From contig JBDOLX010000095.1 of the NCBI GenBank assembly GCA_039832905.1, positions 1 through 60,863 of the forward strand: DNA of 60,863 nt. The letters are read 5' to 3'. Each line of letters starts with the position of its first letter. Within the stretch, counting starts at the first letter, position 1. This DNA is from Desulfurobacteriaceae bacterium (GTDB lineage Bacteria; Aquificota; Aquificia; Desulfurobacteriales; Desulfurobacteriaceae). This document shows positions 1 to 60,863 of this stretch, piece after piece. The translations under genes were made by a program, and so were the position numbers. The notes under the pieces were generated by a model. That model worked only from the letters and a program-made list of their open reading frames with translations. It searched no databases and was not told where the DNA came from.

Positions 1-572
1 TTAACAAAACCTATATCAAAATTTATCTTTCTTTTTCCCAAAAGGTGAAGTCTGATTCCAACTGCATAGGTGTTGTACTGAATTCTTGTCTCTTCATAGT
101 AGTTGGGATCTCTAAGTTCGTACCCTATTCCATATCTTCCTCCAATACTAAATCTTAAAAACTTGCTATTGAATAGGTTTACTCCAAATCCTATTCCAAA
201 TTCATTAACATTGGTGTTTTCGTAATTATCAATAGATGAGTTATGAAGGATTGTATACAAACCTATGCCATACTTTGAGGGAGTTATAAGAAGTCCTGAA
301 AGAAAAAATCCTAAATTAGTCTCTGTTTCGGTTGTATTTGCTAAAAATTCACTTAATCCTAGTCCTATTATTCTTTTTTTACCAATAGGGTACGGGTAAA
401 CAAGACCAGCTGGATTTTCAAAGAGAGCGTCTTCTCCTAATCCGTGTGCTACCAAATTTCCGGCAAGAGAAAGGGCTTTAGAAGTAGGGTATATTCCGAA
501 AGGATCAGCTTTTCCGCTTTTTATGAAAAAGAGCGAGAAGATGATTCCTATTATTGTTAAATATCTTCTCAC
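1..572 (-). CDS. Outer-membrane beta-barrel protein, PorV/FadL-like, 3' end outside window
   Basis: The first 190 codons are visible; the stop lies beyond the window edge. The GTG start overlaps the TGA of the upstream permease gene (GTGA) and has GGGGAGG before it. Residues 1-22 form a signal peptide ending near GKA. The next stretch carries SLAGNLVAHGLGEDALFENP, close to the small-residue segment followed by NPAGL found at the N-terminus of FadL/PorV-type barrels. The remainder alternates hydrophobic and polar residues with aromatic and glycine positions, as in outer-membrane strands. It is the last visible gene of the operon running from 7867, so it probably supplies the outer-membrane component. 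The family is inferred from pattern; no substrate can be named. Confidence 0.6.
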   Translation of the reverse strand, partial: MRRYLTIIGIIFSLFFIKSGKADPFGIYPTSKALSLAGNLVAHGLGEDALFENPAGLVYPYPIGKKRIIGLGLSEFLANTTETETNLGFFLSGLLITPSKYGIGLYTILHNSSIDNYENTNVNEFGIGFGVNLFNSKFLRFSIGGRYGIGYELRDPNYYEETRIQYNTYAVGIRLHLLGKRKINFDIGFV

Positions 573-1975
573 TCTATCCTCCCCAATTTTCTGTTTTCCA
601 AAAGGAAAGAGTAGAGGATGGTAACAATGTTTATAATTATTATTTTGATCACTATTCCTTCAGGATATACCTTAGGAATCAGGTATTCCACAAGGATAGA
701 GTTCATACTTTTTTCTGTATATGGAAGAAAGACTTCTACTACTAAGAAAGAGGTTACAAACGAAATTGCGGCAACTACGGTTGAGAATGGAAAGATTTTT
801 TTACTACCCAAGTAGGATAAGAGTTTAAACTCTTTTTCAAAAGTTAAAAAGAACTTTTCAAGTTTTGCCTTTATAATTAAAAACCATACAATACCAATAA
901 GAATAACTGTAAAGACCATAAAATACTCTACGTTTTTTTTAAGATACGTATAGTTTCCACAAATATCTTTCTTTTTTATTGTTTCCACTATCCCTTGTCC
1001 GCTATGAACATTCTTAGAAGAGTCATAGAAAAAGTAAACATAGTTTCCCTTGTTTCCGAATAGATTTTCAAAAGTTTTAAAGCTTGTTAAAAAAAGATTC
1101 TTGAAAATTTTCGACTTTTCTTTTGTGAAATCAACGTCAATAATTAGTTGATTAACGACAAAAACGGATCTATCTCCGTCTTTATCAAAGGAAACTTCGC
1201 TTCCTATAATGTCATAATCACTTATGAAGGAAAATAAGAACTTTGAAAGTAAAGCCTGATTATTTCCGTAAAGCAGAGAAAAGTAATCGTTTAGTTTCTT
1301 TCCCCATTTTTCAGAATATTTTGAAGCTTCTTTTGTTTCACATTCGGCAACTTCCGTCTGTTGGTAGTTTGATAGATAAGAAGTAGGTAATCTTAACATA
1401 AAGGGACTACCTATTTTTAAAAGGACGTTGTAAACATTTTCTACATCCTTTGGGTTATCCATATCACAGGTTTCGCACGTAATAGTGTTTTCAAAAGCGG
1501 TACAAGTAGCCTTTTCCCCTTTATAGGAAAAAGTTACTTTACCTTCTTCCAGCTGGCAGTTTAAACCTATCTCCCATAAAGTTCCTTCTCCCTCTATAGA
1601 AGTTATCTTACAGTGTTTCCTGTTTCCTTTAGAGTCTGTAATGTCAAGGTAGATGTCTTTTGGAAATTCCATTCCAAAAACGGAAATTTTTCCCTTAAAG
1701 ATTCTTTCACCGTTAGTGAAAAGTTCCCCATTCTCGGTAAACCAAACCTTTCCTTTTAAAACGCCCTCTTGGGACTTTATAGGTAATGGATTCTTGGAAA
1801 TTACAACTTTCTCTGGTAAAAAAGAAGTGTAGGAACCGAACAAACTTCTGAAAACCTCTTTTCCAAAAAGTAAGAGGGCTACTAAACTATTTGCAATAAG
1901 GAAGAAAAAGGCTATAAAGAGAAAATCTCCTTTATAACCCTCTATAAAATAACGCAGTTGCTTTCTATACATCAT
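569..1975 (-). CDS. FtsX/MacB-type permease-like membrane protein (second of a pair)
   Basis: About 468 residues with one N-terminal membrane helix (about 19-39), a large presumed periplasmic domain (about 45-340) and three C-terminal helices (about 345-367, 400-422, 443-462). This one-plus-three topology is that of FtsX-like permeases (LolC/E, MacB, FtsX). The periplasmic part has several cysteines, including a CETCD cluster near residue 167, that could form disulfides. No ATP-binding domain is present and no LolD/MacB-type ATPase gene is in the window. It overlaps its neighbours by a few bases on both sides, so translation is probably coupled. GTG and ATG starts lie in tandem at 1978, 1975 and 1972; ATG 1975 is six bases after GGAG. 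Sequence similarity to named FtsX proteins is weak, so the call rests on topology and context. Confidence 0.5.
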   Translation of the reverse strand: MMYRKQLRYFIEGYKGDFLFIAFFFLIANSLVALLLFGKEVFRSLFGSYTSFLPEKVVISKNPLPIKSQEGVLKGKVWFTENGELFTNGERIFKGKISVFGMEFPKDIYLDITDSKGNRKHCKITSIEGEGTLWEIGLNCQLEEGKVTFSYKGEKATCTAFENTITCETCDMDNPKDVENVYNVLLKIGSPFMLRLPTSYLSNYQQTEVAECETKEASKYSEKWGKKLNDYFSLLYGNNQALLSKFLFSFISDYDIIGSEVSFDKDGDRSVFVVNQLIIDVDFTKEKSKIFKNLFLTSFKTFENLFGNKGNYVYFFYDSSKNVHSGQGIVETIKKKDICGNYTYLKKNVEYFMVFTVILIGIVWFLIIKAKLEKFFLTFEKEFKLLSYLGSKKIFPFSTVVAAISFVTSFLVVEVFLPYTEKSMNSILVEYLIPKVYPEGIVIKIIIINIVTILYSFLLENRKLGRIE

Positions 1976-3080
1976 CACTTTCTCCTATTGGAGAACGGTA
2001 ATTTTTCTCAACAAAATGCCAAAGTAGAGGAAGACTTAATATTCCAAATAGAAGATACTTGAAGCTGTCTATTATGTATTTACTCTTTATTTTAAATATA
2101 TCTTCTAAACCTTTTACTTTTCCAAAAGTGCTACCTAACAAGGAAATGCCAACAGCAATGGTGTTTCCAAGCACTATAAAAATTAGAACTATAAAAAGAG
2201 AAAAAGCTGAGGTGTAGAGTATTAATTTTTTCTTGTCTACTCCGAAAAGGAAAGAGAAACCTATGTATTTTCTAAAATCGTAAGCGATGTCTGTCCAAAC
2301 GGTTAAGATTAAAAGTATGGAAAAAGCAACGAAAAGCAGGGAAAATATAGAATATCCTTTTTCAACCACAAAGTAAAACGCTCTGAAAGAGAAAGGAACC
2401 AAATCTATCCAGGTCTCTACGGAGTACTCTTTTGGAATTTCTTTTAATACTCTATCCTCTTTTCCCTCTTTTGGATAGATAACCATTTTATAACAGCTTT
2501 TTTCTTGTAAAGGAGTTAAAGAGAGAATTCTTTCAACCATATAGTTGGGGATGATTAACCATGATTCTCCTACAATGGCATCTACGGTTTTGACCTGTGT
2601 TTTAATCTCTCTATTTCCTTTAATGAAGATAATTTCATTTTCTTTTTTTAACAGTTCTGATAGGCGGTTTTTAAGCTCAGGAGTAACAAATACAACATTT
2701 TTTCTATCTTTTACAATTTGAGAGTAGTCTTTGAGAAGGAAAGGAATAAATCTTTCATCAAAACTTCTAACGGAAACGTTTTTTAGTAAGAGTTTTTTCT
2801 CATCCGGTAACTTAATTACTATTTTATTTTTGTCTAAGGATAAAAACTCCTTTGTCACGTATCCATCTTTAATTTCATCTTTAATTTCAAGGCGAGGAGG
2901 ATTTAAAGATTCTATATAAATTGGAGGATATATACCTTTTAATTTTTCTATGTATATTCTGTATCCGTTTTCTATTATGGAGTTGGTAAAAAAGAGAATT
3001 CCAAGAATCAATAACAATATTACTACGTAAAGTTTTCTTCTACATAAAACTTTAATTCCAAACTTAAAGAACACCCCCAT
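1965..3080 (-). CDS. FtsX/MacB-type permease-like membrane protein (first of a pair)
   Basis: About 371 residues beginning MGVFFKFGIK. One N-terminal helix (about 15-36) is followed by a presumed periplasmic domain (about 40-240) and three C-terminal helices (about 243-266, 288-315, 345-362). The topology matches the next gene downstream, so the two could form a LolC/LolE-like heterodimer. I prefer the ATG at 3080, seven bases after GAAAGGTAGAG, over the TTG six codons earlier. No ATPase is encoded nearby. Its 3' end overlaps the start of the downstream permease by about 11 bases. In known systems such permeases move lipoproteins or lipids, or transmit mechanical signals across the inner membrane; here the role is unknown. 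Confidence 0.5.
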   Translation of the reverse strand: MGVFFKFGIKVLCRRKLYVVILLLILGILFFTNSIIENGYRIYIEKLKGIYPPIYIESLNPPRLEIKDEIKDGYVTKEFLSLDKNKIVIKLPDEKKLLLKNVSVRSFDERFIPFLLKDYSQIVKDRKNVVFVTPELKNRLSELLKKENEIIFIKGNREIKTQVKTVDAIVGESWLIIPNYMVERILSLTPLQEKSCYKMVIYPKEGKEDRVLKEIPKEYSVETWIDLVPFSFRAFYFVVEKGYSIFSLLFVAFSILLILTVWTDIAYDFRKYIGFSFLFGVDKKKLILYTSAFSLFIVLIFIVLGNTIAVGISLLGSTFGKVKGLEDIFKIKSKYIIDSFKYLLFGILSLPLLWHFVEKNYRSPIGESDDV

Positions 3081-3087
3081 TGTTTCT

Positions 3088-3597
3088 CTACCTTTCAATT
3101 GAATTGTAGATGGAGTTTTCTATAGACTCTAAAAGTTCCTTATCATTTGTAGAGGAAAGCTCTACTGTGTAAATATCGTTGTATTTACGATCAAATATAT
3201 TGATTTCAACGTTAAGTTTTCCGTTTTCTCTTTTGGCAAAACCGAAAATTACGTACCTTACTCGGTACTTTCGGCTAACCTTCGAGAGAAAATTCAATCC
3301 TTGCTGCTGATACTTCTGATAAAAACTAAGAATTGTCTTTTTGTATCTTTTCGACGGAGTAACCTTTCTTACAATAGAATAGAAAAACTTAGATGAGTTG
3401 GCATTTGATTTCATAATACCGTTGTTTATACCTCTATGAACAAGTTTTCCTACTCTCGAGTCATATTTGAATGAACTTTCTTCCTGAATTACAGGAGGAA
3501 CAATAATAATTCTTTCTTGGGATATGGAAAAAGCATTCTTGAATCCCAACATTAGGAAGACCACTATACTTACAAGGGTAAATAATTTCCTTACCAT
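3088..3597 (-). CDS. Secreted protein with TolB-N/CsgG-like fold
   Basis: The product has 169 residues with a signal peptide (about 1-24, cleavage near NAFS). A basic middle region is followed by a segment containing YRVRYVIFGFAKRENGKL and a further strand ending in INIFD. This resembles the strand-strand-helix core of TolB N-terminal, CsgG and LpoB domains (a site beginning YVVxG, a 'gdkl' turn, a strand, then a C-terminal helix). The ATG follows GGAGGAAAAACGAA and overlaps the previous gene by seven bases. Proteins with this fold usually sit in the periplasm or at the inner face of the outer membrane and scaffold transport or secretion complexes. Fold assignment is by pattern only. Confidence 0.45.
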   Translation of the reverse strand: MVRKLFTLVSIVVFLMLGFKNAFSISQERIIIVPPVIQEESSFKYDSRVGKLVHRGINNGIMKSNANSSKFFYSIVRKVTPSKRYKKTILSFYQKYQQQGLNFLSKVSRKYRVRYVIFGFAKRENGKLNVEINIFDRKYNDIYTVELSSTNDKELLESIENSIYNSIER

Positions 3598-4307
3598 TTC
3601 GTTTTTCCTCCAGCTGAAAGGTGTAAACAGTTTGCTAATTTGATACCCGATTGGTATAGAAGGTTTTTAATTTTTTTCGACGAAAAGGAAACCGGGATGG
3701 AAACTGAACAAATCTTCTCTGTTTTAATGTTAAAAGCTGCCAATTCCAGCTGTAGAGAAAAATTTGATAACTTTTTCTGAATAAGTTTTTTGCATTCATC
3801 TTTGTTTTTTCCTGAAGAAGAACAATTCCTACCCTCTTTTAGTAAATTTTCTAAAATTTCCTCAGAAAGATTCAATTTGGAAAAAATAATGATGTTAACT
3901 CCGTTTATTTTTTCTACAGCGGATAGGTAAGAAATATCATGTGAGTGTTTGTAAAACTCTTCCAAGTACTTACGACAACGTAGAGCAATTCCCAGACAAA
4001 CCTTTTCTTTAAGATTCGGAAGTTTCTCTATAGGAATAAGAACAATGGGATTTTCATAGCTACAAGCAATACCTCTATAAAAGTATGAAATAGAAAAATA
4101 AATTCTCTTTCTTAAGTATTCCGTTTCTCTTTTCGTTTTTTTTATGATCCACTTAGACAGAAAGTCGGATGTATCAATTAAATATCTTTCTATATTCGTT
4201 TCTTCAGGAGCAATAATGGAGACTTTAAGTTCTGAAGCAATTATGTTAAAGGAAGGTATATAGAGGGAAAGTACAAAAAGAAAGAAGGCTATTTTCTTTC
4301 TTACCAT
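3591..4307 (-). CDS. Secreted protein of unknown function, paralogue of the preceding gene
   Basis: The product has 238 residues with a signal peptide (about 1-24, ending IIASE). It aligns along its length with the 279-residue product just upstream. Shared landmarks are a strand resembling VSIIAP, a KVCLGIxxRC motif, a CxxSGKxxxECKxxIxK motif and a C-terminal helix near SGIKLANCL. The four cysteines of the two motifs are conserved between the copies, which suggests disulfides or a metal site. The start follows GGAGATGAAGG and overlaps the upstream gene by seven bases. I do not recognise the family. The tandem copies look like an old local duplication. Confidence 0.7.
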   Translation of the reverse strand: MVRKKIAFFLFVLSLYIPSFNIIASELKVSIIAPEETNIERYLIDTSDFLSKWIIKKTKRETEYLRKRIYFSISYFYRGIACSYENPIVLIPIEKLPNLKEKVCLGIALRCRKYLEEFYKHSHDISYLSAVEKINGVNIIIFSKLNLSEEILENLLKEGRNCSSSGKNKDECKKLIQKKLSNFSLQLELAAFNIKTEKICSVSIPVSFSSKKIKNLLYQSGIKLANCLHLSAGGKTKW

Positions 4308-5140
4308 CCTTCATCTCCACTGCTTGGAGTTTCTTGAGAAGATTCAACCTTTTGTCCGATGGAAGAAGAGTTTATGGTTACTGTGAAAAGATCAGCCCCG
4401 GCTTTATACATAGATTTTTTCAACGATCCACTGTTGAACCTTAGTGTAATAGGAATTAACGAGGTGTAGAGGGCTCCTGAGTTTCCTTCAAATGCCATTA
4501 CGTTGATTTGGAAAGGATAATCAAAAATCTCTTTTTCTATCTTTCTTTTACATTCTCCAGGCTCTTTTCCACTGGCAAAACATTTTTGGATTTCACCTAT
4601 TACCTTTTCTGTTATATCAGCATTTACTTCGGTAGATAGACCTATTTCTGCAAAGACAACAATATCTCCGTCGTTAACTTCAAGGATATTGGGAAGAAAA
4701 GTTTGGTCCTCTATGTTATCATAGAATTCTTTTACATCTTCTAAACACCTTTTACTAATTCCCAAACAAACTTTTCTTCCTTCGTCGTCTATAAACTTTT
4801 TTTCCTCTTTGTTATACTCTGGAAAGCAGTGTATAGAGATAAAAATTACCGGTTTTCTTAGCTTTTTAGCGATTCCTTTACCTATGTATGATAAGTTAAA
4901 GTAGCTATACTTTCTCAGTCGAGAAAGTTTTCTATTTATTTTTTTCACAATTTCTGATGCAATTTCTCTCTGTGTTTTTGTTTCTAAGTCTTCTATTTCA
5001 TCCGTTGCCATTTCTAAGCTTTCCGAGAGTTCTTCTTCTATTCCGGGAGCGACTAAAGCAACTTTTATTTCTGAGTCTCCAAATACCGTTCCGAATGATA
5101 AAACGCTACACAGGATAGCTATAATTATTTTCTTCTTCAT
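4301..5140 (-). CDS. Secreted protein of unknown function, first of two tandem paralogues
   Basis: The product has 279 residues with a signal peptide (about 1-21, ending TVFGD). It shares KVCLGISKRC and CFASGKEPGECKRKIEK with the gene immediately downstream, plus a central hydrophobic strand (DGDIVVFAEIGLS). It differs by an acidic N-terminal insert (about 34-56) and a Ser/Glu-rich C-terminal tail. The ATG has a clear AAGGAGAG upstream and overlaps the previous stop by four bases. Export is supported by the signal peptide, and the operon implies that it works with the FtsX-like and LPP20-like products. Nothing in the sequence points to an enzyme. Confidence 0.7.
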   Translation of the reverse strand: MKKKIIIAILCSVLSFGTVFGDSEIKVALVAPGIEEELSESLEMATDEIEDLETKTQREIASEIVKKINRKLSRLRKYSYFNLSYIGKGIAKKLRKPVIFISIHCFPEYNKEEKKFIDDEGRKVCLGISKRCLEDVKEFYDNIEDQTFLPNILEVNDGDIVVFAEIGLSTEVNADITEKVIGEIQKCFASGKEPGECKRKIEKEIFDYPFQINVMAFEGNSGALYTSLIPITLRFNSGSLKKSMYKAGADLFTVTINSSSIGQKVESSQETPSSGDEGW

Positions 5141-6777
5141 TTTGTCTCTCCTTGGTACTCTTTTACGTATTCAAATTCAACACTGTCTTTATGCCATTTT
5201 AGTTTGGCATTTGTCCATTTTAGATCTGGATAGAGTTTGTAGAGGTTTTCTTTAGCAATTGATCTAAATCTTGATGTAGGAATCTTGTACTCTATTTTTA
5301 CTTGACAGCTTGCAGGTGAAATAAACAAAGTTTTTACCTGGGAATGAGGAATTGAGAGGACATCTTTGTAGCTTTCGCAAGCATTTTTCATTATCTTCTC
5401 TTTCTTTTCTACAGTGATAACGTATCTGTCATCCATTTTCTTTATAGGAAGATTTGTGTAGCTTTTTAATTCTTTTAATGCATACTTATCAAAGTCAAAG
5501 GGGGTTTTGTATTCAACTTCAACGTCTACTGTCCAACCTTCGCTGTCGGCAGTCAGGGATTCTTCAGGACTTTTTAGTTTGTAATCCACTTTCTCTATAG
5601 TGGCGTTTTTAGGAATATACTCTGTAGAAGTTATTAAATAGTTTTTTAATTTTTCTTTGAAGGATCCATCTTGACAATTTACAGATGTTCTAAACATGCC
5701 TTTTTCTACTTTACATCCTTTAAAGTTTGACAAGGGAATATCTTCTACTAAAAGAGAAAAGAATCTCTCTTGGCAGTTTCGAGATAGCCCTTTTTCTCTA
5801 TTTCTCAGTAGATCGCAAACAGATCTTGACGGTATTTCAAACTGTATGAAACCATTCTTTTCTCGTAGATAACCCTCTTTAAGTATACTTTCCGGTAAAG
5901 TTAACTTCTGGTAGACTAAATTCTTTAATTCTTCTGGAGCCAAAATAGGATTTTTCTCTGCCTCAAAGTAAAAAAGATATTTTGAGTTTTTTCTTTTATA
6001 ACCTTTAAAAGCAACTTTTAGTTTTTCATTTCTGTCTTGTAGGCTATCAGTTATTTCTTGTTCTATCCTTTTTTTAACAATTTCTATTAGCTTGAGGTTT
6101 TTCTTTTCTTTTTCTCCTAAGCCTTTGAGTTCAAAACGCCACTTTTTCCTTCCAGAAATCAGCTTTATCGGTATACCTTTCTCGTCAAGAAGAATCTCAA
6201 AAAGTTTTATTTTTCTACCTCTTTTGTATCCTAAAATATAGATAGTATTTCCTCTTTTTTCTGCCGTAGCTTTAATTAAAATTGGTTTATAAGGTTCGTA
6301 TATGTAGAAATCTTTACCTTCTAAAGATTGATGATTTATTAAAGCTAAAATCAAAGTATCTACGTTAAGAACAGGAAATTTTTCTATTGCTATGTAGAAT
6401 CTCTTTTTAGGGTTGTATATTAAAGCTTGTTGTTGTGGTCGGAAAATACCAACTCTTCTAAGAAAACGTTTCTTAAAGTCGGAAAGGTCGTAACTTACTT
6501 TAAAGATTCCCTTTCCTGTTTTGAAAACTATAATTCTCCCACGGTTATCAAGAACAATTTCTTTTTGAGGAGCAAAGAAGGGTAATGATTGACTAACCTG
6601 AATATAGGAAGAAGAAAGAGTGTTTTCAGTTTTCTCCAAAAGTATCATTCCTACTGGTTCTTTATCCTTAGCAAGGTAATAAAAATACTTTATAAAGAAA
6701 TGATTTTCTTCGTTAGCGAAAGAAGGATTAAGAAAAAATACACCAGTGATCGTTGATAGTAATAGTTTTCTTATCAT
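5137..6777 (-). CDS. Large exported protein, DUF3108-like N-terminal half
   Basis: The product has 546 residues with a signal peptide (1-21, ending SFANE). The first 220 residues resemble DUF3108-type periplasmic proteins: a strand with a repeated 'G-x-x-L-L-E' pattern, a run like IVLDNRGRIIVFKTGKG, and a closing strand around GIPIKLISGRKKWRFELKG. The second half (about 260-546) is rich in beta segments with scattered cysteines and could hold two or three small repeated domains. The start follows AAGGAGGGG. It is the biggest soluble component of the operon. The DUF3108 relationship is tentative and the second half is unassigned. Confidence 0.55.
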   Translation of the reverse strand: MIRKLLLSTITGVFFLNPSFANEENHFFIKYFYYLAKDKEPVGMILLEKTENTLSSSYIQVSQSLPFFAPQKEIVLDNRGRIIVFKTGKGIFKVSYDLSDFKKRFLRRVGIFRPQQQALIYNPKKRFYIAIEKFPVLNVDTLILALINHQSLEGKDFYIYEPYKPILIKATAEKRGNTIYILGYKRGRKIKLFEILLDEKGIPIKLISGRKKWRFELKGLGEKEKKNLKLIEIVKKRIEQEITDSLQDRNEKLKVAFKGYKRKNSKYLFYFEAEKNPILAPEELKNLVYQKLTLPESILKEGYLREKNGFIQFEIPSRSVCDLLRNREKGLSRNCQERFFSLLVEDIPLSNFKGCKVEKGMFRTSVNCQDGSFKEKLKNYLITSTEYIPKNATIEKVDYKLKSPEESLTADSEGWTVDVEVEYKTPFDFDKYALKELKSYTNLPIKKMDDRYVITVEKKEKIMKNACESYKDVLSIPHSQVKTLFISPASCQVKIEYKIPTSRFRSIAKENLYKLYPDLKWTNAKLKWHKDSVEFEYVKEYQGETK

Positions 6778-6788
6778 TTTTCCCCTCC

Positions 6789-7427
6789 TTATTCTCTAAC
6801 ATCAAAGAGTTTTAAACCAAACTTTTCATCAGTGTCAATACTATTAACTACATAATGCCCTATCTTTAACTCTTTCTCACACACTTCTCCAGCTTGTATT
6901 TTGGAACATTCAACTTCATCGCTACCTGAGAAATACTTCCATATTTTTACCTTAAAATCGTAGAGAGAGCTTATATAGCCCGTTTCTGTCTTTTTAAAAA
7001 CTTTTTTTACGTTAAAAACTTCAACCTTGATCTTTTCAGGAGCTTCTTCCACTATTACAAATATCTTTGGAGGAGAAGATTTTCTTAATTTGCTTAGAAG
7101 TTTTTTTGGATAGTATTCTACTTCTCTCTTTTCTCTAAAAGTTCCATATCTTAATAGATTAATTCCAGGAAGAGGAGTCAAACATTTAAATTCTACTGAC
7201 ACAGTTTCTTCTGAAGAGTTGGCATCGAAAAGATTTATAGCTTCTACTAATTTCTCTTCTGCTTCTTTATACCTCTTTTGAGATAGTAACTTTTGGGCTT
7301 TCTTGAAATTATCTATTGCTAACTTTTCATTTGAGCTAACAGGTGTGCACTCCTGAATGTTTAAAGCATTTGCGATTAAAGGTTGAGTAGTAAGGCAAAA
7401 GCTAATAAATAGGAAAAACTTTCTCAT
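6789..7427 (-). CDS. Exported protein with a TPR-like helical hairpin
   Basis: The product has 212 residues with a signal peptide (about 1-21, ending LIANA). Residues 40-70 contain DNFKKAQKLLSQKRYKEAEE, which has the spacing of one tetratricopeptide-like hairpin. The rest is mostly beta-rich, with cysteines near 167 and 175 and the element GEVCEKELKIGHYVV. The ATG has AAGGAGAG upstream and overlaps the stop of the LPP20-like gene (ATGA). A single TPR-like hairpin on an exported protein suggests a protein-protein adaptor. I do not recognise the full family. Confidence 0.6.
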   Translation of the reverse strand: MRKFFLFISFCLTTQPLIANALNIQECTPVSSNEKLAIDNFKKAQKLLSQKRYKEAEEKLVEAINLFDANSSEETVSVEFKCLTPLPGINLLRYGTFREKREVEYYPKKLLSKLRKSSPPKIFVIVEEAPEKIKVEVFNVKKVFKKTETGYISSLYDFKVKIWKYFSGSDEVECSKIQAGEVCEKELKIGHYVVNSIDTDEKFGLKLFDVRE

Positions 7428-7867
7428 TTTTTCTCTCCTTGTTTTTGATTTATTTCAAAGGTTTTAAGGATTTGAGGCTTAACTACTAACCAAATGTAAA
7501 GAATTCCACTTTTGGGATCTTTCCACTTATCTTTTACTTCTGTTTCCTCGGGTAGAAAGTAGTACTCTCCTCTTAGTAAAGAATCGCAAGAAAACTTCTT
7601 ACTATAGTTTCCTGAAAGGGCCTTTTTAACTCTTTTTTCACATATACTCTTAACGTAAACTTTAAATTGAAAGGCAAGTTCTGAAAGTGCTCTGAGCTTT
7701 GCAATTTCAACTTGTTCGTCTTCTTCGTATTTTGGTTCTGCCCATCCTATACTCCCGATAACTCCGCCTAAGAAAGGGTTATCAATCCATAATGGTCTTT
7801 CTGCGGAAAAGGCACTACTACAGAAAAGAATTAGTATTAGAGCAGAAGCTTTTTTATATACCCCCAT
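7424..7867 (-). CDS. LPP20-like exported protein, first gene of the envelope operon
   Basis: About 147 residues when started at the ATG giving MGVYKKAS; a GTG eight codons earlier is possible but gives a poor signal peptide. After the signal peptide come PLWIDNP, a glycine-rich GVIGSIGWAEP, and a helix starting near VEIAKLRALSELAFQ. This 'PxWxxNP ... GxA ... A..A..el' arrangement is the hallmark of the LPP20 family (Helicobacter LPP20, FlgP/FlgT-like proteins). There is no convincing lipobox: the cysteine near the cleavage region follows phenylalanine. Being first, it marks the promoter-proximal end of the nine-gene operon running toward position 1. Confidence 0.6.
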   Translation of the reverse strand: MGVYKKASALILILFCSSAFSAERPLWIDNPFLGGVIGSIGWAEPKYEEDEQVEIAKLRALSELAFQFKVYVKSICEKRVKKALSGNYSKKFSCDSLLRGEYYFLPEETEVKDKWKDPKSGILYIWLVVKPQILKTFEINQKQGEKK

Positions 7868-7893
7868 TCTTTGTCTGCCTCTAATATTCACAA

Positions 7894-8024
7894 CTAATCA
7901 TAACAAATTATTGTAGGTAATTGATCTTTGCTTGTTACCCCTACCCAGTTTCCTGTTTCTATTTCTTGGAGTTTGTTTTCTATGTATTCCCTCAAGTTTT
8001 ATTCTTTTTTAAAAAATCAATCAT
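7894..8024 (-). pseudogene. Possible short frameshifted ORF between rapZ and the envelope operon
   Basis: From an ATG at 8024 (GGGAA upstream) the sequence reads MIDFLKKNKT and stops. One frame over, it continues from a TTG as LREYIENKLQEIETGNWVGV and a few more residues to a TAG at 7894. Joining the two with one extra base gives a smooth 43-residue protein; the span is 131 bases, one short of a whole reading frame. It may be a small gene with an indel, a gene remnant, or chance. The remaining bases between 8025 and 8118 hold nothing recognisable, and I could not assign a convincing promoter for the envelope operon. Confidence 0.25.
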
Positions 8025-8118
8025 TTGGCTTCCCTGCTAGTTTCTTCTGTTTAAAAATTAACTTAATCTTTAGTAAGTATCACGATTGTTGATATTTTGA
8101 AACCTTATAAGAATAACT

Positions 8119-9003
8119 TTACAAAATCTCCTTCCTTATATTTTGTTCCCTGTGTTCTACGTATATTTCGTAGTCAGGATAAGTTTCTTTTATTTTTTTT
8201 GAAAGGAGTTCTACAAAAGCAACAGATCTGTGCTGTCCTCCAGTACAACCTATAGCAAAAGTAATGTATGCTTTCCCCTCTTTTTCATACATAGGAATGG
8301 TAAGCTTCACAAACTCAAAAATAAGATGAAAAATCTTTCTTGATTCCTCATGTTCCATTATGTAATCAACAACTTCTTTATCCATACCTGTTTTTGGGCG
8401 AAGGTGAGAAACAAAATGGGGGTTGGGTAAGAACCTTACATCAAAAACGTTATCGGCGGATGCAGGAATTCCGTACTTAAACCCAAAGGAGAGAAAGGTA
8501 ATCTTCAAAGTAGGTTTTTCGTCAGCAAGAAGGTTCTTTATAAACCTTTTTAATTCATGGGTGTTCATAAAGGAGGTATCTATTATTAGGTGAGAAAGTT
8601 CTTTTACTGCTTCCAGAACTTCTTTTTCTTCGTCTATTAGGTTTTCTAAACTTTTGTTGGGACTGTATCTTTCAAAGGGGTGTGGGCGCCTTGTTTCACT
8701 AAAACGCTTTATGAGAACATCTTTTTGTGCTGTGAAGTACCAGATCTTTACTAAAGGAAACTGCTCTTTTAATTTCTTTAGTATTGTTGAAGCTGTTTTT
8801 CTAAAACCGGGGTTTCTAATATCAATTACTAAAGCTGCTTTTTCTATTTCTGGATTGTCTTCAATTAATAGTAAAAGGTTCGGTATAAGATCTGGTGGTA
8901 TATTATCTATACAATAAAAACCAAGGTCTTCTAAGTGTTTCATGGCACTTGATTTTCCAGCACCTGATTCACCGGTGATAATGATTATCTCTTTTCCTTT
9001 CAT
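8119..9003 (-). CDS. rapZ: RNase adapter protein RapZ (nucleotide-binding, YvcJ family)
   Basis: The 294-residue product has the length usual for RapZ. The Walker A motif GESGAGKS lies at 11-18. Family signatures SFGFKYG (172-178), DVRFLPNP (188-195) and GCTGGQHRS (252-260) are intact, followed by HRE near 284. In enterobacteria RapZ binds small RNAs and presents GlmZ to RNase E, controlling GlmS; in Firmicutes YvcJ is a nucleotide-binding protein affecting competence. The target in this lineage is unknown, although an RNase E/G gene lies at 44.5-46.0 kb. The ATG follows GGTGGAGAA and overlaps the TGA of the upstream beta-propeller gene. Confidence 0.95.
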   Translation of the reverse strand: MKGKEIIIITGESGAGKSSAMKHLEDLGFYCIDNIPPDLIPNLLLLIEDNPEIEKAALVIDIRNPGFRKTASTILKKLKEQFPLVKIWYFTAQKDVLIKRFSETRRPHPFERYSPNKSLENLIDEEKEVLEAVKELSHLIIDTSFMNTHELKRFIKNLLADEKPTLKITFLSFGFKYGIPASADNVFDVRFLPNPHFVSHLRPKTGMDKEVVDYIMEHEESRKIFHLIFEFVKLTIPMYEKEGKAYITFAIGCTGGQHRSVAFVELLSKKIKETYPDYEIYVEHREQNIRKEIL

Positions 9004-9785
9004 TTCTCCACCTTGAAAACCTTTACGTCATTAAATAAAAATTCAGGAACGAAAAGTTTACCATTACAGTAATTAATATCGACAGGAGAGGTTATAACAA
9101 CTTTTGACTTTAATTCTTTAACTTTTCCGTCTTTAAAGGAGTAGATTTTTCCTTCTGAGAAATCGGAAAAAAGAATGGTTCCATCGTTTAAAACGGTAAC
9201 CCCATCAAGATTTGAAAACCCATAAGCTAAGGTTTTAATGCTTTTCTTATTAATATCTATTTCAAATAACTTTCCTTCTCCCCAACTTGCAACGACTAAA
9301 TTTCCATTTTTCAGAAAAGCGAGTCCATTGGGCAGTTCCAGATTAGGACTTTTTAAAAAGATGGAAATTTCTAAAGTTTCAGTATCTATTCTGTATATAG
9401 TGTTAGTTTGGGTGTCGCTAACGTAAACGAATTTTTTTCCGTCGTAAGCAACATCGTTTAAAAACTGGGCATCTTTTACTTTTATCTTTTTTAAAACTTT
9501 ACCGCTTTCAGAATTGGCAACAACTACAGTATCGATATCAGCTATAAATAACTTCTTGTTGGCAACAGCTATTCCCTTTGGAGCGTTTAGGTTGGATATA
9601 AACTTTTGGAGTTTCTTATCCTTGCCAAATATAGCAATAAATCCGTCACCATCTTTTTTAGCTGGATACGGTTTTCCTACGTTTGAAATGAAAATTTTTC
9701 CGTTAAAACACTCTACACTTTCGGGAGTTTCAAGTCCTTTTATGCTAAAGATTAAAAAAAGTAAACTTAGAGTTTTTACCCCCAT
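9000..9785 (-). CDS. Secreted NHL/SMP-30-like beta-propeller protein
   Basis: The product has 261 residues with a short hydrophobic N-terminus (about 1-17) that is probably a signal peptide. Blade-like repeats follow, each with a strand, a short turn and a second strand: GKIFISNVG, KKLFIADID, KKFVYVSDTQTNTIYRID, GNLVVASWGEGKLFEID, GTILFSDFSEGKIYSF and GKLFVPEFLFNDVKVF. This spacing matches six-bladed NHL or SMP-30/gluconolactonase propellers. No metal-binding set typical of gluconolactonase could be confirmed. It overlaps nadK upstream by about ten bases and rapZ downstream by four, so it sits in a four-gene operon without an obvious functional link. Confidence 0.7.
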   Translation of the reverse strand: MGVKTLSLLFLIFSIKGLETPESVECFNGKIFISNVGKPYPAKKDGDGFIAIFGKDKKLQKFISNLNAPKGIAVANKKLFIADIDTVVVANSESGKVLKKIKVKDAQFLNDVAYDGKKFVYVSDTQTNTIYRIDTETLEISIFLKSPNLELPNGLAFLKNGNLVVASWGEGKLFEIDINKKSIKTLAYGFSNLDGVTVLNDGTILFSDFSEGKIYSFKDGKVKELKSKVVITSPVDINYCNGKLFVPEFLFNDVKVFKVEK

Positions 9786-10663
9786 TTCAACTTCTCTCTT
9801 AATGTTTGGTAGTAAGATTTTCTTGGGTCTCTTAAGATTAGAAGATCGTGAGGTGATCGTGTAATTTCTATAACGTCACCCTTTCTAAGCTCTATTCCTT
9901 CTTGCCCGTCGAAAATGACCATTACGGTTTCGTCTTTTGTTTTTAACCTTGCAGAAAGACATACGTTTCCTTCAAGAACTAAAGGTCTTAACGTTAAAGT
10001 GTGGGGACAAATAGGAGTAAGAAGCATTGCATTTAAAGTTGGCATTAAGATTGGTCCACCGGAAGAAAGAGAGTATGCTGTTGAACCTGTTGGGGTAGCT
10101 ACTATAACTCCATCACCACGAAAAGTAGTAACGTACTTTCCATCGGCTTCAATTTCTATTTCAATTATTCTTGCTAAAATATCTCTCTTTATAGCTACTT
10201 CGTTGACACATCTATAAATGGAAACGTGTCCATTTTCCCTTAAAACTTTTACTCTAATTACAGGTCTATTCTCTAAGACAAATTCTCCGTTTAAAAGTCT
10301 TTCTAGACTTTCTTCTATTTCATCTATAGATACTTCTGTTAGAAAACCGAGCGTTCCAAAGTTTATTCCCAAGAGTGGAACCGGTCTTTTGTCAACAAGT
10401 TTTGCTACTGTCAAGAAAGTTCCATCGCCACCAAGAACAAGGATTACGTCTACTTTGTCAGGAAGCACTAATCTATCTACAACTTTTACATAAGGTTTGC
10501 AAGAATCTTTCGTGAGTTTACAGGTTTCTTCATCTGTAAAGAGTTTTACAGGATAGTCTTTTAACTTTTCTACTATCTGTTTTATCCCTTTTGCACTTTC
10601 GGGTTTTGTCGGATTGGCAATTAGACCTATACTCTTATAGGCTACTTTTCTTCCTTCTGTCAT
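9776..10663 (-). CDS. nadK: NAD kinase
   Basis: About 295 residues. NAD kinase phosphorylates NAD to NADP using ATP or polyphosphate. The GGDG motif is present in LGGDGTFLTVAKL, followed by GINFGTLGFLTE and the second signature TPTGSTAYSLSSGGPI; TPICPHTLTLRPLV closes the conserved core. I chose the ATG at 10663, which follows AGGTGGACG, over the GTG one codon earlier. The start lies inside the 3' end of the DnaC-like gene, so the two are translationally coupled. Confidence 0.95.
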   Translation of the reverse strand: MTEGRKVAYKSIGLIANPTKPESAKGIKQIVEKLKDYPVKLFTDEETCKLTKDSCKPYVKVVDRLVLPDKVDVILVLGGDGTFLTVAKLVDKRPVPLLGINFGTLGFLTEVSIDEIEESLERLLNGEFVLENRPVIRVKVLRENGHVSIYRCVNEVAIKRDILARIIEIEIEADGKYVTTFRGDGVIVATPTGSTAYSLSSGGPILMPTLNAMLLTPICPHTLTLRPLVLEGNVCLSARLKTKDETVMVIFDGQEGIELRKGDVIEITRSPHDLLILRDPRKSYYQTLREKLKWG

Positions 10664-11315
10664 CACCGTCCACCTTTATTATCTTGCACATTTCGTAAAT
10701 TCTTGATTCTGTCCTTTCATCAAATTTTGAAGCAAAGCTTTCGTCTGTTGAAACCTCAAATCTTAGGTTGGTTGTGATTATTGTGGGTAGGCTATTAACG
10801 TATCTATAGTTTATGATTGTTGCCAAAATGTCTCTTGCCCATTCTGTATTCCTTTCTGCACCAACATCATCTAAAACCAAAAGAGGAGTTTTCAAAACAG
10901 GTTCTAAAACTTCATAGCTTGATTCGTTCGTGTCAAAAGTGGTTTTTATATCTATAAGGAGGGTTCTAAAGTCGTAAAAAAGTCCCCTTAATCCTTTGTA
11001 TTCTATAATGTTCCTTAAAGTAGCACTTGCTAAATGGGTTTTTCCTGTTCCGGGTGGTCCGTAAAGAAGAATTCCTCCTTTTACAAAAGGGAAAAGGTAA
11101 AAAAATTCTCTACACTCGTAAAGTGCTCTTAATTGATCTATAGTTTGAGGTTCGTAGTTTGAAAATTTGCACAATCTATATCTTAAAGGAATTCCGCTAC
11201 TTTCTAGGTAGATTTTCTTAAACTTTTCAAATTGACACTTGCACCTTACGGCTTTACGTTCTCCACTTTTGTTTTCTATAATCCAACCACTACCACCACA
11301 AATTTTGCAGTTCAA
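10635..11315 (-). CDS. DnaC/DnaI-like helicase-loader ATPase with N-terminal zinc ribbon
   Basis: The product has 226 residues. Cys3, Cys6, Cys25 and Cys27 form a zinc-ribbon candidate like that of DnaI/DnaC-type loaders. The AAA+ core has Walker A GPPGTGKT (86-93), Walker B LLVLDDVGAE and a sensor-like TIITTNL. Such proteins load the replicative helicase onto DNA. The start is a TTG six bases after AAGGAG, which fits better than any later ATG. It is divergent from mqnC, with about 56 bases between the starts. It could instead be an IstB-like transposition ATPase, but no transposase is nearby and the zinc ribbon favours a loader. Confidence 0.8.
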   Translation of the reverse strand: MNCKICGGSGWIIENKSGERKAVRCKCQFEKFKKIYLESSGIPLRYRLCKFSNYEPQTIDQLRALYECREFFYLFPFVKGGILLYGPPGTGKTHLASATLRNIIEYKGLRGLFYDFRTLLIDIKTTFDTNESSYEVLEPVLKTPLLVLDDVGAERNTEWARDILATIINYRYVNSLPTIITTNLRFEVSTDESFASKFDERTESRIYEMCKIIKVDGDDRRKKSSL

Positions 11316-11371
11316 GTTATGCTCCTTGAGTTTTCGGGATTACTTTAAAATTATAGTATCTGGGGAAGAAG

Positions 11372-12439
11372 GTGGACATTGTAAAGAAAGTTATAGAAGG
11401 AAAAAGGATATCTGAAGAAGAAGCTTTAGAGCTTTTAAAAGATTTTGATCTTTTAACCCTTGGTCAACTTGCAAATTTTGTAAGAAATAGGAAACATCCT
11501 GAAAAGGAAGTAACATTTGTAATAGATAGAAATATAAACTACACTAACGTTTGTGTATGTAAATGCCGTTTCTGTGCTTTTTACAGAAATAAAGAAGATA
11601 AAGACGCTTATGTAATAAGTAAGGAAGATCTTAGAAGGAAGATCCAAGAAACGGTAGATTTAGGTGGAACAGCTATTTTGTTGCAGGGAGGTCTTCATCC
11701 AGACTTAAATATTGAGTTCTATGAGGATCTTTTAAGGTTCATAAAATCTGAATTTCCCGAAATTCATATTCACGGTTTTTCGGCTCCAGAAATCCTTCAT
11801 ATATCAAAATTATCTGGGATTTCTATAGAAGAAACCATAAGGAGGTTAAAAGGAGCAGGACTTGGTTCTATTCCCGGTGGTGGTGCAGAAATCTTAGTAG
11901 ATAGAGTAAGAGAAAAGATAGCTCCAAATAAGGCAAAAACTAAAGAGTGGCTTGAAGTTCATAGAGTAGCGCATGAAGTTGGTTTAAGGACTACTGCTAC
12001 TATGATGTTTGGTAGTCTTGATACCGATGAGGATGTAGTTGAACATCTAAAGGTGATAAGAGATTTGCAGGACGAAACGGAAGGGTTTACAGCATTTATT
12101 CCTTGGAGTTTTCAACCGGACTACACAGAGCTTTCAAATGAAGTAAAAGAAAAAGCAAGTGGTGAAAGATATTTAAAGGTTCTAGCAGTATCTCGAATCT
12201 ATCTTGATAACGTTGACAACATTCAGGCTTCATGGGTAACTCAAGGTGGAAAAATGGCACAGATAGCTTTAAAGTTTGGGGCAAACGATTTTGGATCTTT
12301 AATGATAGAGGAAAATGTCGTTGCAGCTACTGGAGTAAGATATAGACTACCTCTCTCTGAAATTGTAAGGCTTATAAAGGACGCTGGATTTACGCCAGTT
12401 CAAAGAGATACTCTTTACAGAAAGATAGCTTACTTTTGA
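11372..12439 (+). CDS. mqnC: Cyclic dehypoxanthinyl futalosine synthase (radical SAM)
   Basis: The product has 355 residues. MqnC carries out the radical cyclisation of dehypoxanthine futalosine in the futalosine route to menaquinone. The radical SAM cysteines are C61, C65 and C68 in CVCKCRFC. Downstream features fit the MqnC/CofH group: LLQGGLHPD, HGFSAPE, GAGLGSIPGGGAEIL and PWSFQPDYTEL. The start is GTG with a weak GGGGAAGAA upstream. The other mqn genes are not in the window. The 3' end overlaps the convergent PilZ gene by ten bases. Confidence 0.9.
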   Translation: MDIVKKVIEGKRISEEEALELLKDFDLLTLGQLANFVRNRKHPEKEVTFVIDRNINYTNVCVCKCRFCAFYRNKEDKDAYVISKEDLRRKIQETVDLGGTAILLQGGLHPDLNIEFYEDLLRFIKSEFPEIHIHGFSAPEILHISKLSGISIEETIRRLKGAGLGSIPGGGAEILVDRVREKIAPNKAKTKEWLEVHRVAHEVGLRTTATMMFGSLDTDEDVVEHLKVIRDLQDETEGFTAFIPWSFQPDYTELSNEVKEKASGERYLKVLAVSRIYLDNVDNIQASWVTQGGKMAQIALKFGANDFGSLMIEENVVAATGVRYRLPLSEIVRLIKDAGFTPVQRDTLYRKIAYF

Positions 12440-13074
12440 CGTTTCCCAAGTATTAAATCTTTTACAAATTTTACATAGTGTTTAAAAATAAATTCTACAA
12501 TGTTAAAGCTTACGTACTCTATCTTGCACCCTATTGAGATAAATCTCTCCAGTTCTGTAATCCTTACAACTTGAACTCTTAAGATTTGAACGTCTTTAAC
12601 AACGGATAGTTTTGTTCCCGGTTCAACTCTTTTTAGTTCACTTGAGGATGTTATTAGATTAACGCCGTTGAAACTAAGATCATGTATGTAAGCTTCTCCT
12701 ACTTCTTTGCCGTCTATAAGTACTTTAAACTTTCCAGCGTATTCTGGACAGAAAGTGTATCTCTTAGAGAAACGCTTTTCTTCCAGTGGGCTATTTTCGA
12801 TTTATACCACTAAAGAATCATCAGAGAAAAACTTTAGGGGAAGAGCTTTTACAAGAAAAGGCTCTCCTTTAAGGTTAAGGTCATTAATGAAAAGAAACTC
12901 TTTATTCTTTATGAGGTTTAACACTTCCGGAGGGGAAACATTTTTTACTACAAACTGATCTTCTTCCAGCTTTTCTAATTTGAAAAAAAAGAAAATAGGA
13001 ATTTTCACTCTTAAACCTATTTTACACTTAATTTCTTGGAAAAAGAAACCACTGTACCTTCTATTTTCTATCAT
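12430..13074 (-). pseudogene. PilZ-domain (YcgR-like) protein interrupted by an in-frame TAA
   Basis: The first 90 codons encode a YcgR-N-like segment ([10 protein letters not shown] to SDDSLVV), then a TAA at 12802-12804. The same frame continues without another stop for 123 codons to TAA at 12430. The downstream part is a PilZ domain: KRFSKRY matches the N-terminal arginine motif that binds c-di-GMP, and IHDLSFNGVNL matches the (D/N)xSxxG motif. That half contains no in-frame ATG, GTG or TTG near its beginning, so it cannot be an independent gene. Restoring one sense codon gives a 214-residue protein of normal YcgR-like layout. The start overlaps the end of the chemoreceptor gene by 14 bases, which suggests a receptor/c-di-GMP motility link. 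Causes could be mutation, recoding or a sequence error. Confidence 0.8.
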
Positions 13075-14866
13075 CTGTTACCTTTTCGAGAAGTTCTTCA
13101 AATAGTTCAGCAGCTTCCAGTACTTTCTTTTCAAGTTCTTGGAACTTATCACCTATTGAATCTTTGCTATTTTGAAGAGCTTCAATAATTTCCCCTGCAA
13201 TTTTGTAGCAGTCCTCTATAACGCTTTCAAGTTGATTGGATATTTCAGGTAAACCATCTACTTTGAAACTCTTGAGTTCTTTGTGTAGCCACTTTCTAAT
13301 TTCTGAATTTTCAAACTGAGGAATTTCTCTTATTGTTGGAAGTTTAGCCACCCAGTCTGAGAAGAGTTCCATACCTTTGATAATTGTTGAAATGAGTTTT
13401 CCAATGTCAAACTTAGAAATGTTTTCGTGAACAGACTTAACAGAAGCCCTTGTCCTGTATATCGTAGACTCTAATTTCTTGAATACTTCGTTGAACCTAT
13501 CAATTTCGTTGTTAATTGAGGATACATTTTCTTTTACTGTATCAAGAGCTCCCAATTGCTGTTTAAGAGTAAACAGAATGTTATCGGTTACCTCAGATAA
13601 AGATTCAACCTTTGTCCTGATTTTTACAAGCACCTCCTCAGTTTTGGCCATTTCTCCTTTAACCTTCATTGCTTCATTGGCTCTCTTTTCAAGGTCTTGA
13701 GAGAATTTTTCTATAAGATGGATAATGTTATTGACTATGTTTCCTATTTCTTCTGCGGAACTTACTGTTCTTGTAGCAAGCTTTCTTACTTCTTCAGCAA
13801 CTACTGCAAAACCGCGTCCAGCCTCTCCAGCTCTTGCAGCCTCAATAGCAGCATTTAGGGCAAGTAGGTTTGTTTGGTCTGCAATGTTTTTTATCGTTTC
13901 CACGACGTTTTGAATTGTGGTAGAACCTTTCTGAAGATCTTCGATTTTGTTCCTTAACTTTATGACTTTATCGGCCAATTCCTGCACGTCGCTTACAGAT
14001 TTAGAGACTATGTTGGCACCTTTTTGGGTTTCGCATTCCACTTCTTCAACTTCCTTTCCTGCTGTTTTTAAGAGCTTGTTAATGTCTGATATGGAATTTG
14101 CAAGAACTTCAGAAGATATTGAAAGTTCTACAAACTTTTCTTTTATATCTTTGCTCTTAATGTCGGTGTTAAATAGCTCCATAATTAAGAGGCTTGCGTC
14201 TGTGGAAACTTTTGCAGAGAGTTTCTCTAGCTCTTCGAATGTATTCTTTATCCATCCTAAGAACTTATCAAATTCCTTTGCAAGAAGTCCAAGTTCATCA
14301 TCCTTATCTATAGAAAGTCTCTTAGTTAGATTTCCTTTTTCAATTTCTCTCATTGTTCTTGTCATTGCTTGAATTGGCATAACGATAGCTCTGTAAGAGC
14401 TGAATGCACCAATTCCAATTATTATCAAGCTGAAAAGAGGAATTATTCTTACAAGGAAACTTACGGAAGAAAGGATACTGTTTGCTTCTTCTTCTACTTT
14501 TTCTTTTATATTTTTGAGAGTTCTTTCTTTCTGAGAAAGTTCTTTAATCAAGACTTCATGGTCTACGTTTCCTTTCTTTATCTCTGAAACTGCAGAAAGT
14601 AAAATTGAGTAAGCTTGTGTAGCTTTAGGATTATCAAACTCTGTTAGCCTTGCTAAATCTCTCTGAATGTTTTCCTCGACGGTTTTATCTGGAAAGAGTA
14701 TATAGCTCTTTAAGTCAGCAATGTCTTTTTCAACGCTTAGTATAGTTTTTGAAAGCTCGTTCTGGTTTTTGAAGCTAAGTAGTTTGAAGTGGATAAACTC
14801 TGTAAGGAAGAGTATCATCATAACTTCTACGACGAGAGAAACAAAAAGTTTAGTCTTTATTTTCAT
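13061..14866 (-). CDS. Methyl-accepting chemotaxis protein
   Basis: The product has 601 residues. TM1 is at about 8-30, a short helical periplasmic sensor at about 31-135, TM2 at about 136-157 and a HAMP domain at about 157-210. The signalling tip, [20 protein letters not shown] and the adjacent EVRKLA, lies at about 328-366. After the signalling helices there is an unusually long C-terminal region (about 460-601) containing [15 protein letters not shown] and ending in a helical segment; it does not look like a CZB zinc domain. The ATG has AAGGAGTGAGGC upstream. The ligand cannot be inferred. It is cotranscribed with the PilZ gene. Confidence 0.93.
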
Positions 14867-14971
14867 GCCTCACTCCTTGAAATTGCTGGCCTAGCCTATA
14901 CTTAAACTATATTACCAAATCTTCTTCTTTATTTGTATATAATTCTCAAACTTTTAACAGGAGGAGGCTCT

Positions 14972-16255
14972 TTGAAGTTTAAACTCAAAATTGAGAAGCT
15001 TGTTTACGGTGGTAAAGGGCTTGGGAGAGTTAACGGTAGGGCTGTTTTTGTTCCTTTTGTTGCTCCAAATGATGTAGTTTTAGTTGAAGAAGTAGTAAGA
15101 AAAAGTGGATATAGTGAAGCTAGGGTAGTTGAAATCTTAAAACCCTCGGAGTTTAGAACAAAACCTTTATGTCCTTACTTTGGAAAGTGTGGTGGGTGTG
15201 ATTGGCAGCATATAAAGTACGAGAGCCAGGTAAAGTTTAAAAGGGATATATTGGAAGAGAACCTTCAAAAAATAGGGAAGATAAAAAAGCCCAACATTGA
15301 TGAAGTAATTTCATCTGCTTCTTGTTGGAATTACCGGAATAGAGCACAACTAAAGGTCAAAGATGGTAAGGTTGGTTTTTTTGCAAAACACAGTCATAAC
15401 ATTGTTGATATAGATAGATGTTTGCTTCTAAAGGAAGATATCCAAGATGTAATGCCGAAGCTTAAAAGACTCTTAAGAGAGCTTCCAACAGAGCCTTCCG
15501 AATTTCATATCTACTCTTCTTCAAAAGGTGAAGTTCTTTTAAAGATTGTTTATCAAGGAAAGTTCAAGAAGATAAATCTTACTCTGCAAAGAATAAAGGA
15601 AATCTTAAAGCTTAACATTGTCGGTTTTGGTATTTATAAGGTAGGGACAGAAGGTTATCCGGAAAGAATCAAGTTTTTTGGTAGAGACTTTACTTATGAA
15701 ACGGTTGGAAAGTTTAAGTTTAGAGTAAGCGCAGATTCTTTTTTCCAAGTAAACATTTTCCAGCTTGAGAACTTAACAGATAGAGTTTCTAGGGCGGCAA
15801 TGGAATATCAGTTTAACTTAGCAGCAGACCTTTACTGTGGAGTTGGAACGTTAACAATTCCTGTTGGCAGATACGTTCATAAAGCTTTTGGGGTAGAAGC
15901 TAACTTTTCTGCTATTAGCGATGCTCTCTACAATAAAGATATAAACGGACTTAGGAACATAACTTTCTACTGTAGAGAAACAGAGGAAGGACTTGATATA
16001 GTAAAAGAATACTGTCCTGATCTTGTTGTAGTCGATCCTCCAAGAAGTGGTTTAAGCCAAAAGGTTGTAAGAGAAATTGCAAATCTTCCGAAGATTAAGA
16101 AAATAGTTTACGTTTCCTGCAATCCTTCAACCCTTGCAAGAGACATAGCCCTTTTCCACCAGTATGGAATAAACATGGAAAGGGCAAAGCTGATAGATAT
16201 GTTCCCACAAACTTACCATGTTGAAACAATAGCATTTTTAAGGAAGGTAAGATGA
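14972..16255 (+). CDS. TrmA/RlmD-family RNA (uracil-5-)-methyltransferase
   Basis: About 427 residues. An N-terminal TRAM-like segment contains GGKGLGRVNGRAVFVPF. The iron-sulfur cysteines are in CPYFGKCGGCDW, with a fourth at the CLLL position near residue 140. The SAM domain has ADLYCGVGTLTIP, the motif VVDPPRSGL and the catalytic-cysteine motif YVSCNPSTLARD. Members methylate U54 in tRNA or U747/U1939 in 23S rRNA; the exact target cannot be told from sequence alone. The start is a TTG five bases after AGGAGGAG; a TTG 13 codons earlier has no ribosome-binding site. The stop overlaps the pyrD start (ATGA). Confidence 0.9.
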   Translation: MKFKLKIEKLVYGGKGLGRVNGRAVFVPFVAPNDVVLVEEVVRKSGYSEARVVEILKPSEFRTKPLCPYFGKCGGCDWQHIKYESQVKFKRDILEENLQKIGKIKKPNIDEVISSASCWNYRNRAQLKVKDGKVGFFAKHSHNIVDIDRCLLLKEDIQDVMPKLKRLLRELPTEPSEFHIYSSSKGEVLLKIVYQGKFKKINLTLQRIKEILKLNIVGFGIYKVGTEGYPERIKFFGRDFTYETVGKFKFRVSADSFFQVNIFQLENLTDRVSRAAMEYQFNLAADLYCGVGTLTIPVGRYVHKAFGVEANFSAISDALYNKDINGLRNITFYCRETEEGLDIVKEYCPDLVVVDPPRSGLSQKVVREIANLPKIKKIVYVSCNPSTLARDIALFHQYGINMERAKLIDMFPQTYHVETIAFLRKVR

Positions 16256-17163
16256 TGTTGAGAGTAAAACTTTTTGGAGTAGAGTTTGAAAATCCTGTGT
16301 GGACTGCGTCTGGAACGTTTGGGTTTGGTCTTGAGTATGCGCCTTATCTTGACTTAAACAAAGTTGGGGCGGTTTGTGTAAAAGGTCTTTCAATAAACCC
16401 ACGGCAAGGAAATGAGCCACCGAGAATTTGGGAAACCCCTTGTGGAATGCTTAATGCGATAGGACTTCAAAATCCGGGAGTTAAATACTTTGTTGAAAAA
16501 ATTGTTCCGGAACTTAAGAAGTACAAAACAAAAGTGATTGCAAACATCTACGGTTCGACAGTTGAAGAGTACGTTGCCGTTGCTAAAGAGTTAAAAGGCA
16601 TAGATGGAGTTGATGCGATAGAACTTAACATCTCTTGTCCAAATGTTAAAAAAGGAGGATTGGCATTTGGAGTTGACCCGGTTGAGGCTGCAAGGCTTAC
16701 TGAAGCTGTGAAGAAAAACACTGATAAACCTGTAATAGTAAAGCTTTCGCCCAACGTTACGGATGTAGTAGAAATTGCCAAAGCTGTGGAAAGTGCAGGA
16801 GCCGATGCTCTTTCAGCTATTAACACCCTTCTTGGAATGGCGATAGACATTTATAAAAGGAAACCAAAACTAAAGAACAAGTTTGGAGGTTTATCCGGTC
16901 CTGCAATAAAACCTGTTGCAGTTAGAATGGTTTACCAAGTTTCAAAGGCTGTAAATATACCAGTCATAGGTATAGGTGGTATTTCTACTTGGGAAGATGC
17001 AGTTGAGTTTTTCCTTGCAGGAGCTTCTGCAGTACAGGTTGGTACTGCAAACTTTTTTAATCCAAAGGCAGTAGAGGAGATAGTTGAAGGACTAGAGAAC
17101 TATTTAAAGGAAATGGGATATAGTAGCATTGAAGATCTTGTTGGAGATTTAAAGGAAGAGTAG
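16252..17163 (+). CDS. pyrD: Dihydroorotate dehydrogenase, class 1 (catalytic subunit)
   Basis: The product has 303 residues. It oxidises dihydroorotate to orotate in pyrimidine synthesis using FMN. Visible features are NPVWTASGTFGFG, the active-site ELNISCPNVKKGG with the class 1 catalytic cysteine, VKLSPNVTD, and the phosphate-binding IGIGGISTWEDA with QVGTANF. The length and the catalytic cysteine match the class 1B PyrDB subunit, which normally pairs with the electron-transfer subunit PyrK; pyrK is not in the window. The stop codon is part of a hairpin shared with the convergent purA gene. Confidence 0.93.
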   Translation: MMLRVKLFGVEFENPVWTASGTFGFGLEYAPYLDLNKVGAVCVKGLSINPRQGNEPPRIWETPCGMLNAIGLQNPGVKYFVEKIVPELKKYKTKVIANIYGSTVEEYVAVAKELKGIDGVDAIELNISCPNVKKGGLAFGVDPVEAARLTEAVKKNTDKPVIVKLSPNVTDVVEIAKAVESAGADALSAINTLLGMAIDIYKRKPKLKNKFGGLSGPAIKPVAVRMVYQVSKAVNIPVIGIGGISTWEDAVEFFLAGASAVQVGTANFFNPKAVEEIVEGLENYLKEMGYSSIEDLVGDLKEE

Positions 17164-17181
17164 TTCCCGTTGCGGGAACTA
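17161..17181. terminator. Perfect inverted repeat joining the stop codons of pyrD and purA
   Basis: TAGTTCCCG, loop TTG, CGGGAACTA gives a 9-bp perfect stem. The left TAG is the stop of pyrD (plus strand) and the right CTA is the stop of purA (minus strand). It is suited to act as a bidirectional terminator or RNA 3'-end stabiliser. The T tract is weak on both sides, so efficiency as an intrinsic terminator is uncertain. Confidence 0.55.
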
Positions 17182-18468
17182 CCATAATTCTTTACGTATG
17201 ATTATTTCGTCTCTCTGAGGACCGGTTGAAATCATTGGAATTTCGGTTTCTAAGTAATCTTCGATAAATCTTATAAAGTTTTGAGCCTCTTTTGGTAAGT
17301 TCTCAAACTTTTTAATGTGGGTTGTCTCTGTTTTCCAGCCGGGTAAAGTTTCGTAAATCGGTTCAACCTGATTAAGTTCTTTTGCTGTTGATGGGAAGTA
17401 GTCAATTTTCTTTCCGTTTATAGAGTATCCAACACATACCTTTATTTCGTCAAAAGCATCTAAAACATCAAGTTTTGTAATTATCAGACCGTCAAGGTCA
17501 TTTACCATTTTTGAGAACTTTAGGGAAAAGAGGTCTAACCAACCACATCTTCTTGGTCTTCCAGTAGTAGAACCGTATTCATGTCCTCTTGCCCTTAAAA
17601 GTTCTCCCACGTTGTCCTTTAATTCTGTTGGGAATGGACCACCACCTACTCTTGTGGTGTAAGCCTTTGCAATTCCAAATATTTTCTTGATTTTCTTGGG
17701 ACTTATTCCTGTTCCAGAGGATATTCCAAGAGATGAAGAGTTAGAAGATGTAACGTAAGGGTATGTTCCTATATCTATGTCAAGTAAGGTTGCCTGAGCG
17801 CCTTCAAAAAGAACTCTTTCTCCATCATCTATTGCGTTATTTAGTATGGAAACTGTATCAGTGATGAAATCTTGGAGCTTTTCATAAGTTTTCACAGTGT
17901 TTGTGTATATTTCGTCAAAATTAAAGTTTACTTCATAGTTGTAAACGTGCTTTAAAGTTAACTCTTTTTCCCTTATGTTCCATTTCAATTTCTCTTTGAA
18001 AGTTTCTTCATCTTTAAGGTCTGCAATCCTTATTCCGACCCTTCCAGCCTTGTCTCTATAAGCTGGGCCAATTCCTTTTAGAGTTGTTCCAATTGACTTG
18101 TTTCCTTTTAGTTTTTCAGCTGCTGCATCAAGAGCTTTATGGTAAGGGAATATTATGTGTGCCCTCTCACTGACAAAGATTCTTCCTTCAACGGAGATTT
18201 TTGCGTTTCTTACCAGTTCGACCTCTTTCAGTAATCCTTCAAGGTCTATTACCATTCCGTTTCCGAGGACGCACTTTTTCCCTTCGTGAAGTATTCCGGA
18301 GGGGAGAAGGTGGAGGATATATTTCTTACCGTCGACTACGACTGTATGACCAGCGTTGTTTCCTCCTTGAAACCTTACAATGAAATCTACTTTCTCAGAG
18401 AGAATGTCAACTATCTTTCCTTTTCCTTCATCGCCCCATTGGGTTCCGACAATTGCAAGTGTAGACAT
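17179..18468 (-). CDS. purA: Adenylosuccinate synthetase
   Basis: The product has 429 residues. It joins IMP and aspartate with GTP to give adenylosuccinate, the first committed step to AMP. The N-terminal GTP loop is GTQWGDEGKGK, with the IMP/aspartate region RFQGGNNAGHTV. GTTLKGIGPAYRDK, FEGAQATLLDID and TRVGGGPFPTE are intact, as is the C-terminal GRPRRCGWLD. The ATG follows AGGAGGCGGTTTA. It lies 12 bases after hisZ, as the last gene of a thrC-hisZ-purA operon. Confidence 0.97.
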   Translation of the reverse strand: MSTLAIVGTQWGDEGKGKIVDILSEKVDFIVRFQGGNNAGHTVVVDGKKYILHLLPSGILHEGKKCVLGNGMVIDLEGLLKEVELVRNAKISVEGRIFVSERAHIIFPYHKALDAAAEKLKGNKSIGTTLKGIGPAYRDKAGRVGIRIADLKDEETFKEKLKWNIREKELTLKHVYNYEVNFNFDEIYTNTVKTYEKLQDFITDTVSILNNAIDDGERVLFEGAQATLLDIDIGTYPYVTSSNSSSLGISSGTGISPKKIKKIFGIAKAYTTRVGGGPFPTELKDNVGELLRARGHEYGSTTGRPRRCGWLDLFSLKFSKMVNDLDGLIITKLDVLDAFDEIKVCVGYSINGKKIDYFPSTAKELNQVEPIYETLPGWKTETTHIKKFENLPKEAQNFIRFIEDYLETEIPMISTGPQRDEIIIRKELW

Positions 18469-18480
18469 TAAACCGCCTCC

Positions 18481-19728
18481 TCAAAAGCTATTGGTAAGTT
18501 CGTCAATTGTTATTTTAATAGGTTCTTGCTTTTCCCTTACAAAGAGTAGACACTCATCCTCTTTTAATCCTTCAGCGTTTAGGACAATAACTTTTTCATA
18601 ACCTTTATTGAAGGCTACTTTCAAAGAGCTTTTTAAATCCCGTTCTACAATGTCCCTTGCAACAGAGTATCCTTTCTTTCTCAAGGTTTTGGCGATCTTG
18701 TGTGCTTTGAAAAGCTCTTTTTTTAGATCAACTATGTAAAAGTCAAGCTTCTGGCTTGCCTTTAACACTCCTTTTTTTTCCAAAAGTTCTTGTATAGCAT
18801 CTATGTTTAAAGCTATTCCCGTTGCAGGGAGAGGTCTTCCAAACTTTGCTAAAAGTTCGTTGTATCTTCCTCCACCACCAAGAGAGAAGCCAAAAAGAGG
18901 ATGAAAAACTTCAAAAGTAACCCCTGTATGATATTCCATTCCTCTTTTCTCTGAAAGGTCAAAGATTACCTTTTTCTCAAATCCATAAGTCTTGAGAATG
19001 GAAACCATCTCCTTTAAGGAAAGGACAGCTTTTTGGGATTTTTCATTTTTAAAAATTTTCAAAGCTTCGTCTAAGACCTCTTCCTTGCCGTAAAGTTCTA
19101 AAAGGACTTCTATTTTTCTCTTTTTGTCGTTTTCTATTCCTCTTTCTTCAATAAAAATCTCAATTCCCGATAAATCTTTGTGTCTTAAAAGTTTTATGAA
19201 GGTATCTTTGTCATCTATCTCAAGTTCTTCAATTACTCCTTCTATAAATTCACTGCTTCCTATATCTATCTGAAAAGACTTTAATCCTAAGTTCTCCAAG
19301 ACGTTTACAACGATCGCTACTATTTCAGCGTCGGCTTCAACGTGTGGGACTCCTATAAGTTCTATACCAAACTGAAACTGTTCTCTATCGGAGTCTATGT
19401 CTCTAAAGATTTTTCCCTTGTAAAAAAATCTAAAAGGGGGTTCATCATCTTTAAAAGAAGATGCAACAATTTTTGCAACTTGAGGAGTGAAGTCTGGTCT
19501 AACAGCCATTAACTTTCCTGTAAACCTGTCTACAAGTTTAAAACTCACTTCTTCAAGGTCTTCACCTACAATCTTAAAGGTGGAAAGGTACTCTATAGTG
19601 GGAGGAGAAATTTCCCTATATCCCCAAAGGGATACAACTTTTTCTATTTTTCTTTGTATTGCCTCTCTAACCTTTGTTTCATCCTGCAAAAGGGTTTTAA
19701 AACCTTTGGGTATTTCTGTCTTTACCAT
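18481..19728 (-). CDS. hisZ: ATP phosphoribosyltransferase regulatory subunit
   Basis: The product has 415 residues related to histidyl-tRNA synthetase. HisZ forms a complex with the short HisG and is needed for the first step of histidine synthesis. Class II motif 2 is seen in RPDFTPQVAKIVASSF with FYKGKIFRD, and motif 3-like residues in FSLGGGGRYNELLAKFGRP. A C-terminal anticodon-binding-like domain is present (about 325-400). The length and pairing with purA favour HisZ over a true HisRS, although HisZ and HisRS are easily confused. hisG is not in the window. Another histidine gene, hisA, lies at 23.6 kb. Confidence 0.85.
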   Translation of the reverse strand: MVKTEIPKGFKTLLQDETKVREAIQRKIEKVVSLWGYREISPPTIEYLSTFKIVGEDLEEVSFKLVDRFTGKLMAVRPDFTPQVAKIVASSFKDDEPPFRFFYKGKIFRDIDSDREQFQFGIELIGVPHVEADAEIVAIVVNVLENLGLKSFQIDIGSSEFIEGVIEELEIDDKDTFIKLLRHKDLSGIEIFIEERGIENDKKRKIEVLLELYGKEEVLDEALKIFKNEKSQKAVLSLKEMVSILKTYGFEKKVIFDLSEKRGMEYHTGVTFEVFHPLFGFSLGGGGRYNELLAKFGRPLPATGIALNIDAIQELLEKKGVLKASQKLDFYIVDLKKELFKAHKIAKTLRKKGYSVARDIVERDLKSSLKVAFNKGYEKVIVLNAEGLKEDECLLFVREKQEPIKITIDELTNSF

Positions 19729-19729
19729 C

Positions 19730-20791
19730 TTACAGTCCCAATGCCTTTACTATTTCGTTCTTGTCTGCTGGTAAAGTAAGTGGTTCTACTCCAATGGACA
19801 TCGCGGTATCTGGATCTTTAAGTCCGTGTCCTGTGAGCGTGCAAACTATTACGTCGCCTTTTTCAAACATTCCTTTCTCTCTTGCACACTTTATTACTCC
19901 AGCAATTGAAGCAGCAGATGCAGGTTCGCAAAAGATTCCTTCAGTTCTTGCCACAAGTCTGTAAGCTTCTAAGATTTCTTCATCCGTTACCATATCTATG
20001 AAACCGCCAGATTCTTTAGCAGCGTTAACAGCTCCTTCCCAGCTTGCAGGATTTCCAATTCTAATAGCAGTAGCTATGGTTTCAGGATTTTTCACAGGAT
20101 GTCCAAGAACGATTGGTGCAGCTCCAGCAGCCTGCCAACCACACATTTTAGGTTTTGAGTCAACTTTACCGGCTTTAAAATATTCTTTATATCCCATCCA
20201 GTAAGCTGTGATGTTTCCAGCATTCCCTACAGGAATGAAGTGGTAATCTGGAGCTCTTCCAAGTTGCTGGCAAACTTCAAACGCAGCAGTTTTTTGTCCT
20301 TGGAGTCTGTAAGGATTTATGGAGTTAACAATTGTAATCGGATATTCAGCTCCAATTTCTCTAACTATTTCAAGAGCTTCGTCAAAGTTTCCTTTTATCT
20401 GAACAACATTTGCTCCATACATTACTGCCTGAGAAAGCTTTCCAAGTGCTATTTTTCCTTCAGGAATTAAAACAACTGCTTTTAGACCCGCCTTTGCTGC
20501 GTACGCTGCGGCAGAAGCGGATGTATTTCCGGTGGAAGCGCAAATTACTGCTTTTGCACCTTCTTCAACGGCCTTTGAAACGGCCATAGTCATTCCTCTA
20601 TCTTTAAAAGAACCGGTAGGGTTAAGACCTTCAAACTTTAGATAAAGTTTTATTCCTGGCTTTATCTCATTTGCAAGATTGTTCGCTTTAATAAGTGGAG
20701 TATTTCCTTCAAGTAGTGTTATTACAGGTGTTTTTTCAGAAACGGGTAAAAAATCTCTAAACTCTTCTATAACACCTCTCCACTTTTTCAT
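19730..20791 (-). CDS. thrC: Threonine synthase
   Basis: The product has 353 residues. It is a PLP enzyme converting O-phosphohomoserine to threonine. The PLP lysine is in [10 protein letters not shown] (about residue 63) and the phosphate-binding loop is in the [13 protein letters not shown] region. [17 protein letters not shown] and the C-terminal [12 protein letters not shown] are typical of the short bacterial/archaeal ThrC class. The ATG follows GGAGGAAACTA. It is divergent from dapA across a 100-base intergenic region, so both aspartate-family pathways may share regulation there. Confidence 0.95.
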
Positions 20792-20892
20792 TAGTTTCCT
20801 CCAAAAACTTTTGAATATGTAGGGGAAATTCTATCACCTAAAATCTATTTACTTATGATAAGATTTACGCCAAAGAAAAAGTAGGAGGCAAT

Positions 20893-21765
20893 ATGTTTGA
20901 GGGCATTTACGTTGCCATTCCAACGCCTTTTAAAAATGGAAAAGTTGATGAGAAGGCTTTAAAGGATCATTTAAATTTCCTAATAGAAAATGGAGTTGAT
21001 GGAATTGTTCCTTGTGGAACAACAGGTGAGAGTGCAACTCTTTCTTACGAAGAACATGAAGAGGTAATAGCTTTAACGGTTGAGGAGTGTAGAGGAAAAG
21101 TAAAAGTTATTGCTGGAACAGGTTCAAACTCCACTGAAGAAGCCATAAGACTTACAAAGTTTGCAGAAAAAATAGGGGCTGATGGTGCTCTTCTTATAAC
21201 TCCTTACTATAACAAACCTAACCAGGAAGGACTCTACTTACACTTTAAAAAGGTAGCTGAATCTGTAAACATTCCAATAGTTCTTTATAACGTTCCTGGA
21301 AGAACTGGCGTTAACATGCTACCAGAAACTGTGGCAAGACTTTCTGAAATAGAAAACATAGTAGCGATAAAAGAAGCAACAGGCGATATGAACGTAACAA
21401 CCGAGATAGTTAGACTTTGTGGAGAAAAAATAACAGTCCTTTCAGGAGATGACTTAACATTCTTCCCTCTCCTTTCTGTTGGGGCAAAAGGTGTAATTTC
21501 CGTTACTGCTAACATCGTTCCTGGCAAAATGGTTAAAATGTACAAAAACTTCGTAGATGGAAAAATAAAAGAAGCAATGGATCTCCACTTTGAAATTTAT
21601 CCACTTTCAAAAGTTCTCTTTATAGACACAAACCCAATTCCTGTTAAAACTGCCCTTTACTTTATGGGAAGAATGGAGAAGGAATTTAGGCTTCCATTGT
21701 GTCCTACTTCCATAGAGAAGGAAGCTAAAATTAGAGAGGTTTTAACCAACTTAGGAGTTATATGA
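20893..21765 (+). CDS. dapA: 4-Hydroxy-tetrahydrodipicolinate synthase
   Basis: The product has 290 residues. It condenses pyruvate with aspartate semialdehyde in lysine and diaminopimelate synthesis. Key elements are CGTTGESATL, the Schiff-base lysine in VAIKEATGD, the catalytic tyrosine region YNVPGRTGVN and the GDDLTFF loop. The ATG has AGGAGGCAAT upstream. A possible -10 TATGAT lies about 35 bases before the ribosome-binding site, without a convincing -35. The stop overlaps the next gene (ATGA). Confidence 0.97.
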   Translation: MFEGIYVAIPTPFKNGKVDEKALKDHLNFLIENGVDGIVPCGTTGESATLSYEEHEEVIALTVEECRGKVKVIAGTGSNSTEEAIRLTKFAEKIGADGALLITPYYNKPNQEGLYLHFKKVAESVNIPIVLYNVPGRTGVNMLPETVARLSEIENIVAIKEATGDMNVTTEIVRLCGEKITVLSGDDLTFFPLLSVGAKGVISVTANIVPGKMVKMYKNFVDGKIKEAMDLHFEIYPLSKVLFIDTNPIPVKTALYFMGRMEKEFRLPLCPTSIEKEAKIREVLTNLGVI

Positions 21766-22781
21766 TGGCAATTTCAGACTATAGGGACTTGGAAAGGCTT
21801 TTCCATTACTTTGAGATAAGGGAAAAGGATAGAAAGAATATGCAATTTTTGGGAAAGATTCTTTTACCTTACGAAGAGGAGTTTGCAGAAGCTTTCTACA
21901 ATAACTTGATGAAATTTGAGGACATAAAAGAGTACTTACCGAAAGATAAGATAGATAGACTTAAACAGACAATAAAAGAGTGGTACAGAAAGCTTTTTTC
22001 CGGAAACTATGATTCTGAGTACCTTCTTTATCTTCTTAGGGTAGCTAAAGTTCACGTGGAGGAAGCGATACCTCCTCACTACATCATTATTGCTATGAAC
22101 TTTGTTGGAAGATTTTGTACAAGAAGAGTGGCAAGATTTTTCTCTCAGCAAGCTAAGGAATTTCTAAATAGTAAAGAAAGAACTGATAAATATCACGATG
22201 GGGAAAAGGAAATAATAGAAGACTTTATCCTAGATGAAGTTTTTGAAAGGATGGAAGACTTAAACAGGTCTTTACGGAAGTTTTTAGCTTTAAATGAAGA
22301 TATTTTGTTTTCCTACTATATAGATTCAGAGCTTAGAACGCTCCTAAATGCAACAAAACTAGAAAGGTTTACTATTTCTTTTAGTAAAAAGTTCGCAATA
22401 TTTATGGATATTGCTATTCTTTTGGGGCTTATGTTCCTTGCAATCTTTGTAATCGGTCTGTTTGCTATGGATATATCTCACATATTCCACGGAAACCTTG
22501 CTCACGGTCTTATTGCTGCTCTTGGTGATCTTCTAATCTTGTGGACAGTACTAGAGCTTCTTAACAGTGAAATCAAGTTTATGCTTGGTGGAGAGCTTGC
22601 TGTTAGTGCTTTTGTAAGTGTTGCTCTTGCTGCTACCATTAGAGAAGCGTTGGTTGCCTCACTCGAACACACAAAACCTATAGAGTTTAAGTTGGGAATA
22701 GGTGCCTTAATACTCATTCTAGGAATAGTTTTTGGAATAGTTAAATGGTTTGAATTGAAAAAAGAGAAAAAGAGGGGTTAA
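21762..22781 (+). CDS. Globin-sensor (protoglobin-like) domain fused to a PsiE-like membrane domain
   Basis: The product has 339 residues. Residues about 10-160 fit a globin-coupled-sensor fold: FHYFEIREKDRKNMQFLGKI, EEFAEAFYNNLMKFEDIKEYL and the proximal-histidine segment LRVAKVHVEEAIPPHYI with H98 as candidate haem ligand. Residues about 205-330 form four membrane helices with IFHGNLAHGLIAALGDLLIL, resembling PsiE (phosphate-starvation-inducible membrane protein). No kinase, cyclase or chemoreceptor output is present, so the membrane domain itself would be the output. It lies between dapA and dapB with ATGA and three-base spacings, so it is cotranscribed with lysine/peptidoglycan-precursor genes. 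Domain identities are by pattern; oxygen or redox sensing is inference. Confidence 0.65.
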   Translation: MMAISDYRDLERLFHYFEIREKDRKNMQFLGKILLPYEEEFAEAFYNNLMKFEDIKEYLPKDKIDRLKQTIKEWYRKLFSGNYDSEYLLYLLRVAKVHVEEAIPPHYIIIAMNFVGRFCTRRVARFFSQQAKEFLNSKERTDKYHDGEKEIIEDFILDEVFERMEDLNRSLRKFLALNEDILFSYYIDSELRTLLNATKLERFTISFSKKFAIFMDIAILLGLMFLAIFVIGLFAMDISHIFHGNLAHGLIAALGDLLILWTVLELLNSEIKFMLGGELAVSAFVSVALAATIREALVASLEHTKPIEFKLGIGALILILGIVFGIVKWFELKKEKKRG

Positions 22782-22784
22782 CTT

Positions 22785-23567
22785 ATGGTTAAAGTAGCTG
22801 TTCTTGGTGCTGAAGGAAGAATGGGAAACTTAATTGCAAATCTTGTTTTAGAAGATAAAGATCTAAAGCTTGTTGGAGTTACAGAAAAGCCAGATTCTAA
22901 CGTTATAGGGAAAGACTTTGTAAAGGGTGTAAAGTTTTATTCTTCCATAAGAGAAATACCGGAAAAACCAGATGTTATTATTGACTTTACTACTCCTGCT
23001 GCAACTCTTTCCCTTTTAGAAGAAGCAAAAGATTTAAATATTGCTCTTGTTATAGGGACAACGGGTTTTAAAAAAGAGGAAAAGAAGAAGATAGAGGAAG
23101 TGGCGAAGTTTATTCCAATTGTTTTCTCTCCTAATATGAGTCTTGGGGTAAACCTCCTTTTTAAACTTGTCGCTGAAGTTACGAAAGCCCTAAAAGACAA
23201 AGGGTATGATATTGAAATATTTGAAATTCACCATAGGTTCAAAAAGGATGCTCCTTCTGGAACTGCAATGAGGCTTGCTGAAATAATTGCTGAAAACCTT
23301 GGAAAGGATTTGGATGAGATAGCCGTTTACGGTAGAAAAGGGATTGTTGGAGAAAGAAAACAAAATGAACTTGGAGTTTTTGCTGCAAGAATGGGAGACG
23401 TTGTTGGAGACCATACGGTATTTTTTGCAACACTTGGGGAAAGACTTGAACTTACCCATAGAGCTACAAGTCGTGAGACTTTCGCGAGAGGAGCGATAGT
23501 CGCTGCAAAGTGGGTTGTAGGTAAAGAACCGGGACTTTACAACATGTTTGATGTTTTGGGGATTTGA
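22785..23567 (+). CDS. dapB: 4-Hydroxy-tetrahydrodipicolinate reductase
   Basis: The product has 260 residues. It reduces the DapA product with NAD(P)H. The nucleotide-binding motif is VAVLGAEGRMGN, followed by VIDFTTPAATLS, GTTGFKKEE and SPNMSLGVNL. The active-site signature is EIHHRFKKDAPSGTA. The ATG follows GAGGGG. It is third in the dapA-globin/PsiE-dapB run. Confidence 0.96.
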   Translation: MVKVAVLGAEGRMGNLIANLVLEDKDLKLVGVTEKPDSNVIGKDFVKGVKFYSSIREIPEKPDVIIDFTTPAATLSLLEEAKDLNIALVIGTTGFKKEEKKKIEEVAKFIPIVFSPNMSLGVNLLFKLVAEVTKALKDKGYDIEIFEIHHRFKKDAPSGTAMRLAEIIAENLGKDLDEIAVYGRKGIVGERKQNELGVFAARMGDVVGDHTVFFATLGERLELTHRATSRETFARGAIVAAKWVVGKEPGLYNMFDVLGI

Positions 23568-23604
23568 TGAAAAAGGTTATTTTGGCGAATAAATGGGAGG
23601 TTAT

Positions 23605-24327
23605 ATGTTTGAAGTCATTCCAGCAGTTGACATAAAAGGCGGAAAATGTGTAAGGCTCTATCAGGGAAGAGCTGATCAGGAGAAGGTCTATTTTGAGAAC
23701 CCTGTTGAAGTTGCCAAAAAGTGGAAAAGTGAAGGAGCTAGAAGAATTCACGTTGTTGATCTTGATGGGGCTTTTGAAGGAATTCCAAAGAACATAAAAA
23801 TTGTTGAGGAAATAGTGAAAAGTGTTAGTGTCCCAATTCAGTTTGGGGGAGGAGTTAGAACTATTGAAGCTTTGGATAGGCTTTTCTCAATTGGAGTCGA
23901 TAGAGTCGTTGTTGGGACTGTTGCAGTAGAAGAACCAGAACTTTTTGAAAGAATGGTCAAAAAGTATCCAGGAAAGATTGTTCTTGGAATAGATGCAAAA
24001 GGCGGAATGGTTACAGCAAGAGGTTGGGTTGAAGTAACGAAGATACCTGCAATTGAGCTTGCTAAAAAGTACGACGAAATGGATATATGGGGCTTTGTTT
24101 ATACGGACATTTCAAGAGATGGAACTTTAACAAGTCCAAACTTTGAAGAAGTGGAGAAGTTTGCAAAAAGCGTTAAAAAGCCTGTAATAGCCTCTGGTGG
24201 CGTTTCTAAACTGGAGGATATCATCAAACTTTCAGGGATTAAGAATGTGGTTGGAGCAATAGTAGGTAAGGCTCTTTATGAAGGGAAAATATCTTTAAGG
24301 GAATGTCTTGAAAATTTAGGAGTTTAA
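23605..24327 (+). CDS. hisA: Phosphoribosylformimino-5-aminoimidazole carboxamide ribotide isomerase
   Basis: About 240 residues. HisA is the (beta/alpha)8 isomerase of histidine synthesis. The catalytic Asp pair is in IPAVDIKGGKCVRL and YTDISRDGT. Phosphate-binding loops are QFGGGVRT and IASGGVS, and VVDLDGAFEG is present. I prefer the ATG at 23605 because GGGAGGT sits five bases before it; the ATG four codons earlier overlaps that site. Confidence 0.95.
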   Translation: MFEVIPAVDIKGGKCVRLYQGRADQEKVYFENPVEVAKKWKSEGARRIHVVDLDGAFEGIPKNIKIVEEIVKSVSVPIQFGGGVRTIEALDRLFSIGVDRVVVGTVAVEEPELFERMVKKYPGKIVLGIDAKGGMVTARGWVEVTKIPAIELAKKYDEMDIWGFVYTDISRDGTLTSPNFEEVEKFAKSVKKPVIASGGVSKLEDIIKLSGIKNVVGAIVGKALYEGKISLRECLENLGV

Positions 24328-24438
24328 TTGTTTTGGTAAGATAACCTTGGTATTTAGTACTTAAAAAGATTTCATAAAAATTTTAAAAATTAGGAAAATA
24401 GGAAAAATAAAGCGGGGAATGATATTAAAGACAGTAAA

Positions 24439-24606
24439 ATGAACAGGTCGAAGCTTGTTTTAGTGGCTTTATTTCTGATCTTTTTCCAAGTTATTGTTTC
24501 AAGTCTCTTATATAAGCTTTTAAAGTATTTCGATGTATATCCTAATATTGATTATAGATTTTGTTATATCTTCTGTTCCTATTTTCATTTTGTTTTGGGT
24601 AGGTAG
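24439..24606 (+). CDS. Small membrane ORF, possible displaced 5' part of the next gene
   Basis: The ORF has 55 residues beginning MNRSKLVLVALFLIFF, with one strong membrane helix at about 6-28. It overlaps the next gene in another frame. No good ribosome-binding site precedes it. It may be a small protein, or the original N-terminus of the downstream membrane protein separated by a frameshift near 24530. The 110 bases between hisA and this ORF are very AT-rich and hold nothing else recognisable. Confidence 0.3.
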   Translation: MNRSKLVLVALFLIFFQVIVSSLLYKLLKYFDVYPNIDYRFCYIFCSYFHFVLGR

Positions 24607-25264
24607 TTCTTCTAGTAATACGGCTTCCGGAAATGCTGATGATCCTCTGAAAAAAGCTTCAGTGGGATTTGTAACCTCTTTCCTAATTTTTATGTACTTT
24701 GTTTTTTTGGTAACAGGAATACTTTTTAAGCTTGGTGATTGGCTTACTGGATTATTTACAACTACTTTTGAAGAAAAAATAATATTTTGGCGTTTGACAG
24801 AACATATAGACGTATCTGTAGTAATTTTGGCATTTGTGGTGTATATAGTTTGGAAAAATATTAAAAAAGGATTTGAAATCAAAAAATTCCTTGCAATGCT
24901 TTTAGTGATTCCCATATTTTTCTTCCTAGGTGTAGCCTTTTTCTTATCAGCTGTTTATAATGCTAAAGACTTAAAAGCATATTACACAGTCGGTAAAGAA
25001 GCTTTTTATGAACCTTGTACATTCCAAGGGTTAGTAATTAAGCATGGTGGCAGAGGGAGTGGTACTCGTTTTTACGCAAAATGTGGGGAAAAAGAAGAAG
25101 TGTATTTATCTACATCTTTTTTTGCAAAAGTCATTTGTAAAACAGGAAAAGACAAGGTAGGTTCTTATCTTAGGTGCAATAAATTAAAAGGAAAGAAGGT
25201 TTTTCTAATAAGATCACTGTATAGCAATACTGTCTATGGTTTAAAGCTTGCAGAGTTAGAGTAG
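24533..25264 (+). CDS. Membrane protein of unknown function with a C-terminal cysteine-containing domain
   Basis: The product has 243 residues. Four hydrophobic segments lie at about 2-22, 45-66, 92-110 and 118-140, followed by a soluble domain of about 100 residues with cysteines in EPCTFQG, YAKCGE, VICKTG and LRCNKL. The ATG lacks a clear ribosome-binding site, so the true start is uncertain (see the overlapping ORF at 24439). The segment is more AT-rich than its neighbours and stands alone between hisA and the convergent rsmH, which is compatible with recent acquisition. I do not recognise the family. Confidence 0.55.
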   Translation: MYILILIIDFVISSVPIFILFWVGSSSSNTASGNADDPLKKASVGFVTSFLIFMYFVFLVTGILFKLGDWLTGLFTTTFEEKIIFWRLTEHIDVSVVILAFVVYIVWKNIKKGFEIKKFLAMLLVIPIFFFLGVAFFLSAVYNAKDLKAYYTVGKEAFYEPCTFQGLVIKHGGRGSGTRFYAKCGEKEEVYLSTSFFAKVICKTGKDKVGSYLRCNKLKGKKVFLIRSLYSNTVYGLKLAELE

Positions 25265-25269
25265 TTAAG

Positions 25270-26157
25270 TTAGCACTTTTTTTCCACTACCCTTAATTTT
25301 GCACTTCTTGATGCAGGATTTTCTCTTATTTCTTCTTCCGTTGGTTCTACAGGTTTCTTTGTTACTACTCTAAACCCTTCAAGGTTTCTTAAGATGCTTT
25401 TTACAAGCCTATCTTCTAAGGAATGAAAGGTTATAACGGCTATCCTACCGTTACAGGCAACATAGTTTGCAGCTTCAGGAATTCCTTCTTCTATTTCTTG
25501 AAATTCTTTGTTTACGTATATCCTTATAGCTTGGAATGTTTTAATTGCTGGATGTTTCTTTCTACCTACCCAAAGTTTTTTTGGAATAACCTCTTCAACG
25601 ATTTTTGCAAGTTCTAAGGTTGTTTCAATTGGTTTCTTCTTTCTTCTTCTTACAATTTCCCTAGCGATTTTTCTTGCAAATTTCTCCTCTCCATATCTAA
25701 AGATAATATCGGCAAGTTCCTTTTCAGAAAGTTCATTGACCACATCCTTTGCAGTAAGTTTTTGCCTTTTGTCCATTCTCATATCAAGAGGTTGTTCTTC
25801 CCAAACTGTAAAACCTCTGTTCCCTCTTAAGTGGAAATGGGAAACCCCAAGGTCAAAAAGGACTCCATTTACTTCCTCTATTCCTTCAGCTTCAAGGACT
25901 TCTCCAATTTGGGAAAAGTTCGCGTGGTAGATAGAAATTCTGTCTTGGTATTTTTCAAGTCTTTTCATTGCCCTCTCAATTGCTTCTTCATCTCTATCTA
26001 TTGCGATAACCTTGTTTTTAGGATTTGCCTTTAAAATTGCTTCTGTATGACCTCCTCCACCTAAAGTAGCATCAACAAAGATTCCTCCTTCCTTAGCTTT
26101 TAAGTATTCTATTGATTCCTTTAAAAGAACCGGCGGGTGGTATATTTCCTTTTCCAT
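25270..26157 (-). CDS. rsmH: 16S rRNA (cytosine1402-N4)-methyltransferase
   Basis: The product has 295 residues of the RsmH (MraW) family. It methylates N4 of C1402 in 16S rRNA. The N-terminal HPPVLLKE is followed by the SAM site DATLGGGGHTEAIL. DLGVSHFHLRGNRGFT, plus DMRMD, RKKHPAIKTFQAIRI and the C-terminal ITFHSLEDRLVK, are family signatures. The ATG follows TTGGAGTAAACAGA. It is usually the first gene of the dcw cluster, but here it is isolated from other division genes. Confidence 0.97.
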   Translation of the reverse strand: MEKEIYHPPVLLKESIEYLKAKEGGIFVDATLGGGGHTEAILKANPKNKVIAIDRDEEAIERAMKRLEKYQDRISIYHANFSQIGEVLEAEGIEEVNGVLFDLGVSHFHLRGNRGFTVWEEQPLDMRMDKRQKLTAKDVVNELSEKELADIIFRYGEEKFARKIAREIVRRRKKKPIETTLELAKIVEEVIPKKLWVGRKKHPAIKTFQAIRIYVNKEFQEIEEGIPEAANYVACNGRIAVITFHSLEDRLVKSILRNLEGFRVVTKKPVEPTEEEIRENPASRSAKLRVVEKKC

Positions 26158-26239
26158 TCTGTTTACTCCAAGCTTTTATATAGATTTTAAAGGTATTTTA
26201 AAATTTAATAAGGACTCTTTCTTTTGGGAGGATTGCACA

Positions 26240-27214
26240 GTGAGAAATCTTGTAAGGTTTCTTATTACACTTTCCATCTTACTGGCTTCTACCTTAGGTT
26301 CTTATGGGGAAGAAGAAAAGCTTAAAACTTCGTTTATTCTTTCTGTTTCAGGTTTTAAAGATAAGGAAGGAGACGATATAAAGTTCACAGACACCATTTT
26401 AAGACTTTACAAGAAAGAAGATCAAATTTCTTTTGATGTTGGTTTGGGTTCCATAGTTCAACCTTCGGTTTCTGGCTGGAGTGATAAAGAAAATATTTCG
26501 ACTGTTGGAGATAAATTCGGTATCGTATGGGGATATTTAACTTTAAAACCTTTGGAAAAGCTGAAAGTAGATGTTGGAGCTTTTGGTTCGTTAGTTGGTT
26601 ATACTACGGGGGCTACCTTTTACAATCCGAACATATCTTTTAGCTTTCTTGGATGTTCTCAACCTTTCTTTTATAGGGCAGTAAGAGTTACCTATCAAGT
26701 AGAAGATGACCTTTCTTTCTACGGAACTTACGCAAGAGGGAAGGAGTTAAACGGGAACGATAATGACCACGCCCATTCTTTTGGGGTAATTGGAAAAGAA
26801 ATGGGAATTGACTACGTTGTTTCTTACTTTGATTATTCAGCTTTCAAAAACATTTTTGATGTTGTCTTATCAACTTCTTCAGATGATTTCCTTTTTAACT
26901 ACTGGGAGAAAGTTACTCTTGCTCTAAATATAGATTACCAGTGGCTTGACGGAAGTAGTAAGGATAGTTTCGGCTTTGCCTTTTGGGTAGTTCCTGAGAA
27001 AGGAAGATATTCCCTACCTTTAAGGTTTGAATATGAAAACGACTTTGGAGGCTCTAACATCTTTACCAATGACGGAGGATATCTTTACTCCATTACAGTT
27101 ACTCCAACTTATAAGCTTTCTGATACAACAAAGCTAAGAGTAGAGTTTGTCCACTCGGGAGGTTCTATTTCTAACGACATAGTAGTTTTTCAGGTGCTCT
27201 ACCTTTTAAGGTAG
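26240..27214 (+). CDS. Outer-membrane porin, OmpL/BBP2-like
   Basis: The product has 324 residues with a signal peptide (about 1-23, ending GSYG). The mature part is made of short amphipathic strands rich in Tyr, Phe and Gly. GATFYNPNISFSF followed by SQPFFYRAVRVTY resembles the conserved segment of OmpL-like beta-barrel porin family 2. The protein ends in a strand (VVFQVLYLLR), as outer-membrane barrels do. The start is GTG, eight bases after GGGAGG. It is divergent from rsmH. The family is inferred by pattern. Confidence 0.55.
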   Translation: MRNLVRFLITLSILLASTLGSYGEEEKLKTSFILSVSGFKDKEGDDIKFTDTILRLYKKEDQISFDVGLGSIVQPSVSGWSDKENISTVGDKFGIVWGYLTLKPLEKLKVDVGAFGSLVGYTTGATFYNPNISFSFLGCSQPFFYRAVRVTYQVEDDLSFYGTYARGKELNGNDNDHAHSFGVIGKEMGIDYVVSYFDYSAFKNIFDVVLSTSSDDFLFNYWEKVTLALNIDYQWLDGSSKDSFGFAFWVVPEKGRYSLPLRFEYENDFGGSNIFTNDGGYLYSITVTPTYKLSDTTKLRVEFVHSGGSISNDIVVFQVLYLLR

Positions 27215-27243
27215 TTTTAAAATTATTTTGTTAAAATAACTTT

Positions 27244-27891
27244 ATGGAGTCCTTAACAAAAAGTTATCCTTGGGTAAAGAGAAAAAAGGCTTATTGGATT
27301 TGGCTTAATACGGTAGGAAGGTTAATAGCTACCATTTGTAGGTTAAGAGTATTTGGAAGAGAAAATATTCCTGAGAATGGGAAAGTTCTCCTTGTTGCAA
27401 ATCATAGAAGTTATTTGGACCCTCCCCTTGTTGCTTACGCTGTAAAAAAAAGACCTGTCTTTTTCATGGCAAAGTCGGAACTTTTTGATATGCCAGTTTT
27501 GGGAAGTTTAATAAAACTTTGGGGGAATGCCTTCCCTGTAAAGAGGGGGAAAGCAGACTTAAAAGCTTTGAAAACTGCTTTGGAGATTTTGGAAAAAGAA
27601 GAACTTGTTTGTATTTTTCCTGAAGGGCAAAGATCTCCTGCTGGAAAGTTTGTAAGGCCTAAATGGGGCGCCGGAATGGTAGCTTTAAAAGCAAAGGTGC
27701 CTATTGTTCCCTGTCTTATAGAAGGAAGTGAGAAGCTGATAGGTAAGGAAAAACTATTTAGTGGTGTTCCAAAAGTTAGTATTAGCTTTGGAAAGCCTTT
27801 TTACATAGATTTAGAAGATAGTAAGGAAAACTACCAGAAAGCTGCTGATATACTTATGGAGAAGATAAAGGAGCTAAGGAAGTGGAAATAA
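27244..27891 (+). CDS. plsC: 1-Acyl-sn-glycerol-3-phosphate acyltransferase family
   Basis: The product has 215 residues. The acyltransferase catalytic motif NHRSYLDPPL (NHx4D) is at about 53-62. The glycerol-phosphate motif is FPEGQRSPAGKF and a downstream element is VPCLIEGSEKL. These enzymes make phosphatidic acid for membrane lipids. An N-terminal hydrophobic stretch anchors the protein to the membrane. No ribosome-binding site precedes the ATG, and a TAAAAT element lies only about ten bases upstream, so a leaderless mRNA is possible. It overlaps ispH by ten bases. Confidence 0.85.
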   Translation: MESLTKSYPWVKRKKAYWIWLNTVGRLIATICRLRVFGRENIPENGKVLLVANHRSYLDPPLVAYAVKKRPVFFMAKSELFDMPVLGSLIKLWGNAFPVKRGKADLKALKTALEILEKEELVCIFPEGQRSPAGKFVRPKWGAGMVALKAKVPIVPCLIEGSEKLIGKEKLFSGVPKVSISFGKPFYIDLEDSKENYQKAADILMEKIKELRKWK

Positions 27892-28781
27892 AGGTAGCAA
27901 AAAGTGCTGGGTTTTGTTGGGGAGTAAAAAGGGCTGTAAACATTGCCGTTAATTCTATCGGAAAAACCGCCAAAACTTACTGCTTGGGTGAACTTATACA
28001 TAACAGGCGGGAAATAGAAAGACTACAGAGACTTGGAATGGAATTCATTGAGGATATGGAAAAGTTGGAACCTGGTAATACGGTTGTAATCCGTTCTCAT
28101 GGCGTAGATCCAAAAGTTTTGGATTTTTTAAAAAGAAAAGGACTAAGCGTTGTTGATACCACCTGTCCTTTTGTTAAAGACGTCCACGATAAAGTAATAA
28201 AGCTAGAGAAAGAAGGTTATCCCGTTCTAATCTTAGGAAATCCAAATCATCCAGAAGTAATAGGGATTGCTGGACATGTGAAGAAAAATCCGATGATAGT
28301 AAGTTCTCTTAAGGAACTTGAGGAACTGCCAAACTTTCCTAAACTTGGAGTTGTTTGCCAAACGACTCTTAATATGAACTTTTTCAAAGAAGCCATTTCT
28401 ATTCTATCCTTGAAAGTTAAGGAGCTAAAGGTTTACAATACTATATGTAAAGCTACTTCAGTAAGACAAAAAGAAGCAAGGGAACTTGCTAAATCTGTTG
28501 ATGTAATGCTTATTGTTGGAGGGAGGAACAGTTCAAATACAACCAAGCTTTATCAAATTTCAAAAAGCGTAAACGAAAGAAGCTACCATATTGAATCTAA
28601 GGAAGAAGTAAGTAAAAGTTGGTTTGTAGGAGCAAGAAGCGTAGGAATTACTGCAGGGGCTTCAACACCCCAGTGGGTTATAAAAGAGGTTATAGATTAT
28701 ATTAAAGACTTATGTAAAGGGGGAGAGATAAGTGGAAGGGGAATTTGCAAAACTTCTGGAAGAGAGCTTCAAACGTCTTGA
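27882..28781 (+). CDS. ispH: 4-Hydroxy-3-methylbut-2-enyl diphosphate reductase
   Basis: The product has 299 residues. IspH is the [4Fe-4S] enzyme at the last step of the MEP isoprenoid pathway. The three cluster cysteines are in KSAGFCWGV, VVDTTCPFV and YNTICKATSVRQ. LGELIHN, RSHGVDPKV, GNPNHPEVIGI, GGRNSSNTTKL and GITAGASTPQWVI are all present. The start is GTG inside the end of plsC. The C-terminus overlaps the S1 gene by 50 bases. Juxtaposition of ispH with an S1-domain protein recalls the fused ispH-rpsA genes of some Firmicutes. Confidence 0.96.
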   Translation: MEIKVAKSAGFCWGVKRAVNIAVNSIGKTAKTYCLGELIHNRREIERLQRLGMEFIEDMEKLEPGNTVVIRSHGVDPKVLDFLKRKGLSVVDTTCPFVKDVHDKVIKLEKEGYPVLILGNPNHPEVIGIAGHVKKNPMIVSSLKELEELPNFPKLGVVCQTTLNMNFFKEAISILSLKVKELKVYNTICKATSVRQKEARELAKSVDVMLIVGGRNSSNTTKLYQISKSVNERSYHIESKEEVSKSWFVGARSVGITAGASTPQWVIKEVIDYIKDLCKGGEISGRGICKTSGRELQTS

Positions 28782-29748
28782 CAATGAGGTAATTACAGGA
28801 ACAGTTGTTAAAATTACAAACAGTGAGGTTTTTGTTGACTTTGGTTGGAAGTCAGAAGGGATAGTTCCTATAAAGGAACTTGGTTATAAACCGAAAATTG
28901 GTGAACAGATAGATGTTTGTGTTGTTGAATCGGAAACAGAAGAAGGATATGCTCTTTTGTCCGTAAATTGTGCCCGTTCCATTAAAGAGTGGAAAAGGTT
29001 AGCAGATGAAATAGAAAAGAAGGGAATTGTTAAAGGTAGAATAAAACAGAGAGTGAGGGGAGGGTATAAGGTTCGCTTAGAAGAAGGACTTACAGTCTTT
29101 CTACCTATGTCTCAGGTAGATATCATGCCGGTTTTAAAACCAGATGATTGGCTTGATAGAGTTATAGAAGCGAAAGTTCTATCTATAGATAGGAAGAGAA
29201 GAAGTATCGTTATCTCAAGACGTAAGCTTTTAGAAGAAAGAAGATCGAAGATGCGCAAACAGACCCTCAAAAAACTAAAAGAGGGGGATGTTGTAGAGGG
29301 TATTGTTAAGAATATAGTAGATTTTGGAATATTTGTTGATGTAGAGGGAGTAGATGGTCTTGTTCACAAAAGCGACATTTCTTGGTCAGGTCTTAAGACT
29401 CCGTTTGATGTAGCAAAAATAGGTGATAGGATAAAAGTTAAGATTAAGAAAATTGAGTACGATAAGGAAAGGCTTGTTTTAAGTATAAAAATGATAACTA
29501 ACGATCCTTGGGAAAATATAGAAGAAAGATTTAGAGTAGGAGACACGGTAGAGGGAGTTGTTGCTAAGGAGGATAAATCTGGATACTACATAGAACTTGA
29601 AGGTGACGTAGCAGGTTTTGTTCCTATAGAAACTCTTCCAAAAGGGATTAAATTAAAGTATCACCACAAATACAAATTTCTTGTGGAGAAGATAGATAAG
29701 GAGGCAAGGAGAGTTATTCTAAAATGGCAGGAAGAACACCAGAAATAA
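28732..29748 (+). CDS. rpsA: 30S ribosomal protein S1-like, four S1 domains
   Basis: The product has 338 residues. S1-type OB domains lie at about 18-80, 95-165, 183-255 and 270-334. The third has the best consensus ([20 protein letters not shown], followed by GLVHKSDIS). This is shorter than six-domain proteobacterial S1 and like four-domain forms in other phyla. The role is mRNA binding at the 30S subunit, or general RNA binding if it is not ribosomal. The GTG start follows AAAGGGGGAGAGA. The 3' end overlaps smpB by 25 bases, a layout consistent with coupled synthesis of two translation/trans-translation factors. Confidence 0.85.
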
Positions 29749-30188
29749 AGAATAAAAAGGCATACTACGATTACGAGATACTTGAAAAATACGAAGCAGG
29801 AATTGCCCTGAAAGGAACAGAGGTTAAGTCCTTAAGGGAAGGTAAAGCCAATTTGAGAGATGCGTTCGTTAGAATTGAAAACGGAGAAGCATTTCTTTTT
29901 AACGCTTATATAGCTCCCTATACTCATGGAAACCTTTTTAACCACGAACCTACAAGAACTCGAAAACTTCTACTTCATAAGTCAGAAATAAAAAGACTTC
30001 TAGGAAAAACTCAAGAAAAGGGTCTTACAATAATTCCTCTTAGAATGTACTTTAACAACAGAGGAAAGGTCAAAGTTGAAATAGCCCTTGCAAGGGGTAA
30101 GAAGAAGTATGATAAAAGAGAAGCAATAAAGAGAAGAGAGATGGAAAGAGAAGCTCAGAAGGCTATGAAGTATTTTAAATTATTTTAA
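29724..30188 (+). CDS. smpB: SsrA-binding protein SmpB
   Basis: The product has 154 residues. SmpB delivers tmRNA to stalled ribosomes. The N-terminal core has [39 protein letters not shown] and [13 protein letters not shown]. The C-terminal basic tail ([20 protein letters not shown]) is intact. The tmRNA gene, often nearby, was not found in this window. A terminator follows about 95 bases downstream. Confidence 0.97.
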
Positions 30189-30283
30189 AAAAACTTTCGT
30201 TTGCTATTTCACCAGTCAAGCACTAAATTTCTTTCTTAGCGATTGTCTTGTGTTCATCGCACTCATATTCCTAGAGCTGTTTA

Positions 30284-30315
30284 GAGCGGCTCCGAAAGGG
30301 GTCGCTCCTTTTTAT
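30284..30315 (+). terminator. Intrinsic terminator after smpB
   Basis: GAGCGGCTCC, loop GAAA, GGGGTCGCTC forms a continuous 10-bp stem using two G-U pairs, capped by a GNRA tetraloop and followed by CTTTTTATT. It probably ends the plsC-ispH-S1-smpB transcript. The 95 bases between the smpB stop and this hairpin contain no ORF or RNA I can name. It lies 27 bases before rimP, so rimP-nusA needs its own promoter or read-through. Confidence 0.8.
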
Positions 30316-30341
30316 TTATTAAGTCTTTTAAGAGGTTTACC

Positions 30342-30830
30342 ATGGAAGAAAGAATCCAAGAGGTTGTGGATAGAGTAAGGGAACTTCTTTTGCCAATTTT
30401 AGAAGAAGGTGGTTTTGAGCTTGTGGATATAGAATTTGTAAGAGAACCTGTTGGTTGGGTTTTGAGGATTTATGCCGATAGACCTTCTGGCGGTATTACT
30501 ATATCCGATTGTCAATGGATTAGTGAAAGAATAGGGACACTTCTTGATGTGGAGGACTTAATACCCCATTCTTACAATCTCGAAGTTTCTTCTCCAGGTC
30601 TTGATAGACCTTTAAAGACTAAGCGAGATTTTGAGAGGCACATTGGCATAGTAGTAAAGGTTAAAACTTTAGAACCGATGGATAACCAAAGAAACTTTAA
30701 AGGAGAAGTTATTTCAACTACGGAAGATGGTGTAGTTATCCATGACGTATCAAGAAATGCACAGGTTGAGATACCTTACGAGAACATTAAGAGTGCAAGG
30801 GTAGATATAGATTCTCTTTTCAACAAGTAA
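30342..30830 (+). CDS. rimP: Ribosome maturation factor RimP
   Basis: The product has 162 residues. RimP assists late 30S assembly. The N-terminal domain has FELVDIEFVREPVGWVLRIY followed by GGITISDCQWISERIGTLLD, and NLEVSSPGLDRPLK is the family signature. The C-terminal SH3-like domain contains VVKVKTLEPM and EIPYENIKSARV. It stands directly upstream of nusA, the classical arrangement. Confidence 0.95.
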   Translation: MEERIQEVVDRVRELLLPILEEGGFELVDIEFVREPVGWVLRIYADRPSGGITISDCQWISERIGTLLDVEDLIPHSYNLEVSSPGLDRPLKTKRDFERHIGIVVKVKTLEPMDNQRNFKGEVISTTEDGVVIHDVSRNAQVEIPYENIKSARVDIDSLFNK

Positions 30831-30846
30831 ATAAGGAGGATAACTT

Positions 30847-31971
30847 ATGGAAAGTCTTGGTAAAACAATAGAACTTGTATGTAGAGAAAAAGGGATTTCA
30901 AAAGAAGATGTTATTGAAGCTGTAAAAATAGGAATTATTAACGCAGCAAGAAAGGCTGGATATAAAGGACATCTTGTCGTTAAGATAGATGAAGACGGCA
31001 AGGACTTTGGAATTTTTCAGGAAAAAACCGTTGTAGAAGAGGTAAAGGATCCTAACTACGAAATTTCCCTTGAAGAAGCGAGAGAGCTTTTTGGGGAAAA
31101 TGTAAAACTTGGAGATAAAGTTCTTGTTGAAATAAAGACGGAGGAACTAGGACGTATTGCAGCAAAAGCTGCGGCACAGGCAATACATGAAAAGATTTCC
31201 TATGCAGAAAGAAGAGCTCTCTTTGACTACTTTAAAGAGAAGATAGGAGATGTAATTTCTGGAACTGTTAAGGAAATAAGGAGAAACGGTGATATCGTTT
31301 TAGAGCTTGGAAGGATTATAGGTATTCTTCCAAAAGAGGAACAGATTCCAAAGGAAAAATACAAAATAGGAGAAAGGATAAGAGCTTACATTTACGATGT
31401 TGTTTTTGACTATAAAAGGTACAACAGGAGAAAGCCTTCAAAAATTGATGATTACCAACCTCCATACGTTATTCTCTCAAGAACTCACCCTAAGTTTTTA
31501 AAGAGACTTCTCGAGATAGAAATTCCGGAAGTAGCAGAAGGACTTGTTGAAATAAAAGCTGTAGCAAGGGAACCGGGCGTTAGAGCAAAGGTTGCAGTAG
31601 ACGCAAAGGAAGATTTTATAGATCCGGTTGGAGCGTGTATAGGAGTTAAAGGAAATAGAATAGTTCCTATTTCTAAGGAACTTTCTGGAGAAAAGATAGA
31701 GATTATTAGATGGTCTGATGATGTAGCTGAACTTGTTGCAAGGGCTTTGTCTCCTGCTAAAGTTCTTCACTATGATTCTTACGAAGATGAAAATGGGGAG
31801 CTTAGAGTAGAAGTTGTGGTTCCTGATGATCAACTTTCTTTGGCTATAGGAAAACATGGAGTTAATGCCCGTCTTGCTTCAAAACTTGTTGGACAAATAG
31901 TTGGAATAGACATAATTAAAGAGAGCGACTTTAAGAAGCTTGAAGAACTTGAAGCAATGGAAGAGGAGTAA
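30847..31971 (+). CDS. nusA: Transcription elongation/termination factor NusA
   Basis: The product has 374 residues. The N-terminal RNA-polymerase-binding domain is at about 1-130, followed by an S1 domain (GTVKEIRRNGDIVLELGRII), KH1 (DPVGACIGVKGNRI) and KH2 (LSLAIGKHGVNARLASKL). It lacks the C-terminal acidic repeats of E. coli NusA, as in most non-proteobacteria. The ATG follows AAGGAGGATAACTT. The TAA overlaps the next gene (TAATG). Confidence 0.96.
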   Translation: MESLGKTIELVCREKGISKEDVIEAVKIGIINAARKAGYKGHLVVKIDEDGKDFGIFQEKTVVEEVKDPNYEISLEEARELFGENVKLGDKVLVEIKTEELGRIAAKAAAQAIHEKISYAERRALFDYFKEKIGDVISGTVKEIRRNGDIVLELGRIIGILPKEEQIPKEKYKIGERIRAYIYDVVFDYKRYNRRKPSKIDDYQPPYVILSRTHPKFLKRLLEIEIPEVAEGLVEIKAVAREPGVRAKVAVDAKEDFIDPVGACIGVKGNRIVPISKELSGEKIEIIRWSDDVAELVARALSPAKVLHYDSYEDENGELRVEVVVPDDQLSLAIGKHGVNARLASKLVGQIVGIDIIKESDFKKLEELEAMEEE

Positions 31972-32510
31972 TGAGAACTTGTGTAAGTTGCAAAAAGAAG
32001 GGGGAGATTGAGGACTTTATAAGATTTGTCGAATTTGAAGGGAAACCCCTACCTGATGTAGCAAGGAAATTACCGGGTAGGGGTTTAAACGTTTGTCCAG
32101 ATTTTGAATGTATAAAGAAGTTTGTAAAGAAACAGTTTAAGGGAAAGGTAGATCCTCAAGAAGTTTACGAATATACAGTTAAAACTCTAAAGGGTTATTT
32201 TCTACACCTTCTCTCTCTTTCCCACAAAACCGGTATTACGGTTATTGGTCAGGATAACATAAAGCCTCTTTACGATAGAGAAGGAACGCTCATCTTGGCT
32301 AAAGATTTAAGCGAGAAAACAAAAAAAAGATTGATAAGAGAGAATTTTTTAGTTGTTGATAACCTTTTTGATTCTTTCGAGATAGGAAACTCTTTGAGAA
32401 AAGATACATCTATCGGAGCTGTATTTGTTGAAAACGTTGGTATAGGAAGAACTTTAAAGAATGTAGGGGGAAAACTTTTGAAACTTACAGCATCTAAGGA
32501 GAAATCTTGA
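31971..32510 (+). CDS. YlxR (DUF448) domain fused to an L7Ae-like RNA-binding domain
   Basis: The product has 179 residues. The N-terminal YlxR domain (about 1-75) has MRTCVSCKKKGEIEDFIRFV and the signature ARKLPGRGLNVCPDFECI. From about 80 to 175 a segment with LLSLSHKTGITVIGQDNIKP, GTLILAKDLSEKT and VENVGIGRTLKNVGGKLL resembles the ribosomal L7Ae/YlxQ fold. In Bacillus ylxR and ylxQ are separate adjacent genes after nusA, so this looks like their fusion. infB, the usual next gene, is absent here. YlxR acts as a nucleic-acid-binding regulator in the species where it was studied. Confidence 0.8.
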   Translation: MRTCVSCKKKGEIEDFIRFVEFEGKPLPDVARKLPGRGLNVCPDFECIKKFVKKQFKGKVDPQEVYEYTVKTLKGYFLHLLSLSHKTGITVIGQDNIKPLYDREGTLILAKDLSEKTKKRLIRENFLVVDNLFDSFEIGNSLRKDTSIGAVFVENVGIGRTLKNVGGKLLKLTASKEKS

Positions 32511-33490
32511 GGGATATTTTAGCTTTTGGAAGTATTGTCGTTGATAATGTTCTTGTAGTAAAAAAGTTTGCCTCTCCTAACGAAACCGTCTTGGCTGGAA
32601 AATTCCGTTATACCTATGGAGGAGCAGGATCAAATGTTGCCGTTGCGGCGGCAAGGCTTTCTGCAAAAAGTGGAATATTTGCTGTTTCTGGATATGACTT
32701 TGAGAAGTTAAGTTACAAAAAATGTTTGGAAGAACAGGGAGTAGATATAAGAGGAGTTATCAAGGCAGAAAGTTTTCCAATGCCAAGAAGTTTCATAATT
32801 AGCAAGCAAGATAGTGATGATCAAATAATCTACTACTATGAAGACAAGAAAGGAACAGCAGAGCTTTTATTCAAGAATGAGAACTTGGCTTTGGAACTTT
32901 GTAAAAATTACAGAGTCCTTCACTTTTCAACAGGACATTTTGAGTTCTACTATAAACTTTTGAAGAATCATCCTTTTAAGAACATTATAAGCTTTGATCC
33001 TGGACAGGAAACTTTTACTTATCCTTATAGAGTAGCAAGACTTTTAAAGTATGTAGATCTTTTATTTATGAACAAGTATGAAGCCAAGAGGATAAAGGAG
33101 ATCTTAAAACTCAGGAGTTTAGAAGAAATAAGGGGACCAAAACTTATGTGCGTATCTTTGGGGGCAAGAGGTTCTTTAGTGGTTCTTAAAGGAAAAACCT
33201 TCAAAGTTCCTGCCGTTAGGCCTAAAAAGCTTGTTGATCCGACAGGTGCAGGTGATTCCCATAGAGCAGGTTTCCTTGTGGCACTCTTAAAAGGGTACGA
33301 TGTTCTTTCAGCTGCAAAAATTGCCTCAACTGTTGCTTCCTTTACAATTGAGGCAGAAGGTGCGCAGGTGAGCCTTCCTACGTGGGAAAAGGTAATGAAA
33401 AGGTATGAGGAGTTTTTCAAAGAGAGGTTTCCAGAACCCAAAACTTGTGAGAAAAGTTTAAAGTTGCAAACTATCATAGACGATAAGTAA
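32507..33490 (+). CDS. PfkB-family sugar or nucleoside kinase
   Basis: The product has 327 residues. The N-terminal PfkB signature region is YGGAGSNVAVAAARLS, and the C-terminal one is DPTGAGDSHRAGF, whose GAGD forms the anion hole with the catalytic aspartate. FIISKQDSDDQIIYYYEDKK suggests a ribokinase/adenosine-kinase-like lid. The substrate cannot be assigned. The start is TTG with AAGGAG five bases before it, overlapping the previous TGA. It is the last gene of the rimP-nusA-ylxR run. Confidence 0.85.
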   Translation: MRDILAFGSIVVDNVLVVKKFASPNETVLAGKFRYTYGGAGSNVAVAAARLSAKSGIFAVSGYDFEKLSYKKCLEEQGVDIRGVIKAESFPMPRSFIISKQDSDDQIIYYYEDKKGTAELLFKNENLALELCKNYRVLHFSTGHFEFYYKLLKNHPFKNIISFDPGQETFTYPYRVARLLKYVDLLFMNKYEAKRIKEILKLRSLEEIRGPKLMCVSLGARGSLVVLKGKTFKVPAVRPKKLVDPTGAGDSHRAGFLVALLKGYDVLSAAKIASTVASFTIEAEGAQVSLPTWEKVMKRYEEFFKERFPEPKTCEKSLKLQTIIDDK

Positions 33491-33581
33491 GGAAGAAGTC
33501 GGAAAGGTAACTAAGGGTAAAGTCTTAAAGAAAGTTATTCATTTAGTAAAATAAGAAAAATTTATCATTGCTGGAGGAAAC

Positions 33582-34364
33582 ATGGGGGTCTACAATGTTT
33601 CTCCTGACCTTGACCCAAAGGAAGATATAGTTCTTTATGATGATGGGAAACATAAGGTTGTTTATTTAGGGAGTAGAGGAATAAGTTCTTCAACCGGTGC
33701 TGTAGATGTTCTTTCTTACCTTGTTGTTGACAATAATGAGGGATTACTTATAGATCCGGGAGGATATCATCTTTTTTCTTTAATAGTTTCTAATGTTTCA
33801 AAGTACATTTCCCTTGACAGAATTAAATATATCTACTTTTGTCATCAAGATCCTGATGTTTGCGGTTCTTTACCTATGTGGAAAGACGTTTGTCCAGAGG
33901 TGAAAATAGCGATAGGGGAACTTTGGACAAGGTTCTTACCACATTTTGGTGTAGAAGATGTCGAAGAAGCGGTTTATCCTATTCCTGCTGAAGGTGGAAA
34001 TATGAATCTTGGAAAAACACCAATAGATGTTATTCCTGCTCACTATTTACATTCTCCTAACCATTTTTCTCTTTACGACCCGGTTTCCAAGTTTTTGTTT
34101 ACTGGTGATATAGGAATTGCTCTTGGAAAGTTTAATTACTTGGTAGTAAAGGACTGGGTGAAGCACCTTGACCTTATATACCTTCCTCATCGTATCTTAA
34201 TGTGTAGCAATAAAGTTAGTAAAGCTTGGGCTGAGAGAGTAAAAAATTACGAGATAAAAGCTATTTTGCCTCAGCATGGAGCAATAATTCCGGAAGAGTA
34301 TGTTAAATACTTTATAAAGTTTATGGAGAACTTAAAATGCGGAGTAGATCTACTACAAAATTAA
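33582..34364 (+). CDS. ODP-type di-iron oxygen-binding protein (metallo-beta-lactamase fold)
   Basis: The product has 260 residues. The fold follows flavodiiron metallo-beta-lactamase domains. Candidate metal ligands are H88, D90 and D92 in [10 protein letters not shown]154/H157 in [11 protein letters not shown]176 in FTGDIG and H232 in PQHG. The HxDPD variant in place of the usual HxExDH and the absence of a flavodoxin domain match the ODP proteins described in Treponema denticola, which bind O2 and pair with a soluble chemoreceptor. The next gene is exactly such a receptor, overlapping by 28 bases. Function as an oxygen sensor for aerotaxis (avoidance) is inference from this pairing. The ATG follows CTGGAGGAAAC. 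Confidence 0.8.
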
Positions 34365-35074
34365 TAGACAGCTTGTCAAAAGCACTTTCTGGACTTGAAA
34401 GGTGTTATCTATCTCAGAAAAGAATGGCAGAGACCATAGAGACTTTGGTAGAAGAAATAGAGATGGTCTTTCTAAAAAATAACAAAATCATTGCTAAAGA
34501 TGTGGAGACTTTAAAGAAAATATCTGAAGACCTTAAACTCTTTGTTGATAAGTTTATGCCCTTAATGAGAGAACTTATGGAGATATCAGGTGAGTTTGAA
34601 AAGCTTTATGGAAGCTTAAACGATATGAGACGTTCTCTTGAAAGTATAGAGAAGATAGCTGAACATACAGAACTTATAGCAATTAACGCCTCCATTGAGG
34701 CAGCAAGGGCCGGAGAAGCTGGCAGGAATTTCGCTGTAGTTGCAAACGAAATAAGGACTATGGCAAAGGATACGTTTAAGTTCATTGAGGAGATAAAGTC
34801 TATCGATAAGGAAATTGATGAGAAACTGCTAAAGCTGAAAAAGAGTATTGTTGCTATTGAACAGCTTAGGGAAAGCAGTGATAAAATGGTAGCTGATATA
34901 GAAAATGTGGTTTCTATATCAAATGAACTTGATGTAGTTTACAAGGAACAATCGCGGGTTATCAACGACATAAAAGGTCTTTCTGGAATCTCTGCAGGTA
35001 TTCAGAAGATATTTCAAATTCTTTCAGGAGTGAAAGTAAATATTGTAAGTACCATTAAGAGATTACTTAGTTAA
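34337..35074 (+). CDS. Soluble chemoreceptor signalling protein (partner of the ODP sensor)
   Basis: The product has 245 residues with no membrane helix and no HAMP domain. The MCP signalling hairpin is at about 110-150 ([20 protein letters not shown] and the following [12 protein letters not shown]). The N-terminal 100 residues are helical and would dock the sensor protein. The two helical arms are short, so it belongs to a short cytoplasmic receptor class. It overlaps the ODP gene, indicating coupled synthesis in a fixed ratio. The stop abuts the convergent deoA gene. Confidence 0.88.
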
Positions 35075-36339
35075 ATTTTCTCTTTGATTAGTGAAGGTTT
35101 AGGAACTTTCTTTTCGGATATTCTAAAGGCTTTTAGAAACTTAGATGTAAATATTTTTGAGTTACCTTCGTTATATATTATTTCTCCTACTGGTTCTCCT
35201 TCGTTCACAAGATCGCCCACTTTTTTGTAAAACCTTAGTCCTGCAGAGTAGTCTATAGTTTCTTCTGCTTTTTTCCTTCCGCCTCCCATTTCAGTCAAAA
35301 GGTACCCAAGATCCTATCCATCTATTGAGGCTATGTATCCCCTTTTATCAGAAAGAATTTCTTTTCTATTTTTTGCTTTTTTTAGTTCTAAACTTCCCCC
35401 AAGATATTCAACCCAGTTAACGAACCTATCTACAGCTTTTCCAGAAAGTATTATCTCTTTTGCTTTCTCTTTTCCTTTGTTAAAAGTAGCTGTATTTGTT
35501 AATTCACATAAATACCCTGCTAAAGAAGTTGTAATTTCTAAAAGGTCCTCCTCTATGTCTCCAGATAAAGCTTTTATAGACTCTTCTACTTCAAGGGCAT
35601 TTCCAGCATATCTTCCCAGAGGTTGTCCCATCTCGGTTATCAAAGCTCCAGCTTTTTTGCCATAAAGCCTTGAGACATTAACAAGGCTAGTTGCTAATTC
35701 TTTTGCGCTTTTTAAATCTCTCATAAATGCTCCACTTCCAACTTTGACATCAAATACGATAGCTTCCGTGTTTACAGCAAGCTTTTTACTTAGAATACTT
35801 GAGACTATAAGAGGAATGCTGTCTACTGTAGAAGTAGCATCCCTTAGAGCATATATCTTCCTATCAGCAGGAGCAATTTCTTTTGTTTGGGCAGATATTG
35901 AGAAGCCAAACTTTTTTAGAACATCTTCTATTTCTTCTTTTGTTAATTCAACCTTCATTCCGGTGCTTTCAAGTTTATCAATGGTTCCACCTGTAAATCC
36001 TAAACCTCTTCCAGCAAGGAAAGGAGCTTTAAATCCCATTTCCGCTAAAACGGGTGCAAGAACTAAGGAGACTTTATCCCCGATACCACCTGTACTGTGT
36101 TTGTCTACTATTGTTCCATCAACTTGAAGGTTTATTGTTTCTCCACTCCTTAGCATAGATTCTGTAAGGTAAAGAGTCTCTTCATAGGAAAGGCCGTTAA
36201 AGTAGATTGCCATTAGAAGGGCCGCCATTTGGTAATCAGAAACTTCTCCAAAAACGTAAGAATCGACAATAAATGCGATTTCCTCTCGGGAAAAGTTTTC
36301 TCCTTTCTTTTTCTTTTCTATAAGTTCTTTAAAAAGCAT
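35071..36339 (-). pseudogene. deoA: Thymidine/pyrimidine-nucleoside phosphorylase interrupted by an in-frame TAG
   Basis: Codons 1-341 encode the catalytic domains: DKHSTGGIGDKVSL, AGRGLGFTGGTIDKLES and APADRKIYALRDATSTVDS are intact. A TAG at 35314-35316 follows SIDG. The same frame continues DLGYLLTEMGGGRKKAEETI to TAA at 35071, which is the standard C-terminal PyNP domain that closes over the active site. So a single codon separates two parts of an otherwise normal protein of about 422 residues. The enzyme cleaves thymidine or uridine with phosphate. A TTG just upstream of TEMGGG could in principle start a separate short peptide, but the DLGYLL part shows that the two are one gene. Cause: nonsense mutation, suppression or sequence error. 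Confidence 0.88.
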
Positions 36340-36349
36340 TGTTTTTCCT

Positions 36350-36973
36350 TTATGCTATTGAATACATAAAGTAAATCAAACCTCTAACCATTGGTGCAAG
36401 TATCCAGCTTAAGAAAGGGCTTATTACGAGGATAATTAAAATAATTGGTCCATAAGGTTCTATTTTCTTGTAAGTTAAATAAAGTTTGGGAGGAAGGATT
36501 GCCTCAAGGATTTTGGAACCGTCAAGAGGAGGAATTGGCAGTAAGTTGAATATTCCAAAAGCAACGTTTATAAATACGCTGTATTTGAAGATTAAAAATA
36601 AGGGTTCTGCAATATTTGGGGGTAGAACAGTAAAAGGAAAATACTTGATAAAGAGAATACTTACAAAGGCACTTAAGAAATTTGAAAATGGACCTGCAAA
36701 TGCAACAAGAATTTCTCCTAAATTCTGGTTAACTCTTGTGAAGTTTCTTGGATTTACCATTACAGGTTTTGCCCAACCAAAGTGAACAAGCAAAAGAGCT
36801 AAGAAACCGATAATATCTAAATGAGCAAAAGGATTTAATGTTAACCTTCCTGAAATTTTAGGAGTTGGGTCTCCAAGTTTATAAGCTACAAATCCGTGAG
36901 CAAACTCGTGAACGGTAATAGCCCAAAGAATAGCAGGTAGCGATATTATCAGGTTTTGAAACCAATCTATCAA
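36350..36973 (-). CDS. Site-2 protease-like membrane metalloprotease (M50 family)
   Basis: The product has 207 residues, nearly all in membrane helices. The zinc motif HEFAH is at residues 22-26 and the third ligand is in NLLPIPPLDGSKI. The short form without PDZ or CBS domains belongs to the YwhC/YydH-like group of M50 proteases. Known members cleave transmembrane regulators, but the substrate here is unknown. The start is TTG, five bases after AGGAGG. Confidence 0.88.
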   Translation of the reverse strand: MIDWFQNLIISLPAILWAITVHEFAHGFVAYKLGDPTPKISGRLTLNPFAHLDIIGFLALLLVHFGWAKPVMVNPRNFTRVNQNLGEILVAFAGPFSNFLSAFVSILFIKYFPFTVLPPNIAEPLFLIFKYSVFINVAFGIFNLLPIPPLDGSKILEAILPPKLYLTYKKIEPYGPIILIILVISPFLSWILAPMVRGLIYFMYSIA

Positions 36974-36983
36974 CCTGTCCTCC

Positions 36984-37592
36984 TTATTTTAAAGGTTCTT
37001 CTACAACTTCTCCGTAAGGTTCAACTTCTGTAAATATTTGTCCTTGGAACTTGAAAAACTTGCACCTTGGGTCAAGCCAGCAGTCTGGTGGAAGACCAGC
37101 TTTTACACAAGTTTGAGATAAGAATTCTCTTTCATCCCATCCCCATTCAACAGGGACCTGCGGAAGTAGTAGTCCTGCTGCCATGCCGTACCTTACGATG
37201 AGTCCATCTCTTCCCACTTTTATAGCTTTTGGAAGTTCATCTGGTAGAACGTTTAAGGCTTGCGGAGGAGTTAAGACTGTAGTTTCCACAGTTAAGTTAG
37301 GAAGTTCCTCTAAGTTTACAGGATAAAATCTTGGATCTCTTGTTGCTGCAGAGATTGCAGCGTCAATCGTTGCAAAAACTAAAGGCATTATCGGTTCCGG
37401 ATACCCAATACAGCCTCTCAAGTTTTGTGATGGATATGTTTTCAAAGTGACAAAAACTCCCCTTTCTTCAAAAAGGGTTTCAGGAGTATTTGCTGGAGGT
37501 TCTATTTTTATTCCTTTTCTTAAGTATTCTTCTATAGAAGATCTTGCGAGTTTTACTAAGAATTTTCCTTCTTGTAAGTCTAAAAGTTTCAT
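36984..37592 (-). CDS. AMMECR1-domain protein
   Basis: The product has 202 residues. The AMMECR1 signature LRGCIGYPEP is at about 59-68, and the conserved SAATRDPRFYPV and PVEWGWDEREFLSQTC regions follow. The molecular function of the family is unsettled; in many bacteria it accompanies MEMO1-like and radical SAM genes, which are not adjacent here. The ATG follows GGAGAAATA. Confidence 0.93.
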   Translation of the reverse strand: MKLLDLQEGKFLVKLARSSIEEYLRKGIKIEPPANTPETLFEERGVFVTLKTYPSQNLRGCIGYPEPIMPLVFATIDAAISAATRDPRFYPVNLEELPNLTVETTVLTPPQALNVLPDELPKAIKVGRDGLIVRYGMAAGLLLPQVPVEWGWDEREFLSQTCVKAGLPPDCWLDPRCKFFKFQGQIFTEVEPYGEVVEEPLK

Positions 37593-37616
37593 TATTTCTC
37601 CCTGAAAGTGTTTAAC

Positions 37617-37988
37617 CTATTTAAATATAAGTCTAAAAAGGTTCATTCCTAAAATAGTAGCCATTAAGCATGAGGTAACGTTAAGAAAAATATTAAGAAT
37701 GGCCTTTTGATATACACCTTCTTGAATTAGAACTACCGTTTCAAAACTAAAGGTTGAAAACGTTGTTAAAGCCCCTAAAAAACCTGTAATAAAGAAAGCT
37801 TTCCACTCTGGGGCTATTACGTTCTCAAATAGCATTACTAGAAAACCTATTAAGAAACTTCCAATAACGTTTACTCCTAAAGTTCCAACTGGAAATGAAA
37901 TTCCAAAAAGTTTTTGCAAAAAACCAGAGATTAAAAAACGAAAAATAGCTCCGAAGAAACCTCCAAGTCCAACGTAAAGGAGAGTCAT
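37617..37988 (-). CDS. crcB: Fluoride channel FluC
   Basis: The product has 123 residues with four membrane helices. GGFFGAIFRFLISG, LGVNVIGSFLIGF with the sodium/fluoride-path asparagine, and GFLGALTTFSTFSFE with the phenylalanine/threonine/serine track are typical. It exports F- as a dual-topology dimer. The ATG overlaps the TGA of the 2PGK gene. No fluoride riboswitch was seen, since the gene is internal to an operon. Confidence 0.94.
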   Translation of the reverse strand: MTLLYVGLGGFFGAIFRFLISGFLQKLFGISFPVGTLGVNVIGSFLIGFLVMLFENVIAPEWKAFFITGFLGALTTFSTFSFETVVLIQEGVYQKAILNIFLNVTSCLMATILGMNLFRLIFK

Positions 37989-39145
37989 ACTTTTACTCCT
38001 ACCTCTTTTATGAGCTGACTTGTAATTATTTCTATAGCTTTCTCTCTTGTCTCGTCAAAGTCTATGTTTTCTATTACCGGTATATTCTTTTCTAGTGCTG
38101 TTTTATAAAGAAAATCTTGAATTAACCTTATTGCTTTAAAATTTCTAAGGTATTTCTTGCTTGTTCTTTGGGAGGTTTTCTCTCTTGTTCTAAACCTGCT
38201 TTTGTGTATTTCTTCATCAAGAGTGGTTAGTATAAGATGGATGATGTAAGCTCTACCTTTTAGCTTTTCAAAAATTCCTGGTATCAGATGGATTCCTTCT
38301 ACTATTAAGCTTACGTTTTCCTTAATTGCTCTATTTATTACAGCTTCAATACCTGTGAGAACTTTTTCTGTTTGGTCAAGAAAACCGTAAATAATCTTTT
38401 GTTCTTTATCCAAACTTGCGAACTTGTAGATTACATCTCCAGTTTCATAACTTGAAACGTGAATTGAAGGGACAAGCTCTCGAGATACCATTCTTCTCAT
38501 TACTTCTCTAATTGAATCTGTTGAAGCCATTCTGTTTATTTCTAAAATTCCAGCAAGTTCCGCAGCAAGCTTGGATTTTCCAACTCCTGTTGCTCCACCA
38601 ATCAGAATTATTATGGGGTTTTGTAATTCTTTTATCTTTCGCCAGAGGATATATCTCTGAGCATACTCTTTTCCTAGTCTTTTTTTTAGGAACTGGCTTG
38701 TTAAATCTCGGAGCTCTGCTCTTTTTATTCTAAATTTACCTTTCTCTTGCAGGTAATCGGCTATTTCCTTAGCGATTTCAAAAGCTTGTTGAACATCTAT
38801 TCCTGTTGAACGTATGGAACCTGCCAAGATTCCGCGAGAAAAAGGAACAAAAGTTTTTCCATCTTCTTCAGCAACTAAAATTTCCCTTTCCTCAACAAGT
38901 TGCTTGTACTTTTCTGCGATTCTTTTGCCATGAGAAATTTTCAAAAGCTTGTAAACCAATCTAACAAGTTCGTTAGAGTGAATAGTTCCTTGAAAGCTTG
39001 AAGCTACTTCGTCTGCCAATTTGTAAGCATCATCTACCGAAAGTCCTGCTTTTGTTAATGATCTTACAAGAACTCCCCGAGAAAAGGGATACTTTTCTCC
39101 AGAACTATCTATTACATAACGTTTCCTTTTTCGCTTCCCTTGCAT
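37985..39145 (-). CDS. 2-Phosphoglycerate kinase with two ATP-cone domains
   Basis: The product has 386 residues. Two ATP-cone modules occur in tandem: about 8-80 (KRYVIDSSGEKYPFSRGVLV) and about 86-172 (DGKTFVPFSRGILAGSIRST). A P-loop kinase domain follows with Walker A GGATGVGKSKLA, then STDSIREVMRR, VSSYETGD, LIVEGIHLIPG and a lid with RFRTREKTSQR. This matches archaeal 2-phosphoglycerate kinase (cyclic 2,3-bisphosphoglycerate pathway in Methanothermus), usually described with a single cone. cDPG synthetase is not nearby, so its role in a bacterium is open. It overlaps mltG by about 40 bases. Confidence 0.82.
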   Translation of the reverse strand: MQGKRKRKRYVIDSSGEKYPFSRGVLVRSLTKAGLSVDDAYKLADEVASSFQGTIHSNELVRLVYKLLKISHGKRIAEKYKQLVEEREILVAEEDGKTFVPFSRGILAGSIRSTGIDVQQAFEIAKEIADYLQEKGKFRIKRAELRDLTSQFLKKRLGKEYAQRYILWRKIKELQNPIIILIGGATGVGKSKLAAELAGILEINRMASTDSIREVMRRMVSRELVPSIHVSSYETGDVIYKFASLDKEQKIIYGFLDQTEKVLTGIEAVINRAIKENVSLIVEGIHLIPGIFEKLKGRAYIIHLILTTLDEEIHKSRFRTREKTSQRTSKKYLRNFKAIRLIQDFLYKTALEKNIPVIENIDFDETREKAIEIITSQLIKEVGVKV

Positions 39146-40136
39146 TTCTTACTTTCCTGATTGCTTTTAAATGTTGATTATAACTTTTTGAGAATATGTG
39201 TCCTTTGCACTTTGCAACAAAATAAAGATAGGGAGTTTCCTTTGGATACATAGCTGCTTTTATTGAACTAAGAGAAGGGTTGCAGATAGGTGTTTTAGGA
39301 AGACCTTTTATGTAATAAGTGTTATAAGGAGAAGCGATATTGGTGTCCCCTTTATGGAGTTTATCTTTTTCTACTCCTTTCATTTTGTAAGCATAAAGAA
39401 CTGTTGGATCGCACTGAAGTTTCATTTTTCTTTTTAATCTATTGTAAATAACGCTTGCAATTATTGGTTTTTCTTCTTCTAATGAGGTTTCCTTTTCAAC
39501 TATCGAAGCAACGATGAGTATCTTCTCTTTGTTAATCTTTCCCAAAGCATCTTTTACAAGCTTTAGAGGCTCGTAGTTATCAAAGATGTTTTTTGTTTTC
39601 CTTTTAAAGTTTTCTACTGCTAGCTTTATTATTTCTTTACAGCTAGCGTCTTCATTTACATAATAGGTATCTGGAAAAATAAATCCTTCTAGGAAAGGAA
39701 TTTTTAAGTTTTTTAGGAAAGCACTATCTCGTGAAAGTTTTAGAACTTCTCCTTTTTTACAAAAACCTTTCTGGCTCAAGAGTTTATCAATTGAAAATAT
39801 GTCATCTCCTTCTTTAATTGTTATCTTGACAAGACAAGGAGAACCGGTAGAAAGTTCCTTTAAGATCTCTAAAGGGGAAAGCTCTCCTTCCAATTTATAA
39901 CAACCAGCCTTAATCTCCGCGTTACTAAACTTTGTGTAAATATAAAGAGGAATTTCATTTTCTATAACCTTAGTTTCTTTTAATTTTTTTATAACAGATT
40001 TTACAGTTTCGTTTTTTTTAACTTTTAGTTCAAGATTTACTTTTTTCTTTTCTGTAAGTGAATGGTAAAAATAAAAGGTTGATAAACCACCTATAAAAAC
40101 TGTTATTACAAGGAATAGGGAAAAGAACCTTGTCAT
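39105..40136 (-). CDS. mltG: Endolytic murein transglycosylase MltG
   Basis: The product has 343 residues. One N-terminal membrane helix (about 5-26) anchors a LysM-like segment (about 35-100) and the YceG catalytic domain. The catalytic glutamate is in ASIVEKETSLEEEKPIIASV, and YNRLKRKMKLQCDPTVLYA and SPYNTYYIKGLPKTPICNPS follow. MltG cleaves nascent glycan strands and sets their length. The ATG overlaps the previous TGA (ATGA). Confidence 0.95.
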   Translation of the reverse strand: MTRFFSLFLVITVFIGGLSTFYFYHSLTEKKKVNLELKVKKNETVKSVIKKLKETKVIENEIPLYIYTKFSNAEIKAGCYKLEGELSPLEILKELSTGSPCLVKITIKEGDDIFSIDKLLSQKGFCKKGEVLKLSRDSAFLKNLKIPFLEGFIFPDTYYVNEDASCKEIIKLAVENFKRKTKNIFDNYEPLKLVKDALGKINKEKILIVASIVEKETSLEEEKPIIASVIYNRLKRKMKLQCDPTVLYAYKMKGVEKDKLHKGDTNIASPYNTYYIKGLPKTPICNPSLSSIKAAMYPKETPYLYFVAKCKGHIFSKSYNQHLKAIRKVRNAREAKKETLCNR

Positions 40137-40705
40137 TCCTTAAGTTTTCCCCAAACGTAAAGGAGTCTTTGAAATGCCGTTATATTTGAAAGGATAGCTA
40201 AAATAAAAAGTGTGTAGTGTAAAAGTCCAGAAACTAATCCAAATAAAATTAGGAAAAATCTTTCTGGTCTTTCAAGTATTCCTACTTTGCAGTCCAGTCC
40301 AAGCCCCTCAGCTCTTGCCCTTGCATAGCTTGTAGAAAATGAACCTACTATTGATAAAAGAGAAAAGAAGAATAAAACAAAGTCCTGTTTATAAAAACCT
40401 AGAACTGCTAGCCCCATTAGTGGGAAAAAATCTGCGTATCTATCAAGGAATGAATCTAAAAAAGCCCCAAACTTTGTTGTTTTTCCGTTTATTCTTGCTA
40501 CTATACCGTCAAGCATATCGCAGAGACCAGAAAGAACGAAAAATAAAATACCTACATTTAAGCTCTCTATCCCTATGAAAACTCCGGAAAGGAGAGAGAA
40601 GATAAAACCTAAAACGGTAATAACGTTTGGAGAAACTTTTAACTCTTTAACCAGTGGTTCCAAAACTTCTTGAACTTTATTCTTTAATCTTGTGGAACTA
40701 ACCAT
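40133..40705 (-). CDS. CDP-alcohol phosphatidyltransferase
   Basis: The product has 190 residues with several membrane helices. The catalytic CDP-alcohol motif is complete: DMLDGIVARINGKTTKFG followed by AFLDSFLDRYAD. It makes a phospholipid head group; the substrate (glycerol phosphate, inositol phosphate or other) cannot be told from sequence. The head of this operon (CDP-alcohol transferase, mltG, 2PGK, crcB) faces the acidic-protein gene across about 75 bases. Confidence 0.88.
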   Translation of the reverse strand: MVSSTRLKNKVQEVLEPLVKELKVSPNVITVLGFIFSLLSGVFIGIESLNVGILFFVLSGLCDMLDGIVARINGKTTKFGAFLDSFLDRYADFFPLMGLAVLGFYKQDFVLFFFSLLSIVGSFSTSYARARAEGLGLDCKVGILERPERFFLILFGLVSGLLHYTLFILAILSNITAFQRLLYVWGKLKE

Positions 40706-40781
40706 AAGCTTTAAACCTTTAATTTGGCTTTTTGCATTTTTGAAATTATACTATCTACAACACCTTTTAAAAGGAGAAACT

Positions 40782-41156
40782 ATGGAAGAAAGATTAACGA
40801 AAGAAGAGCTAATAGAAGTGATGGCCGCATTAATGGATGCTGAAGGATTTGAGCTTTATGAGCCTGAAGGAGATGAAGAATATTTACCAGACTTTTTAGC
40901 TGTTTTCTTTGATGAAGATGGGGAACAGAGACAAATAGCAGTTCAAGTGGAAGACTGCCAAACGATTTTAACCCCTGAGGCTGAAGCTAAGGCAAAGACG
41001 ATTGCAGAGCATTGTAGAAGGTCAGGAGAAGGATTTATCTTTTCCGTTCCTTTAGAGTGTGAGAAGCTTGGAAAGGAAAAGTTTGATGAATGGGGACTTT
41101 CAGATGTTGCCGAATTCGTTCCAATAGGAATCGAGTTTGAGGAAGAAGAGGAATAA
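40782..41156 (+). CDS. Small acidic cytoplasmic protein of unknown function
   Basis: The product has 124 residues when started at the ATG after AAAAGGAGAAACT; the open frame extends 30 codons upstream, but that part has no good start signal. It is very acidic (for example EPEGDEEYLPDF and an EEEEE tail). It contains two cysteines (VEDCQTI and AEHCRRSGEG). The middle, with FLAVFFDEDGEQRQIAVQVE, reads as a compact alpha/beta domain. I do not recognise the family. It is cotranscribed with the radical SAM gene 21 bases downstream. Confidence 0.7.
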   Translation: MEERLTKEELIEVMAALMDAEGFELYEPEGDEEYLPDFLAVFFDEDGEQRQIAVQVEDCQTILTPEAEAKAKTIAEHCRRSGEGFIFSVPLECEKLGKEKFDEWGLSDVAEFVPIGIEFEEEEE

Positions 41157-41177
41157 AGGTAGATAGAGAACTCGAAG

Positions 41178-42095
41178 ATGGATAGATATTTTTCCTATTC
41201 ACAGTATCTAAGAAAGCTTTTTGGAGAAAGGGTCTTTAGAGTTACTGTTGATGCAGGGTTTACCTGTCCAAATAGGGACGGTTCTAAGGGGAAAGGGGGA
41301 TGTATTTACTGCTATGCGGGGTCGGATTACGACGAAAGTAAAAGGCTAAAAAGTGTTAGAGAGCAGATTTTAGAAGGTATAGAAAGGGTAAAAAGACGCT
41401 ATAAGGCAAAAAAATTTTTGGTTTACTTTCAGGCCTATACTAACACTTATGCACCTATTGAAAAGTTAAAGCCACTATACGACATAATTAAGGAGTTTCC
41501 AGAAGTTGTTGGACTTATTGTTGGAACTCGTCCTGACTGTGTTCAGGATGAGGTTTTGGAACTTATTAATTCCTACACGGATAACTATCTTGTTTGGATA
41601 GAGTATGGGCTTGAGAGCTCTCACTTTAAGTCTTTAAGGTGGATGAATAGAGGTCATGGAGTTTCAGATTTCATAGATGCCGTTTTAAGAACGAGAAAAT
41701 ATACAAAGATAAAAATTTGTGCCCATATCATATTAGGACTTCCAACTGAAGATTACGAAGACATTATGGAAACTGCAGACTTTCTGGCAAGTTTAAAAAT
41801 TGATGGAGTAAAACTTCACCCCTTGCACGTTATAAAGAACACTCCACTAGAAAAAATTTACCTTTCTGAAAAGTTTGAACTTTTATCCTTAGAAGAATAC
41901 GTGAAATTGGTTGTTGATTTTATAGAAAGACTCCCAAAAGATACAGTTATCCAAAGAATTACCGGAGAAGCTCCTCAAGACCTTTTAATAGCCCCTTCTT
42001 GGTGTAGTCATAAAGAAAAGATGAAAGTTATAGAACTTATAAGGAAAGAGTTTGAAGAAAGGGATACTTTTCAGGGTGCAAAGTGTAGATTTTGA
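41178..42095 (+). CDS. Radical SAM protein, TIGR01212/YhcC-YtqA family
   Basis: The product has 305 residues. The unusual spacing of the radical SAM cysteines, FTCPNRDGSKGKGGCIYCYA, defines this family. YFQAYTNTYAPIEKLK, VWIEYGLESSH and HIILGLPTEDYEDI are also family features. The substrate is not clear to me. A TATAAT sequence immediately follows the stop and could be a -10 element for the downstream region. Confidence 0.85.
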   Translation: MDRYFSYSQYLRKLFGERVFRVTVDAGFTCPNRDGSKGKGGCIYCYAGSDYDESKRLKSVREQILEGIERVKRRYKAKKFLVYFQAYTNTYAPIEKLKPLYDIIKEFPEVVGLIVGTRPDCVQDEVLELINSYTDNYLVWIEYGLESSHFKSLRWMNRGHGVSDFIDAVLRTRKYTKIKICAHIILGLPTEDYEDIMETADFLASLKIDGVKLHPLHVIKNTPLEKIYLSEKFELLSLEEYVKLVVDFIERLPKDTVIQRITGEAPQDLLIAPSWCSHKEKMKVIELIRKEFEERDTFQGAKCRF

Positions 42096-42319
42096 TATAA
42101 TATTCCCAATTTTAGTTCTTTGAAAAGTGAATAAGGTCAGGAAGGGCTTGGAAGAAGGGAAGTTGGCCTCCATTCTAAAGTTTGGATGAATAGAGTATTG
42201 GCTTTCAAGGTTTTGAGACCTGTTTGGCGATAGATGTTTAGGCTGAATGTTTATTAGATTTATATAGAAAACTTAAATTTTGGAGGCGTTGATTTTCAAT
42301 GTCCCATTCTAAGACCTCT
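42096..42319 (+). other. Non-coding stretch before the CRISPR array (candidate leader)
   Basis: No ORF with a plausible start is seen in these 224 bases. TATAAT occurs at its left end without a good -35. A G-rich stretch (GGTCAGGAAGGGCTTGG) and a T/A-rich part just before the first repeat are present. By position it is the leader of the array, because the degenerate repeat lies at the opposite end. I find no tRNA here. Confidence 0.4.
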
Positions 42320-42672
42320 CTTGAAATGCCCTAAAAAGTGGAAGGGATTGCGACTCTTTCGGATCAACAAGATACGGTTTTCCTGTCCAAATTCTAATCA
42401 ACTTGAAATGCCCGAAAAAGTGAACGGGATTGCGACTTCCAGAATTCCAGTATAACTTCTGTATATTTTTCCTCTCCCTCATTAGCTTGAAATGCCCTAA
42501 AAAGTGGAAGGGATTGCGACACCTCAAGAACAGAGTTTCTGCTAAACTCCGCTGTATAGATTCTGCTTGAAATGCCCTGAAAAGTGGAAGGGATTGCGAC
42601 TGTCTCTGCCAATATTCTAATATCACTTCTGAATATCCTTGAAATGCCCTGAAAAGTGGAAGGGATTAAGGA
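42320..42672 (+). CRISPR. Small CRISPR array: five 35-nt repeats, four spacers, no cas genes in window
   Basis: Repeats start at 42320, 42402, 42486, 42566 and 42638. The consensus begins CTTGAAATGCCCT and ends GTGGAAGGGATTGCGAC; the last eight bases ATTGCGAC resemble the 5' handle of type I/III crRNAs. The CCCT/AGGG arms can form a short hairpin. Spacers are 47, 49, 45 and 37 nt, longer and more variable than usual. Repeat 2 has paired changes (CCCG/CGGG). The fifth repeat loses its last five bases (GATTAAGGA), so transcription is presumably left to right. No cas gene is within 18 kb on either side. Bases 42673-42789 hold no recognisable feature. Confidence 0.8.
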
Positions 42673-42789
42673 AAAACTCCTAAAGTTCTTATTAGTATTG
42701 CTGTTAGAACGCTAAAAGAGATTAGTTAGTGAATAATTTCTTTTTCCTTGCTACTTTCTTCTTCTAACTCTTTGACCAATAATCAAAAA

Positions 42790-43203
42790 TTACTCCCTAT
42801 GATAAGGACTTCCCCTTATTATCTCAAGAGCTCTAAATATTTGCTCCAATAGAACAATTCTTGCAACATCGTGTTGAAGGGTCATTTTGGAAAGAGAGAG
42901 GAGGAAGTTACTTTTTTCCTTTACTTCTTGGGATAGACCATCAGCACCACCTATAAGGAAGGTTAAAAAAGAGTGTTTTTGAACGAAAGAGGCAAACTCA
43001 AGGGAAGTCATTTCTTTACCTCTTTCGTCAAGGGCAACAATGAAACCTTTCGCTTTTTCTAAAAGTTTTCTTCCCTCTTCTTCTTTAGTTCTTTGTTTCT
43101 TAACTTCAATGATTTCTAAGTTCTTAATCCGTTTTAGGTAATAGTCTTGGGCTTCTTCAAAATGGGAGGGAATTTTCCCAGCAGCTATAACTCTAAGTTT
43201 CAT
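42790..43203 (-). CDS. rlmH: 23S rRNA (pseudouridine1915-N3)-methyltransferase
   Basis: The product has 137 residues of the SPOUT family. It methylates pseudouridine 1915 in helix 69 of 23S rRNA. The N-terminal MKLRVIAAGK is followed by VALDERGKEMTSLEFA, the SAM-knot FLIGGADGLS and the C-terminal RALEIIRGSPYHRE. The ATG overlaps the rsfS stop (ATGA) with GAGGAAAG upstream. Confidence 0.97.
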   Translation of the reverse strand: MKLRVIAAGKIPSHFEEAQDYYLKRIKNLEIIEVKKQRTKEEEGRKLLEKAKGFIVALDERGKEMTSLEFASFVQKHSFLTFLIGGADGLSQEVKEKSNFLLSLSKMTLQHDVARIVLLEQIFRALEIIRGSPYHRE

Positions 43204-43565
43204 AAACTTTCCTCTGGTAAAAGTTCTGAGACTTCAACTCTTGGGGCATCCATCCATAGAGTTTCGAGGCTGTAAAGTTCTCTAAACTCTGGTTTAAATA
43301 TGTGAACAATAATATCTCCATAGTCCATCAGTATCCAGTTGGCAGTTTCATAACCTTCAAAACTTAAAGGAAGAATTCCAGCGTCTTTTAGCTTCTTTCT
43401 TATTTCGTCTGCAATGGTTCTTGCGTGGGTGTCTGAAGTAGCTGTAAAAACTACAAAGTAATCTGCAAGGGTTGTAAGGTCTTTAAGATTTATGATTACA
43501 GGATCTTCTGCTTTCTTATCTAAACCTGTTGAAACTATTAGTTTTAGCTTCTCTAAGGTATCCAA
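43200..43565 (-). CDS. rsfS: Ribosomal silencing factor RsfS
   Basis: About 121 residues when started at the TTG preceded by AAAGGAGGAAAAG, giving LDTLEKLKLIVSTGLDKK, the normal RsfS N-terminus. An ATG 13 codons earlier lacks a ribosome-binding site. DYFVVFTATSDTHARTIADE, GYETANWILMDYGDIIVHIF and FRELYSLETLW are conserved. RsfS binds L14 and blocks subunit joining during starvation. Confidence 0.95.
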   Translation of the reverse strand: MDTLEKLKLIVSTGLDKKAEDPVIINLKDLTTLADYFVVFTATSDTHARTIADEIRKKLKDAGILPLSFEGYETANWILMDYGDIIVHIFKPEFRELYSLETLWMDAPRVEVSELLPEESL

Positions 43566-43576
43566 CTTTTCCTCCT

Positions 43577-44524
43577 TTAAAGAGTGTTCTTTATTTTCCA
43601 CCATATAGAATGTTTTATAGGATTTTCAACTGGTTCAACGTCAAGAATTTTTTCACCTTTAAGTATAAGTTTGGCTTTTTTCCCGTAAGGAGATTGGGGG
43701 TAATTCTTTGCTACTTCTTCTAAAATTCTCTTTCCTTTAAGAAAGTTCTTTTGGGAAATCTCCTGCCATTTCTTTATGTCTTTATTTATGAGTTTTATTC
43801 TATTTAGTGCTACTTTCCTTTCTTCTTCGTCTTTGGACTTTAATCTTTCTCTTTCCGTTTCAAGTTTTTCAGTGAGTTTTTCTATTTCTTCTTCTGCTTC
43901 AAGCTTTGTGAAAAAGTAAGCTCTTCCAAGAAGGTAGTTTAACCTATCAGCAGGTTCTATATCTGAAAATTCCTCTTTAACCTTTTCATATCTATCTATT
44001 GAAGCTGTGAACTTTCTTAACATATCATAAGTTCCAGCAATATAGATTTCGTGTTCAGCTAAGACCTTCCTTGCCATTTTCTTGTAGAGTTTTGCTTTTT
44101 CTACTCTTTTGTCATCTGGAAATCTCATTATGAAAACATCAAAAGAGTCTATAGCTTTTTTAGTGAAAGTCTGATCCCATTCAGGGCCTTTTATTAGGTT
44201 TAAGTAAGAAACTCCAAGTCTAAAAAGTGCGTCTTTGGCAAAAGGAGAAGCAGGATATAGAGTCAAAAATTCTTCATACTTTAAAGCAGCGTTTTCAAAA
44301 TCTTTTTCGTTAAAGTAAGCATTGGCTAATGTAATTAAAGCTATTTCTTTTTCTTTTGCTGAAAGTTCCTTCTCTAAGGCTTTTTCTAAGTAGTCAATTG
44401 CTTTTCCGTAGTCTTCTTTTTTAGCAGCCTCTATTCCTTTTTGGTAAAGTCCTTGTGCAGTTTGAGGAATTCTTTCACAAGACACAAAGAGGAAAGCTAA
44501 AAGAACAAAAATTATTCTTTTCAC
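43577..44524 (-). CDS. bamD: BamD-like outer-membrane lipoprotein with TPR repeats
   Basis: About 315 residues from a GTG that follows AAAAGGAGG by four bases. The lipobox is in LLAFLFVSC, with cleavage before the cysteine. TPR hairpins follow (YQKGIEAAKKEDYGKAIDYL, LITLANAYFNEKDFENAALK, FLTLYPASPFAKDALFRLG), with the periodicity of BamD/YfiO. A charged coiled-coil stretch (about 195-255) is longer than in E. coli BamD. BamD supports outer-membrane protein insertion. A generic TPR lipoprotein is the alternative. Confidence 0.75.
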   Translation of the reverse strand: MKRIIFVLLAFLFVSCERIPQTAQGLYQKGIEAAKKEDYGKAIDYLEKALEKELSAKEKEIALITLANAYFNEKDFENAALKYEEFLTLYPASPFAKDALFRLGVSYLNLIKGPEWDQTFTKKAIDSFDVFIMRFPDDKRVEKAKLYKKMARKVLAEHEIYIAGTYDMLRKFTASIDRYEKVKEEFSDIEPADRLNYLLGRAYFFTKLEAEEEIEKLTEKLETERERLKSKDEEERKVALNRIKLINKDIKKWQEISQKNFLKGKRILEEVAKNYPQSPYGKKAKLILKGEKILDVEPVENPIKHSIWWKIKNTL

Positions 44525-44537
44525 TAAAGCCTCCTTT

Positions 44538-46040
44538 TCAGCTTTTAGCAACAGTGAACCTTTCAATGTGGTAGTGTTCGACAGGAACAATTTTTATCTC
44601 TACATCAAAGGTTTCCATCAATTTATCAATTATATCTTTTTCGTCGTTTTTTAGTTTTTCGGCAACCAATGGATTGGCATAAACTCTAATTTTCCTTTTA
44701 GAATTGGAAAGTTTTAGTAGAGAAAGAATTTCCCTTTCTATTTCAAAAGCTACAGTTTCAACAGATTTTACCCTTCCCTTTCCTTCACAGTAAGGACAGG
44801 TCATTGTAAGAGTTTTTCCAAGACTCTTCTTTACCCGTTTCCTTGTCATTTCAACAAGTCCTAAGTCGGACATACTTACTATCTTAGTTCTTGCCCTGTC
44901 CTTTGAGAGCTCCTCTTCCAAAGTTTTAAGAAGTAGCTCTTTGTTTTTTTCTTCCTTCATATCTATAAAGTCAATTACGATAATTCCTCCAATGTCCCTT
45001 AATCTTAGCTGTCTTGCAATCTCTTTAGCAGCAGCTAGGTTAATCTTTAAAGCAGTTTCCTCTAAGCTCTTTGTCTTTTTAAACTTTCCACTGTTTACAT
45101 CAATTGAAACTAAAGCTTCCGTTTCGTCTATTACGATGTAACCACCGTTTGGAAGATATACTTTCCTAGAAAGGGCTTTCTCTATTGCTTTCTCAACCTC
45201 AAACTTTTGGAAAAGGGGCACTTCTCCATTGTAGTACTTTATTCTGCCAGAAAGCTTAGGAATAAAAGCTTTGGCAAAACTTACAGCTCTTTCAAACTCT
45301 CTTCGAGAATCTATTATCACCTCTCCTACATCTTCTGTTAGAAGGTCTCTGAGAGTTTTAGGAACTATTTCCAAATCTTGATAAAGGAGTGCTGGAGGAG
45401 GTCTATTTTCGGCCTTTTCGAGTAATCCTTTCCAAACTTTAAGAATGTAGTCAAGATCTTTTCGTAAATCCTCCTCTTTTGCTCCCTCTGCTGCTGTTCT
45501 AACGATAATTCCGTAATCCTTTGGTTTTATCTTTTGGGCTATTTCTTTTAGTCTTTCTCTCTCTTCTTGGTCGGTAATTCTTCTTGATATTCCTATCTTG
45601 TTTACTGTTGGTAAAAGGACAAGGTAATGTCCTGCAATTGTTATGTTAGTGGTTATTCGTGGTCCTTTAGTCCCTATAGGCTCTTTTGAAACCTGAACTA
45701 TTATCTCTTGGTTAGGGGTTAAAACCTCCTCTATCGGAGGTAGCTCTATTTCTTGAGTTGTCGTTCCATTTTCTTCAAAGAGCTCGTCATCTTCCTCAAA
45801 ATCAAAGCTTACAGCGTCTCTAACGTACAAGAATGCCTTCTTTGATATTCCAATATCAACAAAAGCTGCCTGGACAGCAGGAACAATCTTTAAGACTTTA
45901 CCTTTATAAATGTTTCCAACGATTCCTCTATTTTCCTTTCTTTCTACATAAAACTCTACAAGCTCTCCGTCTTCCAGTACTGCTATCCTAACTTCTTTTG
46001 TGTGAACGTTTATCAGTATCTGTTTTTTAGGCTTTGACAA
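44538..46040 (-). CDS. rng: Ribonuclease E/G family (RNase G)
   Basis: About 500 residues. The S1 domain contains GIVGNIYKGKVLKIVPAVQA followed by AFVDIGISKKAFLYV. The RNase H-like and 5' sensor regions, the DNase I-like metal site GGIIVIDFIDMKEEKNKE and the zinc-link CPYCEGKGRV are present. There is no degradosome-scaffold tail, so RNase G type is favoured. The TTG at 46040 follows GAGAAGAG and lies inside the end of the radical SAM gene; a TTG ten codons earlier is possible. rapZ in the same window is of interest because RapZ partners RNase E elsewhere. Confidence 0.92.
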   Translation of the reverse strand: MSKPKKQILINVHTKEVRIAVLEDGELVEFYVERKENRGIVGNIYKGKVLKIVPAVQAAFVDIGISKKAFLYVRDAVSFDFEEDDELFEENGTTTQEIELPPIEEVLTPNQEIIVQVSKEPIGTKGPRITTNITIAGHYLVLLPTVNKIGISRRITDQEERERLKEIAQKIKPKDYGIIVRTAAEGAKEEDLRKDLDYILKVWKGLLEKAENRPPPALLYQDLEIVPKTLRDLLTEDVGEVIIDSRREFERAVSFAKAFIPKLSGRIKYYNGEVPLFQKFEVEKAIEKALSRKVYLPNGGYIVIDETEALVSIDVNSGKFKKTKSLEETALKINLAAAKEIARQLRLRDIGGIIVIDFIDMKEEKNKELLLKTLEEELSKDRARTKIVSMSDLGLVEMTRKRVKKSLGKTLTMTCPYCEGKGRVKSVETVAFEIEREILSLLKLSNSKRKIRVYANPLVAEKLKNDEKDIIDKLMETFDVEIKIVPVEHYHIERFTVAKS

Positions 46041-48468
46041 GCTCTTCTCTTTCAACTTTCGCCGTCCCAAGAGATAATTTCATCCAACTTAGTATATCTT
46101 GAATGTTCAAAATATTACCGTTTATAACATTTATTTCAATTCTAACCTTTCCATCTTTTTCTTCTATTTTCTTTATGTGTTCCTTGAGAATAATCTCTTT
46201 ACCTTTTCTGTTAACTTGCTTTTCTTCAAAGAGAGGAGTTATGTCGTAATCCTTAAAAGGCGTAATGGTGTAAGTAACGGTTTTTATCCTCTTTAGAATG
46301 CTCTCTTTAGGTTCTAAATCTATAAATTCTTTGAACTTTAAACCTTCTGGTAAGAAATTTAAGGATTCAGAGATAAATTTTTCAAAGTTGAAGTTTTCTT
46401 CTACAAGCTCTATTTCTACAACTTCTCCTTTGCCTTCCACTCCTACCGGTAGTCCAAGTATTATGTTAATTTTTGGGTGAGGATTAAATCCTTGAGAGTA
46501 TCTTAGAGGAACTCCAAACTTTCTAAATGTCCTTGTGAAGGCTCTTGTTAAGTCCAAAAGAGATAAATACTTTGCAAAACCAACCTTTTCAAAGATTAAA
46601 GCTACTTTCCTTTTTAAAGGAAATTCTCTTTTCGGTCTTGGAGGAACTTTGAACTCTATTTTTTCCGATATTGGAAAGTTTTTTAAGTCCTTTATCTGCT
46701 GTGGAGTGCAAACGCCACAAGCATGGCAACCAACTATTCTGCAGTCAGGAGTCCAAGCCTCACTTTGGGCTTTCTTTAGTTCTCTCAGTAAAAACTTCTT
46801 ACTTATTACTCCTTCTATGAAGTCCCACGGAAGTTCTTCTTCTAAGCTTCTTTTATCTGTTATCTTTTCAATGTCAATTCCTGTTTTTTCAAATGCTCGT
46901 AACCACCCGTCCCAGTTGAAGAACTCATCCCAACCGTCAAGCTGACATCCTTCAAGGTAGGCCGCTTCTAAAAGTTTTGAAGTTTCTTCATCTCCTCTTG
47001 TAAAGATAGCTTCAATTAGGGATTGTCTATAATCGTGAAATCTCAGGGTGAAACTTCTTGGAGAATTCTTCTTTATAAAATCTATCTTCTCTTTTACCTC
47101 TTCCTCACTTTCAAACCTTTCCCATTGGAACGGAGTAAAAGGTTTGGGAACAAAAATGGATATTCCTGCTGCAAGATGTTTTTTTCCTTTATACTTTCTT
47201 CCAATCTTATAAACTTGCCACAAAAGATCTACTAAAGCTTCTATGTCCTCTTGAAGTTCAAACGGAAGACCTATCATAAAGTAAAGCTTTAGCCTTCCCC
47301 AACCTCTAGAAAATAAACCTTCCACAGCTTTAAATAGGTCTTCGTTTGTAAGTTCTTTGTTTATTATTCTTCTAAGTCTATCTGATCCTGCTTCCGGTGC
47401 TAAAGTGAAACCGGTTTTCTTAACCTGCATTATTTGAGATGCTAAATCTGGGTTAAATCCTCTTACTCTCATTGACGGTAAAGAGAGGGATATCATCTCT
47501 TCATAGCAGACAGTCATCACCTCTGGAACTAAGGCATTAAACTTACTATGGTCTGATATTGAAAGGGAAGAGAGAGAAGCTTCTTCGTATCCAGTATTTT
47601 TGAAAGTTTCTATTATCAGCTTCTTTATAAGTTCTTTATTCCTTTCCCTGTAAGGTCTATAGATATAACCAGCTTGGCAAAATCTACAACCTCTTAGACA
47701 ACCTCTTGCAGCTTCTACTGCAATTCTATCTTGGGCTGTTTCTACTATGGGAACAGGGTGAGAAGTTGGAAAATAACCTTCAGGAACTTTAACAAAGACT
47801 GCTTTTTTTACTGGATACTTTCCAAACTTTGGAACCCAGACACCTTCTATTTTTCTAACTTCACTTAAAAAGTCTTCTTTGTTTCCTCCTTGCTGTTTTA
47901 TATCTTTCATTAAGTTTGCTATTTCAAGGAGAACCTCTTCGCCATCTCCAATACAGACAAAATCAACAAAAGGTGATAGAGGAACAGGGTTGTACATACA
48001 GGGACCACCTGCAAAAATAACTGGAAAACCTTTCCTTTCTTCCCATTTGTAGGAAAGACTTGCTAGGTTTATTACCCTTAAAGCGTTTGTAAACGTAAGC
48101 TCTGATGAAAAGGATAATCCCCAAAGGTCGTAGTCTTTTACAGGACGTAAAGCCTCTATTGTGTAAAGTGGAATTCCCTTCTTTTCCATTAATTTCTGCA
48201 TATCAGGACGAGGGAGGTATGCTCTGTGCATTAAGGCAAAATCGGTTAAGTTGTTAATAATGTGGTAAAGGATTTTCCCACCTATATGGGCACTTCCGAC
48301 CTCATACAAGTCGGGATATGTAATAACGAACCTTACAGTTCTTTCTTCAAATTTTGGAGCTCTTTGGTTTAGTTCCAAAGGTAAGTAAGAAGCAGGTTTT
48401 TGAACGTTATAAAGTTCCTGTAAGAATTTTTCGTCCTTAAAAATCTCCGAAATCGCCAAAGTCTTCAT
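46027..48468 (-). CDS. B12-binding-type radical SAM protein fused to a DUF2344 domain
   Basis: About 813 residues from the ATG giving MKTLAISEIF; GGAG lies four bases before it. An earlier ATG 11 codons upstream is possible. Residues about 40-230 are a B12-binding-like Rossmann region (TYPDLYEVGSAHIGGKILYH). The radical SAM cysteines are in AARGCLRGCRFCQAGYIYRP. The C-terminal about 220 residues, with KVGFAKYLSLLDLTRAF and GFNPHPKINIILGLPVGVEG, match DUF2344. The layout fits the TIGR03960/TIGR03936 proteins often found next to RNase G genes, as here. The reaction is unknown. Confidence 0.88.
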   Translation of the reverse strand: MKTLAISEIFKDEKFLQELYNVQKPASYLPLELNQRAPKFEERTVRFVITYPDLYEVGSAHIGGKILYHIINNLTDFALMHRAYLPRPDMQKLMEKKGIPLYTIEALRPVKDYDLWGLSFSSELTFTNALRVINLASLSYKWEERKGFPVIFAGGPCMYNPVPLSPFVDFVCIGDGEEVLLEIANLMKDIKQQGGNKEDFLSEVRKIEGVWVPKFGKYPVKKAVFVKVPEGYFPTSHPVPIVETAQDRIAVEAARGCLRGCRFCQAGYIYRPYRERNKELIKKLIIETFKNTGYEEASLSSLSISDHSKFNALVPEVMTVCYEEMISLSLPSMRVRGFNPDLASQIMQVKKTGFTLAPEAGSDRLRRIINKELTNEDLFKAVEGLFSRGWGRLKLYFMIGLPFELQEDIEALVDLLWQVYKIGRKYKGKKHLAAGISIFVPKPFTPFQWERFESEEEVKEKIDFIKKNSPRSFTLRFHDYRQSLIEAIFTRGDEETSKLLEAAYLEGCQLDGWDEFFNWDGWLRAFEKTGIDIEKITDKRSLEEELPWDFIEGVISKKFLLRELKKAQSEAWTPDCRIVGCHACGVCTPQQIKDLKNFPISEKIEFKVPPRPKREFPLKRKVALIFEKVGFAKYLSLLDLTRAFTRTFRKFGVPLRYSQGFNPHPKINIILGLPVGVEGKGEVVEIELVEENFNFEKFISESLNFLPEGLKFKEFIDLEPKESILKRIKTVTYTITPFKDYDITPLFEEKQVNRKGKEIILKEHIKKIEEKDGKVRIEINVINGNILNIQDILSWMKLSLGTAKVEREELVKA

Positions 48469-48988
48469 AATCTCCATCGTCATAGTCTGTAATTTTTTCA
48501 TTTTCTGTTTCTATTGATTCTTTCGTTTCTTCTTCACTTTTTTCTTCCTGAGAAGCAAAAGCTTCGTGAACGGTATCTGCGATTAGGTCTGCTATTAAGA
48601 AGCCTACTGCTGTACCAAGAATTGTAGAAAGCCATGGGAAACTTGGATCATAACCGCTTTGAGTCCTTTTAAAAAGTTTCTGAATCTCCTCTTTTCTAAC
48701 AGGTACTCTAATGATTTCTCTGCCGTTGTCGATTTTTATCTCGTAGATATCCTCTTCAAGTTTTTCAAAAGAAAAACGTTTTATTTCAGAAGCTCTAAAG
48801 AAGGTAAAGTTTCCATCCTTAAAGTAGGAAACACCATCATCTGAAAAGTTAAGTACAGAACCATCAAGACCTTTGATTTCTACTACATTTCTAGAATTAA
48901 AGTTCTTGGATAAATTGTTACTCTTGAGTGCTGGTAGTACTACAAATATGATTACAGCGACTAAAATTAGAAACAGTAGAAAGCCCAT
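48437..48988 (-). CDS. Membrane protein with an acidic Asp/Gly/Phe-rich tail, unknown function
   Basis: The product has 183 residues. An N-terminal helix (about 2-19) and a second helix (about 118-140, STILGTAVGFLIADLIADTV) flank a small beta-rich domain (VVEIKGLDGSVLNFSDDGVS, then IYEIKIDNGREIIRVPV). The C-terminus is an acidic tail with repeated DFGDFGDF. It overlaps the radical SAM gene by about 32 bases. I do not recognise the family. Confidence 0.6.
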   Translation of the reverse strand: MGFLLFLILVAVIIFVVLPALKSNNLSKNFNSRNVVEIKGLDGSVLNFSDDGVSYFKDGNFTFFRASEIKRFSFEKLEEDIYEIKIDNGREIIRVPVRKEEIQKLFKRTQSGYDPSFPWLSTILGTAVGFLIADLIADTVHEAFASQEEKSEEETKESIETENEKITDYDDGDYEDFGDFGDF

Positions 48989-49009
48989 CTCTTTTCTCCT
49001 TATAGAAGT

Positions 49010-49750
49010 TTAAAACCTGTAAATCCAACTTACAAGGAACAGCTTATCAGTGTGATATTCAGCTTCGTCTGGCAAAATGTTGCGGTATTCAATCTTATAC
49101 GAGATTCCAAGCATCGTTCGCTTTGTAATAGGAATTTCAAGTTTAGTTTCACTGTTAACAAAATAGTCCTTGCTATCCCTTAAAGATACCAAATAGGAAG
49201 CTTTTTGGATAAAGGTTAAATCCCTTACAAATTGTCTTTGGTATTCTGTACTTATATCCAAAGCTGTGTAGGTTTCTTCACCATTTTCGGTATAGTCATT
49301 GTAAGTGTAATCAATACCGATGAAAACTTTGAGGCTCTGTTTTTCTTCCTTTATTACTTGGTAACCAATACCCGGTCCAAGACCGATTCTCAAGTCATAT
49401 CCGGCAAAAATATCTCTCTTTATGAAATTTTTAAGGAAGAAAAGACTCCTTTCGCTTAAATCAAACTCAAATCTGCTGTCTATATCCAGCTGTTCTGTTG
49501 TTTTTTCATCCTCATCAAACTTTAAAAGATAAGAACCATCTGAGTAAAACCTAGCTTTTTTCCATTCTTTACGTAACTTATATTTAACGGCGAGGGTTTC
49601 AGTATTAGTATTCCCTGAAGAATCGGAGTAAGAAATCTCTATTTGGTTTTTGTATTCTTCTGTGTTGTTTTCCTCTTGGATATCTTCTCCAAAGGCTACA
49701 AAAGGAATTAAAAGGAAGAAGAGAGAGAGAAGATAAGTTTTTAACCTCAT
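49010..49750 (-). CDS. DUF481-family outer-membrane protein (YdiY-like)
   Basis: The product has 246 residues with a signal peptide (about 1-21, ending VAFGE). The first strand, NQIEISYSDSSGNTNTETLA, has the 'sGN(T/S)..' signature of DUF481. Strand periodicity, LGPGIGYQVI and the final aromatic YRF support a barrel in the outer membrane. E. coli YdiY is an acid- or salt-induced relative with no clear role. The ATG follows GGAAGGGAGTTA. Confidence 0.8.
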   Translation of the reverse strand: MRLKTYLLSLFFLLIPFVAFGEDIQEENNTEEYKNQIEISYSDSSGNTNTETLAVKYKLRKEWKKARFYSDGSYLLKFDEDEKTTEQLDIDSRFEFDLSERSLFFLKNFIKRDIFAGYDLRIGLGPGIGYQVIKEEKQSLKVFIGIDYTYNDYTENGEETYTALDISTEYQRQFVRDLTFIQKASYLVSLRDSKDYFVNSETKLEIPITKRTMLGISYKIEYRNILPDEAEYHTDKLFLVSWIYRF

Positions 49751-49793
49751 TAACTCCCTTCCGGAACCTAAAGTGTGGAAGACAAATTATATA

Positions 49794-51047
49794 TTAGCTT
49801 TGGAGTAGTCTTGAAATAAAGAAAGATACTAGCTTTTCTGCATCCATTTCTTTCAACAGCTCTCTACTAAGCTTTTTAGCTTCTTCTGGAATTTTTTCCG
49901 GATTTAGAGAGAGTATCTCTTCTTTTAATGCTTTTAGGTTGTTGTATTTGAATCTTTCAGGTTTTACATTTTTTAAACCTTTTATTCTGTAAAGTCTTCT
50001 TTTTTCACTATCGGCAACAAGGCTTATTGCTACTCCCTCTCTTCCAGCTCTTCCTGTTCTTCCGATTCTGTGAACGTAACTTTCTGGGTTCTCTGGAAGC
50101 TCGTAGTTTACAACAAGCCCAACGTTCTTAATGTCAATTCCTCTTGCGGCTACGTCGGTTGCAACTAAGGTTTTTATCCTTCCTTCCTTAAAGGACTTCA
50201 TAACGTTTTCTCTTGCTCTTTGAGAAAGATCACCATGAATTGCTCTTGCTTTTATTCCTTTGTCTTGTAATTTCTTCTCAAGTTCTGCTGCATCACGCTT
50301 TGTTTTAACGAAAACGATTGTAAATGTTTCTTGATTCTCTCTTAATACTTTCTCAAGAACTTTAAGCTTATCCTCACTCTTTACAAGAATAACTTTCTGA
50401 TGAACTTTTGGAGTTATTAAATCTTTTCCAATTCTCACAGTCTTATAGCCACGTTTTAAGTATCTGTTTATAAGCTTTCTTATTTCGCTTGGCATAGTAG
50501 CGGAAAAGAAAAGAGTTTGTTTCTCTTTTGGAGTTTTTTCTAAGATTTCTTCTATGTCGTCGATAAATCCCATATCAAGCATTTGGTCTGCTTCATCAAG
50601 AACTGCAAACTTAACATTATCAAGTCTAAGGATGCCCCTGTTTATTAGATCCTTTACTCTTCCGGGAGTTCCAACAATTATTTGTTTTTTTCCTCTTTTT
50701 AAGATGTTTATCTGCTTTTCTATAGAAACGCCACCGTAAATTGGATATGCAGAAATTCCTTTATTTTTTCCTATTAGAGAAAGTTCATGGGCTACCTGAA
50801 TTGCAAGTTCTCTTGTTGGTGTAAGGACAATTGCTTTAACAGCTCTTTCTCTTGGGTCTATTTTTTCTACAAGGGGAATACCAAAAGCGGCAGTTTTTCC
50901 TGTTCCTGTCTGGGCTTGCCCTACAATGTCATATCCTTGAAGTGCAGTTGGAATAGCTTCTTTTTGTATAGGAGTTGGGTTTTCAAATCCCATTTCTTCT
51001 AAAGATTTTTGAACTTTTGGGCTAAGGTTGCTGAACGTAAATTCCAT
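49794..51047 (-). CDS. deaD: DEAD-box RNA helicase
   Basis: About 417 residues from the ATG after AAGGAGAAAAA (MEFTFSNLSPKVQKSL). The Q motif is FENPTPIQKEAIP, motif I AQTGTGKT, motif II VLDEADQMLDMG, motif III SAT, and the C-terminal motifs include HRIGRTGRAGR. The length matches the CshA/DeaD core without a long RNA-binding tail. It is next to csp and downstream of a terminator, which fits a cold-adaptation role. The gene symbol is a family assignment. Confidence 0.9.
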   Translation of the reverse strand: MEFTFSNLSPKVQKSLEEMGFENPTPIQKEAIPTALQGYDIVGQAQTGTGKTAAFGIPLVEKIDPRERAVKAIVLTPTRELAIQVAHELSLIGKNKGISAYPIYGGVSIEKQINILKRGKKQIIVGTPGRVKDLINRGILRLDNVKFAVLDEADQMLDMGFIDDIEEILEKTPKEKQTLFFSATMPSEIRKLINRYLKRGYKTVRIGKDLITPKVHQKVILVKSEDKLKVLEKVLRENQETFTIVFVKTKRDAAELEKKLQDKGIKARAIHGDLSQRARENVMKSFKEGRIKTLVATDVAARGIDIKNVGLVVNYELPENPESYVHRIGRTGRAGREGVAISLVADSEKRRLYRIKGLKNVKPERFKYNNLKALKEEILSLNPEKIPEEAKKLSRELLKEMDAEKLVSFFISRLLQS

Positions 51048-51084
51048 TTTTTCTCCTTGATACTTTATGAAATGGTTGATTGAT

Positions 51085-51134
51085 AAAAAAAATTGCCACG
51101 ACCTCGCCGCCGTTTCAAGACGAAATCGTGGCAA
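51085..51134 (-). terminator. Intrinsic terminator between csp and deaD
   Basis: On the minus strand TTGCCACGA pairs with TCGTGGCAA (nine perfect base pairs across a 24-base loop that can pair further) and is followed directly by eight T residues. It ends the csp message about a dozen bases after its stop. deaD starts about 37 bases later with no clear promoter in between, so some read-through may supply deaD. Confidence 0.85.
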
Positions 51135-51146
51135 CTGTTATTGTTG

Positions 51147-51353
51147 TTAAAGTCTTTCTACTTCTACAGCTTTAAGACCTTTTTCACTTTCCTGAACGTT
51201 AAAAGAAACTCTTTCTCCTTCTTCAAGAGTTCTGAATCCATTTCCAGAGATTCCTGTGTAGTGAACGAAAACGTCCTGTCCGTTATCAGCTGTGATAAAG
51301 CCGTAGCCTTTCTTAGCGTCGAACCACTTAACTGTTCCTGTGTACTTCTCCAT
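51147..51353 (-). CDS. Cold-shock domain protein (CspA family)
   Basis: The product has 68 residues. RNP1 is KGYGFIT and RNP2 is VFVHYTGI, with the family start TGTVKWFDAKKGYGFI. It is a single-stranded nucleic-acid chaperone that melts RNA hairpins. The ATG follows AGAGAGGTAAGACAC. Its 5' leader contains a strong intrinsic terminator, and another follows the gene, so expression is probably set by attenuation. Confidence 0.96.
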   Translation of the reverse strand: MEKYTGTVKWFDAKKGYGFITADNGQDVFVHYTGISGNGFRTLEEGERVSFNVQESEKGLKAVEVERL

Positions 51354-51385
51354 GTGTCTTACCTCTCTTAAAAGTTTCTCAAAAA

Positions 51386-51451
51386 TAAAAAAGCCCTGAA
51401 GGCAGAAACGGCATGCCTTCAGGGCTGATTGTGTTCCGATGCTGCCTTCAA
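51386..51451 (-). promoter_or_regulatory. csp leader attenuator: terminator hairpin with a competing upstream segment
   Basis: On the minus strand AGCCCTGAAGGCA (51392-51404 complement side) and TGCCTTCAGGGCT (51414-51426) form a 13-bp perfect stem with a nine-base loop, followed by TTTTTTATTTTT. In the transcript, a second TTGAAGGCAGC segment (51441-51451) lies 15 bases before the hairpin. Nine of its bases, TGAAGGCAG, are complementary to CTGCCTTCA in the 3' arm of the terminator. This allows an alternative pairing that would prevent terminator formation. The hairpin itself is certain; regulation is inferred. Confidence 0.75.
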
Positions 51452-51464
51452 CTAACTTAGCTGT

Positions 51465-51492
51465 AATTTAAGGCAATTTTTTAGTTTGTCAA
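51465..51492 (-). promoter_or_regulatory. Candidate promoter for csp
   Basis: The minus strand reads TTGACA (51492-51487), a 16-base spacer, then TAAATT (51470-51465; four of six bases match TATAAT). It sits directly after the stop codon of the 79-residue gene and about 40 bases before the leader hairpin. No promoter-like sequence fits between the hairpin and csp, so csp transcription should cross the terminator. Confidence 0.5.
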
Positions 51493-51494
51493 TA

Positions 51495-51734
51495 TTAATC
51501 TTCTATTTCTACTTCTTCAATAAACTGGTAGGCATTTTGAGGAAGTATTAGTGTTCTCCTTTTAACACCTTGTTTCTTAAGACGCCTATATTCATTCACG
51601 CTTTCACTGTAAGAAAAGTATCCAACTACTCTTATGTGGGTATCATTAAGAAATTCAAGTTCTTCAGCGAAAATAAAACTACCTTCGCCACACTGAGGAC
51701 AGTTAGGTGAACAAACAATAATATAGAGTTTCAT
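51495..51734 (-). CDS. Small CxxC protein of unknown function
   Basis: The product has 79 residues from the ATG six bases after GGGAGGA. The N-terminus MKLYIIVCSPNCPQCGEGSF has CSPNCPQC, a thioredoxin/glutaredoxin-like or zinc-binding pair after a first strand. A second strand (HIRVVGYFSYSE) and a helix follow (VNEYRRLKKQGVKRRTLILP). It could be a truncated thioredoxin-fold protein or a zinc ribbon. It is divergent from truD. Confidence 0.65.
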   Translation of the reverse strand: MKLYIIVCSPNCPQCGEGSFIFAEELEFLNDTHIRVVGYFSYSESVNEYRRLKKQGVKRRTLILPQNAYQFIEEVEIED

Positions 51735-51801
51735 AGGGCTTCCTCCCAAAATTTTTTGCTAAAATTGATTGTATCAAAGAATTCTCAACTTAGAATTAAA
51801 G

Positions 51802-52872
51802 TTGGCAAAGATAAAAAGAGATCCTAAGGACTTTAAAGTTGTAGAGGTCTTAAAGAAACCCTTAAGAGAGAAAGGGACTTATAAGGTCTATAGACTTTAC
51901 AAAGTAGGCCTTGAAACACAAGAAGCTATAAATATCATAGCAAAAATTTCAAAAATTTCTCCAAAGGTGATTTCTTATGGAGGACTAAAAGACAAGAATG
52001 CAGAAACTTTACAGTTCCTTTCTATTCCAGGGAAATTTAAGTTAAGGGAAATATCTAAGGAAAATTTAAAGTTATCTTTTGTGGGATACCTTCAGGAATC
52101 AATTACTCCTTCTTTAGTAAAAGGAAACTTTTTTGAAATAGTAGTTAGAGGGGGAAAATTAAAAGAGGATAGGATAAAGATTCTAGAAGAAGTAGGAATT
52201 CCAAATTACTACGGGGAACAAAGATTTACTCCTGTTAGAAATGGAGAATTTTTTGCAAAATACATATCAAAGAAAGATTTAAAAGGAGCTATTCTCTATC
52301 TTTTCACTCCTGCCGGTTGGGAAGGTTCAAAAATTAAGAAAGGAAAAAAGCTATTTATAGAAGGAAAGTTTGAGGCTGCAAGTAAATTTTTTACAGGTTG
52401 GAGAAAAAAAGTTTGTTTCTTTCTTTCAAAAAATCCAAGAGGATTTAAGGAAGCATTCAAACTTATTCCAAAGTCGGAAATTGAATTCCAAATGAACGTT
52501 TTACAAAGCTATCTTTTTAACGAGTGGCTAAAAAAGTTGATAGAGGAAAGGACTAAAAACTTCTTATCTTTCAAGTACAAACTTGGATTTATGCTTTTCC
52601 CTTTAGAAAGAGTGGAACTTCCTAGAGAATTACCTGTCTTTCATCCTGAAAGTTCAAATTCCTTTTATGAAGAAAAGCTGAAAGAACTTGGGATAGAAAT
52701 AGAAGGGCTCTTAAAATTTAGGGGACTTTTCCATAGGTTTAGAAGAGAGACTTTTGTTTTTCCAAAAGAATTTAAGGTAGAAAACCTAACTGAAGGGATA
52801 CGTTTAAAATTCTTCTTACCTTCCGGTTCTTACGCAACAAACGTAGTAAGGTTTTTGTACGATGCCGTTTGA
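51802..52872 (+). CDS. truD: tRNA pseudouridine(13) synthase TruD
   Basis: About 356 residues. The catalytic aspartate is in YGGLKDKNAETLQF. GNFFEIVVRGGKL, IPNYYGEQRFTP and the late LPSGSYATNVVRFLY are family signatures. TruD makes pseudouridine at position 13 of tRNA(Glu). I suggest the TTG at 51802, giving AKIKRDPKDFKVVEV as in other TruD proteins; a TTG 11 codons earlier is also open, and neither has a strong ribosome-binding site. It converges with the EAL gene, six bases from its stop. Confidence 0.9.
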   Translation: MAKIKRDPKDFKVVEVLKKPLREKGTYKVYRLYKVGLETQEAINIIAKISKISPKVISYGGLKDKNAETLQFLSIPGKFKLREISKENLKLSFVGYLQESITPSLVKGNFFEIVVRGGKLKEDRIKILEEVGIPNYYGEQRFTPVRNGEFFAKYISKKDLKGAILYLFTPAGWEGSKIKKGKKLFIEGKFEAASKFFTGWRKKVCFFLSKNPRGFKEAFKLIPKSEIEFQMNVLQSYLFNEWLKKLIEERTKNFLSFKYKLGFMLFPLERVELPRELPVFHPESSNSFYEEKLKELGIEIEGLLKFRGLFHRFRRETFVFPKEFKVENLTEGIRLKFFLPSGSYATNVVRFLYDAV

Positions 52873-52877
52873 AATTT

Positions 52878-55708
52878 TCATAGGTCTTTTTGAGGTTTTC
52901 CAAAGAGAAATCCTTGGAAAAATTTACATCCCAAATTTAAAAGTGTTTGAAGTTCTTCTTTTGTTTCCACACCTTCAGCCAATACTTGTGTTTTGAATAT
53001 CTTTCCAATTGATACTATTGCCTTAACCAGTTGCTGACTTTTGGGATTTTTGTTAATTCCAGTTATGAAAGATCTGTCTATTTTAATTTCATCAATTGGT
53101 AATTCTTGGAGATAACCTAAAGAAGAGTATCCTGTACCAAAGTCATCAAGCGATAATGATAAACCTAAGCTTCGAAGGTAATTTAAAATTTCTTTCGCTT
53201 TCTGAATATCTTTGACAAGAATGTTTTCTGTTATTTCAAAGCAAATTTTTGAAGGAGGTACTTTTGAATTTTCTAGAATTTCTTTTACATTCTTTATAAA
53301 GTCATCACGGATCAACTGATGATAACTTACGTTTACACTTATACGCCACTCTCTTTTTCTTTTATCATTTTGCCATTCTAGAAGACGTTCTGTTACTTTA
53401 GTCAAAACAAGAAGCCCTAACTCGCTTGACAGTCCACTTTCTTCAGCTATGGGAATAAAGACTTTTGAAGAAACATTTCCTATTTCTTTGTCAGACCATC
53501 TGGCTAATGCTTCTGCTCCTATAATTTTAGGTTGCTGCAGAAAACGCTCAATATAAACCTGAGGTTGATAGGAAACCTCTAAATCATTGTTAAGTATTGC
53601 TTTTCTAAGTAAGTTCCCTATTCTTTCTTCTAACTCCACTCGTTCTTTTAAGGATGAATCAAAGAAGTGGATTCTGTTTCTTCCGTCTTTTTTCGCTTCG
53701 TGTCCAGCTATATCAGAGAACTTGAGAATTTCCTTAGAGGAGTATTCTCCAGAGAAGGCTAGAATTCCTATACTACAGGTAAGAATAAAATCCTTCTCAT
53801 TTTTATCAAGGACTATGGGCTCACTTATCCTTTTAGAGATCCTCTTTGCTACGTTCTTTGCTTTTTCAAGGGCCCGATACCTGTCCTTGCCAAGACCACT
53901 TAATACAACTAAGAATTCGTCTCCTCCCAACCTACAAGCGACGTTAGGTTCTTTGGTTTCTTCTTTTATTCTTTCTGCCACTACTTTTAAAACTTTATCT
54001 CCTACATCGTGGCCGTATACGTCGTTAATGAGTTTAAAATGGTCAAGGTCTATGAAGAGAACAGCACTAAACGTTTTATTAAGAAACTTTTTAATGAATC
54101 TTCTGTTGTAAAGTCCCGTTAAAGAGTCATAAATTGCTAAGTAGAAAATCTTCTTTCTTCTGACACTTTTTTATCAGTTATATCCTCGAAAGAAAGAATA
54201 ACTTCCTTTCCTTTTTCGATGACTTTCACGTAAGATCGTATCCACCTTTGTTCTTGGTTTGGGAGAATTATTCTGTAGTCAATTCTTGTAGAAGCAACCT
54301 TACTGTTGATTAACTTATCTCTCATCATTTTTATCTTGTTCCTATCGGCAGGATGTATAATAGAATAGTTAACTTTTCCAAGAATAAAGTCTTCTGAATC
54401 ATAACCTAGAATTTCTTTTAGAGATTCCGAAGCAAAAACGCAAACCCGTTTTCCTTTTACTTCGTTCAATATAAGAAGTCCAAAACCACTATTGTTTATA
54501 GCATCTTTCAACTGGTCGTATTCCTTAGAAATTTCTGCAATAAGGTGTGTTAGCGAATGTAAAATACCTTTCTTTTTCTCTTCTTCTTTTTTTTCTCCTA
54601 TTTCCTTTTCCTCTTTTTTCCTATCCCCTAATCCAACAACTGTTAGCGTTTCGTTTAGGAGATACTTGGAAAAATATTCTCCAAAAGTAAAGAAACCACA
54701 ATTTGGAACATTAAAAACTTTTAATTCCTCTTTTACTATATCACCAAGGAAAGTTTTTCTTGCAGTGCAAGAAAAAATAAAAAAACAGTGGAAACTGCTT
54801 GCCAATTCGTGGAACTTGCTCAGATACTTATCTTTATCCCTTAAAGAACCACATCCTAACCTTACTTTTGTGCCTTCAGGAACATTACCAGAAAATGATA
54901 AAGATCCATCCTTATGTTTTTTTATACAAGCTCTTGCTATTGGGATGTTTTTTTCTCTAAAGATTAAAGGATACTCAATGCCTGTTACTGGTAATTCTTT
55001 GGCAACTTCGTTTCCCAAATATTTTCTATAAAACTCAACGGCAGGTAAATGGTTGATGGAAAAAACACGGTTTTTCCTTGACTTTGTAACTAAATATTCT
55101 CTACCTATTTCTTTCCAGTCAAAGAGGAAGTCTGGTTTATATTTCACATCTTTCTCTTTTAGTAAAACTCCTACTGTGCCATGGGTAGTTACTTTGTCGT
55201 TTATTAGAACTGCTGTTTCGGAAAGTATGTTTTTATTTCCTGCTTTTCCTCCTACTACGGAAAAATTATTAGAGACTTCAAAAATTCCCCTTAATACTTC
55301 TTCTCCTTCTGTGTAGGTTCCATCTGTTAAGAGGATTAATAGAGCAGTTTCATTTTCATTTAGAAGTTTTGAAAAACTGCTGGCTACTATTTTTCCATTT
55401 AAGTAATCGTCTTTTTCATCAGCATAAGCTAAGGAAATTACTCCTTCCTCTATTTCAAGAATACTAACAACGATTCCTTCTTCATAAAGCTTGGAATTAA
55501 AAATGTTTCCCGCAGTTGTGCACCCAACAACTTGGGTTTTTGTATTTTCCCTAAAAAATCTTCCTACTTTTTGTAGTTCTTCTATTCCGTTGGCACAGAA
55601 GATAAAGATAACACTTTTCTCTGGAGTAAGGAATGCTATTTTTTCTATCTGGAAATCTTTTATTAGTTCTCTTGCATCTTTAAAAGAGAAGTTTTTCATT
55701 TTGATCAT
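52878..55708 (-). pseudogene. FIST-PAS-GGDEF-EAL c-di-GMP enzyme split by a one-base frameshift
   Basis: The 5' part (55708 to TAG at 54137) gives 523 residues: FIST_N (about 20-215), FIST_C (about 225-360), a Lys/Glu-rich coil (about 365-395) and a PAS domain (about 400-515) ending SFEDITDKKVSEERR. One frame over, the sequence continues without interruption as FYLAIYDSLTGLYNRRFI, a GGDEF domain with intact GGDEF, and an EAL domain with EALARW, DDFGTGYSSL, AEGVET and QGFLFGKP, to TGA at 52878. Adding one T to the TTTT run at 54145-54148 joins them. The EAL half has a GTG (53981) inside GGDEF, but starting there would delete most of that domain. The intact product would make or break c-di-GMP under control of a small-molecule FIST sensor. 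Cause: mutation, phase variation or a homopolymer read error. Confidence 0.85.
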
Positions 55709-55730
55709 TCTTTCCTCAAATCCCCCGTTA

Positions 55731-55815
55731 CTTTGATTATCCCAAATAATTTTAAATGGGATTCAAAGTTTTTCAAAGGTTTATTTTCAAAAACTTAAGC
55801 TGAAAGTTTTGAAAA
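55731..55815. promoter_or_regulatory. Two inverted repeats in the divergent FIST-gene/serA region
   Basis: First repeat: CTTTGATTATCCCA at 55731-55744 pairs imperfectly with TGGGATTCAAAG at 55757-55768. Second repeat: TTTTCAAAA at 55784-55792 pairs with TTTTGAAAA at 55807-55815, nine bases each. They lie in the 198-base region between the divergent starts and could be operators for either gene. Nothing else was recognised in this region apart from the serA ribosome-binding site AGGAGG. Confidence 0.4.
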
Positions 55816-55906
55816 TGAATTGTTAGTTCTTGTTTTAAAGAGATGCTAGGTAAATTGATAGAATGAAATCTACACTATTTGTAAAAAATCTAGGAGGTTT
55901 AAATAG

Positions 55907-57499
55907 ATGTTTAAGGTTCTTGTTACGGAACACATAGCAGAAGCTGGTATTGAACTTTTAAGGAAGCAACCAGACGTGGAACTAACCTACGACCCTGAAC
56001 TTTTTAGGAACTTTGACAAGATCCTTGAAATCATCCCTGAATACGATGCTCTTATCACAAGAAGTGGAACGCCTGTAAATAAGGAACTTCTTGAGAGAGG
56101 AAAGAAGCTAAAGGTTGTAGGAAGAGCGGGGGTTGGAGTTGACAATATTGACCTGGAAGAAGCGTCTCGCCGCGGAATTTTGGTTGTAAATGCACCAACA
56201 GGAAACACTTTGGCGGCTACAGAACACACAATGGGAATGATGATAGCTGCGGCAAGGCTTATTCCTTATGCTCACAAATCTTTGAAAGAAGAAAGAAGAT
56301 GGGATAGAAAGAAGTTTATGGGAGTAGAACTTGCCGGTAAAACCCTTGGAATTATCGGTTTTGGAAGGATAGGTTCAAGGGTCGGAATAAGAGCAAAGGC
56401 TTTTGATATGAAAGTAATAGCCTATGACCCTTATATTAAAAGAGAAAAAGCCGAAAGACTTGGAGTGGAACTCGTTGATGATCTTGACGAACTTCTTCGC
56501 CGTTCAGACATCATTACTGTTCACACTCCTTTAACCGATGAAACCCGCAATATGATTACCAAGAAAGAAATTGAAAAAATGAAGGATGGCGTTATCATCC
56601 TCAACATTGCAAGGGGTGGAATAATAAACGAGAAAGACCTTTACGAGGCTTTAGTAAGTGGTAAGGTAAGAGCTGCTGCTGTTGATGTTTTCTCTAAAGA
56701 ACCTGCCACAGATAATATCTTGCTTGATGCTCCAAACATCGTTGTTACTCCTCACATTGGTGCAAACACTTTTGAATCTCAAACAAATGTTGCAGTAATA
56801 ATTGCAAACCAAGTTCTTGCTGCTCTTCGTGGAGAAGAAGTAGAGTTTGCAGTTAATGCTCCATACGATGATACAGCTGCTGCTAAAACTTTAAAACCTT
56901 ACATGGAGCTTGCGGAAAAGCTAGGACTTTTTGCTGTTCAGGTTGCTTGTTCTAGGTCTAAGGAGATTGTCCTTGAATTTAGAGGAGATTTAGGGGAAGA
57001 TGTTAAACCTCTTACAACAGCCTTCCTAAAAGGTTTCTTAGAAAAGATTGTTGATATTCCAGTAAACCTCATCAATGCACCATTTTTAGCAAAGGAAAAA
57101 GGAATTACTATTGTTGAAGTAAAAAGACCAGAAGGAATTAACTTTAAGAAACTAATAAGGGTTTCTTGTAAATCTGATGCTGGAGAGTTTACAATCGCCG
57201 GAACGGTTATGGATGATAAATTCCCTAAGATTGTTGAGATTAATGGCTTCCTATTTGAACTTACTCCGGAAGGGAAACTTCTACTTATCAAGAACTTTGA
57301 CGTTCCAGGAGTTATCGGAAAGATTGGTTCTATACTTGGAAAGTACAACGTAAACATTGCAGGATTTCAGCTTGGAAGAGTTGAAAGAGGTAAAGAAGCT
57401 AAGGGAGTTATCCTGGTTGACGATGACGTTCCTCAAGAAGCTCTTAATGAAATTAAAAATATCCCAGAGATTTTAGAGGTTAAGCAGATAAGTCTTTAA
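55907..57499 (+). CDS. serA: D-3-Phosphoglycerate dehydrogenase
   Basis: The product has 530 residues, the long type. It oxidises 3-phosphoglycerate in serine synthesis. The NAD-binding motif is LGIIGFGRIGSRVG. Substrate and catalytic elements are VGRAGVGVDNID, INIARGGIINEKDL and VVTPHIGANTFESQ with the catalytic histidine. The intervening ASB domain (about 315-450) and the C-terminal ACT domain (IKNFDVPGVIGKIGSILGKY) are present, allowing serine feedback. The ATG follows CTAGGAGGTTTAAATAG. Confidence 0.97.
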   Translation: MFKVLVTEHIAEAGIELLRKQPDVELTYDPELFRNFDKILEIIPEYDALITRSGTPVNKELLERGKKLKVVGRAGVGVDNIDLEEASRRGILVVNAPTGNTLAATEHTMGMMIAAARLIPYAHKSLKEERRWDRKKFMGVELAGKTLGIIGFGRIGSRVGIRAKAFDMKVIAYDPYIKREKAERLGVELVDDLDELLRRSDIITVHTPLTDETRNMITKKEIEKMKDGVIILNIARGGIINEKDLYEALVSGKVRAAAVDVFSKEPATDNILLDAPNIVVTPHIGANTFESQTNVAVIIANQVLAALRGEEVEFAVNAPYDDTAAAKTLKPYMELAEKLGLFAVQVACSRSKEIVLEFRGDLGEDVKPLTTAFLKGFLEKIVDIPVNLINAPFLAKEKGITIVEVKRPEGINFKKLIRVSCKSDAGEFTIAGTVMDDKFPKIVEINGFLFELTPEGKLLLIKNFDVPGVIGKIGSILGKYNVNIAGFQLGRVERGKEAKGVILVDDDVPQEALNEIKNIPEILEVKQISL

Positions 57500-57511
57500 A
57501 TATTTATTTTT

Positions 57512-57540
57512 GTCCCCTTTCTTGGGGACTGTTCATTTTA
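57512..57540 (+). terminator. Possible terminator after serA
   Basis: GTCCCC, loop TTTCTT, GGGGAC forms a six-base-pair GC-rich stem, followed by TGTTCATTTTA. The T tract is interrupted, so this is a weaker terminator than those at smpB and csp. Confidence 0.5.
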
Positions 57541-57597
57541 AATGTGCATTAAGCAATGAGTAAATGAATAGAGAAAGAGATAGAGTTTTATATTGAT

Positions 57598-57789
57598 GTG
57601 CTGAAAATCCTTTCAGCGTTTGCTATTGCTGTAGGTGGTGGAACGGCAAGTTTGATATTTAAACTCCATAATCATCTCAATATAGCACTGTTCTTCTTGG
57701 GTTTATGGATAGAATCAAGCCTGTTAATTTCAATGGCAAGGATTTATCTTAAAATAAAGCACCTTTTGGAGGATTTAAAAAATGAATGA
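57598..57789 (+). CDS. Small two-helix membrane protein (first of a pair)
   Basis: The product has 63 residues from a GTG. Two membrane helices are at about 4-22 and 28-48, with a charged tail (KIKHLLEDLKNE). Codons before the GTG also read as plausible protein (IEKEIEFYID), while the nearest ATG is out of frame; the true N-terminus may therefore be longer or frameshifted. It overlaps the next small ORF by eight bases. I do not recognise the family. Confidence 0.45.
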   Translation: MLKILSAFAIAVGGGTASLIFKLHNHLNIALFFLGLWIESSLLISMARIYLKIKHLLEDLKNE

Positions 57790-57892
57790 ATCCCTTCAGC
57801 TGGCTATTGGTATCTTTGGTATATTGGTTGTAGGAATAGCTTTTACTTATTTTATTTCTGTAGTCCTTAAAGATGTGTGGGGAAGTAAGTAA
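57782..57892 (+). CDS. Tiny single-helix membrane protein (second of a pair)
   Basis: The product has 36 residues, MNESLQLAIGIFGILVVGIA onward, with one membrane helix at about 5-28 and a short KDVWGSK tail. The ATG overlaps the end of the preceding small membrane ORF, and GGAGG lies nine bases upstream, which supports real translation. The pair lies between serA and the convergent recG. Its function is unknown. Confidence 0.5.
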   Translation: MNESLQLAIGIFGILVVGIAFTYFISVVLKDVWGSK

Positions 57893-57894
57893 CT

Positions 57895-60351
57895 TTATCC
57901 CACCTCAACAAAATCAAACTTTTCACCGAATCTAAATTTCATCAAATCCTTTAAATCGTTTAATCCTTCAAGATTTGGATTTTCTTCTACAAGTTTTTCG
58001 GCTTCCTCTTTTGCAAGCTTTAATAGTTCAAAATCTCTTCTTAAATCGGCAATTTTGAAGTCTCCAATACCGGATTGTCTTGTTCCAAATATTTCTCCCG
58101 GACCCCTAAATAGAAGATCTGCTTCTGCTATTTTGAACCCGTCGTTTGTGGACTCTAAAACTTTTAATCTTTTTATTGAGTCTTCGCTTACGTCCCTTTT
58201 TGTAACTAAGAAACAGTAGGACTGTCTATCTCCCCTTCCTACTCTACCTCTTAGCTGGTGGAGTTGTGCCAGTCCAAACCGTTCTGCATGTTCTATTACC
58301 ATAACTGTAGCTTCCGGAACGTCTACACCAACTTCTATAACCGTTGTAGAAACAAGAACCTGATACTCTCCTTTTTTGAACTTGTCCATTACTTCGTCTT
58401 TTTCTTCCTGTTTCATTCTGCCGTGAAGTAGCCCAACTGAGAAAGGTGCAAGTTTTTCTTTCCAAAATGCGTGCATTTCTGTGGCAGCTTTCAGTTCAAG
58501 CCTTTCGGATTCCTCTATAAGAGGATAAACTATGTAAATTCTGTTTCCAGCTTTCAGTTCTTTAAATAGGAAGTCTATTAACGTTTCTCTTTCGTCTTCA
58601 AAGAGGATCTTGGTTTTTATCGGTTTTCTTCCAGCTGGAAGTTCGTCAATGATAGAAATGTCAAGGTCTCCGTAGGCTGTCATTGCAAGGGTTCTTGGTA
58701 TTGGAGTAGCTGTCATAACAAGGACATCTGGCATCTTCCCTTTCTTTTTTAGAAGAACTCTCTGTTTTACTCCAAACCGGTGCTGTTCGTCTATTATTAC
58801 AAGTCCAAGGTTTTTAAACTCAACATTTTCTTGGATAAGAGCATGAGTTCCGACAACAACTTCTATAAATCCTTCTTTTATTGCTTTGTACATTGTTTCT
58901 TTCTCTTTTTTTGTCATACTTCCTGTCAAAAGTCCAACTCTTATTCCAAATGGTTTTAGAAACTCTTTAAACTTTTTAAAGTGCTGGTTGGCAAGGATTT
59001 CTGTTGGAGCCATTACTGCTACCTGATAACCACTCCTTACCGCAAAAAATGAAGCAGCGGCAGCAATAACCGTTTTACCGCTTCCGACGTCTCCTTGAAC
59101 GAGTCTGTTCATAGGGAACTCTTTCTTCATATCCTCTATTATTTCTTTTAATACCCTCTCTTGAGCGTTTGTTAACTTAAAAGGAAGGGCTTTTTTAAAC
59201 TCTTCTACCAAAGACTCATCTACAGGGAAAGCAATTCCTTTTTCTTTCTTTATTTTCTGCTTGTGAAGTGCCAAGGCTAACTGGAAAAGAAACAGTTCGT
59301 CAAAGATAACCCTTTTTTGGTAGGGAGTTTTAAAGTTTAAAAGTTCTTCTGCTTCCTCGTCAAAAGGAAAGTGGACTCTCCAGAAAGCAGTTGGAGCATC
59401 GGGAAAAGAGTTTCTTTTCAAGATATCTTCTGGTAAGTATTCTGGTAAAAACGGAACTGCCTTTTTAATGACGCTTTCTATATCCTTCCTAAGGGTTGTC
59501 TGTCTTATTCCTTCTGTTGTGTGGTAGATTGGAAGTATTACTCCCAGTTTTTCAAGTTTCCCTTTGTATTTATCGAGAACTTCAACTTCTGGATGAACCA
59601 TTGAAAATCCACCAAGTTCCCGCTTTACAATGCCATAAGCAAGAATCTCTTTTCCAAGTTCTTTGGCGGTAGAAAAAAGTTTTTTGTAGTATCCGAAAAC
59701 TTTTTCTTGGAAGAAAATAAGGGTTATAGTTCCGGTCTTATCGTAAAGGATAACTCTTAGTATTTTCTTTTTCTTTTTGGAAGTTTCGAAAACGGAAAGT
59801 TTAACCACTTTCCCTTTTACTAAAGTGGTTTCGTTAGGTTTTAAATAGGCTAAAGGAGTTATCGTTGTTCTATCCTCGTATCTAAAGGGTAAATAGTAAA
59901 TTGCATCGAGGATAGTTTCTATTCCGAGTTTTTTAAGTCTATTTACAGTTGTCTTTTTTATTCCTTTGATTGTTGATATTGGCTGGAAGAAAGCCTTTAT
60001 GGGATAAAGTTTTTTCCTTTTAAAGTCCGGAGTACCGCTGATAATTCTTTCCTTTTTTAACTCTCCGCTTTTTGCTTTTTCTATATCTTCAGGAGAAAAC
60101 TTTAAAGTAATTACTTTGTGAACCTCTCGTAAAAAGGCTTTCTTTTGTTCGAGAGAAAAACTTTCGTACTTTTCAAGATACGAGATGACTTTTTCTATCC
60201 ACTTTTTTCTCTTACTGTCAAGGTAAGGGTAAAGTTCTTTTAGAAGAGATCTTAAAATTTTGTGAGGATCTTTTACCCTATCTAAATACTTAAAGTCTTC
60301 ACGGACAATGAGATTTAAGAGCTTCTTTATCCTTTCTAGCGTTTTCCTCAT
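57895..60351 (-). CDS. recG: ATP-dependent DNA helicase RecG
   Basis: The product has 818 residues. An extra N-terminal helical region (about 1-115) precedes the wedge/OB domain (about 150-260), as in other Aquificota and Thermotoga RecG. Walker A is QGDVGSGKT, the DExH box is IIDEQHRFGVKQR, and motifs TATPIPRTLAMT, VIEVGVDVPEA and QLRGRVGRGDRQSY are intact. RecG remodels stalled forks and Holliday junctions. It converges with the small membrane pair. Confidence 0.97.
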   Translation of the reverse strand: MRKTLERIKKLLNLIVREDFKYLDRVKDPHKILRSLLKELYPYLDSKRKKWIEKVISYLEKYESFSLEQKKAFLREVHKVITLKFSPEDIEKAKSGELKKERIISGTPDFKRKKLYPIKAFFQPISTIKGIKKTTVNRLKKLGIETILDAIYYLPFRYEDRTTITPLAYLKPNETTLVKGKVVKLSVFETSKKKKKILRVILYDKTGTITLIFFQEKVFGYYKKLFSTAKELGKEILAYGIVKRELGGFSMVHPEVEVLDKYKGKLEKLGVILPIYHTTEGIRQTTLRKDIESVIKKAVPFLPEYLPEDILKRNSFPDAPTAFWRVHFPFDEEAEELLNFKTPYQKRVIFDELFLFQLALALHKQKIKKEKGIAFPVDESLVEEFKKALPFKLTNAQERVLKEIIEDMKKEFPMNRLVQGDVGSGKTVIAAAASFFAVRSGYQVAVMAPTEILANQHFKKFKEFLKPFGIRVGLLTGSMTKKEKETMYKAIKEGFIEVVVGTHALIQENVEFKNLGLVIIDEQHRFGVKQRVLLKKKGKMPDVLVMTATPIPRTLAMTAYGDLDISIIDELPAGRKPIKTKILFEDERETLIDFLFKELKAGNRIYIVYPLIEESERLELKAATEMHAFWKEKLAPFSVGLLHGRMKQEEKDEVMDKFKKGEYQVLVSTTVIEVGVDVPEATVMVIEHAERFGLAQLHQLRGRVGRGDRQSYCFLVTKRDVSEDSIKRLKVLESTNDGFKIAEADLLFRGPGEIFGTRQSGIGDFKIADLRRDFELLKLAKEEAEKLVEENPNLEGLNDLKDLMKFRFGEKFDFVEVG

Positions 60352-60403
60352 CTATTGTCCTTTATAATAGTTGGTATCATTTTATTTTAAAGGGTAGGAA
60401 GGA

Positions 60404-60863
60404 ATGAGAAAAGCGATATACCTATTAGCCACTTTGCCAGTCCTATTTTCTTGTGTGACATCAACAACACAGAAAGATAAGATTGCTTTAAAACCTTCGC
60501 AAGAAGTTAAAAAAGCACAAAATTTCCTTTACTACTATATGGTTTATTTACAGGAAAAGAATAAGGGAAACTTGACCAAAGCTTATGAGAACCTTATTAA
60601 AGCGGTAGAGCTTTCTAATTACAAGGAAGAATTTCTTTTAGAAGCAGCAAAATTTTCGGCAAGTCTTAAAAAACTTGACGATGCAGAAAGGTTTGCCAGA
60701 AAGGTTTTAAAAGTAGATCCTAAAAACTCTCAAGCTTTAAAAATACTTGGGGAAATTTCTATTCTTAAAGGAAACAGAAAAGAAGCCAAAAAGTTTCTAA
60801 AAGAGGCCTTGGAGTTCTCAAAAGATAAAGATGTATACCTTATGCTTTCAAATCTTTACATAA
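60404..60863 (+). CDS. TPR lipoprotein, 3' end outside window
   Basis: The first 153 codons are visible. The N-terminus MRKAIYLLATLPVLFSC has a lipobox-like LFSC. Helical TPR repeats follow: NLTKAYENLIKAVELSNYKE, LDDAERFARKVLKVDPKNSQ and GNRKEAKKFLKEALEFSKDK. The ATG follows GGTAGGAAGGA. It is divergent from recG across 52 bases. It is probably an outer-membrane-attached assembly or adaptor protein; nothing more specific can be said. Confidence 0.75.
   Translation, partial: MRKAIYLLATLPVLFSCVTSTTQKDKIALKPSQEVKKAQNFLYYYMVYLQEKNKGNLTKAYENLIKAVELSNYKEEFLLEAAKFSASLKKLDDAERFARKVLKVDPKNSQALKILGEISILKGNRKEAKKFLKEALEFSKDKDVYLMLSNLYI

Follow-up and report, generated by a model that had tools for sequence, protein, structure and literature searches.

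The nine minus-strand genes that open the window (the whole stretch of 60,863 nucleotides analysed here, from a Desulfurobacteriaceae bacterium) belong to a unit that, with a join predicted from synteny, is made up of ∼14–15 overlapping, co-directional genes over two contigs, and this unit probably encodes an ABC-driven machine that spans both membranes and delivers proteins or lipoproteins to the surface. We give even odds (a probability of about 0.5) to its being a dedicated system for transenvelope export or surface assembly that is inherited patchily. We found no description of this gene set in the literature and no known pathway matched it, so the initial annotation, according to which the set has no recognisable counterpart, stands at the family level.

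The nine ORFs follow each other head to tail from 7424–7891 down to 3–572, with overlaps of 4, 4, 7, 7, 11, 14, and 4 bases at seven of the eight junctions and a single 11-base gap (6777/6789), and most of them have Shine-Dalgarno-like starts. The consecutive overlapping run reported earlier is real, and hydropathy also agrees with the claim that it encodes only exported or membrane products, as the nine proteins either start with a hydrophobic segment or contain transmembrane helices. The domain names given by pattern fared less well: none of the nine proteins reached a Pfam or NCBIfam cut-off, and DUF3108, LPP20, CsgG, and TolB-N gave no direct HMM match among them even at E ≤ 10, although LPP20, TPR, and a PorV-like barrel were recovered by other routes. 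Nor is the run the whole operon, as had been proposed. The start of the window coincides with the edge of a contig (contig C95 of the window genome, G000, begins at window base 1), which truncates the last gene, so that the nine genes are only part of an operon that continues on contig C92.

This truncated gene 9 (3..572, minus strand) encodes the N-terminal 190 aa of an outer-membrane barrel, identified by its match to a second, paralogous full-length barrel (about 40–43% identity, E 2e-34), and when the same genome was searched at the DNA level, a stretch with 74% identity turned up at the end of C92. On its minus strand, C92 encodes there the final ∼90 aa of a barrel, then the 365-aa barrel 2, an ABC ATPase, and three further proteins (a small exported one of 157 aa, a lipoprotein of 214 aa, and one of 613 aa), in genes that overlap by 1–14 bases. 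The gene that we take to be rapZ is located upstream of the operon on C95, and genes that are presumably hcg are downstream of the 613-aa gene on C92. In the complete genome of a congener (G122), the genes after rapZ share its orientation: four others come first, one of them Hmd (assigned by Pfam), and then the hcg genes. This common order and orientation, together with the split barrel gene, indicates that the ends of C92 and C95 most likely adjoin, the end of C92 being the C-terminus of barrel 1 and ∼85 codons of it missing; the join rests on synteny and the split gene, not on reads. The right end of C92 (10712–10930) holds ∼215 bases of 48% GC, unlike the genome, that come after CTGCAG and look chimeric; no phage match was found for them. 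The window genome has hcg genes, but Hmd does not adjoin them.

Genes 7 and 8 had been called FtsX-like permeases. Gene 7 (1965..3098, minus strand, 377 aa) presents by hydropathy an N-terminal transmembrane helix, a periplasmic part of ∼200 aa, and a C-terminal transmembrane bundle (1 + 2 helices called), and it is the sole FtsX match among the window proteins, with 15.6 bits against a Pfam cut-off of 25.5. Gene 8 (569..1978, minus strand, 469 aa) shows FtsX topology by hydropathy, with 1 + 3 helices starting at 19, 353, 400, and 442 and a large Cys-containing periplasmic part, and a search of 135 other Aquificota genomes gave it weak or fragmentary matches, none of them convincing. The topology agrees with the earlier call for gene 8 and mostly for gene 7, but its HMM support is below cut-off and the ATPase that these permeases need lies outside the nine genes, on C92. 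A single-sequence model of gene 7 reached a pLDDT of 44, too poor for a fold search, so the FtsX/MacB fold of the permeases is not established and their assignment comes from sequence topology; an alignment of the two permeases was not meaningful. The ATPase, whose adjacency to the permeases depends on the predicted join, matches ABC_tran (E = 1.7e-27), has Walker A, signature, and Walker B motifs, and is above the cut-off of no equivalog model. Together, the three proteins probably constitute a LolCDE/MacB-type (type VII) ABC transporter.

The main rival to an export system builds on these same proteins: a second, specialised Lol-like transporter would sort some of the lipoproteins, for instance that of 214 aa, to the outer membrane, and the barrels would be its clients. 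As in LolCDE, the operon has two different FtsX-topology permeases, one ABC ATPase, and a lipoprotein, and the single match of gene 7 elsewhere among the 136 Aquificota genomes is a LolC-like protein (6.5e-4). However, the genome already has separate LolC/E proteins, since the lolCE family model TIGR02212 found matches at G000:C20 (351.8 bits) and, more remotely, at C85, while the window permeases are unmatched by it at E ≤ 1e-3 and have no NCBIfam match. Furthermore, the ATPase scores 95.7 bits against the LolD equivalog, far below its cut-off of 307.75, and the operon adds barrels, an FGE-like protein, and TPR proteins, with many exported soluble proteins and PorV-like barrels falling outside Lol. 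We consider this rival rather unlikely; the separate LolC/E, the permeases outside the lolCE family, and the ATPase below equivalog cut-offs point, by composition, to an additional, divergent type VII-like transporter. Since permeases of FtsX topology paired with an ABC ATPase are compatible with every type VII system, these proteins could also belong to a device of the MacAB or FtsEX kind (for efflux or for mechanical control of cell-wall enzymes) beside unrelated envelope genes. However, neither a MacA-like adaptor nor TolC nor a cell-wall hydrolase was recognised in the operon, and the non-permease genes stay together elsewhere without obvious MacAB parts, which makes such a device very improbable.

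The export reading draws on the outer-membrane parts as well, which were compared with their homologues in two distant Aquificota MAGs, G004 (‘Aquifex sp. MAG 11’) and G015. PorV_fam matched the barrels at E = 1.7e-8 (G004) and, as a second value, 9e-5, and their scores against the PorV/PorQ family model NF033709 (cut-off 90) were 34.4 (G004), 22.2 (G015), and 13.4 bits (barrel 2 of the window genome). The E-value of the G004 barrel makes a PorV relationship likely despite these sub-cut-off scores, and the proposed outer-membrane barrel is supported as PorV-like through its family, though truncated in the window. The C-terminus of the 613-aa protein gave a direct Pfam E of about 0.3 with FGE-sulfatase (PF03781). 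A profile of its family had five weak outside matches, three of which are genuine but unrelated PF03781 proteins aligned at the C-terminal domain, and this makes a degenerate FGE-type domain likely. Formylglycine-generating enzymes have a catalytic Cys pair near the C-terminus, and in all three sequences of the 613-aa family the part that follows the GG motif is free of Cys; the domain is likely of a degenerate, non-catalytic FGE type, as in PorK. For the PorKN ring, an FGE fold put to a new use has been published (PMC12421860). The ∼635-aa homologue in G015 scores 15.7 bits against GldK (E = 0.007; cut-off 350).

The PorV_fam and GldK E-values and the FGE-type C-terminal domain could indicate a divergent relative of type IX secretion (T9SS) or gliding, in which the barrels would act as PorV-like shuttles and the FGE protein as a counterpart of PorK, with energy from an ABC transporter instead of PorLM. 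The likeness to the T9SS includes a PorV-like barrel, a large periplasmic protein that carries an FGE-type domain, and TPR and lipoprotein parts, but among the cluster proteins scanned there is no resemblance to Sov/SprA, PorL, PorM, or PorN, an ABC transporter stands in place of the proton motor, the barrels score far short of the curated PorV threshold, and a 2016 survey found the T9SS only in Bacteroidetes (PMC4793230). A T9SS relative is therefore quite improbable. Searches of PDB sequences with the barrel, 613-aa, and TPR family profiles returned nothing meaningful.

The remaining six of the nine genes encode exported proteins. Gene 1 (7424..7891, minus strand, 155 aa), whose signal peptide is cleaner when read from the ATG at 7867, can be linked to LPP20 by way of a homologue, a 201-aa lipoprotein of G004 (phmmer 2.8e-12) that itself scores LPP20 (PF02169) with E = 2.5e-4 and 21.9 against a gathering cut-off of 25.9; the earlier call is upheld by this route but not as a direct Pfam match. 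The nearest relative of gene 1 is found in a separate locus of G004 (G004:C29, 3449–8500) with LPP20-like lipoproteins, a CsgG/FlgT-like lipoprotein, and a lytic transglycosylase. Gene 2 (6789..7427, minus strand, 212 aa) was correctly described as TPR-like, with homologues kept in both other loci (blastp 1.7e-11 in G004 and 1.5e-6 in G015; hhalign 95%). Gene 3 (5137..6777, minus strand) encodes an exported 546-aa protein with 6 Cys, without a Pfam or NCBIfam match and without any match in the 135 other Aquificota genomes, and its DUF3108-like label is unsupported, with no HMM match at E ≤ 10. Gene 4 (4301..5140, minus strand, 279 aa) and gene 5 (3591..4307, minus strand, 238 aa) are indeed paralogous exported Cys-motif proteins (31% identity, E about 2e-29), and this pair has weak or fragmentary matches only in other Aquificota genomes. 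In an AlphaFold model of the pair (pLDDT 62.7) the PelC/TolB/CsgG/FlgT folds recur with Z about 3–4.6, and Foldseek gave E 0.18–0.5 against PelC, so that a shared PelC/TolB/CsgG-type fold is weakly suggested by scores too low to rely on. Gene 6 (3088..3597, minus strand, 169 aa) has the signal segment of an exported protein, while its TolB-N/CsgG-like call, made by pattern only, found no significant HMM match. The LPP20-like gene 1 and the weak PelC/TolB/CsgG/FlgT resemblance of the Cys pair recall LPP20/CsgG/FlgT clusters; however, the cluster of this kind at G004:C29 is without an ABC transporter, a barrel, or an FGE-like protein.

A profile search of 391 genomes found the 613-aa family in three of the 136 Aquificota genomes and in none of the 255 outside the phylum. 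The full-length homologues in G015 and G004 had E of 1e-34 and 2e-24 in one comparison and of 2e-34 and 6e-23 in another, and both loci contain, in a row, genes for a lipoprotein, the ∼635-aa FGE-like protein, a PorV-like barrel, and a TPR-type protein (the lipoprotein of G015 is cut by a contig end, leaving its C-terminal part). The 214-aa lipoprotein has a homologue with E 1e-12 and the barrels reach 88% in hhalign. G004 also has a 153-aa homologue of the 157-aa protein (E 0.014; phmmer 4e-7), with the 157–214–613 gene order unchanged, and an N-terminal half-gene of the ATPase that is 47% identical and lies at a chimeric contig end. There (G004:C111, 2–619), the ATPase half is fused to the C-terminus of a membrane transporter, which looks like a misassembly and conceals what else the locus contains. 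On the other side, genome searches found neither the permeases nor the Cys pair nor the 546-aa protein (the former DUF3108-like gene) in G004 or G015, the 169-aa protein was likewise not found in these two relatives with the system, and none of these proteins appeared in the ∼1.0 of 1.7 Mb of G004 inspected directly, where the handful of ORFs with FtsX topology resemble ordinary MacB/LolC-type or other membrane proteins. Barrel 2 had no match in the 135 other Aquificota genomes by genome search. The neighbourhood is missing in both congeners and in nearly all relatives among the Aquificota genomes searched, and the other family members examined have different genes after rapZ. Gene-neighbourhood conservation is therefore partial: a sub-block is kept together in G004 and G015, but the set is absent from the congeners and several genes were not found in either MAG.

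As judged from gene content, the set is an insertion-like, patchily inherited trait. The G015 cluster has 36% GC in a contig that otherwise has 47%, which suggests transfer, while in the window genome this signal is weak (overall GC 0.327 vs 0.359; third-position GC 0.283 vs 0.284). The very patchy distribution, the absence from congeners, and the many genes without a detectable relative would fit envelope genes that evolve fast, are specific to the lineage, and stand side by side by chance, with no joint function. We give this explanation very little credence, however, because the operon families co-cluster in two distant genomes, the 157–214–613 order is kept in G004, and the overlaps are tight throughout the operon. 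Other scans added no relative beyond these: a barrel-pair scan of the genome collection gave 85 pattern matches, none of them a relative; an ATPase scan found MAG 11 and a Calescamantes match that is an ordinary LolC/LolD locus; and viral and plasmid collections held nothing matching.

From this anatomy and partial co-conservation, which were observed, we infer the energy coupling, the hand-over, the cargo, and the mechanism of the proposed export or surface-assembly system. The two permeases and an ATPase dimer would form a heteromeric complex whose ATP cycle would move its periplasmic domains, and these movements could extract or push a lipoprotein or a Sec-exported substrate. Carrier or ring proteins (genes 1, 2, 4, 5, and 6 and the 157-aa protein) might then pass the substrate on to the outer membrane. 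The 214-aa lipoprotein and the 613-aa FGE-like protein, the latter possibly forming a ring as PorK does in the T9SS, would make up an assembly there with the barrels, which would display or release the substrate at the surface. The assembly line from inner membrane through periplasm to outer membrane envisaged in the initial annotation gains from the ATPase, the additional outer-membrane parts, and the clustering in two genomes, but loses from the absence of the neighbourhood in most relatives.

By analogy, the system resembles LolCDE in its energisation and the T9SS in its outer-membrane parts, and the nearest analogue in design would be the Borrelia BBJ23-29 cluster, for which outer-membrane export by a type VII ABC permease/ATPase with TPR-type periplasmic proteins and an outer-membrane barrel has been proposed (PMC13078400). 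This likeness is one of design, and the parts differ: Borrelia has an Omp85-type barrel, a homodimeric permease, and a LolA-like carrier, whereas the operon has PorV-like barrels, two permeases, and an FGE-like protein. A broader and only tentative proposal, with the odds against it, is a new system for secretion or surface assembly in diderm thermophiles. A type VII ABC transporter would there take the place of the proton-driven PorLM motor in powering delivery through PorV-like barrels and an FGE-domain outer-membrane assembly, and the system would have spread horizontally among deep-branching bacteria. The known kinds of type VII ABC systems are Lol, MacAB, FtsEX, and YbbAP. If our reading is right, a type VII ABC transporter that comes with outer-membrane machinery of its own would join these few, PorV/FGE-type parts best known from type IX secretion would be paired with an ATP-driven transporter in Aquificota, and ∼10 protein families without recognition in curated libraries would gain function-bearing neighbours.

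Several flanking genes were also observed. In G004, WD40/SH3 (G004:C5, 3–1376) and PKD-like (6025–7608) proteins flank the block, as a beta-propeller/PKD protein does in the window genome, and those of G004 are possible candidate cargo. The gene of the window genome, beside the operon end on the plus strand of C92 (3827–5616), encodes a DUF7948-SBBP beta-propeller-PKD protein with a JDVT-CTERM tag over cut-off; it has 45% GC in a 36% GC genome and an apparent frameshift that leaves two overlapping ORFs. The tag was considered as a cargo mark and rejected: it is over cut-off in three Aquificota genomes, of which the other two are without the 613-aa family, so there is no association of the tag with the system. 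Finally, a small Roc/Ras-like GTPase gene is present after rapZ in G122 (3420–6208) and in another family member, G127 (2380–2892), and in G122 it is followed by genes for a 158-aa protein and a longin-like 227-aa protein, and then by Hmd.
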